Below are positions 1 to 64,000 of a DNA stretch of 64,000 bases, piece after piece (positions within the stretch are counted from its first letter, which is position 1; every line of letters begins with the position of its first letter). Origin of the DNA: Furfurilactobacillus milii. GTDB taxonomy: Bacteria > Bacillota > Bacilli > Lactobacillales > Lactobacillaceae. Below the pieces are notes generated by a model, which did not search any database, was not told the DNA's origin, and saw only the letters and a list, made by a program, of their open reading frames with translations. The stretch covers positions 310,001 to 374,000 of the forward strand of contig NZ_JAIWJF010000001.1 in assembly GCF_021654115.1 (NCBI RefSeq), read 5' to 3'. The translations under genes and the position numbers were made by a program.

Positions 1-715
1 AGTTTGGCAACTGGGTGGCCGCATAGATTAAAATCATAAAAGCAACTTGAAAGACGTTAATCATATTGCGTAGCTTGTCACCATTAAACGTATGAAGAAT
101 GACAAAGTATAGCAATAAGGCAACAAATGATGTGAAGATTGTGAACAAAGCGACATCGATTAAAAACAAGATGGCAAATACTGGGGATGCTCGCCAAATC
201 AATATTAGAAACGCCGGGCCAACAAGCAGAAAAGCGATAATGCCAACATAGTAGCTGATGTGAATCAAACGCGCTGCATTCAACGTTTGATTGTTAACGC
301 CACGAACGCCAATAATCTGTCGATCTCGCGGATCAAGTAATATGGACGAAAAACTCGATAAAATAGTGGTGAATAATATCATGAAATAGGCGAGAAAAAA
401 GTAGCACATGGCCGAAAATGAAGTTCCGAATAATAGCAATAGTCCAAAAATTACGCCATAGATACCGTAATACCACAGTGACCGTAAAAGCCCACGCGCA
501 GTGGGAATCTCGTCATCTTGCTTAGTGTTGTTTGTTTTCATCTGCATAAAGACAGTGAAAAATGACGTGTCACGAGTATCGAGTAATAGCTTATATTTCA
601 AAATGAGTCGTAGTTGCCTGTAATTGACATTGTGTTTGGCAAATAGTGATTGAAAGCGATCCAAAAAAACAAGTAGCCCACTTTCTTTGTTGGCTTTGCT
701 TTTTTTATAGAGCAT
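1..715 (-). CDS. ABC-2 type exporter membrane subunit (partial, C-terminus missing)
   Basis: The reading frame starts at ATG 713-715 on the minus strand and runs off the window edge after about 238 codons. The N-terminus is a charged cytoplasmic stretch of roughly 90 residues. It is followed by hydrophobic segments near residues 90-130, 160-185, 187-210 and 225 onward. Its start directly abuts the stop of the ATP-binding gene at 716, so the two are translated as one operon and form one exporter. The substrate is unknown. The family assignment rests on topology and gene order, since no diagnostic motif is visible. Confidence 0.75.
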   Translation of the reverse strand, partial: MLYKKSKANKESGLLVFLDRFQSLFAKHNVNYRQLRLILKYKLLLDTRDTSFFTVFMQMKTNNTKQDDEIPTARGLLRSLWYYGIYGVIFGLLLLFGTSFSAMCYFFLAYFMILFTTILSSFSSILLDPRDRQIIGVRGVNNQTLNAARLIHISYYVGIIAFLLVGPAFLILIWRASPVFAILFLIDVALFTIFTSFVALLLYFVILHTFNGDKLRNMINVFQVAFMILIYAATQLPN

Positions 716-1489
716 TTAGGACACCCCCAATACGTCAATGAACGCTTGGGCCTTTTCACCATGTTCTTTGAAACCGGTCATATCGTTGAACAACTGCTGG
801 AGGGTAGTGTCAGCGCTATTAGATAGGTCGGCAAACGTTCCATGGGCTGCTACCCGGCCATCATGAAGTAATAAGATTTGGTCACTAACAGCCTGGACGA
901 CATCTAAAATATGAGACGAGTAAAAGATGGTTTTGCCTTGATCCCGAAGTTTACCCAAGATTTCTTCAATAATTAGGACAGTATTGGCGTCGAGCCCATT
1001 TAGTGGTTCATCCCAAAACAGTAAGTCGGGATTGTGTAGCAGACTCGCGATAATCAATACACTCTGCCGCATGCCTTTCGAAAAACTGCTGATGGGTTTA
1101 TTGAAACTATCACCATTGCCCAAAATGGTGAGCAACTGTTGCGCTTTGTAGCGCGCATCCGCCTCCGTTAATCCATAGAGTTGTCCAATAAAACTAAGGT
1201 ATTCGTTGGCGGTGAGCGCTTCGAAAATATCAGCATTTTCGGGTACATAACCGATTCGCTGCATAAGTGCATCACGTTGATCGTACAGCGACTGGCCTAA
1301 AATAGTTATCTCACCGTCGCTAGGTTCCTCTAGGCCAAGAATGATTTTTAAAGTGGTACTCTTACCAGCACCATTTTGACCGATATAGCCGACGATTTGA
1401 CCCGCTGGAATTGCGAATGTCACGTCTTTTAGCACCTGATGATTTTCAAAGTGTTTGGCCACGTGGCTCAACGATAAAATATCTGTCAT
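716..1489 (-). CDS. ABC transporter ATP-binding protein
   Basis: This is the ATPase subunit of a drug- or peptide-type exporter, 257 residues. Walker A (GQNGAGKST) is near residues 37-45, the signature is FSKGMRQ, and Walker B with D-loop reads LLFWDEPLNGLD, followed by the H-loop SSH. The start at 1489 is preferred over an upstream in-frame ATG at 1510 because GAGGAGG lies six bases before it, inside the longer frame. It is coupled to the permease gene downstream. The C-terminal 60 residues are the usual accessory tail of this exporter class. Confidence 0.9.
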   Translation of the reverse strand: MTDILSLSHVAKHFENHQVLKDVTFAIPAGQIVGYIGQNGAGKSTTLKIILGLEEPSDGEITILGQSLYDQRDALMQRIGYVPENADIFEALTANEYLSFIGQLYGLTEADARYKAQQLLTILGNGDSFNKPISSFSKGMRQSVLIIASLLHNPDLLFWDEPLNGLDANTVLIIEEILGKLRDQGKTIFYSSHILDVVQAVSDQILLLHDGRVAAHGTFADLSNSADTTLQQLFNDMTGFKEHGEKAQAFIDVLGVS

Positions 1490-1614
1490 GTTAAACGCCT
1501 CCTCAAACATAATTTTTATCTTATTTTATCTTAAGATGACGTTTGAGTGGTAAAAAGCGGATTGGCTGGGCGATAATCTGAGCAGATTGAGTGACTTCAA
1601 TAAGGCAGTAACCA

Positions 1615-1630
1615 CGTTTCACGTGTAACA
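1615..1630. other. parS-like palindrome
   Basis: The 16-mer CGTTTCACGTGTAACA matches the ParB/Spo0J parS consensus TGTTNCACGTGAAACA at all but positions 1 and 12. It lies in the intergenic region between the divergent ABC and GyrI-like genes. It is weaker than the site at 7003. Confidence 0.35.
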
Positions 1631-1741
1631 AAATTAATGAAATACAGATTCTCTGAATCAGGTTGCAGGTGCCGTTGGAAATGAACCATAAGGGAGTTTG
1701 TTCGCTAACCGATAAATATGAGATTGAATTTCAGCGAATAC

Positions 1742-1797
1742 AAAATGCCATGTGCTAAAGTCGCCACAAAAAGTGGGGATGATAGACATGGCATTTT
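1742..1797 (+). promoter_or_regulatory. Hairpin covering the start of the GyrI-like gene
   Basis: AAAATGCCATGT at 1743-1754 is the inverted complement of ACATGGCATTTT at 1786-1797, separated by about 31 bases. The downstream arm contains the proposed start codon (1788), so a folded transcript would hide the initiation site. Translation control is an inference. Confidence 0.5.
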
Positions 1798-2429
1798 TGT
1801 TTAATTGGGCAGAAGTAGAGCCGGACGAATACGCAATGACAACGACTGATGGCAGTATTGTTGATTTAGGTGAACGAAATTATCTGCGTATCGATGGCAA
1901 TGGGGATGAAGATAGCGTCGAATTTCGTCGTGATGCGGCCAGCATGATAGCACTAGGCGAGTTCTTGTCCGAGGCGCCGAAACATGATATCACGATTGCA
2001 TCATTTCGCAATTTCGTTCATTATCCACTGATGGTTAACTGGTATGGTGATTTGCACGCGCCTCACGAACGTTTTCAGATGAGAATGAAACAACCTAACT
2101 TTATGCCAAATGAAGCTGTTACAGCGGCAATTGATCAACTACGTGGCAAAGTTCCCGTCGTTGGTGATGTAACCTATGAGCGATTTAAAGAAGGCCTGGA
2201 AGCGCAGGTGAGCCAAACTGGTCTAGCTACACCGGAATTGATTGAAAAATTACAAATGTTTATCGGCAATAGCCCGTTTGTGATTGAACATGGCGATGAT
2301 TGGCACCGAGAGCTGTATTTGAACGATGTGTCGACGTTGCCACAATCTCAATGGCAAATTATTTTGCGCCAACAAATTAGCGTTGCTGATCCAGTAGCGG
2401 CGCGCAATTTCCCGATCATCACAAATTGA
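1788..2429 (+). CDS. GyrI-like small-molecule-binding domain protein
   Basis: The 213-residue protein carries the hallmark of the GyrI-like/effector-binding fold near its N-terminus (NYLRIDGNGD) and a later KQPNFMPNEAV segment of the type seen in stand-alone GyrI-like proteins. Such proteins bind or hydrolyse small hydrophobic ligands, and the ligand here is unknown. The ATG at 1788 is chosen because AGTGGGGATG precedes it. An upstream in-frame GTG at 1752 has no clear ribosome site. It is single, divergent from the ABC genes, and ends just before the riboflavin promoter. Confidence 0.6.
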   Translation: MAFLFNWAEVEPDEYAMTTTDGSIVDLGERNYLRIDGNGDEDSVEFRRDAASMIALGEFLSEAPKHDITIASFRNFVHYPLMVNWYGDLHAPHERFQMRMKQPNFMPNEAVTAAIDQLRGKVPVVGDVTYERFKEGLEAQVSQTGLATPELIEKLQMFIGNSPFVIEHGDDWHRELYLNDVSTLPQSQWQIILRQQISVADPVAARNFPIITN

Positions 2430-2447
2430 CTTGGGATAATTTTCACA

Positions 2448-2476
2448 TTGACAAACAATTTGAAAACTAATATCTT
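2448..2476 (+). promoter_or_regulatory. Promoter of the riboflavin operon
   Basis: TTGACA at 2448-2453 and TATCTT at 2471-2476 are separated by 17 bases and sit about 20 bases before the FMN aptamer, so a transcript starting near 2483 would carry the whole riboswitch. Confidence 0.65.
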
Positions 2477-2497
2477 TATGCCAGTTGAATAAATCAT

Positions 2498-2636
2498 TTC
2501 TTCGGGGCAGGGTGAAATTCCCGACCGACGGTGACAACAAGATGTTGCTTGACAGCTTGTTGAAGTCCGTGACCCGCGCAAGCGGTTGATGCAGTGTGAA
2601 TCTGCAACCGACAGTACAGTCTGGATGGGAGAAGAA
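2498..2636 (+). ncRNA. FMN riboswitch (RFN element)
   Basis: The conserved RFN blocks are all present in order: GGGGCAGGGTGAAATTCCCG, ACCGACGGTGA, AGTCCGTGACCCGC, GTGTGAATCTGCAACCGACAG and the closing TACAGTCTGGATGGGAGAAG. It lies upstream of all four riboflavin genes and is followed by an intrinsic terminator at 2772-2809. This arrangement fits FMN-dependent transcription termination. The variable stem around 2539-2565 is a perfect-looking hairpin. Confidence 0.97.
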
Positions 2637-2771
2637 ATTGGCGATGATCATTTGTGGCCGACCAGTTAAGTAGGCAGTCCGCTTTTTTAATTGGCGCAGT
2701 CTCAAAAAGATCATCGTTACAAACGTTGATGAAATTACTTTCATCAGGGTTTGTTTACCTAGGCAAATTTA

Positions 2772-2809
2772 CCGCCCCGTGAATTTTTATATTCGCGGGG
2801 CGTTTTTTT
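2772..2809 (+). terminator. Riboswitch-associated terminator
   Basis: CGCCCCG...CGGGGCG forms a GC-rich stem with an AT-rich upper part and is followed by seven T residues. It lies between the FMN aptamer and ribD, where an expression platform is expected. Confidence 0.9.
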
Positions 2810-2811
2810 GT

Positions 2812-2895
2812 AGAGTGATGCCGCAGCCTTCTGGGCGACAGGTGCACGTTTAGGTAGAGTGATGCCAAAGCTCGGGAAGAACCGAGCAATTTTCA
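2812..2895 (+). repeat. Tandem leader motif GAGTGATGCC before ribD
   Basis: GTAGAGTGATGCC occurs twice, at 2811 and about 2855. The second copy leads into a perfect GCTCGG/CCGAGC hairpin. A close variant (GAGTAATGCCGAAGCTCGG) occurs at about 43900, also directly after a terminator and before a surface-protein gene. Function unknown. Confidence 0.45.
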
Positions 2896-2920
2896 ACACA
2901 TTTAGAAACGGGGTGGTTGG

Positions 2921-4021
2921 ATGATACAGTCGGACTATATGGCTCAAGCGATTGCTGCAGCACGTTTGGGCACTGGTTTAACGTATCGTAACCCACTGGT
3001 GGGTGCCGTGATTGTGAAAAACGATCGGGTACTGGCCGTGGGACATCACGTTGGCTTTGGTCATGCCCATGCCGAAGTTGACGCGTATCAACATGTAACA
3101 CACCCCGAAGATGTGATTGGTTCAACGATGTATGTCACTTTGGAACCGTGCAGTCATTATGGTAAAACGCCGCCATGTGCACACCAATTGGTGAAGTGGG
3201 GCGTTAAAGAAGTCTTTGTTGCGCAGCAGGATCCGAATCCCGTAGTTGGCGGCAAGGGCATTGCTTATTTGCGTGATCACGGTGTGCAAGTTCACATTGG
3301 CTTGCTGGAAGTGGCAGCTCGGCAATTGAATCGTGCCTATAACTTTTACTATGAGCACCAGCGACCACTGGTGACCGTCAAAGTTGCGCAAAGTTTGGAT
3401 GGCAAATTGTCATTGAACGATGGTAAACGGACATATTTGACCGATACGGTAGCCAATGCTGGCGTTGATCACTTACGCGCGACACAGCAGACAATTTTGA
3501 TTGGCAGTCAAACAGCAATCGATGATGATCCACGTTTGCTGATCAAAGAAAGAGTAACCTACCCACCTGTTCGCGTCCTCTTGGATCGCAGAAATCGGGT
3601 ATCTCATACATCACGTTTATGGCAAACGAATAAGGCGCCCCTATGGCACTTTGTGACAGGGAAAGAGTCGACAACGGGTGTTGAAGACGACATTGAAGGC
3701 AAAGATACACGGCGAACTTTTATAGCGCCAGAGTGGTCGATTGACAAGGTTATTCAAACGTTATCGGATCAAGGAATTCAATCCGTATTAGTTGAAGGTG
3801 GCGCTCATATCCAAGATGCCCTTCTTCGCGCTGGATTGGTCGATCAGCTTATTATTTATCAGGTTCCGGAGCTTTTCGGTGGCCAATCACTGGCATCCTT
3901 CACCAGTAGTGCAAATTCAATGCGAATGAGATTTACCCCAGTGACGATGGAAAACTGTGGGAATGCCACTAAAATGACATTCATCCGATCATCGCTGGCA
4001 TCGGATTGGGGGCTGGACTGA
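2921..4021 (+). CDS. ribD: Bifunctional riboflavin deaminase/reductase RibD
   Basis: RibD carries out the second and third steps of riboflavin synthesis: deamination of the GTP-derived pyrimidine and NADPH-dependent reduction of its ribose side chain. The 366-residue protein has the zinc deaminase signature in its N-terminal half (HAE at 50-52, EPCSHYGKTPPC with cysteines near 77 and 86). The reductase domain follows from about residue 150 (KVAQSLDGK; VEGGAHI near the C-terminus). GGGGTGG precedes the ATG. It is the first gene of the operon, and its TGA overlaps the ribE start by one base. Confidence 0.96.
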   Translation: MIQSDYMAQAIAAARLGTGLTYRNPLVGAVIVKNDRVLAVGHHVGFGHAHAEVDAYQHVTHPEDVIGSTMYVTLEPCSHYGKTPPCAHQLVKWGVKEVFVAQQDPNPVVGGKGIAYLRDHGVQVHIGLLEVAARQLNRAYNFYYEHQRPLVTVKVAQSLDGKLSLNDGKRTYLTDTVANAGVDHLRATQQTILIGSQTAIDDDPRLLIKERVTYPPVRVLLDRRNRVSHTSRLWQTNKAPLWHFVTGKESTTGVEDDIEGKDTRRTFIAPEWSIDKVIQTLSDQGIQSVLVEGGAHIQDALLRAGLVDQLIIYQVPELFGGQSLASFTSSANSMRMRFTPVTMENCGNATKMTFIRSSLASDWGLD

Positions 4022-4632
4022 TGTTTACTGGAATCATTGGTGGTCTTGGCGAGGTCACACGAATTCATCGCCAGAGTCATACCTTAATGTTAGAAATCAC
4101 GATACCGTCGAATATTAGAACGGGTTTACAGCTGGGCGACAGTTTGTCAGTAAATGGCGTTTGTCTGACGGCGACATCGGTGAGTGACTCAAAGGTAATC
4201 CTTGATGTAATGCCAGAAACATTCAAACGAACGACGCTGTCCTCGATGAATATTGGTCAGACTGCCAATCTTGAGCGAGCGATTCCTGCAGATGGTCGGT
4301 TTGACGGTCATATCGTGCAGGGACACGTGGACGGCGTCGGCCGCATTATTCGAGAATGGCAGGATGAAAACGCACGGTTTGTTCAGATTCGATTGCCACA
4401 AGCGTTAACCAATCAAGTGGTGACCAAAGGGGCAATTGCCGTTGATGGCACCAGTCTGACGGTCGTTCAGGCGATGACTAACTGGTTCACTGTCAGTCTT
4501 ATCCCACAAACACAGTCCGTTACTACCCTTGCGACTAAAAGAGCGGGTGCTGAGGTGAATATAGAAATCGACGTCATTTATCGCTACTTACAGAACATGA
4601 AGGGAGACCAACCACATGGCAACGCTTACTGA
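4021..4632 (+). CDS. ribE: Riboflavin synthase alpha subunit
   Basis: This enzyme converts two 6,7-dimethyl-8-ribityllumazine molecules to riboflavin plus the pyrimidine precursor. The 203-residue protein shows the two tandem lumazine-binding repeats, starting MFTGIIGGLG at residue 1 and GHIVQGHVDGVG near residue 98, and the usual NGVCLT motif. The start at 4021 overlaps the ribD stop (TGATG), so translation is coupled. A slightly longer frame upstream is rejected because family members begin MFTGI. Confidence 0.96.
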   Translation: MFTGIIGGLGEVTRIHRQSHTLMLEITIPSNIRTGLQLGDSLSVNGVCLTATSVSDSKVILDVMPETFKRTTLSSMNIGQTANLERAIPADGRFDGHIVQGHVDGVGRIIREWQDENARFVQIRLPQALTNQVVTKGAIAVDGTSLTVVQAMTNWFTVSLIPQTQSVTTLATKRAGAEVNIEIDVIYRYLQNMKGDQPHGNAY

Positions 4633-5824
4633 AAAAATAACAACAGCTTTAACGGCTTTGAAGCATGGCAAACTGATTCTAGTGGCCGATGATACCAACC
4701 GAGAAGCCGAAGGAGACTTGATTGGACTGGCCTCATTAGCAACGCCAGATTCAGTTAACACAATGACGAAATATGGTCGCGGCTTGATTTGCGTGCCCAT
4801 GACAGTCGCAAAAGCAGCACAGTTAAACCTGTCTTTGATGACAATGGAAAACACCGAACATTTTCACACTGCGTTCACAGTTAGCGTGGATGAGCGTCAC
4901 ACGAGCACGGGTATTTCAGCATATGAACGCGCAACGACAATCCGCCGTTTGGGTCAGGTTGACGCGACTGAAGCTGACTTTGAACGACCAGGACACATTT
5001 TCCCGTTGATTGCCCGTGAAGGCGGTGTGCTTGTCCGGCGTGGACACACAGAGGCAGCAGTTGACTTAGCCCGTCTAGTAGGCGAGGAGCCAGCGACTGC
5101 GTATATTTGTGAAACATTAACCTCTGATGGTCACATGCGACGTTTGCCAGAACTAAAACAGTTAGCGAAGGAGTTAGGAATTCCGTTGATCACGATCGAT
5201 GACTTGGCACGATATCGTTACTTAATTAACGACAGCGCAGTAACGGGTGACGTACGAGTTAAGCTACCCACACAGTATGGCGAGTTTACGTTAACCGATT
5301 ATGAAAGTGCGACGGATAAACGTTTGCAATTGCTCCTTCATTCAACGAAGGCAAATGCGACTGATATTCCGTTAGTGCGTTTGCACTCGGAGTGTTTTAC
5401 AGGGGATGTGTTGGGGTCCAAACGTTGTGACTGCGGCCAACAACTTACTACGGCGATGACTAAAATCGGTGCTGAAGGTGGTTACTTGTTGTACTTACGT
5501 CAAGAGGGTCGCGGAATTGGACTGAAAAACAAACTGCGTGCCTATCAGTTACAAGAACAGGGGCTTGATACCGTGGAGGCAAACGAACATCTCGGCTTTG
5601 AACCTGATGAGCGCGACTATGGGATTGCCGCAGCAATGTTACATGATCAGGGTGTCGACAGAATTCGTTTGATGACCAATAATCCAGATAAAATTGCTGG
5701 TTTACAAAAATATGGCATCGAAGTAGTTGAACGTGTGCCACTCGAGGTGTCTGTGTACGCCGAAGATCATGATTATTTAAGAACAAAGCAGTTTAAATTT
5801 CATCATGCTTTACACGTTGATTAA
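4616..5824 (+). CDS. ribBA: Fused DHBP synthase / GTP cyclohydrolase II
   Basis: The 402-residue fusion supplies both precursors of the pathway. Residues 1-200 are the ribulose-5-phosphate-using RibB domain (DDTNREAEGDL and RRGHTEAAVD). Residues 205-402 are GTP cyclohydrolase II, with zinc cysteines in SECFTGDVLGSKRCDCGQQ and the RQEGRGIGL substrate loop. The start overlaps ribE by 17 bases and is preceded by AGGGAG. Confidence 0.96.
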   Translation: MATLTEKITTALTALKHGKLILVADDTNREAEGDLIGLASLATPDSVNTMTKYGRGLICVPMTVAKAAQLNLSLMTMENTEHFHTAFTVSVDERHTSTGISAYERATTIRRLGQVDATEADFERPGHIFPLIAREGGVLVRRGHTEAAVDLARLVGEEPATAYICETLTSDGHMRRLPELKQLAKELGIPLITIDDLARYRYLINDSAVTGDVRVKLPTQYGEFTLTDYESATDKRLQLLLHSTKANATDIPLVRLHSECFTGDVLGSKRCDCGQQLTTAMTKIGAEGGYLLYLRQEGRGIGLKNKLRAYQLQEQGLDTVEANEHLGFEPDERDYGIAAAMLHDQGVDRIRLMTNNPDKIAGLQKYGIEVVERVPLEVSVYAEDHDYLRTKQFKFHHALHVD

Positions 5825-5869
5825 ACGATATGTAAATTCAAAAAACGATTAATAGTGGAGGGCAAGAAA

Positions 5870-6340
5870 ATGACAGTTTTTGCAGGGGAGTACTTAGCAC
5901 ATCCAGGTAAAGTTGCTATCGTCGTAAGCCGTTTTAACGAGGCAGTGACAGGAAAGCTGCTGGGCGGTGCACAAGATATGCTACATCGACACAAGGTAAA
6001 CGACGATGATATTGACGTTGTCTGGGTACCAGGTGCGTTTGAAATTTCAGGGATGGTCAGGCAATTACTAGCAACAAATCGCTACGCAGGGGTAATTACA
6101 CTTGGTGCGGTGATTCGTGGCGAAACTAGCCACTATGATTATGTTTGTAATGAAGTGGCCAAGGGCGTTGGTCAATTGGCTTTGAACAGTGATGTGCCAG
6201 TCGTATTTGGTGTATTAACAACGGATACTCTAGAACAGGCGCAACAGCGTGCTGGTGGCAAGGCTGGTAACAAAGGGAGTGACGTGGCAGCGGATATTCT
6301 TGAACTGATCGATCTGCACCAACAATTAGCTAATGTGTAG
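5870..6340 (+). CDS. ribH: 6,7-dimethyl-8-ribityllumazine synthase
   Basis: Lumazine synthase joins the pyrimidine and dihydroxybutanone phosphate to give the substrate of RibE. The 156-residue protein contains RFNEAVT, the GAFEI loop, GAVIRGETSHYD with the catalytic histidine, and VFGVLTTDT. The ATG at 5870 follows GGAGGG at good spacing. An in-frame GTG at 5855 would place the ribosome site inside the gene. It is the last gene of the operon, 45 bases after ribBA, and ends before a bidirectional terminator. Confidence 0.96.
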   Translation: MTVFAGEYLAHPGKVAIVVSRFNEAVTGKLLGGAQDMLHRHKVNDDDIDVVWVPGAFEISGMVRQLLATNRYAGVITLGAVIRGETSHYDYVCNEVAKGVGQLALNSDVPVVFGVLTTDTLEQAQQRAGGKAGNKGSDVAADILELIDLHQQLANV

Positions 6341-6369
6341 GTAATCTGTTGTTCACATGTGAATACAAA

Positions 6370-6398
6370 AAATCACGAGCCAACAGGCCTCGTGATTT
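6370..6398. terminator. Bidirectional terminator between ribH and gpx
   Basis: AATCACGAG pairs with CTCGTGATT around a nine-base loop, with A-rich and T-rich flanks. It can end both the rib operon and the convergent peroxidase gene. Confidence 0.8.
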
Positions 6399-6408
6399 AC
6401 ATAGATAA

Positions 6409-6885
6409 CTATTCGGTTTGGTTTAATGCGGCCACAATGTCCGTTTCAAACTTCTCAGGTTTTGTCTGTGGTGCATAGCGTTTGATGACCTGGCCGTCAC
6501 GACCTACTAAGAACTTGGTAAAGTTCCATTTTATTCGACCATGACCAGCAGCATCCTTTAAATAGGTGAATAACGGATCTTCATCGTCACCATTCACAGC
6601 TACACGCTTTGTCATCGGAAAGGTTACACCATAGTGAACTTGGCAGAAGTCATCCGTTTCTTCATCCGTCTCAAGCTCTTGGTGAAATTGATTTGACGGC
6701 AGGCCAAGGACATTGAAGCCCTGATCATGATACTGTTTATATAGGCTTTCCAATCCTTCTAGCTGTGGCGCAAAACCGCATTTGCTAGCGGTGTTTACAA
6801 TCAAGAGAACTTGACCGCGATAGTTGTCTAATGGGATGGCTTGTCCGCTCATTTCAGTTTCCGAAAAATCATAGATTGATGTCAT
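6409..6885 (-). CDS. Glutathione peroxidase family protein
   Basis: This thiol peroxidase of 158 residues has the peroxidatic cysteine in NTASKCGFAPQ (about residue 36), where selenium enzymes carry selenocysteine. It also has the downstream LGLPSNQF block and WNFTKFLV with the conserved Trp-Asn-Phe. The likely reductant is thioredoxin rather than glutathione, judging from the bacterial BsaA/Gpx type. AAAGGAG precedes the ATG. It is a single gene, convergent with ribH. Confidence 0.92.
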   Translation of the reverse strand: MTSIYDFSETEMSGQAIPLDNYRGQVLLIVNTASKCGFAPQLEGLESLYKQYHDQGFNVLGLPSNQFHQELETDEETDDFCQVHYGVTFPMTKRVAVNGDDEDPLFTYLKDAAGHGRIKWNFTKFLVGRDGQVIKRYAPQTKPEKFETDIVAALNQTE

Positions 6886-7002
6886 TAAATGCGCTCCTTT
6901 CTAATCGCTTGATAGTGTTACATCATTACTTGTGGTTATTGTGCGTCAATTTCATAAATAATGCGAGAATCGGGATTTTACAGTTTCGAGGATGGTACTG
7001 GA

Positions 7003-7018
7003 CGTTTCACGTGAAACA
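7003..7018. other. parS-like site (15 of 16)
   Basis: CGTTTCACGTGAAACA differs from the ParB binding consensus TGTTTCACGTGAAACA only at the first base. The core CACGTG and both GTTT/AAAC arms are intact. It is intergenic, upstream of the peroxidase gene. Such sites cluster around the replication origin in Bacillota. Confidence 0.65.
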
Positions 7019-7095
7019 GAGAAAATGGAAGTACCCTTACAAAATCAAGAATTGGACAAATATGGCAATATGCTTCCATTTGTCGAAAGGTAAAT

Positions 7096-7136
7096 CATAG
7101 AAAAAGCCATCCCAAAAGAGGATGGCTTTTTCTATG
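7096..7136. terminator. Bidirectional terminator
   Basis: CATAGAAAAAGCCATCC pairs perfectly with GGATGGCTTTTTCTATG around a short A-rich loop. It ends the minus-strand GlsB/YeaQ gene six bases away. Confidence 0.85.
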
Positions 7137-7141
7137 AAACA

Positions 7142-7399
7142 TCATTCTTTACGTTTGCGCATGCCGAAAATTGCTGAAACAATCAATACCAGAATTACCG
7201 CTCCAATAATGGATGGGAAGACTGCCATGCCGGCAAGCATTGGTCCCCAGTGACCGAAAATCATTTGACCGAGCCACGCACCGACCAGACCGGCGATAAT
7301 GTTACCGATAATGCCTGCTGGCAAGTCACGATTTGTGATCATCCCAGCCACAACACCGATTAATCCACCAACAATAAGTGACCATAACCATCCAAACAT
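7142..7399 (-). CDS. GlsB/YeaQ/YmgE family stress membrane protein
   Basis: The 85-residue protein is almost entirely three hydrophobic segments with glycine-rich turns (GGLIGVVAG, IIGNIIAGLVGAWLGQMIFG, then a final helix ending in RKRKE). This is typical of transglycosylase-associated/GlsB proteins linked to envelope stress. The second of two ATGs is chosen because AAGGAG lies seven bases before it, against one base before the first. Confidence 0.85.
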   Translation of the reverse strand: MFGWLWSLIVGGLIGVVAGMITNRDLPAGIIGNIIAGLVGAWLGQMIFGHWGPMLAGMAVFPSIIGAVILVLIVSAIFGMRKRKE

Positions 7400-7495
7400 A
7401 AGCATGCTCCTTTCTTATGAAAGCAATAAGGTTTTGCGTTGGTTTAAAGGTATCAAGAAATGATGAATAGCTCAATTTTTATGCTTAAAATAATT

Positions 7496-7546
7496 CACAT
7501 TTGTGGTACGTTTACACTTGTGCTACATTCACAGATGTGATATAGT
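7496..7546 (+). promoter_or_regulatory. Promoter with three palindromic operator-like sites
   Basis: TTGTGC (7518-7523) and TATAGT (7541-7546) with 17-base spacing form the promoter. Three imperfect palindromes CACATTTGTG (7496), CACTTGTG (7515) and CACAGATGTG (7530) overlap it, centred 18 and 16 bases apart. No CtsR heptad (GGTCAAA) is present. The small HTH protein encoded next is the obvious candidate ligand, but this is inference. Confidence 0.55.
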
Positions 7547-7576
7547 GATTATCGAAGGGAGGTTACCGAGAATGTC

Positions 7577-7798
7577 ATGAAAATTGATGTGAAGACGTAT
7601 TTGGTCGAGCATGACTTGACCATCTATGAGGTGGCTAAGCGCAGTGGCTATGGGTATACCACCTTACACAAGTCGTTTAATAAACGACAAACTGATGCGA
7701 CCCCGCTGAACATAAGGGATCTTGATGCATTAGCGCGTGCACAGCACGTGCAAATGTGGGAAATCCTAAGGGATCTGGAGTCACATTATATGAACTAG
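7577..7798 (+). CDS. Small helix-turn-helix protein upstream of clpL
   Basis: The 73-residue protein resembles a minimal XRE-type DNA-binding domain: helix-turn-helix around residues 14-36 (LTIYEVAKRSGYGYTTLHK), then a helix DLDALARAQ. There is no effector or oligomerisation domain. The ATG follows GGGAGG at a long distance and overlaps a preceding two-codon ATG-TCA-TGA, so initiation may be coupled or weak. It ends 50 bases before clpL and probably shares its transcript. Confidence 0.65.
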   Translation: MKIDVKTYLVEHDLTIYEVAKRSGYGYTTLHKSFNKRQTDATPLNIRDLDALARAQHVQMWEILRDLESHYMN

Positions 7799-7848
7799 CC
7801 TTTAAAGAACTTTGAACTGAAGCATTAGTACAGAGGAGGAAATTAAAT

Positions 7849-9975
7849 ATGGCACAACAAAACTTTTCTAACGATCCATTTGGCAACAACATGGACGATA
7901 TTTTTAATCAATTAATGGGGAACATGAACGGCATTAACTCAGAATCACGTTATCTAGTCAATGGTCGCGAGATGACACCAGAAGAATTTGCGGAATACCG
8001 AAAGAATGGTCGTTTGACAGCGTCTGAACAAGGGCGTGGCAAACAGGCGGCTCAAAACGGAAAGAAGCAAGGTATTCTGGAAAAACTGGGTCGTAACTTA
8101 ACTCAGGAAGCTCGTGATGGCAAGCTGGATCCGGTTATTGGCCGGAATAAGGAAATTCAGGAAACGGCCGAAATTTTAAGCCGTCGGACTAAGAACAATC
8201 CAATTCTTGTCGGAGATGCTGGGGTTGGTAAAACGGCCGTCGTTGAAGGATTGGCACAAGCCATTGTGAATGGCGATGTGCCAGCGGCCATCAAGGATAA
8301 GCAGATTTGGTCAATTGATTTATCTTCATTAGAGGCGGGTACACAATATCGTGGTAGCTTCGAAGAAAATATTCAAAATCTGATCAAAGAAGTTAAAAAA
8401 GCTGGCAATGTAATCTTATTCTTCGACGAAATTCACCAGATTTTAGGCACTGGCTCAACTGGTGGCGAAGATGGCGGCAAAGGTATGGCCGACATCATCA
8501 AGCCAGCATTGAGCCGTGGCGAATTGACAGTTATTGGTGCAACAACGCAGGACGAATACAGAAATACCATCATGAAGAACGCAGCACTTGCTCGTCGATT
8601 CAACGATGTTACGGTTAATGCACCTAGTGCTGAAGATACCGTGGCGATTCTGAAGGGAATTCGCAAGTTGTATCAGGATCACCACAACGTTGACTTGCCT
8701 GACGATGTTCTGAAAGCCGCTGTTGATTACGCGGTTCAGTACATTCCGCAACGCTCATTGCCTGACAAGGCGATTGACTTACTGGACATGACAGCTGCAC
8801 ACTTGGCTGCACAACATCCAGTTACTGACAAAGTTAGTTTGGAAGCACAATTGAAGCAGGCTGAACAAGACAAACAGATTGCCGCTGATAAGGAAGACTT
8901 CGAAGCCGCTGGTAAGGCAAAAGCCAAAGTTGATGCGTTAACCAAACAGTTGAAAGATGGTGGCCACGAAGAACGCCCAGTCGCAACTGTTAATGATGTC
9001 GCCGCTGCTGTTGAGCGATTGACTGGGATTCCGGTTTCACAAATGGGCGCCAGCGATATTGAACGGTTGAAGACCATTAACAAACGCCTTAAGGGTAAGG
9101 TTATTGGTCAGGATGAAGCGGTTGATATGGTTGCTCGGGCAATCCGTCGTAACCGTGCCGGTTTTGATGAAGGCAACCGTCCAATTGGTAGCTTCTTATT
9201 TGTTGGTCCAACCGGTGTCGGGAAGACGGAATTAGCTAAACAACTCGCTCTCGACATGTTTGGCAACAAGAATGCGATTATCCGTTTGGATATGAGTGAA
9301 TACACGGATACCACCGCCGTTTCCAAACTAATTGGGACGACTGCCGGCTATGTTGGCTATGAAGACAACGCCAACACGTTGACGGAAAAAGTTCGTCGTA
9401 ACCCGTACTCCATCGTGTTACTTGATGAAATTGAAAAGGCCAACCCACAAGTGTTGACCCTGTTACTTCAAGTTATGGATGATGGGCGTTTGACGGATGG
9501 TCAAGGGAATGTGGTTGACTTCAAGAACACCATTATCATTGCGACGTCTAACGCCGGCTTTGGTAACGAAAGCTTGAGTACCGATGAGAATCAGAACAAG
9601 AGCTTGATGGACAAGTTGGCGCCGTACTTCCGTCCAGAATTTTTGAACCGGTTCAACGGAATCGTTGAATTCAGTCATTTAACTAAAGATGACTTAGGTC
9701 AAATTGTAGACTTGATGATCGATGACGTTAACGCGACATTGGCTAAGAAGCAAATTACCTTGAAGGTAACGGATGACGCCAAAGCTTGGTTAATCGACCA
9801 AGGTTACGATGAAGCAATGGGCGCACGTCCATTGCGTCGAGTTATCGAACAACAAATTCGTGACCGCGTCACTGACTTCTATTTGGATCACTTGGATGCC
9901 AAACATCTGGAAGCAGATTTGGTTGATGGGGAAATCAAGATCAAGGATTTGGACAAAGACAGCGTTACCGAATAG
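7849..9975 (+). CDS. clpL: ATP-dependent chaperone ClpL
   Basis: ClpL is a stress-induced HSP100 disaggregase found in lactobacilli, streptococci and staphylococci. The 708-residue protein lacks the Clp N-domain and begins with the Asn/Met/Gly-rich tail typical of ClpL. It has two AAA modules with Walker A GDAGVGKT and GPTGVGKT, Walker B FFDEIH and LLDEIEKA, a short middle domain (about residues 330-370) and the ClpB-type C-terminus. GAGGAGG precedes the ATG. Regulation by the upstream HTH protein instead of CtsR is suggested by the promoter. Confidence 0.94.
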
Positions 9976-9988
9976 TGTTTGACCGCAT

Positions 9989-10028
9989 AACAAAGGCCAG
10001 TATCTTATTAAGATGCTGGTCCTTTGTT
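9989..10028 (+). terminator. clpL terminator
   Basis: AACAAAGG...CCTTTGTT with an inner CAGTATCTT/AAGATGCTG stem, ending in a T-rich tract. It lies 14 bases after clpL. Confidence 0.8.
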
Positions 10029-10288
10029 GTACATATTTTGTACTTGATAAAAGTAAAGTTGGATATTTTAGGGTTCTTTTTATGGAATTAATTATGTTAA
10101 CAATAAGAATATTTCATCTTTGCCAAAAAGCTTTTTTACCGGAAACGTGCCATCAAAGGCGTTATGTTAATTTTTTTATGAAGTGAAATAATGTAAATTA
10201 CCATCTGACCTTTGCCAGCGTTGCACTATAAAATGAAACCTATGGAAACAAAGTAAATTAGTTGGATTGCATATGGAGTGATGAAAAA
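10029..10288. other. AT-rich intergenic region
   Basis: No gene, structured RNA or convincing operator was found. The region is markedly AT-rich and contains several possible -10 hexamers before the XRE-like gene. Confidence 0.4.
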
Positions 10289-11014
10289 ATGGAAAGTACA
10301 TTAGTTTCGATTATGAGTAGCAATGGCATTAGTATCAGTAGACTGGCAAAAGTATCCGGTCTCACTAGAAGAACAATCGCAAATTTTCAATATAGTAAAG
10401 TCGCTCCAAGGTTATCTACGAGTGTAGCAATCATGAAGGGTTTGAGCATTTTGCACGTGCCTGGAAAACAGATGTTTGATATGTGGACAAACGGGCTAAA
10501 TGAGTATCAAAAAACATCAGTATGTGAAAAAATATATGCTTTTTCACGTAGTAGACGGGAGAGACTGAATAATTTATTGCAAATGAACGGAGGAAGTCGG
10601 TTCGTCTTCTATCAAATCTATAGTTCAAACAGAAAAGTTAGCTTAGAATATAGAAACAATAACAACAGGAACATAGCTTTTGATGGAAACTTCATGGTTG
10701 AATGTGGAGTTCAAGGACTACAATTTAATGCTATAAATTTTGATTTTATGGTTAATTCATCGAAAGTGAAGCAATTCCAAGTTAAAGATAATATAAGCCG
10801 TGTAGTAAAAACACTCAAAGAATACTGTATGGAAATAGGTTTTAAACGAATGGAGTTCCATTTTCTCTGTCAAAACGCGCGTTATGAACCAGAAGCAATA
10901 TATGTGAAGGACAATGGCTTAGTGGAAGAAGAGTATGTCTGGTATGTTATTCAGAAAATGGGGTTTTTACCTGATTACAATAAAAGGATTTTATATTTAG
11001 ATATCGAAAATTAA
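10289..11014 (+). CDS. XRE-like regulator with unassigned C-terminal domain
   Basis: The 241-residue protein opens with a helix-turn-helix (ISISRLAKVSGLTRRTIANF, residues 13-32). The rest, about 180 residues rich in Asn, aromatic and basic residues, matches no family I recognise. ATG 10289 is preferred because GGAG lies ten bases upstream. A TTG at 10262 is possible. The gene is more AT-rich than its neighbours, which suggests recent acquisition. It sits 13 bases upstream of the DUF6176 gene. Confidence 0.55.
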   Translation: MESTLVSIMSSNGISISRLAKVSGLTRRTIANFQYSKVAPRLSTSVAIMKGLSILHVPGKQMFDMWTNGLNEYQKTSVCEKIYAFSRSRRERLNNLLQMNGGSRFVFYQIYSSNRKVSLEYRNNNNRNIAFDGNFMVECGVQGLQFNAINFDFMVNSSKVKQFQVKDNISRVVKTLKEYCMEIGFKRMEFHFLCQNARYEPEAIYVKDNGLVEEEYVWYVIQKMGFLPDYNKRILYLDIEN

Positions 11015-11027
11015 GGGAGAAATAACA

Positions 11028-11387
11028 ATGAAGACAGAACTGGAAGGTTTCAGGGTCAAGTCAGACAAACACGTAGAAGCTCAGGAATGGTTGAAGTTTC
11101 TAGCAGATAATCGGCAAGCGTTCTTGGCAACGTTACCCGCAGAAAAGATGTTAGTCGAATCAGTCTTTTCGACAATGATTGGCAATGATCTGTATTTGTG
11201 CTGGTATTCTATTCAGGGCGATAATCCAAGGCCGGTTGAGGATTCTGAGAGTGAGCTGGACAAACGGCACGTCGCATACTGGGAGGACTGTATTGATGAA
11301 AGTGTGCCGTCGCTGAAGTTTGATCATGTGGTGAACTATGTTCCGGATGAGTTGATGCAGAAAATGTCACGACTGTATGAGAATTAA
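11028..11387 (+). CDS. DUF6176 family protein
   Basis: The 119-residue protein has the conserved pattern of this uncharacterised family: FRVKSDK near the start, EKMLVESVF, LYLCWYSIQG, and a C-terminal HVAYWEDCIDES. It is probably a small ferredoxin-like alpha/beta fold. Function unknown. The ribosome site AAGGGAG is clear. Its TAA overlaps the convergent MarR gene's stop in the shared sequence TTAA. Confidence 0.75.
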   Translation: MKTELEGFRVKSDKHVEAQEWLKFLADNRQAFLATLPAEKMLVESVFSTMIGNDLYLCWYSIQGDNPRPVEDSESELDKRHVAYWEDCIDESVPSLKFDHVVNYVPDELMQKMSRLYEN

Positions 11388-11881
11388 AGTTTGATTGTTG
11401 CTAGTGCGTGCATGACGTCCACGGCATTTTGCATTTGCGTGTCATCGAAGGGTGCCAGCGCGTTAGCGTAAAGGTCACGCTCCGTTTGGTGCATGTCGGC
11501 GTGTAGTTTAGCAATCAGTTGACCAAGGTCGGTTACGTAAACGTAAACGGCCTTTTTATTATCCGCTTGGTGAAAACGCGTCAATAGTTCTGCTGACGCC
11601 AGCTTTTTAACGTAGCGTGAAAGCATTCCTTGTGAGAAGGGAACTTTGCCGACCAAATCTTGATAAGCCAGTGTTCGTTCAGGTGCTTCTGTCACAAAAC
11701 TGAGAATTTGCATTTCCGAGTGTGTCATCTGCATTTTACGAAGTTTAGTGGCAACTTGATCAGTCAGTTGATCTTGAAAATGATCAATGGATGTTTGCCA
11801 GAAGGCTTTTTTAAAGTCTTCATGAACATCATTTAAATCGTGGATAGATTGGTATATTTGCTGCATTTGCGAGTTAGTCAT
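11384..11881 (-). CDS. MarR family transcriptional regulator
   Basis: The 165-residue protein has the winged helix of MarR (MTHSEMQILSFV, then YQDLVGKVPFSQGMLSRYVKKLASAELL, and the wing RFHQADNKKAVYVYVTDLG). It is divergent from a quinone-oxidoreductase-type gene, with two near-identical palindromes between them, so it most likely represses both. The start at 11881 follows AGGAGA. A longer frame to 11932 would run through the operator. Confidence 0.88.
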   Translation of the reverse strand: MTNSQMQQIYQSIHDLNDVHEDFKKAFWQTSIDHFQDQLTDQVATKLRKMQMTHSEMQILSFVTEAPERTLAYQDLVGKVPFSQGMLSRYVKKLASAELLTRFHQADNKKAVYVYVTDLGQLIAKLHADMHQTERDLYANALAPFDDTQMQNAVDVMHALATIKL

Positions 11882-11900
11882 GCGATGTCTCCTAAAATAA

Positions 11901-11964
11901 ATTACCGGTAATCTATTGTATTTTAATATCAAATGGTTATACTCAATTATAAATTACTGGTAAT
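11901..11964. promoter_or_regulatory. Two MarR operators around a divergent promoter
   Basis: ATTACCGGTAAT (11901-11912, perfect palindrome) and ATTACTGGTAAT (11953-11964, one mismatch) flank the plus-strand promoter TTGTAT-16-TATACT (11916-11943). The first lies just upstream of the -35 box, the second about ten bases past the -10. This layout suits cooperative repression. Confidence 0.75.
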
Positions 11965-11993
11965 CAATAATCAAAAAGAAAGTTGGCAATAAT

Positions 11994-12944
11994 ATGAAAG
12001 CAGCAGTTGTAAATGATTTTAAAGAGGCACCAAAAGTTAGCGTAATCGAAACGCCGAAGCCGGCCGCAAACGAACAGACGGTCCATGTTCTCGCCGCCGC
12101 GGTGTATCCCCGTGTACGTTCACAAGCAAATGGCACGCATTACACAAGCACCGGCGAATTACCGTTTGTACCAGGACTAGATGGTGTTGGGCAAACGGAG
12201 ACAGGTCAGACGGGATACTTTATCGCGTCAAACGCCAAATATGGCGCACTGGCCGAGCAAACAGTGATTAATCACCACCGTTTTATTCCCTTAGGTAATG
12301 ATATTGATGCAGCAAGAGTTGCAGCGGGGATGAATCCAGCAATGTCAGCTTGGATGTCAATTAAGGTTCGCGTGGGGGATTTGACGGGCAAAAAAGTCAT
12401 GATTTTAGGCGCAACCGGAGCAGCTGGGCAGATGGCCGTTCAAATTAGTCGTTATCTCGGCGCAAGCGAAGTTATTGGTGTGGGTCGTAATCAAAAAAAA
12501 CTTGCAGCATTATCTGAACTAGGCGCAACACAGACGATTTCACTTCGAGATGATCAGGAATCATTAAGAGCGGCGTTTACAGCAGCTGCCGATATAGATG
12601 TTGTGTTGGATTACTTATGGGGCACCGTCGCGTCCACGGCGATGAAGGTGATGTTGCCTGCACGCCATAACCACAGTCAGCAATTGCTATGGATTGAAAT
12701 TGGCAGTATGAGTGGCGCCGATATGGTGCTCCCAAGCGCAGCCTTGAGATCTGTAAACTTAAATTTAGTTGGTAGTGGTCAGGGCAGTATTAATGCTAGA
12801 CAATATTTAGCCGAACTACCCGAATTGGCGCGGTTAATCAGCGCTGGTCAATTCAAGATTGCCTCGACAACGATGCCATTAACAGAGTTAAATGAAACCA
12901 ATTGGAATGATGCCACAAAACGTGTTGTTTATACGATGGATTAG
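11994..12944 (+). CDS. Quinone oxidoreductase / zinc-free MDR family dehydrogenase
   Basis: This 316-residue medium-chain reductase has a GroES-like N-terminal half and a Rossmann nucleotide-binding motif GATGAAGQMAVQI near residue 140. It lacks the catalytic zinc ligands (no GHE motif), as in NADPH:quinone or enone reductases. Under MarR control it probably detoxifies an electrophile or quinone. The ribosome site (AGAAAG) is weak. Confidence 0.85.
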   Translation: MKAAVVNDFKEAPKVSVIETPKPAANEQTVHVLAAAVYPRVRSQANGTHYTSTGELPFVPGLDGVGQTETGQTGYFIASNAKYGALAEQTVINHHRFIPLGNDIDAARVAAGMNPAMSAWMSIKVRVGDLTGKKVMILGATGAAGQMAVQISRYLGASEVIGVGRNQKKLAALSELGATQTISLRDDQESLRAAFTAAADIDVVLDYLWGTVASTAMKVMLPARHNHSQQLLWIEIGSMSGADMVLPSAALRSVNLNLVGSGQGSINARQYLAELPELARLISAGQFKIASTTMPLTELNETNWNDATKRVVYTMD

Positions 12945-13079
12945 TTATTTGAATGAATACAGGACCGCACTTTTTTTGATATTCACTTCATTCAGCAAGC
13001 TTGTTGTATTAGTCGAGGTTTTTGTGGACAAGGGTAAAGAAGTCGACGGGTAAAATCGGTATCCAGCGAATGTAGTGTA

Positions 13080-13247
13080 GTCAGGCAGAAACAGAGTTTC
13101 GTGAAGGTAATACTTATATGGTATGGTCTTGACCATTTAGTATTACAGGACGAGCTTGAAGACGGTGGTTTTGCGGCTTCAAGTCGAGGGCGAAGACCGT
13201 GTACTTCGGGCTGAGACCGGTCCCACGGAACGGCGTTTCAGCCTGAC
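13080..13247 (-). repeat. Dispersed structured element, copy B13
   Basis: The element is 168 nt with terminal arms GTCAGGCAGAAAC (13080-13092) and GTTTCAGCCTGAC (13235-13247), 12 of 13 paired. Read on the minus strand it carries the family box GGGACCGG, then hairpin ACTTGAAG/CTTCAAG, linker CGTCC, hairpin TAATACT/AGTATTA, and CACG before the closing arm. It lies between the quinone-oxidoreductase and SDR genes and belongs with the copies at 30201, 34719, 35022, 48826 and 63386. Confidence 0.8.
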
Positions 13248-13362
13248 GAAACGACAGTTTAATTCGTTTGCAAAACACTTATCTGAAGAATAGACGAAGA
13301 GAATGTCACATCAACGTTGGTGTGGCTTTTTTTTATCGCACAAAGTTGGTATCACCACTTAA

Positions 13363-13422
13363 TTGACACACTGAAGGTAAAAAGCTATATTGACCTTTGT
13401 AAAGCCAGGTTAAACGTTTACC
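13363..13422 (+). promoter_or_regulatory. Promoter and LacI-type operator of the sugar-acid operon
   Basis: TTGACA (13363-13368) and TATATT (13386-13391) with a 17-base spacer form a near-consensus promoter. GGTTAAACGTTTACC (13408-13422), a LacI-family palindrome with central CG, lies just past the expected start. The LacI protein at 15181, the third gene, is the likely ligand. Confidence 0.75.
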
Positions 13423-13440
13423 CAAAAAGGAGATTTCCTC

Positions 13441-14214
13441 ATGAAAACTTTTGATAGTAGCTGGTTTCGACTCGATGATAAGGTGGCAATCGTAACTGGC
13501 GGCGCTTCTGGACTTGGTGCGTTTTACACACAGGCGTTACTCAAGTCTGGTGCCAAAGTACTGGTTGTCAGCCGTTCACAGAAGGGTTGGTCAGAACTTA
13601 AAACATTTGCTACCGACAATCAGGCGGATGTTGCGTTTATTCAGTGCGATATTACGGCGACTGATGCGCCGCAACGAATCATGGCCGCTGTTCAATCAAC
13701 GTTTGGACAACTCGATATTTTGATTAATAATGCTGGTCTACAGCGACGTGCTACCTGGGACAAATTTACGGACGAAGACTGGCGTGCCGTGATTGATGTG
13801 AATTTAAACGCGCTCTATTACTTGTCACACGCGGCAGCTAAACAGATGGCACCGCAACATCATGGCAAGATTATTAACGTCGCGTCTATGCAATCATTCA
13901 GGGCAGGTAAGTTTATTTTTCCATATACCGCTAGCAAGCACGGTGTTGTTGGTTTGACCAAGGCATATGCCGATGCTCTCGCGCCCGACAACATCCAAGT
14001 TAATGCCATCGCGCCTGGCTATATCGATACACCCATGACGAAGGCGTTGCAGAATGATTCAGAACGGAATGCAGAAATCTTAGCGCACATTCCGGCAGGT
14101 CACTGGGCGGATCCGCGGGAGCTGATGGGCGCCATCGTATTTCTCGCCAGTGAAGCGTCTAACTACATTACTGGTGCGACGATTCCAGTCGATGGTGGGT
14201 ATCTCTTACGATAG
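13441..14214 (+). CDS. SDR oxidoreductase, gluconate 5-dehydrogenase / KduD type
   Basis: The 257-residue classical short-chain dehydrogenase has the cofactor motif TGGASGLG (about residues 20-27), NNAG, catalytic Ser in NVASMQSF, the YxxxK pair in YTASKHG, and the PGYIDTPMT loop. The N-terminus resembles ketogluconate reductases and 2-deoxy-gluconate dehydrogenases. The neighbours, a 2-hydroxyacid dehydrogenase and a LacI repressor, support a role in ketogluconate or related sugar-acid use. AAGGAG precedes the ATG. Confidence 0.85.
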   Translation: MKTFDSSWFRLDDKVAIVTGGASGLGAFYTQALLKSGAKVLVVSRSQKGWSELKTFATDNQADVAFIQCDITATDAPQRIMAAVQSTFGQLDILINNAGLQRRATWDKFTDEDWRAVIDVNLNALYYLSHAAAKQMAPQHHGKIINVASMQSFRAGKFIFPYTASKHGVVGLTKAYADALAPDNIQVNAIAPGYIDTPMTKALQNDSERNAEILAHIPAGHWADPRELMGAIVFLASEASNYITGATIPVDGGYLLR

Positions 14215-14227
14215 AAAGGAAGACTTT

Positions 14228-15169
14228 ATGGCAAAACGAGTTGTTGTACCGGAAAATTGGCAGCAGTCCGGCAAGGATTATTTAACTGAACATGGCATGA
14301 CCCTCATTGAGGTACCAAACGAACATGCGGACACGTTGCGTCAACTGGGTGATCAGGTTGATGGTATCGTTTATATGCTTGACCCATTTACAGAGGACTT
14401 ATATCAGGCATTACCGAACCTCAAGGTGATCGCTAGACATGGCGTTGGTTACGATAACATTGATCCGCAGGTAGCCGCAAAACAGGGCGTATATGTCACC
14501 ATTACGCCACAGGCGAATGCATCGACGGTGGCTGAAACAACCTTGGCAGATATTTTGGCCCTATCGAAGAATCTGTTTCAGGATTCTCAACACATGCGTC
14601 AGGGTGATTCTAATTATCCGCAAACGCACCGTGGCTTTGACCTAGAAGGCAAAACACTTGGTATTTTCGGCTTTGGCAGAATCGGTCAGCTCGTGGCACA
14701 GAAGGCCAGCGCCTTAGGAATGACGATTTTATACACGAATCCGCATCCACGTGAAACAACGTTTGCTAAGCAAGTGACCTTTGATGAACTATTGCAACAA
14801 TCCGATATTGTGACTTTACATGCAGCGGTGACACCGGATACGCGAAAAATTATGAATCAGCAAGCATTTGCAAAGATGAAACCTGGCGCGTCCTTAATCA
14901 ATTTAGGCCGAGGTGCGCTGGTTGATGAATCAGCGTTAATCGATGCCTTAAATTCCAAACGGTTACGTGCGGCTGCTCTCGACGTTTTTGACGAGGAACC
15001 ATTGCCGTTAGATAGCCCACTGTACCAATTTGATAATATCCTTCTGACGCCACACATCGCTTCAAACACAACGGAGTCGATGAATCGAATGGCGATTGGT
15101 GCTGCAAGTGAAGTGGTCCGTGTATTGAGCGGTGAACAGCCACAATGGGCGGTCAATAAGGTACAGTAA
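14228..15169 (+). CDS. D-isomer 2-hydroxyacid dehydrogenase (2-ketogluconate reductase-like)
   Basis: The 313-residue NAD(P)-dependent enzyme has the Rossmann motif GFGRIGQLVAQKA, the substrate-binding NLGRGALVDE block with catalytic Arg, Glu in FDEEP, and His in TPHIAS. The family includes phosphoglycerate, glyoxylate and 2-ketogluconate reductases. The operon context favours a sugar-acid substrate. ATG 14228 has AAGGA upstream. The longer frame overlaps the SDR gene. Confidence 0.85.
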   Translation: MAKRVVVPENWQQSGKDYLTEHGMTLIEVPNEHADTLRQLGDQVDGIVYMLDPFTEDLYQALPNLKVIARHGVGYDNIDPQVAAKQGVYVTITPQANASTVAETTLADILALSKNLFQDSQHMRQGDSNYPQTHRGFDLEGKTLGIFGFGRIGQLVAQKASALGMTILYTNPHPRETTFAKQVTFDELLQQSDIVTLHAAVTPDTRKIMNQQAFAKMKPGASLINLGRGALVDESALIDALNSKRLRAAALDVFDEEPLPLDSPLYQFDNILLTPHIASNTTESMNRMAIGAASEVVRVLSGEQPQWAVNKVQ

Positions 15170-15180
15170 GGAGTATTCAA

Positions 15181-16206
15181 ATGACCAAAAAACCACTTAC
15201 AATCAATGACATTGCTGCGCAAGCCAGCGTTTCAAATGCCACAGTATCACGCTATCTGAACGGTCATTACGAAAAAATGTCGGCGGTCACACGGACACGC
15301 ATTCAGCAGGTCATCGACACAACCGGCTTTCATTTGAATCGGCAAGCTCAGTCGCTCAAACGTCGCTCCAGTCGTCTGATTGGGATGGTCGTCGCCGATG
15401 TTGAAAATCTATTTTCGTCACTCTTATTTAAGGGTGTGGATCAAATTTTAGCGGCGGCAGGTTATCAAATCGTTTTGATGAATGCCGATAATGACCTTAA
15501 AGTTGAACGTCAACAGTTACAACGTTTGCTAGAACTGCAAGTTGATGGCATTATTTTGCAGCCCGTTAGCGCGACAGCGGCCAACTATGCATTCTTAAAA
15601 CAAACGCAGCCGGTGGTTGATATTGTTGATCGCCAGTTAAGAGGTACAAACTGGCCTCAAGTCACAACGGATAATTATCGTTACTCAGCTCAGTTGACGA
15701 AGACAGTTGCCAGACGCGGCTACAATCAACTGGTTGTTGTGACGCCGCCGTTGGGCGATAACACCGCGCGTGATGACCGCTATCGGGCAGTTACTGACCT
15801 TTGTGAGGAAAAGAAGTTTAGTCAACCGCTGCAGACATTAACTGTTCAGCCGGATGCCTCAAATGCGAAGCTGTATCAGCAACTTAATGCGATACTGAAA
15901 AAACGTCTTGGTCACACGGCGCTTTATGTACTTCAGGGTCACTTGCTACTCCAAGTGATGACGGTGTTGGCCGAGAACCAGATCAAAATTCCAGAGCAAA
16001 TTGGATTGGTGGCTTATGATGACTGGTCATTATCACAATTGATGCAACCTGGCATTACCACGATTCAGCAACAGCCACGAGCCATGGGCCAGCAGGTTGC
16101 GACAAACGTCCTCCGTCAACTAGCCGGTCAGTCCGTTGAACCACTCACAATGGTCGAAAGTGCACTTCATGAACGCGATTCTCTAGGCACGTTTGCCCAA
16201 AAATGA
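15181..16206 (+). CDS. LacI family transcriptional regulator of the sugar-acid operon
   Basis: The 341-residue regulator has an N-terminal helix-turn-helix (TINDIAAQASVSNATVSRYLNG), a hinge helix near residue 50, and a periplasmic-binding-like effector domain ending in MQPGITTIQQ. It closes the three-gene operon 11 bases after the dehydrogenase and likely autorepresses through the palindrome at 13408. AAGGAG precedes the ATG. Confidence 0.92.
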   Translation: MTKKPLTINDIAAQASVSNATVSRYLNGHYEKMSAVTRTRIQQVIDTTGFHLNRQAQSLKRRSSRLIGMVVADVENLFSSLLFKGVDQILAAAGYQIVLMNADNDLKVERQQLQRLLELQVDGIILQPVSATAANYAFLKQTQPVVDIVDRQLRGTNWPQVTTDNYRYSAQLTKTVARRGYNQLVVVTPPLGDNTARDDRYRAVTDLCEEKKFSQPLQTLTVQPDASNAKLYQQLNAILKKRLGHTALYVLQGHLLLQVMTVLAENQIKIPEQIGLVAYDDWSLSQLMQPGITTIQQQPRAMGQQVATNVLRQLAGQSVEPLTMVESALHERDSLGTFAQK

Positions 16207-16302
16207 CCACTCACGCAGTAAAATTGACCGCTCATTCAAATACTATTTCATTTATGATCGTTTCGACGTTTAATTAGTCTTGTTCATAAGGGAGGGATGT
16301 CC

Positions 16303-16706
16303 ATTGAAAGTTCACGTTGAAATTGATCCGGGCTGTCAAGAACCGGAAGTCGTTATTCGCGCGGCAAACGTAAATGATGAAGTTAAACAACTTGAACAAC
16401 GTTTAGTGGGCATCCACACGAGTGAAAACACCCTTGCTTGTTTTCAAGGGAACACGCAATACTTCGTTTCGCTGGATGACATTTTGTTTATTGAAACGGC
16501 TGTATGAACTAGTCGATGAATTACCTGGATTTTTCCTACAGGTTTCTAAATCAACCATCATCAATTTGCACTATGTCAGCGCGCTAAACAAATCACTATC
16601 TAGTTGTCTGGTTTCGTTTGCCGGGAGCCACAAAAAAGTTTATGCGTCACGTCGTTACACAAAACAACTACAGGAACGATTAAATGAAATGAGGTCTTTG
16701 TCATGA
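16303..16706 (+). pseudogene. LytTR-domain regulator, broken by internal deletion/frameshift
   Basis: A TTG start after GGGAGGG opens a frame (KVHVEID...) that reaches FIETAV and stops at 16507. The LytTR C-terminus continues in another frame from about 16499 (RLYELVDELP...QVSKSTIINLHYV...ASRRYTKQL) to 16706. Between the halves, the usual stretch of about 20 residues linking FIET to RLYEL is absent, so a short deletion shifted the frame. DNA binding is probably lost. The downstream LiaF-like gene overlaps the end. Confidence 0.8.
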
Positions 16707-17464
16707 TGAGTACGAGAGTGAAGTGGGGTCGCTGGTTCTGGGGATTATTCTTTTTAATCAGTGCAGGTTTATTATTGGCAGTTAAGATGGGCTGGTTAAC
16801 CTACCAGTTCGGGGCATGGACAATCGTCGGCACGTTGGTATTGGCGGTGCTGGCAATTAAAAGTATCGCTTATTTCAGCGTTAGCGGTGTCATTTTCAGT
16901 TTAGCGTTTATGAGTATGCTGTACGCAAAACCGCTGGGTATTACTGGATTAGTGCCGTGGACCATTCTTGGCGTCGCATTGTTACTCAGCATTGGCTTAT
17001 CACTTGTGCTACAACCGTTGCGTCACCGTTTCTATCGGCATCACGCTTACTTTATGGCAAACCGTTGGGCCAGTCATCATGGCCGGACGTTTCAGGGCAC
17101 AACATCAACGGAAACGGATCATGAATCATCTGTCAATGTAAACGTACGCTTGGGCAATGCTGTTCGTTACGTGCAGTCTGAGGATTTTAAGCAGGCTAAT
17201 ATCAATGTGACGATGGGTGAAGCGAAGGTTTACTTCGATAAGGCTCAGATCAATGGTGACCAAGCGACAATTTTTTTAAACGGTAATATGGGTGAAGTAG
17301 ATCTTTACGTGCCGCGGGACTGGAATGTGGATATTGAAATGGACGCCACAATGATCGACATTAACGAAAAAGGTGTGAAGCCGACTAAAACGGGTCCGGA
17401 CGTCTTGATTACGGGTGCGTTTAAAATGGGTGACATTGATATTATCTATACAGATGTGCAGTAG
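16703..17464 (+). CDS. LiaF-like membrane protein
   Basis: The 253-residue protein has four hydrophobic segments within the first 110 residues. A soluble beta-rich C-terminal domain follows (VNVRLGNAVRYV, VTMGEAKVYFDKA, GNMGEVDLYVPRDW, GAFKMGDIDIIY), like the cell-wall-stress LiaF/DUF2154 fold. Such proteins are often paired with LytTR or LiaSR regulators, and the partner here is the broken gene directly upstream. Start is ATG 16703 or 16706. Confidence 0.8.
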   Translation: MMSTRVKWGRWFWGLFFLISAGLLLAVKMGWLTYQFGAWTIVGTLVLAVLAIKSIAYFSVSGVIFSLAFMSMLYAKPLGITGLVPWTILGVALLLSIGLSLVLQPLRHRFYRHHAYFMANRWASHHGRTFQGTTSTETDHESSVNVNVRLGNAVRYVQSEDFKQANINVTMGEAKVYFDKAQINGDQATIFLNGNMGEVDLYVPRDWNVDIEMDATMIDINEKGVKPTKTGPDVLITGAFKMGDIDIIYTDVQ

Positions 17465-17533
17465 CCACCATCGAATCAATGGGAAAAGTGCGGAGATGTG
17501 ACACAAGTCCGGTTTGAGAACGAGCATTAACGT

Positions 17534-17574
17534 AAAACTGACCTATTCCCGAATTTGGGGAATGGGTCAGTTTT
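17534..17574 (+). terminator. Terminator after the LiaF-like gene
   Basis: AAAACTGACC...GGTCAGTTTT encloses an ATTCCC/GGAAT stem and is followed by T-rich sequence. Confidence 0.85.
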
Positions 17575-18393
17575 GGGTTAAGCGGAATTCTCAGGATTTT
17601 GGAGCGCGATATTGCTCATATTATTCGTCCCCAATAAACTTATGTCACAACCTCACATTTTTTTATTCACATAGATTGCATATATGGCAAAATAGTTTAT
17701 TTCAATGTGGTACAGATGGGCGCAGGGATGAAGGGAAAGAAATGAACCGATAAATGTAATGAAATATTTTTAAAAGACAAAAAGCACACCGATGATTTAC
17801 AAATTTCAAATTCTTTCTTACAGAAACACTTTTCATGTGAAAATAAAATGTTCTCAATAAAATGAATCGATTAAAACGCTGACATATCAAAAGTATTTCC
17901 GAAAATGGGATGGCTCAAATTGGTTGCAAAGTTGCGTACATATGCTTGAATTTATTGATTGCTTGAACTATTCTGAGTTTAATGATACTTTAATTTTTTT
18001 ATATTATAAATTTTTATTCTTAGAACAACCAATAAACGATTTATCGACCAGCTTACGGATTATTTGGCTAATACATCCGTTTTTTATTGTCTCGGTAACT
18101 TTGATACGCGAAAGGGTATTGTTTTAAACCATTTTAATGAATTGTCATCCGGCTTCATTGTGAATGATGGAGCATGTCCAGCAGTGATGTATTAAACGAA
18201 CCGGACAGATACTCGCTTAGATTAGATGACTAAAAGCTATTTATCTTCAATGTAGATATAAGTTAGCACGCTAACAGCAGAAATTGACTTTACCAACAGC
18301 AGACTTAGCAAAGCTTTTTTAACTTCTGTTCAAAACAACGTCTTGTAAAAAAGAGTTAAAGAGAACTGAAAGTTTCATTAGGAGAGGTAAGTC
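17575..18393. other. Long AT-rich intergenic region before the adhesin
   Basis: About 800 bases without a convincing gene. Open frames here lack ribosome sites and family features. The stretch is much more AT-rich than the flanking genes and probably holds the adhesin promoter and a long 5' leader. No repeat of the structured-element family was found in it. Confidence 0.5.
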
Positions 18394-21300
18394 ATGTTAA
18401 AAAGCAAATTTAGGCATGTAGCCGAAAAAAACCATTATAAAATGTACAAGGCAGGCAAGGCATGGGTATTTGCCAACATTATTGCCTTGAGTCTTGGCGC
18501 AGCCGTAGCTACGTCAACGACTAAGCCTGTGAAGGCTGATACAGGCAGTAACACGGATATTGAAATGCCGAGTGGTAGTTCGAATGCTCAGCAGAATAGC
18601 GCCGTGGTTCAGCCATCAACGAAGGCCAGCAGTACAAGCTCATCAACAGATTCAATAAAAACAACTGACACAAAATCAGTAGCCGCCAGTAATTCTGAGT
18701 CAAGCACTGTAACAACGACTAATGAACATGCTACCAGTGTGTCAAAATCAGAGTCTAATCAATCAAATAACAATAGTTCAACTAGCCAGAGGCCTTCTCA
18801 AGCTAGCCAGACCAATACTGTAAACACCTCGGTCGCCAACAAATTTTCGGCGGCCTCTTTGACATCAAACAATGCTGCTGAGAGTGGCACGACTGAATCC
18901 TCTCAAACAGCCTCTACTGGATCGATTGAATCAGCTAATCAAGAACAAGCGAACGCAAATGATACAACAAGCGTGGCTTCCTCAAACAATAATAGTCAAG
19001 GCGCAATGGCGATTGTGTCATCATTACAGGCTGGTAAACCGGCCAGCTCTATTTCAGCAACTAAAATTGCCGCTACAAATTCGACGCAGACAAGCGCAGT
19101 TATTAATGGTGACAGTAAAAGTGCGACTTCTCAGGTTGCACAAACTGTAACAGCACCTGCTGAAGCAGTTAGTTCTGCATTAACATCCACTGCAAACAAT
19201 CGAGCTGTAGCTTATTTACCAGCTGCTACAATTGATTCTAGCCAGTTTGTTAAGGGCACAAAAGTAACTTTTAGTAATGAAGGTGGCCTAATCGTTGAGC
19301 TACCCGATGATTCTGATATCAACACGATTGAACGGACTAAAACGATACTGTCAGAAATGCATGTTAACCAGTCTATGATTGAGGTCAAAGCTGCTACTGC
19401 TGTAAGTTCGGATTATCAGGCTGGTGAAAAAGCAGCCCTAGGGGATTTACCAGATCAATTTTGGAGTGGCTCAGGATCGAGGTCTGGCGCCCCTCTTTCC
19501 GATTGGATTGGGACTAAAATTGATGCCCCCGATTATAGCGCACAGTATTCGTCTTTCCAGAAAGCAACAACGGATGCTGAGAAAAATGCAATCACTACAA
19601 ACGTTGAAGCGTCAATCAATGAATGGGTAAGCGGCATACTGGCCAAGATTGACCCATCAACAATCTCGAATAGCCCCGCGTTTACATCGATCGGGAGTTT
19701 GGATTCGACTGCCTCGGCCGATGCAAAGCAAGGGTACACCGATGTGATTAAAAACTTTGTTAAAGGTGAACTCACTGCAGAGGCCTACTACCTGTGGCTA
19801 GTCAAAATTACGGCTGATACAGATAACAGCCTTTATTATGGTACTCAAGGATATAATGATGCGGGAACAGATGGAAACGGAAAAGCGTTACCACACTTTG
19901 CAACTTTACTGAATGAATTAAATAAATTTTCAACTGATACTGCATCTGATACTAATTTAATCAATGCATATAATGCCGGTCACGCGACATCCCTGTCATG
20001 GTTTACGGGTGATGGTACAGAGGACGGCAAACTTCAACAAGCCTTGGGTAGCAGTGCTGCCACGCCAGGTTTTCATAAAAACGTGTTGCTGAGTGAAATT
20101 GGCGCCGCAGGCAATGGTGAGACCAGTGCTAATAGTCAAAACTTGCAGTCAATCCAATATAATATTACTGGAGGACCAATACCTGATGCGACATTCATTG
20201 GATATCCTGCAGTTTTGCATGCGTTTGAAGGATCGGCAAACTTTCCTAAGTCAATAGCAGGAGGGACGGCCAGTTTTGATAACTTAACTGGTTTAGAGCA
20301 AACGTTAGCCACAACGGCCCTACATGCGTATTACGATGAATGGGAAGATGTAGTTAATGCTGCGTTCAAACAAGCCACGCAAGATGCATTATCTGGTAAT
20401 GCTTTAGCCTTAGATTATCTTTCAACACGAACAAAAGACAACCTTGTGGTGCCACCACTTTATGCTTCAAATACGGACCAAGCTGATATTTATCTATTTG
20501 CCTATCAAACTGCTAAGGCTTATTTATCCGGTTATGAGACAAAAAATGGATTGGACTTGCCTAAATCAACGATGTATTTCGGTGCTGGGAATACATCATT
20601 GGATGCGAACAGTACTAGTGAAAATACCGTTCCGTCGCCGTTAGATTTAGCAATTAAATCGGTTCTCACTGGGCAAAATTACACCTATAGTACCGCTTCA
20701 AATGGAATCGATAATAGTAATAATGATAATAAAGTTGCGGCGATTGTTGGTTCAAATTTTCAGTCGGCTGGCTATAATAATAGTACTGATCCAAGCACTG
20801 GTAATGCTGACTGGATTGCGACTGCGGCTCAAAACGATATGTACCAGCTTGCACTTAATGTTGCCGATCAGGCCAAGACGGATTTTTTGTCTGATATCCA
20901 GCTAGCAATTAATAACAAAGATCTTTCAAAATTGGAAAATGCGGCTGATTTTCTGCCGACTGCTGCGGGCCCTGGTGCGCTTTCAAACGCTCAATACGAG
21001 TATTACAAGAATAATTCGTATGTTTACTACAAGGTCTTTAGTGCGCTCTACAATAGCTATTTCACAAATACGGACGGTACTTCAAATAACATTATTCAGA
21101 ATGCAATTAAAGATGCCGACGCGTACGTGATAAAAAGTGGGGACTCCAATAATGGTCATCCAGTTGCACAAAGTTTAGCTGATGCCGAGAAAGCGACGCC
21201 TACATTGGTAGCCAAAGTTAATGACAACAACATCACTTTAAATGGGGATGTTACTTACACGGCGCCATACTCAGAGACAATTAACTCAACTGGTAAATCG

Positions 21301-24300
21301 GCTCCGGTGACTGGTATCACTACTATTACACCTGCTGCTGAGACAACGATTAAGAGCACTGATTTAAGTGCCGCAAATACGGCGAACGCGCAGCAAGTCA
21401 TTCAAAATGCGATTAATTATGCCTATGTCCATGAGGAATCTGTCGCAATTCCGGCTTATGAAGCTGGCTATGCTGCTGTTCAAAAGAATTTAAATGTGAC
21501 CCCCGCTACTGCTGATCAAGCGGTTGTTGATACGCAAAATAGTACTTATCAATTTGAAAACAAGAGTAGTGTTACGGATACCATTACTCCCGTTCTAGCA
21601 ACGACTAATCCTGATGGATCAACCGTTTGGAATGCACATTATAGTAATGCTGACGGTACCACGACAGTCGTGACAGTTAACCGAGCAGCCAATCCAGCTG
21701 ATCCTAAAGCAGGTGCCATCATCACGATGCAGGTAGTTGTTGACGGGACTGGCAGTACGACCACACCAGACAGTGGTGTCGTTGCGCCCGCAGCAGTCAA
21801 GCTGGACTCCGGTGCTTCGGTAACTGGTGTACAAGTTAAATATCCTAGTTTGCAGTTAAACAGCAACGTCGCTGCCGATAAAACTAATCCAAAATATACA
21901 GATGTGACACTTGCTGACAACGGTGATGGAACATTTAGTTATACGTTTGTGCGAGACGCCCAAAGTGAAATTACAACGGAGAGTACTGGCAGTCAAGTAA
22001 CTAAAGATGGAACCCAAACTGGGAATGTTTATCAAGCCGGTTGGAATTATCGGAAGTCCTTTATAAGCGAAATTACTCTGAAACAGCAAACAGCTGACAC
22101 TGAGTATCGCAACACAAAGGGAAGCACTGATAATGCACTGACGAATCAACAGATTTATGCTGGTTTCTTTGAGAATAATGATCAAAATGGTAAGCCAATT
22201 CCTAACGATAATGCCACTAGTTCATTGGAAATCGATCCAGTTACAGATGCTGATGGTATTGTCGACAAAACGACTAACGTGAAGACGGCTTACGGGCAAT
22301 TTAAGCAAGAAAAAATCACCAATCTTGATGGTTCATATGTCAACGTGACCTTAAATACCGATGGCAGTGTCAATTACCAGGTTTACGATACTAAGGGTAA
22401 GGAATCAGCAAAGAACGCTGAGGGCACGCTTGCTGCTAATGCGTCAAAAATTGAAATTGATAATCAAGATGCCGGTCCTAACGACCTCAATTCATCCTAT
22501 GTCACGATTACAAGAAGCTTGAATGATGCCATTACTGTCCACGAAATTGGTGTACAAGCAAAGATGATCAATAATTTGGATGTTGTCAATAATGGGACGA
22601 CCGCCACAGCCACTGTTTCAATGGGTGCAAACGTTGAACCGTCGATGACATCGACTACCATTGTGACACCGGTAAGTGCTCTGCACCAAGGGGTTCTCTT
22701 TACCAAAGATACGATTGATCCGAAGTTTGGTGGCATTGGTATTAACAGTGTCTACGATAATAAGAAAGATACTCAAGGCAACCCCTTACCCAACACAAAG
22801 GGATTAACCTACCAAGGTACTGTTAATGGGGCGAGTGTTGATTCAACGACTACGCCAAATACGCCGGCTTATTACGGTGAACCAGAAAACACGACAACCA
22901 CGATTCAGTACATTGCCACTAACGCTTCAAATTCAAAGACGGGCACTACTGCTTCAATTGATATCAGTGGGCCAACGCCTAAAGTAGTCATTAAACTTGG
23001 AACGATGACTGATCCAGTTTCTGGCACAACAGTTGTAAAATCTTCGTCAGAATTTGACCCGACTAAGACGACTGATAGTAACAGTGGCACATCAGTCTTC
23101 GATTGGTTAAAGAAAGACGGAACGTTGGGTGTTACTAATTTACCAACTAATTGGGTATATGATGACGCTACTAAGACTTTGACTTACGCGCCAACTACTG
23201 CCGCCGATAAGGCTGCGTTGATAAAGGCAATCACGGATACTAAAGACGGTAAGTACTCAATTAATTGGTCTAATTCAAGTAATCACACGGGTCCGGCGTT
23301 AATTGATCAGTACAATGACGTCATGAACATTCAGGTTGATGCGACTCTCCAGGGTCAAGCCACGATGTCACAAACGATTGATACCTCAGATTCAAAACAA
23401 GTTAATACTGATCACCAGTATACTTTCACAAATGCGGCTATTGTTGGCGCAACCAAGGCGGGTGATCCTAACGGCTTGGTTACTGACTACATTGAAAAGT
23501 GGGCTAAGTCTGACGGTACCGATTCAAAGACGTACACCGGTGCGATTAATGGAATGCCTCTACCCAAAGGTGTCAGTGCTGTTACGTTGAAGGCCAACGG
23601 GGATGTTGTCGTTACTTTTGACCCGAAGGCTGCCACCAGTAACTACAGTGCTCAAACTAAGAAAAATGACATTAAATTAGTGCTACCATTTACGGTTGAT
23701 TCAACTGGTAAATATGTGCCAGCCAGCGCTGATACTGCCGATCCGATGTCGGGTTTAACGCTTGACATGACAATGGAAGCTGACGTTAAAGTATCCTATA
23801 AACCGGCTGCTGGTGGTGCTAATACAACCGTCACCCAAAATGGTCAGTCCACTAATGTCGACTATGCGGCTACTACTGCCGATCTTCAAACACCAAATAC
23901 CCAGACAGGAGTGGCTTTGGGTAGTGAGTATTCCGCAACAGTTCCCGCCACCATTGCGGCTGATAAGACAGCCAACTTCGATGGGGCAACTTACAAATTA
24001 ATTAACGGAACAGCAACTAACGACCCAACTGGTGTCAATATCGATAACGCCACCGTTGAGTTTGGGACAAATGACAAGACATATCTGTACGCCAAAACGG
24101 TCGGGGTTATTCAAGGCGTGACGCCAAACAAGCCAACGGTTACTGTCAACAAGACAGCCACGATTGCTGATGGTGTGACGGAAACTATTGACCTAAGCAA
24201 AGAAGCTTCAGATTATGACTGGAATACGGTTACTTTTACGCCTGACGCCAATACTTCGGATAAGTATGATGTTAAGAATGTTGTTGTGAACAAAACTGCC

Positions 24301-26993
24301 AAATCTGTAACCGTCACTTTTACGCCAAAAACACGCGCTGACGATCTGGACTTCATGGCTGATGCTTACGAAGATGGATTGCCACTAAACGGTTGGTTAA
24401 CGGATCAAAAGACAGTAACTGGAAGCACGACACCAGTTTTGAACAATGCCTTATATGTTGAAACAAAAGCGGAACCTACTTTAGACAATTACACTAAAAC
24501 TGCCACAATTGATGTGGCGAAGAGTGGTTCTGGCTATGATGCGACTGCGCACACTTACACATTTGATGTGCCAGCGAGTGCTTTGAGCACGCAAGAATTA
24601 ACGTTATTAGCTCAAGGGCAAAATCTAGTACTGACGAATGCTTCTTCAGCAACTGATGTCGAAAAGGGCTATTCTTCGTACAGCTCTGACAATTGGGGCA
24701 GCGTTAAGTCTATGGCAATTTCCATGAATGCTGATGGTACAGCGCATATCGTTGCGACGTTAGATACGAGCTCGACGCCGGAAAACAGTTTACAAAATGG
24801 TGCTATTTTGCTAGCAGGTGCCAGCAGTGATTCACCGGCTGATTCTGGGATTCACTTAGCTTTGACATTGACCAACGACTTGACGCAAGACAGTACTGGC
24901 CTGCCAGCAAATGTAACAAAGCCAACTTATGCCGATATTGATGGCAAACATTGAAGAGCACTGATAGTGTCACTTCAAAGGCAGTTGCTGGATACGCTAT
25001 TACAGGTGCAACCTTTAATGGCGCGCCTGTTCCAGCCTCTGAGTTAACGAACAACGCTGATGGCACGACGACTTATACCGTTACCCATGGTTGGGGTAGC
25101 AACAGCGGTTCAACGAAGGCGGATAAGCTAGTGTGGACTTATGGACCAGCCAAAGTGGCTGCTACGATTGGGGCGCAATCCAAGTTTTATGGAATGGCGG
25201 ATCCAACAACACCGTATGCTGTGACAGGTTTGTCATCATGGCTGAAAGCCCCCAAAGCAGGGTGGCAAGCTGATGACTTTACAAGAACTTATGCTAAAAC
25301 GAATACCGCGAAGGATCCGCGCAAAGATCCTGTGGGCGACTATGCTGTTACCCTTAGTGACCAAGGAATTAAAGATTTGCAGGCTGCTAACCCGGACTAC
25401 ACGATTACTGATGCTGCTGGCAAGTCGACTGTTAATAAGATTGTAGCTGGTAAGTTAACAATTAAGCCAGCGCCAATAAAGTCAACGACTAAGAATGCAA
25501 CACGAGTTTATAACGGTAAATCAATTGCTGATGACAACACTAATTCAGACGGCTCAGCTTATGTACCAACCTTCTTCTTTAAGCCAGCAGATTCGACTAA
25601 ATCAACAGCGGTACCAGCAGATTTGAAATTGACTGATCCGCAAGACTATAGCTACTTCTTAGCTGACGGCACAACGCCAATTGTGGCTAGTGATGCTAAG
25701 AAAGTTGGGACGTATGTTTGGAAGCTGAGCGCTGCTGGTAAAAAAGCACTTTATCAACGACTGGGCAATGCAGATGGTGAGAATCTAGATTTAGACTTCT
25801 TGTTGTCTGATGATTCGTTAGATAGCGGTGAATATACGATTACCGCTGATCCATTAGACGTTTCCGTTAATGATGGTTCTCGTGTTTACAACGGTAATGA
25901 TATTGGTACAGATGCGTCGAGCACCGACAAGAAAGACTTTACCAAGATCACGTTTAAGAACAAGAAGGGTGATTCGACCCAGATTCCTGACTCAATCTCA
26001 TTGGATCCTAAGACTGATTTCACTTACAAAAATGCGAAGGGAGAAATAATTCCTTACAGCTCAGTCAAGGATGCCGGCACATATACTTGGACAGTAAATG
26101 ATGCAGGCAAGGCGGCCATTGCAGCTCACTTCGGTGAAGTTAAGGATGCGAATGGTAAGGTAACCCAGCAAGCCAATTTCTCTATCGATGACAGTCAATT
26201 AACTGGAAGTTGCACGATTACGCCGGTTGCAATTATTATCGGTGCTCCTACGTTGGAAAAGACGTATGACGGGAATGCTTATACCGGAACCGACAATGTT
26301 GCGAAAATTACTGGTCAACCGGCTAACGGTACAGCATTGAAGTACTCAATGACTGACATCAGTAATGACAAAGATGTCGGCACTTACACGATAACTATTA
26401 TGGCGACTGGGAGTGACAACCCTGATTACACAATCACGGTTACGGCTGGTTCGTTGAAGATCGACCCGCGGACTTCGACAACGACACCGCCAAGTACACC
26501 GACAAATCCGGGAAATCCTAATAAACCCAGTGGCAATCAACCTGAGACGCCTAATGTACAGCAGCACACTTCGGTAACGCCAAATCATTCGGGACAAACA
26601 CCTGCACAAACGGCTGTCCCGACGATTCCAGCTAAAACTGACCCACATTCACAAACGGCAACGCCTAGTGTTCCAGCTGAAGTGACACCTGTACAAACAA
26701 GTGCTTTGACTAAAGTCACACCCGTACCAGCGGCTACTTCGATTGTTCCACGTGTAACAATGACAATCAATGCACGACCTATCGCTATGCCATTTATTAC
26801 TCGAACAGTAAGAGAGTTAGCTGCACCAATTGTCGCAACTCAAAAAACGACACGAAGAGCACCTTCAAAAGAGAATGCTTTGCCAAATACTGGTGAGCAG
26901 AATTCGAATGTAGCGTTGATTATTGGCATTACTCTCTTCACTAATTGTTTAATATTTGCGGCTGTTCGCAAACTTAGACGTGAGCGTAGCTAA
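18394..26993 (+). pseudogene. Giant KxYKxGKxW/LPxTG adhesin, split by a frameshift
   Basis: The first frame (18394-24954, 2186 residues) begins with a KxYKxGKxW-type signal (KMYKAGKAWVFA at about 16-27). A Ser/Thr/Asn-rich stretch follows to about residue 270, then a large unique region and many beta-rich segments. The second frame (24951-26993) continues with MBG-like repeats (TRVYNGKSIAD, SRVYNGNDIGT, EKTYDGNAYTG), a Pro/Thr-rich wall spanner, LPNTGE, a membrane helix and RKLRRERS. One missing A in GGCAAACATTG (24943-24953) explains the break: restoring it gives DGKTLKS and joins both frames into about 2,866 residues. Phase variation, decay or an assembly error are all possible. Confidence 0.88.
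26744..26759. other. parS-like palindrome inside the adhesin gene
   Basis: TGTTCCACGTGTAACA matches TGTTNCACGTGAAACA at every position except 12. It lies within coding sequence near the cell-wall anchor region, where chance identity is also possible. Confidence 0.35.
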
Positions 26994-27033
26994 AGCTTGT
27001 GGAATGGCTTTTAGCGAACTAGATTTAAACAAG

Positions 27034-27075
27034 AACGACGATTCTTAAAAAATTAAGGATCGTCGTTTTATTTTG
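27034..27075 (+). terminator. Adhesin terminator
   Basis: AACGACGAT...ATCGTCGTT stem with an AT-rich loop and a T tract, 40 bases after the LPxTG frame. Confidence 0.85.
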
Positions 27076-27217
27076 TCAATTTTGCCTAACCATTGGGAAA
27101 ACTATCTTTAAGTATTTAAATATTCAAAAGTCTAGCTTAGATAAGCACTAATTGAGCAATCTATTAAAAATTGCTTGAGTGGCCTGAAAAGATGACAAAA
27201 GATGATACTAATGGTTT

Positions 27218-27231
27218 GGTAATCGCTTACA
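27218..27231 (+). promoter_or_regulatory. cre-like CcpA site before the FMN-binding protein
   Basis: GGTAATCGCTTACA matches the cre consensus TGNAANCGNTNNCA at 13 of 14 positions and lies about 90 bases before the start codon. Confidence 0.55.
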
Positions 27232-27318
27232 AAAATCCCTATACAAACCCGCGTTGCAGTGCTAAAATTTATTACTGTAAAGAGTATGAAAATTAAATCA
27301 CAAGGGGTGCATTACATA

Positions 27319-28359
27319 ATGAACAAATTAGGTATGAAAGCAGCCACTGTTGCTGCAGCATTAACCATGGGCAGTTCATTAGTAGTATTACCATCAGGAA
27401 CTGCTAAGGCTAGTTCAAATAATAACCAAGTTGTCATCAAACAATTGGATGGCAGTCCTCACAACAATGAATCATTTGGTGTTACGACCGTTGCTATGAA
27501 GGGTAAGAAGATCTTGGCTGCTAAGGTTGATGAATTCCAATTCATCAAGACTTCACAGTCAAAGGGCTTCACTAGTGTTCCAAACAGCGACAAAAAGTTT
27601 GGCCAAGAAGGTTACAAGAAGGGCGAAACTTTAATTTCCAAAGCTAATAACGACAAAGCATACTCCGCATTGATGAAGAATATCGCGCACTCAACTAAGG
27701 GCCGTGAAGAATCTTTGACTGCCATTGAGAACTACGTCAAGGGCAAGACCGCTAGTCAACTTTACGCTGCTGCTAAGAAGAACAAGGCAATGCAGAAGAA
27801 GGTTATCTCTGGTGCTACTTTAACCAGCACGAACGGTTACGTTAAGGCTATCGCTGATGCAGCTACCAAAGGTTATACCACTAAGGGATCCAAAGTTTCT
27901 GGTGACAATGTTGTGCTGAAGCAAACTAATGGTGCTCCACATGGTAATGAATCATTTGCTGTTACGACAGTTGCCATGAGCGGTGACAAAGTTGCTGCTT
28001 CAAGCATTGACGAATTCCAGTTCATTAACACAAAGCAAAACAAGGGCTACAAGGGTGTTCCAAACAGTTACGCCAAGTTTGGTAAAGAAGGTTACAAGAG
28101 TAACGAAATCTTGATTTCCAAGCAAGCTAACGACAAGAAGTACTCTGCTTTGATGAAGAAACTTGCTAAGTCCAAGCAAGGCCGGATGCAATCAATCAAT
28201 GCTATCAACAAGTGGGTTGCTGGTAAGACTGCTGCTCAAATCACGACTCAAGCTAACAAGACTGTAAGCAAGAAGAGTAACCTTGTTTCAGGTGCTACGT
28301 TAGTTGACTCCAACAACTACTTGAAGTCAATTGCTACCACTGCAACTTCAAATCAATAA
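27319..28359 (+). CDS. Secreted protein with two FMN-binding (flavinylation) domains
   Basis: The 346-residue protein has a Sec signal peptide cleaved after about residue 31 (TAKA) and two tandem copies of a roughly 145-residue domain. Each copy has NESF.VTTVAM, DEFQFI and a C-terminal SGAT motif (164-167 and 324-327). In FMN_bind proteins such as NqrC and PplA the Thr of SGAT carries FMN attached by ApbE. No lipobox, sortase signal or membrane anchor is visible, so it may be released or wall-bound. The Asp that usually precedes SGAT by three or four residues is missing in both copies, so covalent flavin is likely but not assured. Confidence 0.78.
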   Translation: MNKLGMKAATVAAALTMGSSLVVLPSGTAKASSNNNQVVIKQLDGSPHNNESFGVTTVAMKGKKILAAKVDEFQFIKTSQSKGFTSVPNSDKKFGQEGYKKGETLISKANNDKAYSALMKNIAHSTKGREESLTAIENYVKGKTASQLYAAAKKNKAMQKKVISGATLTSTNGYVKAIADAATKGYTTKGSKVSGDNVVLKQTNGAPHGNESFAVTTVAMSGDKVAASSIDEFQFINTKQNKGYKGVPNSYAKFGKEGYKSNEILISKQANDKKYSALMKKLAKSKQGRMQSINAINKWVAGKTAAQITTQANKTVSKKSNLVSGATLVDSNNYLKSIATTATSNQ

Positions 28360-28374
28360 TAATTGAATCAGATG

Positions 28375-28409
28375 AAAGCTTCCGTTTGCACAGAACGGAA
28401 GCTTTTTTG
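28375..28409 (+). terminator. Terminator after the FMN-binding protein
   Basis: AAAGCTTCCGTT...AACGGAAGCTTTTTT, a strong stem followed by T residues. Confidence 0.9.
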
Positions 28410-28443
28410 TATCTAAGCAATTTAGACGCGGAGACAAAAATGT

Positions 28444-28513
28444 GATAATCTAGAACAACTTAAACAACACTATATAAAGCTGTGGCATGAATATTTTTAT
28501 GACACGGCTTTTT
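28444..28513 (+). promoter_or_regulatory. Leader with terminator hairpin before the ABC-F gene
   Basis: A -10 box GATAAT (28444-28449) precedes a hairpin AAAGC.GTG.CAT/ATG.CAC.GCTTTTT at 28476-28513. The hairpin ends 21 bases before the ABC-F start. A terminator inside the leader suggests attenuation, as known for antibiotic-inducible ABC-F genes. No clear anti-terminator was identified. Confidence 0.55.
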
Positions 28514-28534
28514 CTTAAAGACGAGAGGATATTA

Positions 28535-30160
28535 ATGTTAACAGTAAATAACGTCAGCATGCAGTTCGGCACCCGAAAGCTGTATGAGGATATCAACCTT
28601 AAGTTCACCGCGGGCAATTGTTATGGTGTGATTGGGGCAAACGGTGCTGGGAAATCAACCTTCTTAAAGATTATTGAAGGTAAATTAAAGCCAACGACAG
28701 GGACTGTTTCGCTCGGACCAAACGAACGAATGTCCAGTTTGAACCAGAACCATTTTGCCTTCGAAGATGAAGAAGTCATGAACACGGTCATTCAGGGGCA
28801 TGCTAAGTTATATGCAATTATGCAGGAAAAAGATGCCCTATATGCTAAGCCAGACTTCAGTGATGAGGATGGCATGCGCGCCGCTGAATTAGAAGGTGAC
28901 TTTGCTGAAATGGACGGCTGGAATGCCGAAGCGGAAGCTAGTCAAATGTTGCAAGCACTTGGCATCGATGAGTCCATGCATCACATGAAAATGAGCGAAT
29001 TGACCGAACCTCAAAAGGTGAAGGTGTTACTTGGTCAGGCCTTGTTCGGTAACCCTGATATTTTGCTGTTGGATGAACCGACAAACGGACTGGATGTTCA
29101 ATCCATCGCTTGGTTGGAAAATTTCTTGGCTGACTACGATAACACCGTGATTGTGGTTTCACATGACCGGCATTTCTTGAACCAAGTTTGTACCCATATC
29201 TGTGATGTCGATTTTGGTAAGATCACGCTCTTTGTGGGGAACTATGATTTCTGGATGGAAAGTAGCGAATTGGCTGCTAAGCTGAAGTCTAGTGCCAACC
29301 AGAAAAAAGAGGAACAGATTAAGGAACTGCAAGATTTCATTGCCCGGTTTAGTGCCAACGCGTCGAAGTCTAAACAAGCGACTTCGCGCAAGAAACAGTT
29401 GGATAAGATTACGCTTGATGATATTAAACCGTCTACACGGAAATACCCATTTATTCAGTTCACACCAGAACGTGAACTCGGGAACGATTTACTACGTGTT
29501 GAGGATGTTTCGAAAACCATTGAAGGCGTAAAGATTCTCGATAACATTACGTTCACGCTGCGTCCTGGCGATAAAACGGTGTTGATTAGTCGCAATGAAC
29601 TGGCTACCACAACCTTGATGCAAATTATTTCCGGGGAAATGAAACCTGATACGGGAACGGTCACTTGGGGACAAACGGTTAAGAAAACGTACTTGCCACG
29701 TGATATCAACAGCGAGTTCACGGATTCTGATTTGACAGTCATTGACTGGCTTCGGCAGTATGCGCCGAAGGGTGAGGATGACAACACGTTCTTACGTGGG
29801 TTCCTTGGTAAGATGTTATTCTCCGGCGAGGATGTTATGCGTCAGGTGAGCGTCATGTCCGGTGGTGAAAAGGTTCGCTCAATGTTGTCCAAGATGATGC
29901 TGAGTAAGGCAAACGTCTTATTAATGGATGACCCAACTAACCACTTGGACTTGGAATCAATCACAGCCTTGAACAACAGTCTGATTGATTTTAAGGGCTC
30001 TATTGTGTTTACGTCACATGACTATGAGTTCATTCAAACGATTGCTGATCACATTATTGAAGTGACCAGCAAAGGTTTAGTTGAACGATTCGACACGAAG
30101 TATGATGACTTCTTGGAACATGAAGTTGTTCAAAAGCAGGTTCATGATTTGTACGACTAA
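28535..30160 (+). CDS. ABC-F family ATPase, YbiT-like
   Basis: The soluble protein of 541 residues has two nucleotide-binding domains joined by a charged linker (about residues 240-305) and no membrane segments. ABC-F proteins act on the ribosome as translation factors or antibiotic-resistance factors. Domain 1 has Walker A GANGAGKST and LLLDEPTNGLD, but its signature is LTEPQ instead of LSGGQ. Domain 2 has MSGGEKVRSML and LLMDDPTNHLD, but its Walker A is degenerate (SRNELATTT). ATG 28535 follows GAGAGGA. An in-frame ATG at 28487 lies inside the leader hairpin. Confidence 0.9.
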   Translation: MLTVNNVSMQFGTRKLYEDINLKFTAGNCYGVIGANGAGKSTFLKIIEGKLKPTTGTVSLGPNERMSSLNQNHFAFEDEEVMNTVIQGHAKLYAIMQEKDALYAKPDFSDEDGMRAAELEGDFAEMDGWNAEAEASQMLQALGIDESMHHMKMSELTEPQKVKVLLGQALFGNPDILLLDEPTNGLDVQSIAWLENFLADYDNTVIVVSHDRHFLNQVCTHICDVDFGKITLFVGNYDFWMESSELAAKLKSSANQKKEEQIKELQDFIARFSANASKSKQATSRKKQLDKITLDDIKPSTRKYPFIQFTPERELGNDLLRVEDVSKTIEGVKILDNITFTLRPGDKTVLISRNELATTTLMQIISGEMKPDTGTVTWGQTVKKTYLPRDINSEFTDSDLTVIDWLRQYAPKGEDDNTFLRGFLGKMLFSGEDVMRQVSVMSGGEKVRSMLSKMMLSKANVLLMDDPTNHLDLESITALNNSLIDFKGSIVFTSHDYEFIQTIADHIIEVTSKGLVERFDTKYDDFLEHEVVQKQVHDLYD

Positions 30161-30200
30161 CTATATTTCATCTACTGGGGTTATTATGCCACCTATGGTT

Positions 30201-30367
30201 ATCAACATTGACACGTTCACCGTGGGACCGGTTCAAGCCCGAAATTCACGCTCTTTTACCTCGTCGTAAAGCCTCGTGAAGACCGCGAGTCTTTGCGACC
30301 GTCCGTAACCTAAATTCGGGAAACCACCGAATTAACGTTACCTGCACGGTTCGGTATCACTGTTGAC
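30201..30367 (+). repeat. Dispersed structured element, copy A30
   Basis: The element is 167 nt, closed by ATCAACATTGACAC (30201-30214) and GTATCACTGTTGAC (30354-30367) with 11 of 14 positions paired. It contains GGGACCGG, a hairpin GTCGTAAAG/CTTTGCGAC, linker CGTCC and a second hairpin GTAAC.AATTCGG/CCGAATT.GTTAC with a GAAA loop. It sits 40 bases after the ABC-F gene. Confidence 0.85.
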
Positions 30368-30410
30368 GACCTTCGGCTGATATTTGCGTGCCATGTAAAC
30401 TTAGTAATCG

Positions 30411-30471
30411 AAAAACGTCTATTTTTATCGCACCTCATTTATTGAGGTATGGATAAAATAGACGCTTTTTA
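30411..30471. terminator. Bidirectional terminator
   Basis: A long imperfect stem (GTCTATTTTTATC with GATAAAATAGAC) has an inner CCTC/GAGG hairpin and A/T tracts on both sides. It separates the ABC-F region from the convergent VOC gene. Confidence 0.8.
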
Positions 30472-30511
30472 TTTGGATCAACCTTGTTTATTTTTAACCT
30501 GATTTCGGCAA

Positions 30512-30916
30512 TTAGGCGGTGGCGTCGACATTCCAACGGACACCAAATTGATCTGTGACAATGCCGAAGAGGCCGCCCCAATCTTTTGGAGTGAAGTCAA
30601 TAACACGCTGACCATTTTCGGATAGTCGGCTGTAGATGTCGGCTGCTTGTTTTGCGTCGTCGAAATGGAGGCCCATTGATACCGTTGCTCCTGGCTGGAT
30701 GTCAGGTGCGCCGGGGATGACATCGAGTGCGGTGATGTGAAAATCTTCATCGATGGCTAATACGCCATGCACCACAAGGTTTGCTATTTTGTCGTCTGTA
30801 GTTGCAAACAGTTCGCCTGCGCAGTGAATGTCTAAGTGACCGCCAAAAACTGATTGATAGAATTTTAGGGCATCATTTGCCTGACCGTGAAAAGTGAGAT
30901 AAGGTAAGAATTTCAT
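30512..30916 (-). CDS. VOC superfamily protein, PhnB-like
   Basis: The 134-residue protein shows the glyoxalase-like fold used by PhnB/DUF1338-type VOC proteins: PYLTFHGQANDALKFYQSVFGG at the N-terminus and the closing WGGLFGIVTDQFGVRW. Metal ligands are not obvious. The role is unknown. AGGAGG precedes the ATG. Confidence 0.85.
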   Translation of the reverse strand: MKFLPYLTFHGQANDALKFYQSVFGGHLDIHCAGELFATTDDKIANLVVHGVLAIDEDFHITALDVIPGAPDIQPGATVSMGLHFDDAKQAADIYSRLSENGQRVIDFTPKDWGGLFGIVTDQFGVRWNVDATA

Positions 30917-30989
30917 TGTAAACGGACCTCCTGTTTTGGGGTGTTGATATTAAGTTCAGCTTACCATATTAACAAAATTAATTAATTCA

Positions 30990-30999
30990 CAAACGTTTG
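30990..30999. promoter_or_regulatory. CAAACGTTTG palindrome before the flavoprotein gene
   Basis: A perfect LacI-type palindrome, identical in core to the two operators at 39686 and 39718, lies between the divergent VOC and flavoprotein genes. It could bring the flavoprotein gene under a LacI-family or CcpA-like regulator. Confidence 0.45.
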
Positions 31000-31165
31000 A
31001 CTATGATTAGGAACATCGTTTATGCTTACGACGTAAGTGATGTGCCGTTTCTTTTATTTGCATTAGTGAATTACAGAGCAAAGTTTGATCGACGGCACAT
31101 CCAATTCCTAAATAGAATCAATTTTAGTCACTCATTTAGCAAACAAATAAGGAGCGTCAATTAAA

Positions 31166-32563
31166 ATGGCCGAAAAATTTCGTTTTCAACCAAGTGATAT
31201 CAACGCACTGCAAGACAGCTATGATGTTGTCATTATCGGTTCAGGTAGTACTGGGATGGTAGCTGCCATTCAGGCACATGAACTTGGCTTGAAGCCGGTT
31301 ATCTTTGAAAAGATGCCAAAAATTGGTGGTAACACGATGCGAGCTTCATCTGGGATGAACGCCGCTGAAACCAACGTTCAGTTACACCATGGTGTTGTCG
31401 ATAGTTACGAGGACTTTTACGCTGAAACCCTTAAGGGTGGCGGTGATTTAAACGATAAAGAATTGCTCGGCTATTTCAGTTCACATGCTGCTTTATCAAT
31501 TGATTGGTTAGCTGATCATGGCATTCGTTTGGATGATATCACCATCACTGGTGGGATGAGCAAAATGCGGACTCACCGTCCAGCCAGCATGGCGCCAATT
31601 GGTGCGTTCTTGGTTACTGAGCTATCTAAAGTCGTTCAAAAGGACGAATTGCCACTGTTCACCGGTGTAACGGTTAACAGTTTGGTGAAAGATGCAGACG
31701 GTAAAGTTACGGGCGTTAATGCAACGTTGCCTGATGGCAGCCAAAAGATGGTTGGCGGTAAAGCCGTTGTCTTGGCAACCGGTGGTTTCGGCGCCAACAA
31801 CGACATGATTGAAAAGTACCGTCCTGACTTAAAGGGCTACAAGACGACGAACCAACCTGGGGCAACTGGTGATGGTTTGAAGTTGGCAACAGACGTCGGT
31901 GCTGCTTTAGTTCAGATGGATCAAATTCAAGTACACCCAACTGTCCAGCAAGATAACCCACATGCATTCTTGATTGGTGAAGCCGTACGTGGCGAAGGTG
32001 CCATTTTGGTTAACGCGCAAGGCAAACGGTTCGTTAATGAATTAACGACGCGTAAGGTGGTTTCAAACGCTATTACAGCCCTACCAGAGCACAGCGCTTA
32101 TCTGATTCTGGATCAAGGTATTCGTTCACGTGTTAAGGCCATTGAGTTCTACGACAGTATTGGTTTGGTTGTAACAGGTTCAAGTCTGTCAGAATTAGCT
32201 GGCAAACTGAATATGGATGTTGATGCGTTGTCATCAACTGTTTCCACGTGGAACACTGCTGTGGCTGATCACGATGATAAAGAATTCGGTCGCTCAACTG
32301 GGATGGATCGTGATATCTCCGCCGGACCATTCTTCGCTATTCATATTGCACCCGCAATCCACTACACAATGGGTGGCATCAAGGCTAACCATAAGACGCA
32401 AGTATTGGATGAAAGCGGTCAGATCATCCTAGGTTTATTTGCTGGCGGTGAGGTTGTCGGCGGACTGCACGGTAACAACCGGATCGGTGGAAACTCAATC
32501 GCTGAAACGGTAATCTTTGGTCGTCAGGCTGGAGAACAAGTTTACGATTACATCAAAGGCTAA
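31166..32563 (+). CDS. FAD-dependent fumarate-reductase-like flavoprotein
   Basis: The 465-residue soluble flavoprotein has the FAD motif VVIIGSGSTGMVAA (about 21-34), the GGNTMRASSGMNA block, HPT and RGEGAILVN, HYTMGGI and NNRIGGNS. These are the active-site blocks of fumarate reductase/flavocytochrome c, so reduction of fumarate or a related enoate is likely. It has neither signal peptide nor FMN_bind domain, so electrons must come from a partner, such as a free flavin or reductase. GGAGCG is the ribosome site. Confidence 0.85.
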   Translation: MAEKFRFQPSDINALQDSYDVVIIGSGSTGMVAAIQAHELGLKPVIFEKMPKIGGNTMRASSGMNAAETNVQLHHGVVDSYEDFYAETLKGGGDLNDKELLGYFSSHAALSIDWLADHGIRLDDITITGGMSKMRTHRPASMAPIGAFLVTELSKVVQKDELPLFTGVTVNSLVKDADGKVTGVNATLPDGSQKMVGGKAVVLATGGFGANNDMIEKYRPDLKGYKTTNQPGATGDGLKLATDVGAALVQMDQIQVHPTVQQDNPHAFLIGEAVRGEGAILVNAQGKRFVNELTTRKVVSNAITALPEHSAYLILDQGIRSRVKAIEFYDSIGLVVTGSSLSELAGKLNMDVDALSSTVSTWNTAVADHDDKEFGRSTGMDRDISAGPFFAIHIAPAIHYTMGGIKANHKTQVLDESGQIILGLFAGGEVVGGLHGNNRIGGNSIAETVIFGRQAGEQVYDYIKG

Positions 32564-32583
32564 ATAGTGTGTTAATAATACTG

Positions 32584-32623
32584 AAAAAAGTGGTTCGAGA
32601 GTTATTTTCTCGAACCACTTTTT
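32584..32623. terminator. Bidirectional terminator
   Basis: AAAAAAGTGGTTCGAGA pairs with TCTCGAACCACTTTTT. It ends the flavoprotein gene and overlaps the tail of the convergent membrane-protein gene. Confidence 0.9.
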
Positions 32624-33048
32624 GGTCTGGTATAAAATTTGCTTGTTTGAACTACTGAACGTTGATGCTGGTGAAACGAAAGCAACAGTATGTCAGCTAA
32701 TGCCAAAAAAGGTGAAATCAGCATGATTAACGTGTCAACCACAAAGTCTACCCCCAAATTGCTGAAGTAGTCTGTAAACATGAAACTAAACGGCACAGCA
32801 GGCGTTATGATCTGATGCGAAGGCATATTAACGTCACGTGAGTGAGACTGTCGTGAAATGTGAAGAACGTGAAATAAATTTGGGAAGAATTGGTGAGCAA
32901 ACGGAAAACTCAGGTAGGCGAGGACGAGATAGCCATCAAGTGGGGTGAAAGACAAACGTGCGCCAATTCCGGGCTGCAATGAAAACATTAATAACAAAAA
33001 CAACATTGGCGGTAGGCCAATTAAATAACCCCGAATAATCTGTTTCAA
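32602..33048 (-). CDS. Small membrane protein of unknown function
   Basis: The 148-residue protein starts with TTG after GGGGGG. It has about three hydrophobic segments (residues 7-25, 38-52, 100-125) and a basic C-terminal tail. I recognise no family. Its last codons overlap a terminator stem. It is a single gene between the flavoprotein and ApbE genes. Confidence 0.5.
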   Translation of the reverse strand: MKQIIRGYLIGLPPMLFLLLMFSLQPGIGARLSFTPLDGYLVLAYLSFPFAHQFFPNLFHVLHISRQSHSRDVNMPSHQIITPAVPFSFMFTDYFSNLGVDFVVDTLIMLISPFLALADILLLSFHQHQRSVVQTSKFYTRPKSGSRK

Positions 33049-33167
33049 AAAAATCCCCCCAAATCCGGATGAACGAATTGACGCATCATGTTTTGGAGGG
33101 ATTATACAATATTATTTTTGTTGTCGTCGAGTGAATAAGCTTCGAGAAATCATCTAATTAATGTAAG

Positions 33168-34223
33168 CTAATTGCCCATCTTGTAGTTAGTGTGTTTATC
33201 TAATTTGAACTTGGTCTTTAGGCCGTCTGTAACGTAGATTTTTTTATCGTTGGTAATGAAGATAGCTTGGATTTTGGGTTTCTTATTCATGTAGGCTAAC
33301 CCATCTTTTAGTCCCTTATCAAACGCAGCGTTGGATAAGGCGTCGCCGTCAATCGACTTTTTAGAGACAATCGTGACACTGGCGAGATTGTTTTCATATG
33401 GGTAGCCGGTTTTGGCATCGAATAGGTAAATGTATTTATGACCGTGGGACATGAGGTACTGCTCATAGGTACCAGCAGTCACAATTGACATGTCAGATTC
33501 TTTAATGGTTCCAACAGCGTCGCCCCGAGGCTTGACCGGATTCTGAATGCCGACTTGCCAAGGCTTGTTATGCCCCTCCGGCGAATTACCCATCACAATG
33601 ATATTCCCGCCTAAGTTGATAATACCAGAGGTAACGCCGTTTTTCTTGAAGACCTTTTTGACTTGGTCCGCAATATAACCTTTTGCAATTCCACCAAAGT
33701 CGAGGCGCATGCCTTTTTTGGTGAGATAAACAGTACGGTTCTTATCATTCAGTTGAACGTCGTGGTAATCAACAAGCGGCAGCGCCGCATCAATTTCTGA
33801 CTGTTCTGGCACCCGTGCACCAGGCAAACCGATTTTCCATAAATTGGTAACAGCACCAATTGCCATGTCAAAACTACCCTCAGAATTTTCTGAAACGTCC
33901 AGGGCCTTTTGAACCATTGGGTAAAAGTCAGCAGGCACTTTAACGGGTTTGATGCCGGCATTGGCGTTGATTTTATCAAGTTGCGATCCACCGCGTGTCA
34001 ACGTTGATTCATCGTCCATGTGATGAATTTCCTTAAAGCCCTTATCAATGACTGACTTCTTACCTTTGTCGTAAATTGACAGGGTGCAGACGGTGCCCAT
34101 CACCATTTCAGTTTTCTCATAAGGATTTTTTACCATTGTGTGCTTTTGAGGTTTCTTTGCACAGCCACTCAATACTGCCAATAAGGCAATGGTCATGCTA
34201 CCCCAAATCAGCGCTTTTTTCAT
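33168..34223 (-). CDS. apbE: FAD:protein FMN transferase (ApbE) lipoprotein
   Basis: ApbE moves FMN from FAD onto Thr/Ser of target proteins outside the membrane. The 351-residue protein has a signal peptide with lipobox LSGC (Cys21), the MGTVCT start of the domain, RLDFGGIAKGYIAD, NLGGNIIVMG and the metal-binding DGDALSNAAF segment. The secreted SGAT protein at 27319 is the obvious substrate. ATG 34223 follows AAGGAG. An upstream GTG is less likely. A cre-like site lies upstream at 34347. Confidence 0.94.
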   Translation of the reverse strand: MKKALIWGSMTIALLAVLSGCAKKPQKHTMVKNPYEKTEMVMGTVCTLSIYDKGKKSVIDKGFKEIHHMDDESTLTRGGSQLDKINANAGIKPVKVPADFYPMVQKALDVSENSEGSFDMAIGAVTNLWKIGLPGARVPEQSEIDAALPLVDYHDVQLNDKNRTVYLTKKGMRLDFGGIAKGYIADQVKKVFKKNGVTSGIINLGGNIIVMGNSPEGHNKPWQVGIQNPVKPRGDAVGTIKESDMSIVTAGTYEQYLMSHGHKYIYLFDAKTGYPYENNLASVTIVSKKSIDGDALSNAAFDKGLKDGLAYMNKKPKIQAIFITNDKKIYVTDGLKTKFKLDKHTNYKMGN

Positions 34224-34346
34224 AATTGCCAAACTCTCCTTAAATGCCACAATTTATAGTTAAAGCTAAACTTTGATGGCACGCTCATATGTCTTGTGAG
34301 AACTGTTACATTTTACCGCAAAAAGTGGGTGATGTGGTGTCAATTT

Positions 34347-34360
34347 TGAAAACGATTACA
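34347..34360. promoter_or_regulatory. cre site between apbE and a small gene
   Basis: TGAAAACGATTACA is a full match to TGNAANCGNTNNCA. It lies in the 205-base divergent region and could serve apbE, the small gene at 34429, or both. Confidence 0.7.
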
Positions 34361-34428
34361 AACGGCGGTAAAATTAGACAAGATAAGTCTAAGTAGATTG
34401 TTAACCTGCAACCAATGGAGGAACAAAC

Positions 34429-34671
34429 ATGAAAAATCATGGCAAATTGAACGCAACACTTTTAACTCCTGCATACTGGGAAAAGTATCATCTGTCGGAC
34501 GGCGTTGATTTCGCTAATCAGTTTCAAGCGATCGACGCACAAGATTTGGGCGAAAATGATCGTAAACAAGCGTTGGACGAGTTGCTAAAGAAGATGGCAG
34601 CCAAAGGGTATAACAATCCAGCTAACTCAATGTATGTTCTGTATTCAGCTATTTTGGTTCAACGAAACTGA
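34429..34671 (+). CDS. Small protein of unknown function
   Basis: The 80-residue soluble protein has a very good ribosome site (GGAGG) and codon use like its neighbours. It is rich in helix-forming residues (ENDRKQALDELLKKMAAKGY). No family recognised. The cre site about 70 bases upstream suggests carbon control. A structured element follows 48 bases after its stop. Confidence 0.65.
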   Translation: MKNHGKLNATLLTPAYWEKYHLSDGVDFANQFQAIDAQDLGENDRKQALDELLKKMAAKGYNNPANSMYVLYSAILVQRN

Positions 34672-34718
34672 TAATCGGTTTTGTGGGCTAGTGGTGGAGG
34701 CCGCTTTCACCTTCGGTT

Positions 34719-34885
34719 GTCAACATTGATACGCTCGCCGTGGGACCGGTTCAAGCCGGAAGTACACCGTCTTTCACCTCGTCGCCAAGCCTCGTGAGAA
34801 CCTCGAGTCTTTGCGACCGTCCGTAACCTAAATTCGGAAAACCGCCGAATTAACGTTACTTTCACGGCTCGGTATCAATGTTGAC
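34719..34885 (+). repeat. Dispersed structured element, copy A34
   Basis: The element is 167 nt, closed by a perfect 14-base inverted repeat GTCAACATTGATAC (34719-34732) / GTATCAATGTTGAC (34872-34885). Inside are GGGACCGG with a CCGG/CCGG hairpin, hairpin GTCGCCAAG (34781) / CTTTGCGAC (34809), linker CGTCC, and hairpin AATTCGG (34831) / CCGAATT (34845) inside GTAAC/GTTAC. It faces copy B35, 136 bases away. Confidence 0.88.
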
Positions 34886-35021
34886 GCCCTTCAGCTACAC
34901 AGTGATGAAACCATCCGCTAACACCAACTTCATTTGATCTAAAAGTGGTCTGTAAGTATTTTTATTATTTGTCCATAGAATAGAAAATTGATAATAGTTT
35001 ATTTCCTGCTACATGAGTGGA

Positions 35022-35189
35022 GCTGGCCTGAAACATAGTTCCGTGTCGGCACCACTTGGCGGTATGAATCTGGCCGCTTAGTGGTGCGGGACGACTTATG
35101 GGACGTGATTTTCGGCCCATAATCGAGGGTGAAAACCGCGTTTTGGGCGGGTTGAACCCGGTCCTCATGGAACGGCGTTTCGGGCTAGC
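35022..35189 (-). repeat. Dispersed structured element, copy B35
   Basis: The element is 168 nt, closed by GCTGGCCTGAAAC (35022-35034) and GTTTCGGGCTAGC (35177-35189); as plus-strand RNA all 13 positions pair with two G-U. On the minus strand it carries GGACCGGG, hairpin TTATGGG/CCCATAA, linker CGTCC and hairpin GCACCACT/AGTGGTGC. The flank GAGTGGAGCT is shared with copy B49. Confidence 0.85.
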
Positions 35190-35254
35190 GTAACGGCCCT
35201 GTCTTGACATGAATTATTTGGAGCTAAATTAATTACCAGAAACTGTAATACAAG

Positions 35255-35314
35255 AAAATAGGTGTCTTCGCTACTGCACATTTACGCAATGGAGCAGTGA
35301 AGTCACCTATTTTT
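35255..35314. terminator. Bidirectional terminator
   Basis: AAAATAGGTG pairs with CACCTATTTT around an inner CTTC.CT/AG.GAAG stem. It ends the minus-strand ABC transporter operon. Confidence 0.85.
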
Positions 35315-35332
35315 ACACACAATTTAGTTAAA

Positions 35333-36028
35333 TCAATCTGTAGTCGGCAACGTTAACCGCTTTTCCAACCAGTTTTGACCGACAGTCAGGAATGAGCAAC
35401 ATGCCCAATAAATGAGTGCGACCAATAGATAGACGGTCATGTAGTCAAACTGCTTACCACCCTGGATTTTAGCGCGCATGAACATTTCGGAAACGGTGAC
35501 CATCGCGGCCAGCGATGTTCCCTTGAACATATCTAGCAAGATATTGCCCAGTGCGGGGATGGCAATCCGGAACGCTTGCGGCAAGATGACGTAATGGACG
35601 GCTTTACCATACGACATGCCAAGCGAATAACTAGCAGCCCATTGCCCATCTTCGGCACCCATAAAGGCAGAACGGAAGACTTCAGAAACAAACGCAGCTG
35701 CATTCAAAATGAACGCGATGTCCGCAGCCACAAAGGCGTCCAGCTGAATACCTGTGTACGGTAGCCCAAAATAGAGAATGAACAGCAGAACCAACGAGGG
35801 TACACCACGCATAAACGAAATGTACGTCCGCGTCAGCCAATGAAGCCAATGACGTTTGCTCATTTGACCAAGGGTGAGGAAAAAACCAAGCATCAATGCG
35901 CCGACAAAGCTGACGATGGTTAGCTCCACAGTGAGCGGTAAGCCGCCAAGAATGTAAGGCAGCGCATGCCACGCAAAGTGGGCATTGAAAAAGTTAGGAA
36001 TAGTCAGCCAATTTAGTAATGAATTCAT
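35333..36028 (-). CDS. Amino-acid ABC transporter permease
   Basis: The 231-residue permease has five or so hydrophobic segments and the polar amino acid importer signature ending in the EAA-type loop (ASYSLGMSYGKAVHYVILPQA, about residues 130-155). It forms the channel for the binding protein encoded directly upstream, nine bases away. No ATPase gene follows. The operon ends in a terminator, so a remote or shared ATPase is required. Confidence 0.9.
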   Translation of the reverse strand: MNSLLNWLTIPNFFNAHFAWHALPYILGGLPLTVELTIVSFVGALMLGFFLTLGQMSKRHWLHWLTRTYISFMRGVPSLVLLFILYFGLPYTGIQLDAFVAADIAFILNAAAFVSEVFRSAFMGAEDGQWAASYSLGMSYGKAVHYVILPQAFRIAIPALGNILLDMFKGTSLAAMVTVSEMFMRAKIQGGKQFDYMTVYLLVALIYWACCSFLTVGQNWLEKRLTLPTTD

Positions 36029-36037
36029 GAGCGTCCT

Positions 36038-36904
36038 TTATTTGATTTTGAAGTAAGTTGTCTTAACGTTAGGCTTTTTGGAGACGTCCTGACCGCCATA
36101 AAATTCCTTCGATAGTTTGGTGATGGTACCGTCTGCTTTTAGCTTCTTGATTTCTTTATCGACTTCCGCAGTCAACTTCGTGTTGCTCTTCTTCATGATG
36201 ATACCTGTACCGTTTTTATCATTTTGAGTGGTGAAGTAGAGGTTCTTTGGAATGGTTAGAGGTAAGTTAGGCAATGCCTTGAGCGCCATGGATTGCAGGT
36301 AGTAATCGTTCAGGATGACATCAGTTCGACCGTTAACAACATCGCGAAGGTAAACATCGTTTGACACGTTGTCGTAGTTAACTTGCTTAGCACCGAGCTG
36401 ACTGGCCAAACGTTGATAGCCGGTACCAGCCTCACCGGCCGCCTTTTTACCCTTTAAGTCTGCAAAACTGTGAATCCCAGATTGATCTGATTTGCGAACG
36501 ACCATGCTGTCGAAACTGAATTTGTAAGGAGTGGAAAGGGCAAATTGCTTTTCACACTGTTTGCTGATACTGAAGTCGTTGGCGGCCATTTGAGCAGTCC
36601 CGTTGTTAACAGCTGTCAGCATCCCATCGACGTCCATTTCTTTGAAGGTGACTTTCTTATGGAGCCCCTTAGCAACGGCCTTAACGACTGCGATGTCGTA
36701 GCCAGTTAGAGCACTCTTTTTATTAGCGTGAAACGAAGTCGGATACAACGTACCAGATGTTGCGACGACCAAAGTTTTTTGATCAGCAACCTTTTGGTTA
36801 GTTGACTTGGCCGTCTTCCCACAACCAGCTAGCGTGAAGACTAAAATCAGTGCCATGGCTGATGCCAAAGCCGTTAAACGAATCGATTTCTTGGAATGAA
36901 ACAC
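36038..36904 (-). CDS. Amino-acid ABC transporter substrate-binding lipoprotein
   Basis: The 288-residue SBP_bac_3 protein has a lipoprotein signal with LAGC (Cys at about 28), the domain start TLVVATSGTLYPTSF, GYDIAVVKAVAKGL, and VNNGTAQMAANDFSISKQ typical of polar amino acid or cystine receptors. GTG start after AAAGGGG. A cre-like sequence TGTAAACGCAATCA lies at about 36957, upstream of the operon. Confidence 0.9.
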   Translation of the reverse strand: MFHSKKSIRLTALASAMALILVFTLAGCGKTAKSTNQKVADQKTLVVATSGTLYPTSFHANKKSALTGYDIAVVKAVAKGLHKKVTFKEMDVDGMLTAVNNGTAQMAANDFSISKQCEKQFALSTPYKFSFDSMVVRKSDQSGIHSFADLKGKKAAGEAGTGYQRLASQLGAKQVNYDNVSNDVYLRDVVNGRTDVILNDYYLQSMALKALPNLPLTIPKNLYFTTQNDKNGTGIIMKKSNTKLTAEVDKEIKKLKADGTITKLSKEFYGGQDVSKKPNVKTTYFKIK

Positions 36905-37145
36905 AACAATCGCCCCTTTAATTAGATTATCTTAAGCATAAATGTTTATGTGAAAAATGTAAACGCAATCATTGAATAAAATATCGTTGTTATGCGGCGA
37001 TATTTTTGAAAACATGAATATAAATTTCACAAACTATTCAAGCGAAGGCTCAAGTTAGGGGCTACTATCGCTAATATGCTATAGTTTAAACTAGGCAAAT
37101 AGCAATACAGCTATGTTTTAAAGGTATTCACAGGAGGATTGAGTC

Positions 37146-37532
37146 GTGACGAAAGTTTATAACGTTGGCGTCGAAGCAACATTGGATGTAATCGGTGGTA
37201 AATGGAAACCGGTTATTCTCTGCGATTTGCATGAAGGACCAATGCGGACTAGTGAACTGCGTCGGGCTATTCCAAACGTGACTCAGAAGGTTTTAACGGA
37301 ACAGTTACGTGATTTGGAACATGACGGCATCGTGACACGAAAAGTGTTTAATGAAGTACCGCCACGAGTAGTCTATGGGTTAACTGAACATGGTCAGAAT
37401 TTAAGTGGCCTACTGGAACAGATCTGTCAGTGGGGCGAAGAAGACGTTCGCCGTCGGGCAGCCAATGGTGAAAGTGTGGTCATTCGTCATCTCGGTGAGA
37501 CTGCGCCGAGCCGAGATGAACTGCTTGGTTAA
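37146..37532 (+). CDS. HxlR family transcriptional regulator
   Basis: The 128-residue winged-helix protein matches HxlR along its length (EATLDVIGGKWKPVIL, RTSELRRAIPNVTQKVLTEQLRDLE, PPRVVYGLTEHG). The redox cysteine often found just before this block is replaced (NVGVEATL), so sensing is probably not by that thiol. GTG start with CAGGAGG. It lies 113 bases upstream of an aldo-keto reductase on the same strand, a likely target. Confidence 0.9.
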   Translation: MTKVYNVGVEATLDVIGGKWKPVILCDLHEGPMRTSELRRAIPNVTQKVLTEQLRDLEHDGIVTRKVFNEVPPRVVYGLTEHGQNLSGLLEQICQWGEEDVRRRAANGESVVIRHLGETAPSRDELLG

Positions 37533-37645
37533 TTTTCGTTTGCAAGGTACTTATTGGTAACCTAGGCACCTGTAAGTACCGTCTTGTTTTACTAAACGAA
37601 CGCGCTAGTATTGATTGTGAAAGCAATTTGAGGAGGAATTTCAAT

Positions 37646-38488
37646 ATGGATGAATTAACATTAAACAATGGACAAAAGATTCCCCAGTTAGGGTTGGGTG
37701 TTTTCCTTGTGCAGGACGCAAATGACTTAAAGCGCTCTGTTGCTGATGCTTTAAAGGATGGCTACCGTCATTTTGATACGGCGGCTATTTATCATAATGA
37801 AGCTTGGGTTGGTGAAGCCTTAGCTGAAAGCGATGTTAAGCGTGAAGACCTGTTCATTACTTCAAAAGTTTGGGACAGCAACACGACTTATGATGAAACA
37901 ATGGCTGCCTTTAAGGAGTCATTGAAGAAGTTGCAAACGGATTACCTGGACTTGTACCTCATTCACTGGCCAAGTGAAGGGTATACGGAAAAGTGGCGTG
38001 CCATGGAAGACTTGTACAATGACGGTCAAATCAAGTCAATTGGTGTATCGAACTTTGAAAAGCCACATCTTGATAAGTTATTGGCTTCCGCAAAGGTTAA
38101 GCCTGCTGTTGATCAGATTGAAACGCACCCATACTTCCAACAAAAAGAGTTGCACGATTACTTAACAAGTTTGAACATTGCCCACGAAGCTTGGGGACCA
38201 TTGGGTCAGGGAAAGAGTGGCGTAATGGAAGATGCAACATTGAAGCAGATTGCTGATGCACACAAGAAGAGTGTGGCGCAAGTTATCTTACGTTGGCACT
38301 TGCAACGCAACATCATCGTCATTCCAAAATCCATTCATGCTGAACGGATTGCTCAAAACATTGATGTGTTTGATTTCAAACTCAGCGATGACGAAATGAA
38401 TGCCATTGCTGGTATCGACAAGAATCGTCGTGGGTCGGAAGATCCTAACGACGAGGAATGGTTGAAGAAATCGTTGTCGATGAACTAA
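37646..38488 (+). CDS. Aldo-keto reductase (2,5-diketo-D-gluconate reductase type)
   Basis: The 280-residue NADPH-dependent AKR has the catalytic set Asp/Tyr in FDTAAIYHNE, Lys in SKVWDSN and His in LIHWP. It also has GVSNFEKPHL and the cofactor loop IPKSIHAERI. It reduces aldehydes or ketones to alcohols. The physiological substrate is unknown. GGAGGAATTTCAAT precedes ATG 37646. A second AKR of the same type is at 62404. Confidence 0.92.
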   Translation: MDELTLNNGQKIPQLGLGVFLVQDANDLKRSVADALKDGYRHFDTAAIYHNEAWVGEALAESDVKREDLFITSKVWDSNTTYDETMAAFKESLKKLQTDYLDLYLIHWPSEGYTEKWRAMEDLYNDGQIKSIGVSNFEKPHLDKLLASAKVKPAVDQIETHPYFQQKELHDYLTSLNIAHEAWGPLGQGKSGVMEDATLKQIADAHKKSVAQVILRWHLQRNIIVIPKSIHAERIAQNIDVFDFKLSDDEMNAIAGIDKNRRGSEDPNDEEWLKKSLSMN

Positions 38489-38506
38489 ATGCATTTAGAC
38501 GCAAAT

Positions 38507-38556
38507 TAAAACGGACTGTAAATCTCAGGAATTTCCTGGATTTACAGTCCGTTTTT
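38507..38556 (+). terminator. Terminator after the aldo-keto reductase
   Basis: AAAACGGACTGTAAATC pairs perfectly with GATTTACAGTCCGTTTTT. Confidence 0.92.
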
Positions 38557-38629
38557 CGTAGTCAGTTGATTAGGCGACTTCGCGCTCGACTGAAATTGGT
38601 AACGCTTAGTCTATATATCGAAAACAGGC

Positions 38630-39625
38630 TCACAACTGCCTAGTACTATTGCGTTCAACGACTTTAATTGGCAAAAACTTGGACTGGATTGGCTCATTGT
38701 CGCCAGTCAACAGTGCCGCACAACCAGCGCGGCCGATTTGGAAAAAGTCCTGCGTGACGCTAGTGATAGTCGGTCTGAAAATACGGGTCAGTTTGGTTCC
38801 ATCAATACTCATGACAGAGAGTTGCGCAGGGACTTCTAAGCCGTAATCGCGGGCCTGGTCGATGACACCGATTGCGGTGAGGTCACTGTTAGCGATAATT
38901 GCGGTGACTGCTGGTTGTTTGCCAAAATGCTGCATGGCCGCTTCACCATCTTCAAATGTAAAGTAACCAGGGACTAACCAGTCTTCGTCGATCGATAGAC
39001 TATGCTTCGCCATTGCTTCACGATATCCGTTCATGCGCTGTGCACCAACAAATGATTGCTCGTCCATACCAACCAAACCAATTTTGCGGTGACCATGCTC
39101 GATGAGGTATTTGGTTGCTTCATACCCGATAGCATGATCGTCAGAGGCAATAAACGGACCGAGGTTTTCTTTGGCCGCGGTTGAGAGAAAAATGTGTGGA
39201 ATACCACTCGTTTTCAGGCTATTGAGCGATTCATCGCCAAGTTCCAAGGCGACAATTAAAACGCCCATGACGTCTCGTTCAATGACTGTCTTAATGGCTT
39301 TGTCCTGTAATGTGGGGTTATTTTCACCAGCATACAAGATCATGACACTATTGCCATGTTTAGTTGCCACATCGTGAATACCGGCGATGATCTCATCGGC
39401 AAAATTTGATTTAGTGGCGGAAATCACAACTGCCAGTACGTCACTTTGATGGCTCGCTAAGTCAGCGGCGTAGGCATTTCGCTGGTAACCTAAGTCGGCA
39501 GCAACTTTGCGAACGTGATCAGCCGTTTTTGAAGCAAAAAAATTTTCTTTGTTTGATAGCACACGCGAAACGGTCGAGACAGAAACGTTCGCCGCCTGCG
39601 CGACATCCTTAATGGTTACTCGCAT
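38630..39625 (-). CDS. LacI family regulator of the alpha-glucoside operon
   Basis: The 331-residue regulator has helix-turn-helix TIKDVAQAANVSVSTVSRVLS at the start and a standard effector domain (VVISATKSNFADEII, GLVGMDEQSF, LSVMSIDGTKLTRIF). It is divergent from an MFS carrier and alpha-glucosidase, with two identical CAAACGTTTG operators between, so it most likely represses that operon and itself. ATG 39625 follows GGAG. The GTG at 39631 is too close to it. Confidence 0.92.
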   Translation of the reverse strand: MRVTIKDVAQAANVSVSTVSRVLSNKENFFASKTADHVRKVAADLGYQRNAYAADLASHQSDVLAVVISATKSNFADEIIAGIHDVATKHGNSVMILYAGENNPTLQDKAIKTVIERDVMGVLIVALELGDESLNSLKTSGIPHIFLSTAAKENLGPFIASDDHAIGYEATKYLIEHGHRKIGLVGMDEQSFVGAQRMNGYREAMAKHSLSIDEDWLVPGYFTFEDGEAAMQHFGKQPAVTAIIANSDLTAIGVIDQARDYGLEVPAQLSVMSIDGTKLTRIFRPTITSVTQDFFQIGRAGCAALLTGDNEPIQSKFLPIKVVERNSTRQL

Positions 39626-39685
39626 AAGCACTCCAATAAAAATTTACTGTCTCAAGTTTACCATTCGTAATTATACAAGTATACG

Positions 39686-39763
39686 CAAACGTTTGTGTTA
39701 TTGTTTTAACAATGTTGCAAACGTTTGTGTAATGTGATAATGTACTTTTTGAAAGCGCTTACG
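39686..39763. promoter_or_regulatory. Two LacI operators, promoter and cre site
   Basis: CAAACGTTTG occurs at 39686-39695 and 39718-39727, 32 bases (three helical turns) apart, which allows looping or cooperative binding. GATAAT at 39736-39741 is the probable -10 box of the carrier operon. TGAAAGCGCTTACG (39750-39763) is a cre near the start point for CcpA. Confidence 0.8.
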
Positions 39764-39820
39764 GCAATACGTAACGCGAAGTCAACAAGACCCAGGTACA
39801 TATTTATAGGAGGCTTGATT

Positions 39821-41203
39821 ATGCAAGCAACGGATTCAGACACTAAAGTAAAAGCGTCGACGGAAGTTGATGTTAATAAGGGGCTACCAAAATTAAAGTT
39901 ATCGGCAATCTTTGCGATGACCTTTGGATTCTTTGGTATCAACATGGCCTTTTCACTTCAATCATCACAAATGGGCCGGATTTTCCAGACCATTGGAGCA
40001 GATCCAACTAAACTTGGCTTCTTCTTCATTTTGCCACCATTGGCAGGGATGGTTGTTCAGCCGTTAATCGGGAAATATTCAGACAAAACATGGAATCGGT
40101 TTGGTCGGCGGATGCCTTACTTAATGATTGGTGCCCCGATTGCCGCTTTGGTTATGATTCTGTTGCCAAACGCTGGTTCATTCGGTTTCGGATATGGTTC
40201 ACTATTAGCGCTATTATTCGGTGCCTTTACCATTTTATTCATGGACCTATCTTCAAACGTATGCATGCAACCATTCAAGATGATTATCGGTGATATGGTT
40301 AACGAAGACCAAAAGGACATGGCATGGTCTTGGCAGCAATCATTTTCAAACCTCGGTGGTGTGTTTGCCACGATTGCACCGTATGTATTGACACTATTTG
40401 GTGTCACTAACATTGCGCCAAAGGGACAGGTGCCAAATTCAGTTAAGTTGGCTTTCTACATTGGTGCCGGAATTCTGTTGCTAACTTCGCTTTACACAAT
40501 TTTGTCAGTTAAAGAATATAATCCAACAGAATATGACTTATACCACGATATTGATCCAAACGAAAAGAAGCCCGATGTTAGCCTGTGGCACTTGGTTAAA
40601 GTTGCCCCAAAGGCTTTCTGGGAAGTTTCATTTGTTCAACTTTTTGCCTGGTTTGCTTTCCAGTATTTGTGGACATACAGTACTGGCGCAATTGCCGATA
40701 ATGTTTGGCACACAACCAACCCAGCATCCGCAGGTTATCAAGCAGCTGGTAACTGGTACGGGATTTTAACATGTATCCAGTCTGTTGCCGCTGTGCTGTG
40801 GGGCATGTTGTTGCTGTCACGCACTAAGGCCACACAACGTAAGTTATGGTACAGAATTGGTTTAGTTATGGGTGGTGTTGGCTTCATCATGGTATTCTTC
40901 ACGCACTCACAAATGGGCTTGATCTTCCCGTTCTGTTTGATTGGGATTAGTTACTTAACCATGCAAACACAGGCGTTCTCACTGTTTACAGAATCTTTGG
41001 ACGGCACAAATGAAGGCGCTTACTTAGGGTTATTCAACTGTGGGATCTGTCTGCCACAGATCATTGCATCAGTAGCCAGCTTCGTAATCTTCCCACTCAT
41101 CGGTCAGTCAATGCCTGGCATGATCGTCGTCGGTGGTATTTCCTTGATTCTTGGTGCGTTTGCGGTCAGTGCAATTCACCCAGCACTTTCAGAAACAAAA
41201 TAG
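39821..41203 (+). CDS. MFS sugar carrier, alpha-glucoside/maltose type
   Basis: The 460-residue, twelve-helix transporter resembles the SUC/GPH-like maltose carriers. A polar N-terminus leads into FGFFGINMAFSLQSSQMGRIFQ, and the loop GKYSDKTWNRFGRRMPY has the MFS basic signature. It feeds the GH13 enzyme encoded 53 bases downstream. ATG 39821 has AGGAGG. The longer frame covers the operator region. Confidence 0.88.
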   Translation: MQATDSDTKVKASTEVDVNKGLPKLKLSAIFAMTFGFFGINMAFSLQSSQMGRIFQTIGADPTKLGFFFILPPLAGMVVQPLIGKYSDKTWNRFGRRMPYLMIGAPIAALVMILLPNAGSFGFGYGSLLALLFGAFTILFMDLSSNVCMQPFKMIIGDMVNEDQKDMAWSWQQSFSNLGGVFATIAPYVLTLFGVTNIAPKGQVPNSVKLAFYIGAGILLLTSLYTILSVKEYNPTEYDLYHDIDPNEKKPDVSLWHLVKVAPKAFWEVSFVQLFAWFAFQYLWTYSTGAIADNVWHTTNPASAGYQAAGNWYGILTCIQSVAAVLWGMLLLSRTKATQRKLWYRIGLVMGGVGFIMVFFTHSQMGLIFPFCLIGISYLTMQTQAFSLFTESLDGTNEGAYLGLFNCGICLPQIIASVASFVIFPLIGQSMPGMIVVGGISLILGAFAVSAIHPALSETK

Positions 41204-41256
41204 ACAGTTTGGAAAAATGAATTAAATTAGCTAAGAGAAAGATGAGGAGGTTCATC

Positions 41257-42930
41257 ATGCAACATCAATGGTGGCAAGGTTCAGTTGTATATCAAATATA
41301 CCCAATGAGTTTTCAGGACAGCAATAACGACGGTGTCGGCGATTTACCCGGGATTACGTCACGGCTCGATTACATTAAACAGCTTGGCGTCGATGTGATC
41401 TGGTTGAACCCAATTTATAAATCACCTAACAAGGATAATGGTTATGATATCGCAGATTACAAAGCTATTAATCCCTTATATGGCGATATGAACGACTTCA
41501 ATACGCTGCTTAAACAGGTTCATGAGCACGGGATGAAATTGATGATGGACCTGGTTGTTAATCACACATCTGATCAGCACGCTTGGTTCAAGCAGAGTCG
41601 TCAGTCTAAAGACAATCCATATGCCGATTACTATATTTGGCGCGATCCAGTTGACGGTCATGAACCGAATAACTGGCAGGCGGCATTTGGTGGTCCAGCT
41701 TGGACTTACGTGCCAGAACGCGGCCAATACTACTTACATTTGTTTGCGCCAGCACAGCCTGATTTGAATTGGGAAAATCCCGATGTTCGTCAAGCCGTCT
41801 TTGATATCGAACGGTTCTGGTTGGATAAAGGCGTCGATGGTTTCCGAATGGATGTCATCAACTTGATTTCCAAACAACCTGGTTTGCCGGATGTACCTGG
41901 TGAAGCGACCGCTGGCACAACGATGGACTTTGTCGCTGATGGACCACGATTAAATGAATTTTTGCACCAGATGAATGAAGAAGTGTTGTCGCATTATGAT
42001 GTGATGACAGTGGGCGAAATGCCTGGTTCAACACCAGAGGATGCAATCAAATATACAGGTTTGAAGAGCGAAGAACTGAACATGGTCTTTCAGTTTGAAC
42101 ACGTTGGTTTGAGTGCTAACCCTGATGTTCGGTTGGGTAAATGGAATGATCAGCCGGTCAAACTGACAGAGTTGAAAGATTCCCTCAACCGTTGGGAACA
42201 GGAGCTAGATGGCAAAGGTTGGAACAGTTTGTACTGGAACAACCATGATCAGCCGCGCGCCGTTTCCCGGTTTGCTAATGACGATCCGGCTGTTCGTGTA
42301 CGGGCTGCTAAGATGCTGGGCACGGCATTACACATGCTGCAGGGAACCCCATACGTTTATGAGGGTGAAGAGCTGGGGATGACCAACGCTCACTTTACGT
42401 CATTATCACAGTATCGAGATCTGGAATCATTGAACGGTTACAAGGAAATGGTTGAAGAAAAGCACCTCGTGTCCTCGAGTCAAATGATGAAGGACTTAGC
42501 TAACATTTCCCGTGATAATGCGCGGACACCAATGCAGTGGAGTACTGCGGCAAACGCTGGCTTTTCTGAACACACGCCGTGGTCTGAGATGAATACCAAT
42601 TATCCTGAAATCAATGTAGCGGTTGAAGAAAATGACCAAGATTCAGTCCTTAAGTACTATCAGAAGCTAATCGACCTTCGTCATGGTAGTGACCTGATTA
42701 AGTTTGGTGATTTTGAGGCGTTAGACGCCGATGACGATCAGGTTTATGCTTACAAACGTCATTACAATGGGCATACTTTGCTAGTTATGTGTAACTTCAC
42801 TAACGACACCGTTACACGCGATTATCATCAGGGCGAGGCGACCGAAGAACTTATTGGTAACTACGCCGATGATCAGGGTGTCACGTTGCGCCCATATGAG
42901 AGTAAGGTTTATGAGTTTGACGAAAAATAA
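41257..42930 (+). CDS. GH13 alpha-glucosidase (oligo-1,6-glucosidase type)
   Basis: The 557-residue intracellular glycoside hydrolase has the GH13 catalytic triad: Asp199 in GFRMDV, Glu254 in VGEMPG and Asp331 in NNHDQPR. Val200 next to the nucleophile is the residue associated with alpha-1,6 specificity, where maltases carry Thr, so isomaltose-type substrates are favoured. AGGAGG precedes the ATG. Confidence 0.92.
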   Translation: MQHQWWQGSVVYQIYPMSFQDSNNDGVGDLPGITSRLDYIKQLGVDVIWLNPIYKSPNKDNGYDIADYKAINPLYGDMNDFNTLLKQVHEHGMKLMMDLVVNHTSDQHAWFKQSRQSKDNPYADYYIWRDPVDGHEPNNWQAAFGGPAWTYVPERGQYYLHLFAPAQPDLNWENPDVRQAVFDIERFWLDKGVDGFRMDVINLISKQPGLPDVPGEATAGTTMDFVADGPRLNEFLHQMNEEVLSHYDVMTVGEMPGSTPEDAIKYTGLKSEELNMVFQFEHVGLSANPDVRLGKWNDQPVKLTELKDSLNRWEQELDGKGWNSLYWNNHDQPRAVSRFANDDPAVRVRAAKMLGTALHMLQGTPYVYEGEELGMTNAHFTSLSQYRDLESLNGYKEMVEEKHLVSSSQMMKDLANISRDNARTPMQWSTAANAGFSEHTPWSEMNTNYPEINVAVEENDQDSVLKYYQKLIDLRHGSDLIKFGDFEALDADDDQVYAYKRHYNGHTLLVMCNFTNDTVTRDYHQGEATEELIGNYADDQGVTLRPYESKVYEFDEK

Positions 42931-42941
42931 TTAGATCAGTT

Positions 42942-42974
42942 GAAAGTGCGTTGCCAGATGGCGCGCACTTTTTT
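42942..42974 (+). terminator. Terminator of the alpha-glucoside operon
   Basis: AAAGTGCG...GCGCACTTTTTT. A weak parS-like sequence (13 of 16) overlaps its end at 42975-42990. Confidence 0.8.
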
Positions 42975-43151
42975 GTTTTCACGTGGAACATTTTTAAGTT
43001 TAGAATTTTCTAATTACAATCAGAAAATTTGTCTTAATGACCAGCGAGTTGCTATTCTGGAACTAACAATTATGGTGGTCAATTTACAAGCATGCAAAGT
43101 CAAACTTCAGGTTGATATATATTGACCGAAGTCTATAAAGGAGGACCAAAC

Positions 43152-43834
43152 ATGTTTAAAAAAACACAACTTTTCGGTGTCATTGCAGCATTTGGACTAC
43201 TGATTGGGCCTGCGATGAGTGTCAGGGCAGCCGGTGATGTTGGTTCTGCAACAACACAAGTGACGGCAGGTTTTATCGCCGGTGAAGGCCAACTAAGCCA
43301 GTTGATCCTGGCAACCCAGGTGGTGGCCCGATTGAAAACCCATCTAACCCAGGGACTGGTGCCACGGGTCCACTGCGACTGAACTATGTATCAAAGCTAA
43401 TTTCGTTTGGTACCCAGCCAATTCAGTCGGCAACGACGAAACGTGTGGGTACCACTGGTTCTGATGTGATTGGCACATACCAGTCGGCACAAGTTTCTGA
43501 TGAGCGTGGGACTAACGCTGGTTGGGCATTAAAGGTTTCTGGTACACCACTGATGTCTGGCACTGACACACTGGAAGGTGCAACTTTGAAATTACCAGCC
43601 GGTGATGTTGTAACTGAGTCAGGTATCGACAATGGCGCAGTTGCGAGCGAGGTTAGCAATGCGTTAGGGGCTGGTGGAACACTCTTATCCGCTCCAGCGA
43701 CAAAGGGTGGTGGATTGACTGTTGACCGCTGGACACCAGCACAAACGGAGCTAACCATTATCGGCGGAACAGCCGAGGCTAAGGACTACACCACAAACTT
43801 AACGTGGACGCTACAAGATTCACCAGCAAGTTAA
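43152..43834 (+). pseudogene. WxL-domain surface protein, frameshifted
   Basis: The gene opens with a signal peptide (MFKKTQLFG...SVRAAG) and TAGFIAGEGQLS, then leaves frame at about 43290. The alternate frame reads VDPGNPGGGPIENPSNPGTG and continues as a WxL domain (GWALKVSG near 43525, final LTWTLQDSPAS). A single-base change near CTAAGCCAGTTG separates the halves. WxL domains bind peptidoglycan non-covalently. AAAGGAGG precedes the ATG. First gene of the WxL cluster. Confidence 0.85.
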
Positions 43835-43860
43835 CAAGCATTTCTGACCTCATAATTGAA

Positions 43861-43898
43861 GTCGCCGGTCAGCTGCGAAGTTGAGCGACGATTTTTTT
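43861..43898 (+). terminator. Terminator after the WxL gene
   Basis: GTCGC/GCGAC outer stem with an inner CAGCT-GCGA-AGTTG tetraloop hairpin and seven T residues. It is followed at about 43900 by a copy of the GAGTAATGCC leader motif. Confidence 0.75.
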
Positions 43899-43968
43899 AA
43901 GAGTAATGCCGAAGCTCGGAAAGGCCAAATTTCAATAGATAACTAAAAACGACGACGGAGGAACCGCA

Positions 43969-44994
43969 ATGAAACGACTACGAGGATTACTGATTATCCT
44001 TTCCGGCCTAGCCGCAATGTTTATTACAACGGGTTTAGTGAAGGCCGCCAAGGATGATTCGACCGTTAATTTTAATGTTCAAGCACAAATTCCGGAAAAT
44101 CAGATTGATAAAAAACAAAGTTATTTTGATTTGAAGATGGATCTAGGCCAAACGCAAACTGTTTCGACAATCGTGCAAAACACGTCTGACAAGGCGATGA
44201 AAATCAAGAATGAAATTCATACTGCACACACTAACGAAAATGGGCAGATTGAGTATGTAACTGAGGCGAAGAAGCAGGATTCCACGTTGAAAGTGCCACT
44301 GAAAAAGATTACTCAACTCCATGAGGCAAAGGTAATTACTGTTCCGGCAAACAGCACCAAGAAGGTGTCAGCGACGATTCGCGTGCCTGACAACGCAAAA
44401 ACAGGGGTCATCCTTGGGGCTTGGTACTTTGAACGTGTTGATGCAGAGAAAAAAGATAAAAAAACTGGTGTGACTGTTAATAACAAATACTCATACGCGG
44501 TTGCAATGAAATTAACGGTGAATCATGAAGTTTCTGCAGCAATGAAACTAAATGATGTGAAACCTGGCCTGCGTAACTACAAAAAAGGCATTTTTGCGAA
44601 TCTGCAAAACACAGCTGCAGTCATTATTCCTGACCTGACCGTTCAAGGGAAGGTTTATCAGCAGGGTTCAAACAAGGTCGTAAAACAGGCAAAAATCCAA
44701 CAGATGATCATGGCACCAAACTCTAATTTTGATTTTCCAATTTTGTTTGGTGGCGAAGAATTGAAGCCGGGTAAATACACGTTAAAAATAACGGCCAAGA
44801 ATGCTAATGACACATGGCATTTCAAACGTAACTTTACGATTCGTGCCAGCGATGCAAACAAAATTAACGATAAGTCTCTTGATAAGGCCAAAACGCGCCA
44901 TCCTGGCTTGTATATGCTAGAAGGCGCCGGCGTAGTAATTGTTTTAGGTGCTGTTATTGGTGGCGCGACATGGTGGTTCAGACGTCGGCGTTAG
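43969..44994 (+). CDS. DUF916/DUF3324 (WxL-associated) membrane-anchored protein
   Basis: The 341-residue protein has a signal peptide, an N-terminal DUF916-type domain (FNVQAQIPENQIDKKQSYFDLK, LGQTQTVSTIVQN, IRVPDNAKTGVILGAWYF), a DUF3324-type second domain, and a C-terminal helix followed by WWFRRRR. Such proteins partner WxL proteins, binding peptidoglycan and host ligands. GGAGG precedes the ATG. It lies between two WxL-domain genes. Confidence 0.9.
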   Translation: MKRLRGLLIILSGLAAMFITTGLVKAAKDDSTVNFNVQAQIPENQIDKKQSYFDLKMDLGQTQTVSTIVQNTSDKAMKIKNEIHTAHTNENGQIEYVTEAKKQDSTLKVPLKKITQLHEAKVITVPANSTKKVSATIRVPDNAKTGVILGAWYFERVDAEKKDKKTGVTVNNKYSYAVAMKLTVNHEVSAAMKLNDVKPGLRNYKKGIFANLQNTAAVIIPDLTVQGKVYQQGSNKVVKQAKIQQMIMAPNSNFDFPILFGGEELKPGKYTLKITAKNANDTWHFKRNFTIRASDANKINDKSLDKAKTRHPGLYMLEGAGVVIVLGAVIGGATWWFRRRR

Positions 44995-45021
44995 CCCTTT
45001 GAACAACCGAGGAGGTGCAAG

Positions 45022-47331
45022 ATGCGTAACTGGCAGCGAACACTGAACCGAATTTTAATGATCGGCGTGCTAACGTTGGGACCGGTGATGGCGATTGGCA
45101 GTGGCGTAGTTGTGCATGCTGAGGAGTTAAATCAACCCACTATTAGTTTGGCAAACACAGAATCGTCAAGCCAAACACAATCAAGCTCGAATGATTCAGG
45201 TGAATCGAAACCTGCTGACCATTCACTGCCAATGGACACTAGCGAAATAGTTGATAGTGATGACGCACAATCAAAGATAGTAGATGCATCTGAACAGGAA
45301 ACAGCAGCGGATCAGGATACCACTGAAAATCAACAGGCCGAAGCTGAGGTGCGTTTAAAGGATGACGGCATTAGCACACAGTTAGTTACACGTTTGGACA
45401 CGGCAACATTGGTTCAAAACGGTCAGACGGTTCGGGGAAACAATGATTTGCTCGGTGCGCTTGGTGGCTTAACGGTTAGTTTAAACGATGTTGTCAAAGC
45501 CACGGTATCCATTTTAACGGGTGATTGGACGACTGATATTGGAACGCCAATGAAAACCGGTGACAAAATAACTGTTATCAACCGAGCGCTTGGTTTGATT
45601 CCACTCTACACGGAAAATCAAACGGTGGTTGATCCGGGCATGTCAATTACTCAAGTTAATGCAGGTGGTTTGCCAGGCAGTGTGACCTATGACAAACGAA
45701 CGGGCACAATGCCAGCTGTTTTTGGGCAGTCACTACAGTTAAGTGCTAACACTGCGTTTAATTACACAACGTCTGATCAAGTCAATACCGTGTCATTTAT
45801 GATCGATGGTCAGCAAGTCGCCGGGGATGCGTTTACCACTGCTGATACGGTGATTTCAGGAAAGACGCTGATTGTGAACACTGCTAAAATAGCCGCCCGT
45901 AACTGGACGGCGATTAAAACCGCCCTTAATGGTCTTTCAGGTGGAAGCACGCATACACTACAGGTTGTTGCTTATCATAATGGTCGGCCTGTGAATCCAT
46001 GGACAAGCACCAATACGATTAATCTGTACGTTAATCCGGACAAGCCTGGAATTAACGACGTTTGGTCGGGTCAGCGGCGTTTATCTGGGACGGCTTTACC
46101 GGCTGGGTCGACGGTTAAGGTCACGGACACCAACAATAATGTGTTGGGAACGGGCGCTGTTGCTGATGGCGGCACGTATACGGTCGGTCTTAATCGGGCC
46201 GTTTCCGTTGGCGAAACGCTTACTGTAACTGTGACTAGTCAAGGGATGAATGAGACGGCGACAACGGTTGTCAAACAAAATCAGACGGTTCAGGTGACCA
46301 ATGCACCAAAGTTTGTTTGGAATCAACAGGCGTCGTCATCCGATACAAATGATGGCTGGCAATTAACAGCTTCAGGAGCGGGTTTCCCAAGTGCTAGCAA
46401 TGCCACAGAACTCGTGATTGATGGCAACAACTTAGGCGCAGATAATCCAATCACACGGGGTGCTACAGCAAGTGCGGGTTCAACAACGGGTGTGAATCCT
46501 GCTACGAAGGTGACGACGCTTAACGGTCTTGATCCTAAGCAAACGCACAAAATGATGCTGGCGATTCCAGGAATGAATGATGCAGTAACGGACACTGTGT
46601 CAATCGTGATTGCTGTGCCAACGCCCCATTCTGTTATTGCAGGCGATGGCGCTACAACGCTGACCGGTAAGTTAGCCCAGCCAGGCAGTCATGTAACAGT
46701 GAAAGATAATAGCGGGACCACCTTGGGAACTGGCACTGTGACAAACGGCGGTACGTATCAAGTAACGTTGAATCGGGCTGCCGTTGGCGGTGAAACGTTA
46801 ACAATCAGTGCAACAAACGGATCTGGTGGTGCCAGCGTACCAGAAACACTTAAGGTGCCGCAGATGGAACAACTCAGTATTCAATCGGTGTCACCTTTAA
46901 ACTTTTCTCCTGCAACAATCAAAACAGGAACAACATTGACGCCGCCGCGGGCACATGACTTTGCTGTCAGTATTGTGAACTCGCTGAATGGCGGTGCAGG
47001 AGCTAATTGGACGCTGTCTGCGACACTCGCCAATAACGAGTTGGTGAGCACGACCAACCCTACTCATAAGTTGGCTCAACCACTAATTTTTACCGATGCA
47101 AACGGAGTCAAAACACCGTTGTCGACTAGCTCGTTACCAATCTTCACCAATAATTCGGCTAATGCGACGGTATACCCTACTAGTCAGTTCAAACGAACGG
47201 GGATGACGGATACGGCAACCCAACAAACGGTTAATCGTGGGATGGGTCTGAGCGTCAAAAGCGATGCTGTGTTCGCGGAAAGTTATCAAGGCACACTGAA
47301 TCTCAATTTGACGACGGGTCCGACCAAATAA
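45022..47331 (+). CDS. Large WxL cell-surface protein with Ig-like repeats
   Basis: The 769-residue secreted protein has a signal peptide ending near VVVHAEE, then a Ser/Asp/Glu/Gln-rich region to about residue 110. Two Big-type repeats follow (RRLSGTALPAGSTVKVTD... near 350; TTLTGKLAQPGSHVTVKD... near 550). The C-terminal WxL domain has NWTLSATL and GTLNLNLTTGP. It lacks LPxTG, so wall binding is through WxL. GGAGG precedes the ATG. Confidence 0.88.
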   Translation: MRNWQRTLNRILMIGVLTLGPVMAIGSGVVVHAEELNQPTISLANTESSSQTQSSSNDSGESKPADHSLPMDTSEIVDSDDAQSKIVDASEQETAADQDTTENQQAEAEVRLKDDGISTQLVTRLDTATLVQNGQTVRGNNDLLGALGGLTVSLNDVVKATVSILTGDWTTDIGTPMKTGDKITVINRALGLIPLYTENQTVVDPGMSITQVNAGGLPGSVTYDKRTGTMPAVFGQSLQLSANTAFNYTTSDQVNTVSFMIDGQQVAGDAFTTADTVISGKTLIVNTAKIAARNWTAIKTALNGLSGGSTHTLQVVAYHNGRPVNPWTSTNTINLYVNPDKPGINDVWSGQRRLSGTALPAGSTVKVTDTNNNVLGTGAVADGGTYTVGLNRAVSVGETLTVTVTSQGMNETATTVVKQNQTVQVTNAPKFVWNQQASSSDTNDGWQLTASGAGFPSASNATELVIDGNNLGADNPITRGATASAGSTTGVNPATKVTTLNGLDPKQTHKMMLAIPGMNDAVTDTVSIVIAVPTPHSVIAGDGATTLTGKLAQPGSHVTVKDNSGTTLGTGTVTNGGTYQVTLNRAAVGGETLTISATNGSGGASVPETLKVPQMEQLSIQSVSPLNFSPATIKTGTTLTPPRAHDFAVSIVNSLNGGAGANWTLSATLANNELVSTTNPTHKLAQPLIFTDANGVKTPLSTSSLPIFTNNSANATVYPTSQFKRTGMTDTATQQTVNRGMGLSVKSDAVFAESYQGTLNLNLTTGPTK

Positions 47332-47406
47332 TCAGACCTCAGCGCTTAATATCTAAAAAATTAAAGTGGTATAGTGATTCTATTAGAATTTTAAGGGAGT
47401 CACGAA

Positions 47407-48635
47407 ATGAAGCGTCAGCCACTTAAGCAATGGCAGAAAAACATGTACGCACTGTGGATCGGTAATTTTGTTACTGGTGCTGGTGCCAGCATGAGTCTGC
47501 CATTTTTACCGTTATTTATCAGTGAAATGGGTCATTATCCTAAATGGGAATTAACGTTATACGCAGGCCTTGCCTTTTCAGTCACGTTCTTGAGCCAAGC
47601 GATTGTTTCACCCTTGTGGGGGCGGTTGGCTGATAGAACAGGGCGTAAACCGATGCTATTGCGGGCAGCGATTGGGATGACCATTACGGCCACGTTGACA
47701 GGATTCTCACCAAATGTCTGGGTCTTAATCAGCCTTCGTTTGATTCAAGGTGCATTTTCTGGTTACATCAACAATGCTTATGCACTATAATTGCCAGTGA
47801 GGTGCCGATGGAAAAAAGTGGCCAAACGATGGGCACGTTAACGACTGGCGCGGTCGGCGGTCAGTTAGTTGGTCCTGTTATCGGTGGTTACATTGCTGGA
47901 ATCTTTGGTTACAGAATTCCGTTTTATATGTTTGGTGGGCTGATGTTGATTGCATCGCTAGTCACTTACTTCTTTGTTAAGGAAGACTTTAAACCCGCTA
48001 CCGGAGCAGCCGCTAAAGAGCACAAGAGTGCGTTTGCGGGTATCAAACATGTGCGCATTGTGTGGGCAATGATTATTTCATCCATGTTGATTCAGGCGGC
48101 GACGACATCGATCAACCCAATCATTAGTCTGTTTGTTAAAGAGTTGATGCATGGTCGTGGGAATGTTGCCTTAACCAGTGGAGTGATCGCCGCTCTGCCA
48201 GGAATTGCAACGTTGATTGCGGCGCCACGATTAGGCGCGCTGGGCGATCATATTGGACCGCAACGTGTCCTGATTGCCGGACTGGTTTTCTGTGGTCTCG
48301 TTTTCTTCCCGATGTTTTTTGTCACCACCGTTGTCATGCTGGGTATTTTACGATTCTTGGTCGGCATTTCGGATGCGGCGCTATTGCCGGTGACCCAAAC
48401 AGTGATGACATTGAACACACCTGATGACGCAGTGAGTCGTATTTTCAGTTACAATCAGTCGTCGCAGGCAATCGGCTCCGTTGTTGGTCCAATGTTGGCC
48501 TCAGGGGTGGCTGGGGTGCTTGATTACCGGTACGTTTTCCTGATGACGACACTGTTAGTTATCATTAATTTGGTTGTTGTCATGTGGGCTTATCGCACGG
48601 ATCACGGTTCAACCACAACTAGCGAGCAGGCATAG
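47407..48635 (+). pseudogene. MFS multidrug exporter, frameshifted
   Basis: The N-terminal part (47407-47790, 127 residues) has the MFS loop GRLADRTGRKPM and stops after NNAYAL. The remaining helices follow in another frame from about 47788 (IASEVPMEKSGQTMGTL to 48635). Adding one base at CTATAATTGCC restores ALIIASEVP and an intact twelve-helix drug exporter of about 409 residues. Either a recent mutation or an indel error. Confidence 0.85.
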
Positions 48636-48642
48636 TTAACAA

Positions 48643-48690
48643 AACAATCGGTCCATTCCCTAAAACGGAGGATGGACCGATTGTTATTTT
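48643..48690 (+). terminator. Terminator after the MFS gene
   Basis: AACAATCGGTCCAT pairs with ATGGACCGATTGTT, followed by T-rich sequence. Confidence 0.88.
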
Positions 48691-48723
48691 CAACCGAACT
48701 TTTTCGAAATGTGCGTTAGATAT

Positions 48724-48745
48724 CACCTACGGTTGGCAACAGTGA
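48724..48745 (+). repeat. Possible remnant of an A-type element end
   Basis: CACCTACGGTTGGCAACAG resembles the sequence that enters the 5' arm of copies A30, A34 and A63. The rest of the element is not present. It precedes copy B49, echoing the A34/B35 pairing. Confidence 0.4.
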
Positions 48746-48825
48746 GCATTAAACGTTATGCAGACAGCTATCGCTAAATAGCAGCAACAGGTATGTAAAA
48801 TTTAATCTTTGACTAAAGGAGTGGA

Positions 48826-48993
48826 GCTAATTGGAGACAGAGTTCCGTGTCGACAACACTTGGCGGCGGGGATTTGGCCGCTTAGTGTTGTGGGATGACA
48901 TATGAGACGTGGGCTTTCGGCTCATATGCAAGGGTGAAAACTGCGACCTTTGCAGGTTGAACCCGGTCCCAGAGAACGGCGTCTCCTGTCAGC
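48826..48993 (-). repeat. Dispersed structured element, copy B49
   Basis: The element is 168 nt, with arms GCTAATTGGAGAC (48826-48838) and GTCTCCTGTCAGC (48981-48993), 10 Watson-Crick or better and one wobble of 13. On the minus strand it carries GGGACCGGG, hairpin CATATGAG/CTCATATG and hairpin ACAACACT/AGTGTTGT. Intergenic, 200 bases before amt. Confidence 0.85.
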
Positions 48994-49196
48994 GCAACGG
49001 ACGTGGTTGTTAAAAGATAAGTTTTTCTAAAGGCATTTTAGTCGTCAGTCAGTGAAATAGCCCAATGTTTCAATTCGAGCATTATATACATGTTATAAAA
49101 ACTAACATACACCTATACCAATGAATACAATTGGCTTTACAGACAGTCATTCCACACCTATACTGCTTCGTAATAAGAGAGAAAGATGTGATGTGA

Positions 49197-50492
49197 ATGA
49201 ATGCTGCAAATTCTGCTTTTATGGTGCTGTCGACGATTCTAGTATTGTTCATGACGCCAGGGTTAGCGTTTTTTTATGGTGGGTTAGTGTCCAAACGGAA
49301 TGTAGTCAGCACGATGCTGTCCGTATTTGTTATTTGTGGAATCGCCATTTTACTGTTCATCGCTGTAGGATACGAACTCGCCTTTAATGGTGATATCGGT
49401 GGCGTGATTGGTAAAGTCGATCATTTCTTTCTTGGCGGTGTGTCATTAACGAAGCTAACCGCGACGAAAATTCCTGAATCCTTATATTTTTTGTTTGAAA
49501 TGATGTTCGCCATTATTACACCTGCATTATTCGTGGGCGCCGTTGTTGGCCGAATTCGTTTTAACTTCTTACTCGTGTTCATTGTGTTTTGGAGCTTGCT
49601 TATTTACTATCCGATGGTTCACATGGTGTGGAGCGCAAACGGATGGTTAGCCCGGATGGGCGTGCTGGACTTTGCTGGTGGAACAGTGGTTCATATTAAT
49701 GCTGGTGTCACTGCATACGTTTTATCTGCGTTTCTTGGTCGGCGGCTACATCCACATCAGGATCAACCTTATAATTTACCGTGGGTTTTGTGTGGTACGG
49801 CCATTTTGTGGATTGGCTGGTACGGCTTTAATGCGGGTAGTGCACTAGCAATTAACCAACTGGCAGTGACGGCAATGCTGACCACAACAGTCGCAACGGC
49901 AACTTCAATGGTGGTATGGCTAATACTAGAAATGACGATTCGAAAACAGGTTTCTCTGGCAGGTATTTGTACGGGCACACTGTGCGGGCTAGTTGGCATC
50001 ACGCCCGCAGCCGGTTATGTCACTGTCGGTGGGGCGTTTTGGATTGGTTTATTGGCAACGTTGGCCAGCTATGGCTTCGTTCATGTGCTGAAGGCCAGAA
50101 TTGGTATCGACGACGCTCTAGATGCGTTTGGTTGTCATGGTGTTGCTGGGATTACCGGTTCGATTCTGACCGGCGTGTTTGCCACCTGCACCGTTAATCG
50201 CACAATTGCCGAAAATGGCCTACTTTATGGCGGCGGATGGCACTTGTTAGGTATTCAAACATTGGCCACCGGCATCACGATTATTTTAGTGGCCATTGCG
50301 AGCGCTGCGATTGTTTTAGTGTTGCGGCGGTTCGTCGCCATGAGGGTCTCAGCTACAGATGAGCGAGTTGGCCTGGACGAAAGTGAACATGGCGAGCATG
50401 CGGAAAACACTGATGAGTACAGTACGGAAATTGGTCAGCACCACAAAGAATTTGCGGGTCAACTCGCACATTTCAATCGGCATCAATCATGA
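49197..50492 (+). CDS. amt: Ammonium transporter Amt
   Basis: The 431-residue transporter has eleven predicted helices. The twin pore histidines sit in VVHINAGVTAY and AFGCHGVAGITGS, and the periplasmic gate Trp region is WSANGWL. It takes up ammonium. No glnK (P-II) gene is adjacent. The C-terminal tail is long and acidic/His-rich. The ribosome site (AGAGAAAG) is weak. It converges with the next gene with a six-base overlap. Confidence 0.92.
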   Translation: MNAANSAFMVLSTILVLFMTPGLAFFYGGLVSKRNVVSTMLSVFVICGIAILLFIAVGYELAFNGDIGGVIGKVDHFFLGGVSLTKLTATKIPESLYFLFEMMFAIITPALFVGAVVGRIRFNFLLVFIVFWSLLIYYPMVHMVWSANGWLARMGVLDFAGGTVVHINAGVTAYVLSAFLGRRLHPHQDQPYNLPWVLCGTAILWIGWYGFNAGSALAINQLAVTAMLTTTVATATSMVVWLILEMTIRKQVSLAGICTGTLCGLVGITPAAGYVTVGGAFWIGLLATLASYGFVHVLKARIGIDDALDAFGCHGVAGITGSILTGVFATCTVNRTIAENGLLYGGGWHLLGIQTLATGITIILVAIASAAIVLVLRRFVAMRVSATDERVGLDESEHGEHAENTDEYSTEIGQHHKEFAGQLAHFNRHQS

Positions 50493-51086
50493 CTCATGAT
50501 GTTGTTGATTAAATTGATCAAATTCTTCTTCAACACGACGCTCTGGTACGAACCAAATCATCATGGCAATAAAGGTGCTGAGAATGACGGCTGGTGGAAA
50601 CCAGATGCCAATAAACAAGCCGACAAGTTTGGTGCCAAAATCAGCCACTATCTTAATGGGCCGGTTGATGGCATAACGTAATTTTTTGTTTTCCGGATCG
50701 GCTTTAATCAATGCCAAATCGACTGAAAAATAACCAATTGATAATAATAGGAAGACGAATCCATAGAATAGTTCCGCTGTTGAAGAAAAGAAATGTTCGT
50801 CAACAAATTTGGTCGCGTACGGGAAGAAAGATGCGCTGAACAACATGAGTCCGTTTGCCCACAGAACCCTACCGTCAATTTTATGGACTAGTTGAAAGAT
50901 GTGGTGCTGGTTATTCCACATAATCATTAAGCCGACGAAAGAAATAAAGTAGGCTAGGTAGCTTTGCTTTAAGTCCCAAATGGCTGACCACGTAGCGCGA
51001 GCCGGTTGTTTAAGTTCTAAAACGAGAATGGTCATAGCAATTGCCAAGACCGCGTCAGTGAATGCGGTTAAACGTTCTTTACTCAT
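50487..51086 (-). CDS. TMEM175 / DUF1211 family potassium channel-like protein
   Basis: The 199-residue protein has six hydrophobic segments. The family signature on helix 1 is a variant RLTAFTDAVLAIAMTILVLEL (FTDA for FSDG). Bacterial TMEM175 proteins form tetrameric potassium channels. GGAGG precedes the ATG. Confidence 0.88.
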   Translation of the reverse strand: MSKERLTAFTDAVLAIAMTILVLELKQPARATWSAIWDLKQSYLAYFISFVGLMIMWNNQHHIFQLVHKIDGRVLWANGLMLFSASFFPYATKFVDEHFFSSTAELFYGFVFLLLSIGYFSVDLALIKADPENKKLRYAINRPIKIVADFGTKLVGLFIGIWFPPAVILSTFIAMMIWFVPERRVEEEFDQFNQQHHES

Positions 51087-51181
51087 GTGAAAAGCCTCCG
51101 AAAGTAATCAATTATGTTTTCAGTGTAAGCTAAAACACGACAAGGTGTCTGTTAATGGGACATATGGGTAGTATGACAAAC

Positions 51182-51207
51182 AAAAAACACGTCAACAGAC
51201 GTGTCTT
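51182..51207 (-). terminator. Minus-strand terminator
   Basis: GACACGT/ACGTGTTTTTT on the minus strand, 20 bases after the stop of the gene at 51230. Confidence 0.7.
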
Positions 51208-51229
51208 TGAAGGTTATTTCAATTTTTCA

Positions 51230-51604
51230 TTAGGATTGTTGTTTCCATTTGCTGGCGTCTACTTGAACCAAGAATTCAAAGTCGGGATTGAGCTGGATCG
51301 AAACAATACGTTGATCGTCAACAGTGGTTGCACGGGTGAAGAAATCGTGACGTGCTTTACCATCACCCAAGTCATAAGTGATATTGGTGCGACTTAAGTC
51401 TGTCAGTACTTCTGGAATAATGTCATCGATAGTGACGTCATCATCCATGTCATTTGTTAACCAAGTTAATTCGTCGAAGTTAAACACGACGCTGGTGGTT
51501 CGCAGATGGTGCATACGGGTTAATACCGCAAAGAACAAACTGAGTTCATTCTTTGACAGACCATCAAAGTTTACGGAATCAATGGAAAATGTGCTATTAG
51601 TCAT
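51230..51604 (-). CDS. Hypothetical protein, weakly like a Rep_3 N-terminal winged helix
   Basis: The 124-residue protein (MTNSTFSIDSVNFDG...) contains LSLFFAVLTRMHHL and FNFDELTWLTN. This pattern recalls the first winged-helix domain of RepB/Rep_3 plasmid initiators. The second domain is absent, so it is either a truncated initiator or an unrelated small protein. GGGGATC precedes ATG 51604. The name is a suggestion only. Confidence 0.4.
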   Translation of the reverse strand: MTNSTFSIDSVNFDGLSKNELSLFFAVLTRMHHLRTTSVVFNFDELTWLTNDMDDDVTIDDIIPEVLTDLSRTNITYDLGDGKARHDFFTRATTVDDQRIVSIQLNPDFEFLVQVDASKWKQQS

Positions 51605-51801
51605 GACAGTGATCCCCTTCCACAATAAATATTTTTATAGCAGTACGATAACGTGAAAGACGGATTTCTGCAATTAATCTGTTCCTGGTTTTGTTACATA
51701 GCTTAAAAACTAATGAAAATGTTAATATGTCCCATTGCGTCTGCTAGGGCGCTGTTTGTAGAGAACGTTTGGACGCCAGAATAAAATTAACAGGTTAATA
51801 C

Positions 51802-51900
51802 TTGCCTTATAGTTACTCGAACCTGTTATACTTAATACTGTTGTTAGGAACCTAAGCATCAAAGCGTTAGTATTGATGGGTTTTATCAAGGCTGCGTTTG
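51802..51900 (+). promoter_or_regulatory. Promoter and structured leader of the small peptide gene
   Basis: TTGCCT (51802) and TATACT (51827-51832) could form a promoter, with a 19-base spacer. The leader can fold AATACT/AGTATT around an inner TTAGG/CCTAA hairpin. Confidence 0.4.
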
Positions 51901-51918
51901 AAAAGGAGTGTGGCACAT

Positions 51919-52053
51919 TTGAGTAAGAATTGTGTTATTGATATTGATAGTCCGAAAATGGACTGGGTCGTGGATCAATTATTCACGAAACCAGAGGAAA
52001 CGGACGCGAACAGCCCACACAGCTTCAACGTTTGGGTAGGCCAGGAACACTAG
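51919..52053 (+). CDS. Small peptide gene, 44 residues
   Basis: A TTG start follows AAAGGAGTG at good spacing. The 44-residue product begins MSKNCVIDIDSPKMDWVVDQ, is acidic with Trp-rich turns, and ends FNVWVGQEH. It has one Cys and no leader-peptide double glycine or membrane helix. A promoter-like sequence before it and a strong terminator 44 bases after it make an independent transcription unit likely. No family recognised. Confidence 0.55.
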   Translation: MSKNCVIDIDSPKMDWVVDQLFTKPEETDANSPHSFNVWVGQEH

Positions 52054-52096
52054 CCGACCACGAAATACCTTGCCATAATTAAATAATTATTTTAGA

Positions 52097-52129
52097 AGAT
52101 CACGGATTTCATAAACCGTGATCTTTTTT
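52097..52129 (+). terminator. Terminator after the small peptide gene
   Basis: AGATCACGG...CCGTGATCTTTTTT. Confidence 0.9.
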
Positions 52130-52159
52130 ATTCAGATAGTGCCGTTTTTTCAAGGTAGT

Positions 52160-52352
52160 TTATTTCCTAAATTGTTTCAGGTAACGACTTGCAAAAAGCT
52201 TATGAAACATAACGCCCAGGGTAGGATTAGCCTCATCAATATCCTCATACATAGCCGTTGTGATTTTAGTCATCAATGAAGATAACTGATCCAGCTCGGT
52301 ATCGGATAGTGCTTTTACAAAAGGATGGACTTCCTGTGAAGGGGGGAATCAT
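52160..52352 (-). pseudogene. C-terminal fragment of a regulator (MarR-like)
   Basis: The minus-strand frame reads QEVHPFVKALSDTELDQL...MTKITTAMYEDIDE...FASRYLKQFRK and stops at 52160. It looks like the C-terminal dimerisation helices of a MarR-type regulator, with the DNA-binding part missing. An in-frame stop lies just upstream, so it is a remnant. Confidence 0.5.
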
Positions 52353-53368
52353 AACGGAGGATTACGGGCATGTGACGGGAAATGAAAAGATGCATCAAGC
52401 ATCATTCTCCGGCGTTCAATCGCTGAATTTATAGTCGACACCTAACATGGTTTTATACAGGGTGGTTTTTGCTTGTCCGATTCACTTGCTTCCGCAGAAA
52501 GCATATTATTTTGACAATGCTTGAATAGCAACTGTCGCTTTCCAAGTTTCAGATGGCTTCAAAAATCTGTGTCTGCGTGAATGCAACGCTCGTATTGGAA
52601 GCAAAGAATACCAAGGAGGTGTATTCAAAGCGGGTAAGGTTTATTTTTAATCATTTTGCAGTACCTGGCGTTGGCTCAACGTTATTTTCATTCCCAGAAA
52701 GAATAGTGCAGCTATGACTTCGTCAATCTTTTTTTGTTTTCGTTTATCAAGAGTCAGTAAAAGTAATTTTTTGATAAAAAGATTCCCGTCTTTATACTTC
52801 GAAAATTGAAACATCAGACAGTGCTTTTCTCATACTGACAATTGCTCACAGTAAATGATTTGTGATACTTTATAATTCCAAGATTTCTGTTATTACTTAT
52901 GCCAAAATTCTTGATTGTTAGCGATTTCTCACTTCTAGTAATCGGAAAATTTTGTTTATCAATTGCTGTGGGGGAGACCGATGAGTTTTTAACGCCATTT
53001 TGAAAGCAAACAGGTGTGTCACCGCCATACTTTCTCACTTTATTTATTGATTTTTATTTTTGTGATTTCCTGTGTGTTTCCATACTTAAGCGAAATAATA
53101 CAAATGATTTTCATTCTTGGTGATTTGCCCGCAATTCTGCTATCTAAATGAAGGATTTCTCACCCGACAGACATTTATTCTCTGAGTCTGTGTAGAAAGA
53201 ACAAATTTTCGACATAATAACCAAATTCGTTCCTTTAAAACAGAATTCTTTTTCCAATTCAGAGCGAAATAGTTTTTTACGTTACAAAAAGCTCTTTATT
53301 TAGATTAAATATTATCAAACACCTTGTCCTTTTTGTACTGCTTCTAAAATTGTCCTATATAACTGGCC
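52353..53368. other. Gene debris and AT-rich spacer
   Basis: No intact gene was found over about 1 kb. Short open pieces exist (for example a plus-strand stretch at 52365-52440 ending SFSGVQSLNL, and another at about 52540-52650), but none has a ribosome site or recognised domain. The AT content rises sharply after 52700. Confidence 0.5.
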
Positions 53369-54004
53369 TCAACTCCCAATAATTGGCATAGAGTTGATAT
53401 ATTTTTTGCTTTCAAGCTGTTCTACCATGAAAGCACCTATATCTTCACGGGAGATTGCAAAATTCATTTTCGTATCACCGAACCCAACCTTAACATTGTT
53501 TGTATAGGAAGCATTTTTGGGCGCCATAAAACGTACAATTGTCCAGTTGAGATTTGACTCTTGTACTAACTTTCCGATTTCTATCATTTCTTTTTTTGCT
53601 GTTGTAAGTCCAATTCCTGCAAGAATTCCGGGAACAACCGTAATGAATGATTTTTTATCTTTTTTAAAAGGCACACTTGGAGTTCCCCAATCAATAAGTC
53701 TTTTTACTCCATATTCCCTCATTGCAGTCAAAAGAATTTTATGACTCTCAAGGGATGCCATTGTTTCATATTTGCGTTTAAGTGGAATGCCGATACACCA
53801 AATGACAGCGTCTTGCCCTTGCATGGCAGTTTTCATAGATTTATTATCAGTTATTTCTCCTTGTACAATAGTTAGATTGCTATCTTTTATTTGAACTTTG
53901 TCTGGATTTCGCACATACGCCGTTACCGTATACCCTTTTTGAAGCGAATGCTTTAAGGCGTATTTGCCGATTCCTCCAGTTGCACCAAATATAATTACTT
54001 TCAT
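53369..54004 (-). CDS. NAD(P)-binding SDR-like oxidoreductase (NmrA/YwnB type)
   Basis: The 211-residue atypical short-chain dehydrogenase has the nucleotide motif IIFGATGGIGKYALKHSL at the start, AYVRNPDKV, and WTIVRFMAPKN. There is no YxxxK catalytic pair. AAAGGAGG precedes the ATG. It is AT-rich and divergent from an HxlR gene of similar composition, a frequent pairing in which the regulator controls the reductase. Confidence 0.88.
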   Translation of the reverse strand: MKVIIFGATGGIGKYALKHSLQKGYTVTAYVRNPDKVQIKDSNLTIVQGEITDNKSMKTAMQGQDAVIWCIGIPLKRKYETMASLESHKILLTAMREYGVKRLIDWGTPSVPFKKDKKSFITVVPGILAGIGLTTAKKEMIEIGKLVQESNLNWTIVRFMAPKNASYTNNVKVGFGDTKMNFAISREDIGAFMVEQLESKKYINSMPIIGS

Positions 54005-54113
54005 CTGAACAACCTCCTTTACATATCCCTATACTAAAAGATGCAGCATATTTGTTTAAGTACGTTATTATTTAATAGATACTATTTAAAAAAGTAGTAA
54101 TGGAGATAATGCT

Positions 54114-54476
54114 ATGAAGAATTATGAGGATATTCGTATTGAAAACTGCCCTGTTGCGAGCGTTCAGAAAATAGTACATGGAAAATGGACAATGGTTATT
54201 ATCTATTTTTTAAGTCGTGGAACACTTCGTTTTGGTGAATTAAGTCGTAAAATGCCAAAAGTTACACAAGCAAATCTTACTAAAGAACTTCGTATGCTAG
54301 AAAAGTACGGGTTAATACATCGTGAAGTTTATAGGGAAGTCCCACCAAAAGTGGAGTATTCACTAACTAATCTTGGACTCGATTTTTTGCCTGTTCTTGA
54401 GGAACTTGAAAAGTGGGCATTGATTTACGACAAAAATCAAGATGATTTTGTCAAAAGTAAACTGAACAAGCATTAA
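54114..54476 (+). CDS. HxlR family transcriptional regulator
   Basis: The 120-residue winged-helix protein has the conserved Cys in IENCPVASVQKI and HGKWTMVIIYFL, VTQANLTKELRMLEKYGL and PPKVEYSLTNLG. The cysteine fits thiol-based sensing of electrophiles, and the divergent SDR-like gene is the probable target. GGAG lies eight bases before the ATG. AT-rich composition suggests the pair was acquired together. Confidence 0.9.
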   Translation: MKNYEDIRIENCPVASVQKIVHGKWTMVIIYFLSRGTLRFGELSRKMPKVTQANLTKELRMLEKYGLIHREVYREVPPKVEYSLTNLGLDFLPVLEELEKWALIYDKNQDDFVKSKLNKH

Positions 54477-54589
54477 ATGTAATAAAGGAATATATAAATA
54501 GTGTAAAAAAGACGCTGAAAAATGTCAGTGTATGCGCTGTTATTCCCAGGGTTTTCATTTATTCCATATCTTCCACTGGCAGGAAAAAC

Positions 54590-54822
54590 CAGCACGGAAA
54601 TTTTTTCGGTCAGTTTTATCAGCTTTTTTGACGGGAACGCTCCCTATTTTCCTTCAAACTTTGGTTCGGATTAATCCTGTAAGCTTGACGATTACTGCAA
54701 TCAGAACCATCTTAAGAACGGGCGCTTGGGGTACCGGTGCGACGATGGTGTTAGTCAGTGGCGGTCTCATTATTTTGATTTTTATGTCGTTAACTGTGCT
54801 TGTTTATCAACGACGCGGTTAA
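54590..54822 (+). pseudogene. C-terminal fragment of an ABC-2 permease
   Basis: The frame encodes FLQTLVRINPVSLTITAIRT, then a final helix and the ending VYQRRG, the usual end of DrrB/NodJ-like ABC-2 permeases. The first five helices are missing. The upstream part of the frame (54532-54590) does not look like a real start, so this is a remnant next to the acquired pair. Confidence 0.6.
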
Positions 54823-54841
54823 CAAATGGCAATGTTACACA

Positions 54842-54884
54842 GAAAAATCGTAGTCCGGCTATTGAGTCTGGACTACGATTTTTC
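54842..54884. terminator. Bidirectional terminator
   Basis: AAAAATCGTAGTCC pairs with GGACTACGATTTTT. Confidence 0.9.
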
Positions 54885-54899
54885 GCTATTTGGTTCAAT

Positions 54900-55649
54900 T
54901 CATACTGCTACCAATTGGTGCTGCAGTACAATACCGCGCTCCAGTGACTGGCTCTCTTGCTCCGAACTGATGAGTAGGCCTGACAAACGTTGGATAACCG
55001 CGATCCGCAGAAATTCAGATTCGGAAGTGGCCGCCGCAATTGCTGCCCAGGCGCCAGCCTCGGCGAGGTCACGGGACACAATGGTTGCCTGTGTAATTTT
55101 TTGGTTAGCACGATCAAAACGTTGAGTTGCTAGAGCACCATTTCGTAAACTGTAAACGGCCAACATCGTTTGCTGGTGACGACGTGAAGTTACACCAAGC
55201 GTCCACGTAAAGGCCGTATCGGCGGCTGTACCGACTTGGACGTTACCACTGGACTCAATGGCGACGGCGAAAACATGTTTATGACTCAGTAGTGGTGCCA
55301 AATATTTCCGATAGGCTTGTTGCATTGCCCACTGTTGAATCATTGTGTAAGTGATGCCATCTGTCATTAGCGTGGCTGGTGTTGCATTGTCGACAAACAT
55401 AAACTGGTGTTGAAGGGGAACAAGTTCTTGTTTGGTAAGTGCCTGACGTGTCTCGATTGGATTGCCCGCATTGAGGGCAGGCGTGGTGATTTTATTGACG
55501 TGACGAAGAAAATGCCGGATATTACTCAGCGTTTGATCGAACAAAGTGTGGGCCTGATCGTCCGGTGTGACAACGCCCATTTTAATGGTGAAGGGTGTCC
55601 CAGCGACGTTAACAATGCGGGTCATAAATTTACTTTCTAAAGTTGTCAT
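54900..55649 (-). CDS. Degenerate ApbE-like protein
   Basis: The 249-residue protein follows the ApbE fold order: GTPFTIKMGVV at the start, a central helix-rich part, and a late ATIVSRDLAEAGAWAAIAAA segment resembling the metal-binding SVTV..ADALATA region. The FAD-binding GG.AKG.A.D motif and the metal-binding Asp/Thr are absent, and there is no signal peptide. It is therefore probably not an active FMN transferase. AGGAGG precedes ATG 55649. The family call is tentative. Confidence 0.5.
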   Translation of the reverse strand: MTTLESKFMTRIVNVAGTPFTIKMGVVTPDDQAHTLFDQTLSNIRHFLRHVNKITTPALNAGNPIETRQALTKQELVPLQHQFMFVDNATPATLMTDGITYTMIQQWAMQQAYRKYLAPLLSHKHVFAVAIESSGNVQVGTAADTAFTWTLGVTSRRHQQTMLAVYSLRNGALATQRFDRANQKITQATIVSRDLAEAGAWAAIAAATSESEFLRIAVIQRLSGLLISSEQESQSLERGIVLQHQLVAV

Positions 55650-55965
55650 GATGAATTTCCTCCTCATGTAAGTGAATTGAAAATGGGTTATCACTCTCGC
55701 TGAAGTGATAAGAACATTTCCGTTTGGATTAATAATGAGTTTAAGGACGACATCATAAAGTCAGCTTAAATCCTGTCTAAGGAACTGCAAAGTTGGTAAC
55801 GATTCGGTTGCGATGGCGCGATTTTGATGATGTAAGCGGTTAACTAACGAATTTTGAAAGTTTTACTTACGAAGCACAGAAAATTCTGCTAGTGTAACCT
55901 ATTGTGCCAGCAGACGGTGATTCTTCACGGCAGTTGCTAGGCACGTATAGATTAGGAGGACTTTT

Positions 55966-57408
55966 TTGAACGAAACAGAAGACATTAAACGATTTCCAAT
56001 TATGATTGGTCTACTACTTGGTGGATTTATTGCAATGTTTAGTGAAACGGCATTAAACATTGCGTTATCAAGTTTGGCCAAGCAAATGGATGTCCAAATG
56101 GGGACCATTCAATGGCTGGTTATTGGGTATTTATTGGTCGTAGGGATTCTACTACCACTTTCCGGTTTATTAACACGGTGGTTCACAACGCGGCAACTAT
56201 TAGTATTTGCCTTAAGTGACTTTATCGTCGGCGCGGTAATTGCCGCACTGGCACCGTCATTTGGGATGCTGTTAGTTGGGCGAATGATTCAGGGGATCGC
56301 AACAGGGCTTATTTTGCCTCTAATTTATCTGGTCGCGCTTTCGATTTATCCAATGGATAAACGTGGTTCGGCAATGGGAATCATTGGGCTGGTAATCATG
56401 TTTGCACCAGCGATTGGACCAACTTTATCAGGATTGATTTTGGGTGCACTATCATGGCAGTACATTTTTTGGGTAATGGTACCGCTTTTGGCGATTGCAC
56501 TTTTTCTAACGGTTACCTACACAAAAAATGTGGGTGAAATAACCCGACCACATGTTGATATATTATCAATCGTGGAATCAACATTGGGCTTTGGCGGCAT
56601 TGTTATCGGCGTCAGCTTGGCCAGTGAAACGGGCTGGGGCTCATGGCAGGTTATCTTATCTCTGATGGTAGGGGTCGTCAGTTTAGCACTATTCTGCCAA
56701 CGCCAATTAAACATTGATGAACCAATCCTAAATGTTCGTGCGTTTGGTATTCGCAACTTTTCTGTTGGTACAGGATTGGTGATGGTCGATTTTATGGTTA
56801 TCATGAGTTCAATGTATCTACTTCCAACGTATTGGCAAGACGGGCTGATGGTTCCCGTCGCATTAACGGGTGTGCTAATGTTGCCAGGCGGCATTATTAA
56901 TGCCTTAGTATCAACTGTGGCTGGACGTTTGTTTGATCGCATGGGTGGTCGTCGTCCAGTGATTGCCGGATTCTGCTTAGCGGCGATTGGTGCAATTTTA
57001 TTGGTATTCACAAACAGTTCATCAGCATATTGGTACGTTGTCGTTGCCCATATGATTCTGATGATTGGTGCACCGCTTGCCATGTCACCATCTCAAGCAT
57101 TCGGTCTGGGCGCACTGCCACCACAGATGGCTGCTGATGGCAGTAGCATCATGAACACGCTTCAACAAGTGTGTGGCGCGATTGCTACAGCACTTTCAAC
57201 GAGTTTGATGAGCACTGGCGAAGCAGGTCAACGAACACGTGATGCCGTTTCATCCGGAACACGGATGGGCTTTATGCTAACGTTGGCATTGGCTATTATT
57301 GGGGTTATTGTCGCAACGGTATTTGTTCGGCAGCAACAAGTGCCAGCAGATGTTGAGGAAACTTCCGCTACGCAATCGGCAGGTCATGAAGCACCCGCTG
57401 AGCGTTAA
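55966..57408 (+). CDS. DHA2 family (EmrB/QacA-like) MFS drug exporter
   Basis: The 480-residue, fourteen-helix proton-driven exporter has WLVIGYLLVVGILLPLSGLL (motif D1 type), GRMIQGIATGLILPL, and GLVIMFAPAIGPTLSGLI (motif C) marking a drug antiporter. TTG start after AGGAGG. A strong terminator follows. It converges with a LysR gene, which may regulate something else, since LysR targets are usually divergent. Confidence 0.92.
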   Translation: MNETEDIKRFPIMIGLLLGGFIAMFSETALNIALSSLAKQMDVQMGTIQWLVIGYLLVVGILLPLSGLLTRWFTTRQLLVFALSDFIVGAVIAALAPSFGMLLVGRMIQGIATGLILPLIYLVALSIYPMDKRGSAMGIIGLVIMFAPAIGPTLSGLILGALSWQYIFWVMVPLLAIALFLTVTYTKNVGEITRPHVDILSIVESTLGFGGIVIGVSLASETGWGSWQVILSLMVGVVSLALFCQRQLNIDEPILNVRAFGIRNFSVGTGLVMVDFMVIMSSMYLLPTYWQDGLMVPVALTGVLMLPGGIINALVSTVAGRLFDRMGGRRPVIAGFCLAAIGAILLVFTNSSSAYWYVVVAHMILMIGAPLAMSPSQAFGLGALPPQMAADGSSIMNTLQQVCGAIATALSTSLMSTGEAGQRTRDAVSSGTRMGFMLTLALAIIGVIVATVFVRQQQVPADVEETSATQSAGHEAPAER

Positions 57409-57426
57409 TATAACAGAATAAAATTC

Positions 57427-57484
57427 AAAAAAGTTGGGTAACAGTATCACCACGGAATGTGGCGGCGCTGTTACCCAACTTTTT
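57427..57484. terminator. Bidirectional terminator
   Basis: AAAAAGTTGGGTAACAG pairs with CTGTTACCCAACTTTTT around a GC-rich loop. It separates the exporter from the convergent LysR gene. Confidence 0.92.
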
Positions 57485-58355
57485 AATTACGCCAATTGCT
57501 TAATGTGACGTTTACAAACGCATCAATCAGCGTCTGCTGGCGTGCTTGCTTATGGGTCAGCATGTGGGCATGAATTTCGTTGTGAATCGGACTGTCGATG
57601 GCGACTAACTCCCCATTTTGAAGTTCCTTTGTAATGGTTGCGGTTGGCAGATATGAATAGCCAATGCCGCTTTCGACCATTTCTTTAATGGCGGCGATGC
57701 TCCACAGTTCCATGATTTGTGGGCGGCGGTGAAAGTCACCCCATAGTGATCGTTCAAATTGATTACGATAGCTGCAGTCGGGCTCATTGATAATAAATGG
57801 TTCATGACGATCACTGATTAATTCCACAAACGTCTTTTGCTTGCTGGCGGCCGTTACTAACGTGAGGGATTGTTCGCCCAAATCATGCTCCACCAGTGTC
57901 GTAGTGGTTAAAGACGGCCACATCATGAAGGCGATATCGGCCTCGCCATCTTGTAACTGCTGTTGATTATAGGAACAGGTGGCATTGGCGATTTGCAGGT
58001 CAACATCAGGATATTGTTGGCGGAAGTTTTGGATAATGGTAGGTAGATGAGTGACAGTGAGAGATTCTGGAGCAGCGATGCGCAGTGTGCCTGCAACCGA
58101 CGACTGGTCGGTCAAGTGTTTCACTTGTTGGAAGTCTGCTAACAATTGGTCAGCCAGCGGTCGCAAACGTTTGCCAGTGTCTGTTAAGAAAAGTTGGCGT
58201 CGTTCATATTTAAAAAGACTGCCACTTAGCTCTTGCTCCAATGCTTTCACTTGAGCTGACACCGTTGATTGGGTGTAGCCGAGTGTTTTGGCAGCCTTGG
58301 TAAAACTGCCTGTATCAAGAATGGTTTTAAAAGTCGTCAGTTGGCGAATTTCCAC
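57483..58355 (-). CDS. LysR family transcriptional regulator
   Basis: The 290-residue regulator has the N-terminal helix-turn-helix (TFKTILDTGSFTKAAKTLGYTQSTVSAQVKALE) and a substrate-binding effector domain (GTLRIAAPESLTVTHLP). GTG 58355 after GGAGG gives the standard LysR length. An extra 43 residues in the open frame have no family match. Divergent from a GNAT gene 108 bases away, its likely target. Confidence 0.92.
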   Translation of the reverse strand: MEIRQLTTFKTILDTGSFTKAAKTLGYTQSTVSAQVKALEQELSGSLFKYERRQLFLTDTGKRLRPLADQLLADFQQVKHLTDQSSVAGTLRIAAPESLTVTHLPTIIQNFRQQYPDVDLQIANATCSYNQQQLQDGEADIAFMMWPSLTTTTLVEHDLGEQSLTLVTAASKQKTFVELISDRHEPFIINEPDCSYRNQFERSLWGDFHRRPQIMELWSIAAIKEMVESGIGYSYLPTATITKELQNGELVAIDSPIHNEIHAHMLTHKQARQQTLIDAFVNVTLSNWRN

Positions 58356-58463
58356 GTGTGATTGTCCTCCATCGATATAATCGATTGACAATATTAAAAA
58401 TATCAATTTTACGAATGAATGGTTCACGTGTAAGCTTAAACCATCTTGAAGGGAGCAACAAGC

Positions 58464-58952
58464 ATGAATATTGAACCATATCACACGGATGCACGATTAA
58501 CGGCTGGTCTGGTGGATCTCATTGAATTTTGTCAAAACGATGAGGCTCATTTAGGAATTAAGATGATTGAACAGTCCGATGTTTTTGAAATTGAACATCA
58601 CTATCAGGAAAATGGCGGTAACTTTTGGATTGCCCTAGATGACGATAAAGTGGTCGGGTCAATCGGTTTACTAAAAGTTGGGCAACAAACGGCCGTTTTG
58701 AAGAAACTGTTCACCTATCCAGAATATCGTGGTGAACCGCATCGGCTTGGTCGCAAGCTTTTCCAAACATTGCTGACGTACGCACAGGCACAACCAGATA
58801 TTGATAAGCTGGTTCTTGACACACCAATGGGTGAGCATCGTTCGCACTTCTTTTATGAGAAGCAGGGTTTCAAACGTATTTCCCGGGAAAAGTTGACGGT
58901 TGATTATGAATTTCCGGATCGCGATTCGCTCATTTATGAACGTGAACTCTAA
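58464..58952 (+). CDS. GNAT family acetyltransferase
   Basis: The 162-residue acetyltransferase has the acetyl-CoA fold: FWIALDDDKVVGSIGLLKV, LKKLFTYPEYRGEPHRLGRKLFQTLLTYA (motif A, slightly altered RGxGxG), and YEKQGFKRISRE. Substrate unknown. GAAGGGAG precedes the ATG. Confidence 0.9.
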   Translation: MNIEPYHTDARLTAGLVDLIEFCQNDEAHLGIKMIEQSDVFEIEHHYQENGGNFWIALDDDKVVGSIGLLKVGQQTAVLKKLFTYPEYRGEPHRLGRKLFQTLLTYAQAQPDIDKLVLDTPMGEHRSHFFYEKQGFKRISREKLTVDYEFPDRDSLIYEREL

Positions 58953-59002
58953 GCGTCAAATAGCTGTTCGGTCAGTGTTGGCAATAGCGAAAATGTCAGA
59001 TG

Positions 59003-59794
59003 TTAATTTAAATTGAGCTGCAATTTCATTGCTAAAGCGGCAAATGCTGCATCAGCTGTGGATGATATTCTGAAGTCTGCAAACTGCGTGAACCAAGTTG
59101 CATGCGGATTGATTTCAATAACATGTTGCGGCGAGCAATGGCGATAATACCCGTTTGACCCAGTCACAATTGTGAGGTCACTTTGAGACAGCAATTCATC
59201 GGCTAACTGATCGTTTAAGGGGACGCGCCATGCGCCATCGGTCAAACGTTGGCGCACATAAGCATTGGCTTGTTTGAGGTTGGGTGGCAAAGTACCGCCA
59301 AGATGACGAAATGCTGGTTCTGGGGACAAAAGGCCGTGGCAAACGGGGCAACGTGGGATGTCTGAATGCAGTGCCTGAAGATTAAAGATACGGCCACATT
59401 GAAGACAAAAGTTAACGTTAATGCTGCCCCAGACTTCAATTACATGATGGTTACCAGCGAGCTGGTGCAGGTGATCAACATTGGTGGTGACAATGCCATC
59501 AATGAGGTGCTGTTCTTCTAACTGCGCAATAATTTGGTGAGCTTTAGTGGGACCATATTTGTGAATCGGATCCAGCATTTCCCGATGAAAACGCTGATAA
59601 AAGGCGGCAGGGTCATCTTCTAGCCAAGTTTGAGAGAATAACCCAAACTGATTGACGGCGGATTCCATATCGGGAATATGGCTTGGCACAGAGATGCCAG
59701 CGCCCGTGAGAAATGTTGGTCGGTGAGCCGCAGTCAGTTGTTTTGCCAGTTGTTCGATTTGTCGATCAAATACGGTTTGTCTTGGTTCCAGCAT
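59003..59794 (-). CDS. Variant sirtuin (Sir2) family protein
   Basis: The 263-residue protein has the NAD motif GAGIS (31-35), TTNVDHLHQLAG (103-114), and a zinc ribbon of four cysteines (about 130, 133, 149, 152). The catalytic His of the HGS motif is Trp122 (IEVWGS), and the GIPDFR arginine motif reads HIPDMES. Classical NAD-dependent deacylation is therefore doubtful. It may bind NAD or ADP-ribose, or use another mechanism. GGAAGG precedes ATG 59794. Confidence 0.85.
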   Translation of the reverse strand: MLEPRQTVFDRQIEQLAKQLTAAHRPTFLTGAGISVPSHIPDMESAVNQFGLFSQTWLEDDPAAFYQRFHREMLDPIHKYGPTKAHQIIAQLEEQHLIDGIVTTNVDHLHQLAGNHHVIEVWGSINVNFCLQCGRIFNLQALHSDIPRCPVCHGLLSPEPAFRHLGGTLPPNLKQANAYVRQRLTDGAWRVPLNDQLADELLSQSDLTIVTGSNGYYRHCSPQHVIEINPHATWFTQFADFRISSTADAAFAALAMKLQLNLN

Positions 59795-59919
59795 AAGCTC
59801 ACCTTCCTTACATAGTCTCATACTGTCAGTGTAGCGAAATTATTCTGCAGAGTGAGTGAACTCGTTTAAGTCGACAAAAAAATGACATTTACGCGCAAAC
59901 ACAAATATCATTAACATTA

Positions 59920-61305
59920 TTATTTTGCACTATCGTTCAGTGCTTGCTCTTTAGGGTGGTTCTTAAGAAAAATCGCATAATCCTTTTCTACTTGAGGAAT
60001 ATAAGCTTCAGCCCAGTCTGTCATTGCTCGGTCAAATTTCTTAGAGTCATCGATATAACCGGCGATCATTGGTCCGGTCGGTGTCTGACAGTGGTCCACT
60101 GCCAACAAACGACCACATGATTCAGCATACACATGAAATTGATCTTCACTGAGGCTGGCAAGATCGACGGAGGTTTTCATGTCCCTAAATTGGCGAACAT
60201 AAAAACTGTGCTTTTTACTTTGGAAATAACCTAAAAAGGGATCAGATGCGGATTGTAGAATTTTCTGACTGTCAATAATGCGGCGGCCTTCATTTTCTTC
60301 AAATGTTGAGGTCAAAGCCAGTTGACGCTCGGCACCAGTTTTTCTAGTCGGCAAAGCTTCCTTGATCTGTAATACAAGGTGACTGCCATCAATACTAGTG
60401 AGCAGAACCAAATAACAGCGTGAGCCAAAGCTGCCGACACCCACACAATGACGGGCGATATCAGTGACATGATATTGCGATAATAACAATGCAATGTCGG
60501 TCCGCACGGTGGAACGATAATCGGCAAGGTAATCGATAATATTACGCGTGACATCATCATTGGTGTGACGCGTAATTTTTGCGTTATCTACAAAACGCAA
60601 ACCAGCGTCGGTCGTTTGTGTGAACTTTTTAACGACTTGTTCTGAGTTCCGTTTGCCAGCTTTATCCAAGAAATACTGAATCATCTCAGCTGTTGGATCA
60701 CCTTCCGGAACAGCGCCAAGAATGCTGGCCACGTCGTTTGCTGGATAGAAACGGTCAATTGTCGACCGTTTGATACTGGCCTCAATGCCCGCCCGATAAC
60801 TTTTGGCCACGTTCCGTGTGATTTTATGAATCTTTTTATCTGTGTAACCATTCTCGCGGCCAGCTAAAATAACGCTCACTAGCAGGCGTTTGACATCGCG
60901 CTCCCAGGAGTTCACGCCAGCTTCATCAAAATCATTTAAGTCAAAGACCAATCTTCGTTCGGGAGAGGCGAAGAAACCGAAATTTCCCAAGTGTGCATCG
61001 CCTGAAATGATGACGGGAATGTGGGTACTTGCTTGGTGGTTGAGGTCAAACGCCATTAGCTCGGCAGTGCCACGAAAGAACGTGAAAGCTGATACGCCCA
61101 TTCGCCGATACCGCTCAGGCAGTAATTCAGGAACTAGCATATCTGAAATACGTTGCATTAAGAGCGTTGGATCCCGTTGCGTTTGTTTGAATGTGCCGAG
61201 TGCATCAAAGGGGACCTTTTCACGTAATTTGTCGCCCATGTGCTCTAAGTCCGTTTGGCTGCTATTGACGATGATGTTATTGATGTCTAGACCGCGATTT
61301 GCCAT
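59920..61305 (-). CDS. DUF2252 family protein
   Basis: The 461-residue protein matches the uncharacterised DUF2252 family: RYRRMGVSAFTFFRGTAELMA, SGDAHLGNFG, VFDLNDFDEA and WERDVKRLLVS. The GDAHLGN and DLNDFDEA pair resembles catalytic and metal loops of aminoglycoside-phosphotransferase-like kinases, so phosphotransfer on a small molecule is plausible. AGGAGG lies 15 bases before ATG 61305. A start further upstream cannot be excluded. Confidence 0.85.
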   Translation of the reverse strand: MANRGLDINNIIVNSSQTDLEHMGDKLREKVPFDALGTFKQTQRDPTLLMQRISDMLVPELLPERYRRMGVSAFTFFRGTAELMAFDLNHQASTHIPVIISGDAHLGNFGFFASPERRLVFDLNDFDEAGVNSWERDVKRLLVSVILAGRENGYTDKKIHKITRNVAKSYRAGIEASIKRSTIDRFYPANDVASILGAVPEGDPTAEMIQYFLDKAGKRNSEQVVKKFTQTTDAGLRFVDNAKITRHTNDDVTRNIIDYLADYRSTVRTDIALLLSQYHVTDIARHCVGVGSFGSRCYLVLLTSIDGSHLVLQIKEALPTRKTGAERQLALTSTFEENEGRRIIDSQKILQSASDPFLGYFQSKKHSFYVRQFRDMKTSVDLASLSEDQFHVYAESCGRLLAVDHCQTPTGPMIAGYIDDSKKFDRAMTDWAEAYIPQVEKDYAIFLKNHPKEQALNDSAK

Positions 61306-61393
61306 GAAAGTTAAGGATGCCTCCTGAGTAAATATTGGTTTGATTATACTCCGTGGTTCGGTATAGAAACAAACATTGCCAAATTTTGACACC

Positions 61394-61430
61394 AAAAAAA
61401 GGCTATCCAACCGCCACTAGTTGGATAGCC
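61394..61430 (-). terminator. Terminator of the map gene
   Basis: On the minus strand GGCTATCCAA pairs with TTGGATAGCC, followed by seven T residues. Confidence 0.9.
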
Positions 61431-61456
61431 CTCGATACAAAATTATAAATACTTCT

Positions 61457-62239
61457 TTACAGATACTTGGCGTCCGCTTCATGATCCTGACTCGACAAGA
61501 TCTTTGGACCATCTTTGGTAATAGCTAAAGTGTGTTCATACTGGCAACTCAGGCTGCCATCAGCTGTACGAACAGTCCAGCCATCGTCGGCGACGGGTGC
61601 ACAGCGCCAATCACCGACATTAACCATGGGTTCGATGGTAATGGTCATGCCATCACGCAAACGTAATCCTTTACCAGCTTCACCGTATGCAGGAACCATT
61701 GGATCTTCATGCATCGTAGGCTGAATGCCATGGCCGACGTATTCGCGAACGTCACCGTAGCCCATTTCGTCTTCAACGTAGTGTTGAATAGCATAACCGA
61801 TGTCACCGATCCGGTTACCGACAACTGCTTGGTCGATACCAAGATACAAAGCCTTCTTAGTAACTTCCATCAACTTTTTAACTTCATCGCTGACATCGCC
61901 AACCGCGAAAGCCCAGCAAGAATCTGACATGTAACCATCTACACTAATAACTGTGTCGACTTTGACCAGATCACCGTTTTTTAATAACAGGTCCTTACGT
62001 GGGAAAGCGTGACAAACTTCGTCGTTAACGCTGACACAAGTAGCAAAGTCGTACCCTTCGAAGCCTTTTTCTTCAGGCTTGGCGTTGTGTTCTTCAAAGT
62101 AACGTACGGCAAACTTTTCGATGTCCCAGCTCGAAATGCCGGGCTTGATGATGTCACGTAAACCGATGTGCATACCGGCCAACACAGCACCAGCTTTACG
62201 CATACCCTCGATTTCACGAGGTGATTTCAATGTAATCAT
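61457..62239 (-). CDS. map: Methionine aminopeptidase, type I
   Basis: This enzyme removes the initiator Met from new proteins. The 260-residue protein has the five metal ligands in order (VDTVISVDGYMSDSC, GHGIQPTMHEDP with His, TIEPMV with Glu, QYEHTLAIT with Glu) and substrate His in VCHAFP. An insert around residues 50-65 resembles other lactobacillar Map proteins. AGGAAGAG precedes ATG 62239. The longer frame lacks a better site. Confidence 0.95.
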   Translation of the reverse strand: MITLKSPREIEGMRKAGAVLAGMHIGLRDIIKPGISSWDIEKFAVRYFEEHNAKPEEKGFEGYDFATCVSVNDEVCHAFPRKDLLLKNGDLVKVDTVISVDGYMSDSCWAFAVGDVSDEVKKLMEVTKKALYLGIDQAVVGNRIGDIGYAIQHYVEDEMGYGDVREYVGHGIQPTMHEDPMVPAYGEAGKGLRLRDGMTITIEPMVNVGDWRCAPVADDGWTVRTADGSLSCQYEHTLAITKDGPKILSSQDHEADAKYL

Positions 62240-62403
62240 GACTATTTTCTCTTCCTTTTGTCTTTGATAACTATACTTATTTAGTATAACCATTTTAGGA
62301 TAAAAAGAGTAGCGTCTCGCTTGAAAAGGCTTGTCGCCCTTACCTTTTGCATTTCTGTAGTGAGTTAACTATGATGAATATTGAGAGAACAAAGGGGCGA
62401 ATA

Positions 62404-63279
62404 ATGATGAGTAACGAAATTTCAGGAATTAATGATACGAAGACATTGTCAAACGGCGTTGAGATGCCACGTTTGGGATTGGGTGTCTGGCAAGCTGAGC
62501 CGAAGGATGCTGTGAATGCTGTGAGTTCGGCAATTCAGATGGGCTATCCAATGATTGATACTGCTAAGGCCTATGGCAATGAACAACAAGTTGGTGAGGG
62601 TATCAAACAGGGATTGGCAGCCGCTGGTAAAAAGCGCGAAGACTTATTTGTGACGACCAAACTTGCCAATTCTGATCAAGGGTACGAATCCACGTTGACT
62701 AATTTCGATGCCAGTTTGAAACGTTTAGGCTTGGATTATGTAGATTTATATCTCATTCACTGGCCAGTTGCCGGCAAGTGGGCCGAAACTTGGCGTGCGT
62801 TTGAAAAGATTTATCAAGATGGTAAGGCACGTGCCATTGGGGTCTGCAATTTCTCTGAACAGACGATGAAGTCATTGATCGCGTTAAGTGATATCACGCC
62901 AATGGTTGACCAGGTCGAATTTCATCCATGGTTGCAACAGCCGTCTCTGAAGAAGTACTTAGCCGACACCGGTATTCAACAAGAAGCGTGGTCACCACTT
63001 GGTGGGACTGGTGGTTCCTTAATGAAAGAACCTGTAATTCAGGCGATTGCTAAGAAGCACGGCAAATCAGCTGCTCAAGTGTTAATTCGCTGGGATTTAC
63101 AGAATGGATTGGTGACGATTCCGAAATCTGTTCATCCAGAATACATTAAGCAAAACGCCGATGTGTATGATTTCAGTTTGGACGATGATGATATGAAACA
63201 ATTGGCTGCTATGGAGCAGAACAAACGGACTAGCTACTGGCTAACCAGTTTCGATTGGTACTTCGGTGATGAAAAATAG
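62404..63279 (+). CDS. Aldo-keto reductase
   Basis: The 291-residue NADPH-dependent reductase, second of its type in the window, has MIDTAKAYGNE (catalytic Asp and Tyr), TTKLANSDQ (Lys), LIHWPVAGKW (His), GVCNFSEQT and IPKSVHPEYI. A broad 2,5-diketogluconate-reductase-like specificity is likely. AAAGGGG precedes ATG 62404. ATG 62407 is an equal alternative. Confidence 0.92.
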   Translation: MMSNEISGINDTKTLSNGVEMPRLGLGVWQAEPKDAVNAVSSAIQMGYPMIDTAKAYGNEQQVGEGIKQGLAAAGKKREDLFVTTKLANSDQGYESTLTNFDASLKRLGLDYVDLYLIHWPVAGKWAETWRAFEKIYQDGKARAIGVCNFSEQTMKSLIALSDITPMVDQVEFHPWLQQPSLKKYLADTGIQQEAWSPLGGTGGSLMKEPVIQAIAKKHGKSAAQVLIRWDLQNGLVTIPKSVHPEYIKQNADVYDFSLDDDDMKQLAAMEQNKRTSYWLTSFDWYFGDEK

Positions 63280-63291
63280 TTTGTAGACATT

Positions 63292-63326
63292 ACGTGCCAC
63301 ATTCGTTAAGCGTGTGGCGCGTTTTT
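63292..63326 (+). terminator. Terminator after the aldo-keto reductase
   Basis: CGTGCCACA pairs with TGTGGCGCG (one wobble), then TTTTT. Confidence 0.8.
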
Positions 63327-63385
63327 GGTTGCAGGTCAAAAGAAACGGTATTGTCGATTCAGTGCGGTGGATGCCGCTTGCGGTT

Positions 63386-63554
63386 GGCAACATTGACACA
63401 CTCGCCGTGGGACCGGTTCAAGCCGGAAGAGCGCCGTCTATCACCTCGCCGCCAAGCCTCGTGAAGACCGTGAGTCTTGGCGCCCGTCCGTGTTGTAAAT
63501 TCGGGAGAACCATTCGGATTAACAACACCTTCACAGCGTGGTGTCAATGTTGCC
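63386..63554 (+). repeat. Dispersed structured element, copy A63
   Basis: The element is 169 nt, closed by a perfect 14-base inverted repeat GGCAACATTGACAC (63386-63399) / GTGTCAATGTTGCC (63541-63554). It differs from A34 by two paired substitutions that keep base pairing. It contains GGGACCGG with CCGG/CCGG, hairpin CGCCAAG/CTTGGCG, CGTCC, and hairpin GTGTTGT/ACAACAC. Confidence 0.88.
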
Positions 63555-63770
63555 GTCCTCCGGCTGATGTAGTAATAGTTTTTGAGAAAGTATCATTTAT
63601 CAGTAAGTGTGTAGGCAATGCAACCATTATTGTGATGTTAGGGATGGTCCAAGGCAGTTTTTCCTTGCTATAAAGATGTGGTCAGATGATTTATTGGTTG
63701 CCGACTTGTTTACAACCACAACAGACAGCTGTTTAATGAGAACTATCATTTCTAGGAGTGGAGTTCTTTT

Positions 63771-64000
63771 ATGGTCAAAACACAGATTGGTTTACTGAGC
63801 ACGATTGATCGGCTTAAACTTCCTGCTAAACAGCTTAGTCAGGTCTTAACGATAATTGAACGAGAATTTGACAGTGCCGTTATCACGGTTACAGACACCA
63901 CGAATCCGAGTGTGTTGACGCTCATTCAAGAAACTACCGTGAACTCATTTTCGGTTCCTCGTAACGGTGCAGCCAATGGTCGTCGTTTAGCGGTTTCAAA
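63771..64000 (+). CDS. Partial gene, N-terminus only
   Basis: An ATG after AGGAGTGGAG opens a frame that runs off the window (76 codons, starting MVKTQIGLLSTIDRLKLP). The visible part looks like a soluble alpha/beta protein (IEREFDSAVITVTDTT). No family could be recognised from this fragment. Confidence 0.55.
   Translation, partial: MVKTQIGLLSTIDRLKLPAKQLSQVLTIIEREFDSAVITVTDTTNPSVLTLIQETTVNSFSVPRNGAANGRRLAVS

Follow-up and report, generated by a model that had tools for sequence, protein, structure and literature searches.

Tryptophan in place of the catalytic histidine marks a putative clade of sirtuins in Lactobacillales

Sir2 domains are said to conserve the histidine of the HG motif absolutely (PMC12931631), and the natural exceptions found in the literature are glutamine in SirTM and asparagine in Avs5. 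What, then, might be the activity of a sirtuin that carries tryptophan at this position, such as the one encoded in the 64,000-nucleotide stretch of Furfurilactobacillus milii DNA analysed here (the window)? No description of the tryptophan form was found in the open-licence literature, which is weak evidence of novelty, since subscription papers lie mostly outside it. The host genome comprises 2.65 Mb in 26 contigs. The gene and the features of its product, with residues counted from the ATG at 59794, are as follows:

59003–59794, minus strand: tryptophan-sirtuin gene, an open reading frame of 263 aa with its ATG at 59794 and its stop codon at 59003–59005
59821, minus strand: alternative ATG of this gene
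59799–59807, minus strand: likely ribosome-binding site GGAAGGTGA of this gene, read from the sequence
59690–59704, minus strand: GAGIS, residues 31–35, the NAD-binding loop, kept (Gly33 and Ser35 in 25/25 clade loci)
59660–59680, minus strand: HIPDMES, residues 39–45, instead of GIPDFR, with Phe and Arg lost (clade alignment)
59585–59587, minus strand: His70, clade-typical, a candidate substitute base (clade alignment)
59474–59488, minus strand: TTNVD, residues 103–107, with Asn105 and Asp107 kept and Thr104 for the canonical Gln
59429–59431, minus strand: Trp122 codon TGG at the position of the catalytic His (sequence and HMMER alignments)
59339–59407, minus strand: zinc ribbon, Cys130/133/149/152 (sequence and clade alignment)
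59222–59302, minus strand: low-confidence stretch of the structural model, residues 165–191 (pLDDT < 50)
59144–59161, minus strand: GSNGYY, residues 212–217, instead of the canonical G[TS]SLxV loop (clade alignment)

The original prediction named a sirtuin in which IEVWGS (residues 119–124) carries Trp for the catalytic His and HIPDMES stands in for GIPDFR, with GAGIS, TTNVD and the zinc-ribbon cysteines intact. Both replacements were confirmed, as HMMER puts W122 on His116 of Sir2Tm and aligns M43–E44 with the Phe-Arg of GIPDFR, and the intact motifs all lie at the places claimed. The protein is a sirtuin by fold and by profile. It scored 73.6 bits with Pfam SIR2 (2.6e-20), where 24 bits is the cut-off, and by sequence its top match was Sir2Tm of Thermotoga maritima (phmmer 6.8e-24; profile 5e-42), a class U sirtuin. 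When an AlphaFold2 model (19 sequences; mean pLDDT 83, pTM 0.83, residues 165–191 poor) was compared with known structures by Foldseek and VIA-align, Sir2Tm entries again ranked first (1.7e-21; Z 26.6, rmsd 2.3 over 220 residues), and the protein is thus predicted to have the full sirtuin fold. An insert at residues ~170–191 is confined, among the 19 aligned sequences, to the window copy and its three orthologues. Sir2Tm shares with the window sirtuin the Rossmann and zinc-ribbon plan and the same Asn/Asp, but its His116, Phe33, Arg34 and Gln98 and its FGE and GTSLxV motifs are all replaced. In the HMMER alignments W122 falls on Tyr in 2h4h, the 'H116Y mutant', and on His in the other Sir2Tm entries. 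The canonical deacylase hallmarks that we looked for in the window protein, namely the catalytic His in HG, GIPDFR, TQNxD and FGE, are absent, and the NCBIfam deacylase models score far below their threshold (best 112 bits against 243). Judged by its motifs, the protein would not belong to the canonical deacylases of the CobB/SrtN type.

A profile of this group, searched against a genome collection described as covering 84,980 species by a single genome apiece, matched 63 stretches, of which 21 (L021–L041) encode relatives; the tryptophan was part of neither of the patterns by which relatives were searched for. With the window, L002, L016 and L045, these gave a clade alignment of 25 loci in 27 rows, the split genes L034 and L041 having been entered as two pieces each (one of the extra rows stops before the Trp site and the other is out of frame there). 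The relatives come from eight genera of Lactobacillaceae (Furfurilactobacillus, Pediococcus, Limosilactobacillus, Secundilactobacillus, Levilactobacillus, Lentilactobacillus, Lactobacillus and Lacticaseibacillus), and the clade also occurs in a MAG of Streptococcaceae and in another that is labelled Bacteroides sp. The W-sirtuin locus of the last (L039:6001–6720) is near-identical to those of Lactobacillus L037/L038 and is probably a binning error. No close relatives were found on plasmids (65 records with a match, all < 60% identity) or in phage (tblastn matches in 27 records, all < 60% identity), and 27 matched stretches of viral contigs held no relatives. The window protein is 97% identical to its counterpart in F. 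milii C5 and 96% to that in F. rossiae, and identities among the clade sequences are mostly 37–50%. A single odd protein had been predicted; the oddity is real but does not stand alone, for the host genome has three SIR2 genes: the window copy, another with Trp whose product is 46% identical, and one regular His-sirtuin.

Alignment and trees place the window protein in what appears to be a distinct clade of His-less sirtuins of Lactobacillales, which we call W-sirtuins. The clade is supported at 100/99 in both trees, with L047 (see below) inside it in the first, and the His group is split off by a branch at 99/94 and 98/94 in these two unrooted trees. The first tree, like the structure alignment, was made without L034, L038 and L041, and the second without L034, L035, L038, L039, L041, L047, L001 and L091. 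Pairwise dN/dS within the set made up of the window gene and its three Furfurilactobacillus orthologues was 0.058–0.087 (six pairs), and for the Trp paralogue it was 0.042–0.056 (three pairs, first 720 bases), so both genes are under purifying selection. A sequencing error or pseudogene as the source of the window copy was ruled out by these low values and by the same Trp in the three orthologues.

The original prediction envisaged that a family alignment might bring out a conserved Trp, and such it proved to be: the catalytic position is Trp in 25/25 clade loci (window included) versus His in 48/48 canonical sirtuins, a comparison set that was grouped by locus number after an earlier table had been seen, lacks L090 (no ORF extracted) and includes many close copies from one genus (g43). 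The replacement is one of a set. At the Phe33 position the canonical Phe/Tyr (48/48) gives way to Leu in 18, Met in 6 and Trp in 1 of the 25 clade loci; Arg34 is Arg in 48/48 canonical rows versus 1/25; Gln98 is Gln in 48/48 versus Thr in 25/25; and the Gly of the HG motif, present in 48/48, is retained in just 5/25. The FGE region is mostly Phe/Tyr-Arg/His-His in the clade (FRH in the window protein), and the GTSLxV loop has become GSNGYY, in which Tyr217 (25/25) stands at the place of a Val found in 48/48 canonical sirtuins. Invariant throughout the 25 clade loci are Gly33, Ser35, Pro82, His86, Asn105, Asp107, His110, Gly212 and Asn229, and the four zinc ligands are Cys in 25, 23, 25 and 21 of them, the fourth being Asp in the other 4. 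Asn105 and Asp107 correspond to the Asn/Asp pair that is linked in sirtuins to nicotinamide release. Taken together, the replacements suggest a pocket that has been rebuilt where the nicotinamide ribose and the substrate lie and is kept where NAD is bound and nicotinamide cleaved off; NAD binding could be weakened by the loss of Arg34 and the altered GTS loop. On this sequence evidence, the clade is very probably real and poor in deacylation.

Tryptophan occupies the site in a second group as well (L048, L049, L051 and L063), where the motifs read TMN[VI]D and EYWG (Trp in 4/4) and the counterparts of Asn105 and Asp107 are kept in 4/4. Two of these loci are from the same family and two from another family of the order, and the group is supported at 100/99 in the trees. 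A single origin of Trp in both groups is possible, keeping in mind that long branches join there and that the trees are unrooted. All four loci adjoin a carboxymuconolactone-decarboxylase-like gene (below NCBIfam cut-offs), and two of the four have a MerR gene whose best model, NmlR, is likewise below its cut-off. A relative of the main clade, L047 (1507–2151, minus strand, in genome G191), has Gln at the catalytic site, as in SirTM, and adjoins an NAD(P)H-binding reductase gene; no usual start codon was found ahead of its NAD-binding motif, and it may be decaying.

What chemistry would such a pocket permit? Once nicotinamide has departed, the sirtuin His serves as the general base that resolves the cyclic intermediate (PMC8556138), and Trp is incapable of acting as a general base. 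Retention of the Asn/Asp pair favours NAD+ cleavage, and the rebuilding of the far side of the pocket speaks against deacylation. To this extent the original prediction, that the protein binds NAD or ADP-ribose and has a different activity, agrees with the alignment, the NAD residues being kept and the deacylation residues replaced in 25/25; the different activity itself is putative. The closest precedent is SirTM, which has Gln for His and is described as a transferase without deacylase activity encoded in operons that carry two oxidoreductases (PMC4518038, PMC11490716). SirTM resembles the W-sirtuins in the natural replacement of the catalytic His within a sirtuin fold that keeps the Asn, in occurring also in Lactobacillales and in its oxidoreductase operons (PMC4518038, PMC11490716). 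Since SirTM has lost the His, lacks deacylase activity, ADP-ribosylates and sits in an oxidoreductase operon, and since the W-sirtuins keep the Asn/Asp pair, ADP-ribosyl transfer is favoured: we put the probability that W-sirtuins are an NAD-using, deacylation-incompetent class of ADP-ribosyl transferases at roughly 0.4. According to this proposal, NAD+ would still be bound and cleaved; with the general base gone, deacylation could not be finished and ADP-ribose would instead be transferred elsewhere, most probably onto a protein, as it is by SirTM, while the Trp near the nicotinamide-ribose pocket would shield or position the ribose.

Several observations count against transfer. SirTM depends on a Gln137-Arg192 arrangement in which Gln to His alone abolishes activity (PMC4518038), and Trp is unable to copy it. 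The replacement of the fourth zinc Cys by Asp in four clade loci would also speak against this reading, as do the lack of a linked macrodomain, the seven loci that have neither HIT nor reductase (the window copy and its orthologues among them) and the frame breaks that split two of the 25 clade genes and so mark the family as dispensable. Membership of class M (SirTM) was rejected on residue, motif and linkage: the site is Gln in SirTM and Trp in the window sirtuin, the SirTM motif GVGx[NT]TP differs from VTGSNGYY at residues 210–217, and a macrodomain gene was neither matched in the window genome nor linked to W-sirtuins in the 14 genomes searched (in 5/14 one is present on another contig or ~1.5 Mb away). 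The absence of a SirTM entry from the best 60 of 102 PDB profile-search matches tells nothing either way. The GcvH-L/LplA2 operon that marks the extended class M form did not show up either in a search for GcvH: the window genome gave a single match, placed on a different contig with no sirtuin around it, and GcvH was rejected as a candidate substrate because its gene sits there among unrelated genes. A GcvH-like gene of ~100 codons was seen in genome G000 (contig C19:354106–354387), which gave no macrodomain match, with no macrodomain or sirtuin nearby.

The gene neighbourhoods were surveyed by tblastn in flanks of 1.5 kb on either side, shorter where a contig ended, using as queries partner proteins from the W loci themselves, which biases detection towards W loci. 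Counted in this way, a HIT hydrolase gene is present at 10/25 W loci versus 0/55 canonical loci, an NAD(P)H-binding reductase (PF13460) at 8/25 versus 0/55, TetR at 10/25 versus 0/55 and MerR at 1/25 versus 0/55, the W counts being inflated by near-copies (L002/L026/L027; L036–L039; L021–L023 with the window), so that the 10 HIT loci collapse to about five clusters. HIT and reductase never occur together (0/25), and seven loci have neither: the window copy, its three orthologues, L028, L032 and L035. The HIT gene lies ~10–48 bp upstream of the sirtuin gene. The reductase is directly upstream on the same strand in 6/8 cases (L016, L025, L034, L040, L041 and L045), divergent in L024 and past a TetR gene in L033. 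In Lacticaseibacillus brantae (L040:5269–6687) reductase and W-sirtuin share one open frame, which appears to be either a natural fusion or the result of a lost stop codon. At L041 the reductase gene appears truncated, and in G018 (L045) it is split next to an intact sirtuin gene. In the host genome there are five HIT matches, the one linked to the paralogue being a short form of 107 aa.

At the window locus itself the nearest genes encode DUF2252, GNAT and LysR proteins and, as judged by eye, a methionine-aminopeptidase-like protein. Two of these genes adjoin the sirtuin gene:

59920–61410, minus strand: DUF2252 gene (uncharacterised family), immediately upstream of the sirtuin gene across a gap of 125 bp
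58446–58952, plus strand: GNAT acetyltransferase gene, convergent with the sirtuin gene and also present beside it at three further Furfurilactobacillus loci

The order DUF2252-sirtuin was seen in three other loci of Furfurilactobacillus and in this genus only. No terminator-like site was called on the sirtuin strand in the 125 bp gap, and co-transcription of the two genes is possible. Some 5 kb from the sirtuin gene (window 53369–54476), a small regulator-like gene, HxlR-like by eye, and a gene resembling NAD(P)-binding reductases face each other.

Applied to these partners, the ADP-ribosyl-transfer reading would make the reductase a target or helper and the HIT protein a possible remover of the product, and the window copy, as part of the partnerless subgroup, may work in trans with the host genome's other Trp-sirtuin locus, the one linked to HIT. 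The role of HIT as an eraser is a guess, prompted by analogy with what the PADLOC authors propose for ThsC (PMC8565338). Work of the W-sirtuins in redox or electrophile stress is hinted at by the partners. The full scheme, in which W-sirtuins are the ADP-ribosyl transferases of a reversible stress switch with HIT (eraser) or reductase (target), parallel to and distinct from SirTM with its macrodomain, is graded as doubtful.

The foremost alternative, itself tentative, is a non-catalytic sensor of NAD(H) or ADP-ribose that regulates the reductase, HIT or regulator, with the Trp capping the ribose pocket and no cleavage taking place. The joint loss of Phe33, Arg34, Gln98 and His116 and a Trp that is no base would suit such a protein, and so would the TetR/MerR genes alongside and the NAD(P)H-binding enzymes among the partners, one of which shares an open frame with the sirtuin. 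A mere binder, however, would have no need of Asn105 and Asp107, which are kept in 25/25 clade loci and in 4/4 of the second group.

It is unlikely that the W-sirtuins are NAD glycohydrolases which, like the Sir2 domains of immune systems, hydrolyse NAD+ when triggered. Their TTNxD is the form seen in immune Sir2 domains, and PaAvs5, with Asn at the catalytic site, is a natural His-less NADase (PMC12931631). However, only Asn or His at the PaAvs5 site gave protection, and Ala and Gln gave none (PMC12931631), and FAM118 requires its His (PMC12700824). The likeness to Avs5 with its NG motif thus extends to a His-less Sir2 with TTNxD (PMC12931631), whereas the residue is Asn, not Trp, and the Avs5 domain sits within a large defence protein of the STAND type. 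Immune SIR2 NADases (ThsA, DSR, Avs5, SIR2-HerA) are fused to or encoded with a sensor or effector; the window sirtuin is not, since its 263 aa matched SIR2 alone and no sensor or effector domain was found in it. A suggested role in defence gained no support: PADLOC gave only weak matches of ~30 residues (<= 23.9 bits), none of them convincing as a known system, and the scanned neighbours look metabolic or regulatory. A signalling role, which the original prediction named beside defence, is possible. Thoeris type II, in which a SIR2-family protein lies beside the HIT protein ThsC, is similar in that respect, a HIT protein being present in 2.4% of Thoeris systems (PMC8565338), but the window sirtuin is small, has a zinc ribbon and is not a ThsA-type effector. 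No TIR (ThsB-like) gene was found among the neighbours scanned, and the HIT protein of the W loci matches ThsC (48 bits) less well than the general HIT model (77 bits).

That the W-sirtuins are still protein deacylases, with the part of His116 taken over by His70, by one of the GSNGYY tyrosines or by substrate assistance, is improbable. Tyr217 is kept in 25/25 clade loci and His70 in 22/25, on a helix that in SIRT5/CobB bears acyl-pocket residues; in canonical rows that position is Lys/Arg in 32/48 and His in 0/48. Against a substitute base, His70 is Arg or Gln in 3/25 W-sirtuins (one a split gene), the loss of FGE and GTSLxV as well would disturb the acyl-peptide groove, and SirTM, having lost the same His, showed no deacylase activity. 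A decaying paralogue without particular function is very improbable: the patchy distribution in the family (12/301 genomes at E <= 1e-35), the frame breaks at two loci (L034:5992–6687 and L041:5947–6641) and the missing start codon of the Gln relative L047 would all suit it, yet it is disfavoured by the dN/dS of 0.06–0.09 for the window orthologues and 0.04–0.06 for the paralogue and by coordinated, invariant replacements across such divergent sequences.

These findings suggest that the name 'NAD-dependent protein deacylase', given to such genes by similarity, is probably wrong. A clade with an invariant Trp and matched changes around it offers a natural experiment in telling NAD cleavage apart from deacylation, and the HIT hydrolases and NAD(P)H-binding reductases linked to it suggest that lactic acid bacteria possess a small system for modification or sensing. 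Cumulatively, the W-sirtuin clade suggests that a sirtuin-shaped enzyme has been re-used for purposes beyond the removal of acetyl groups.
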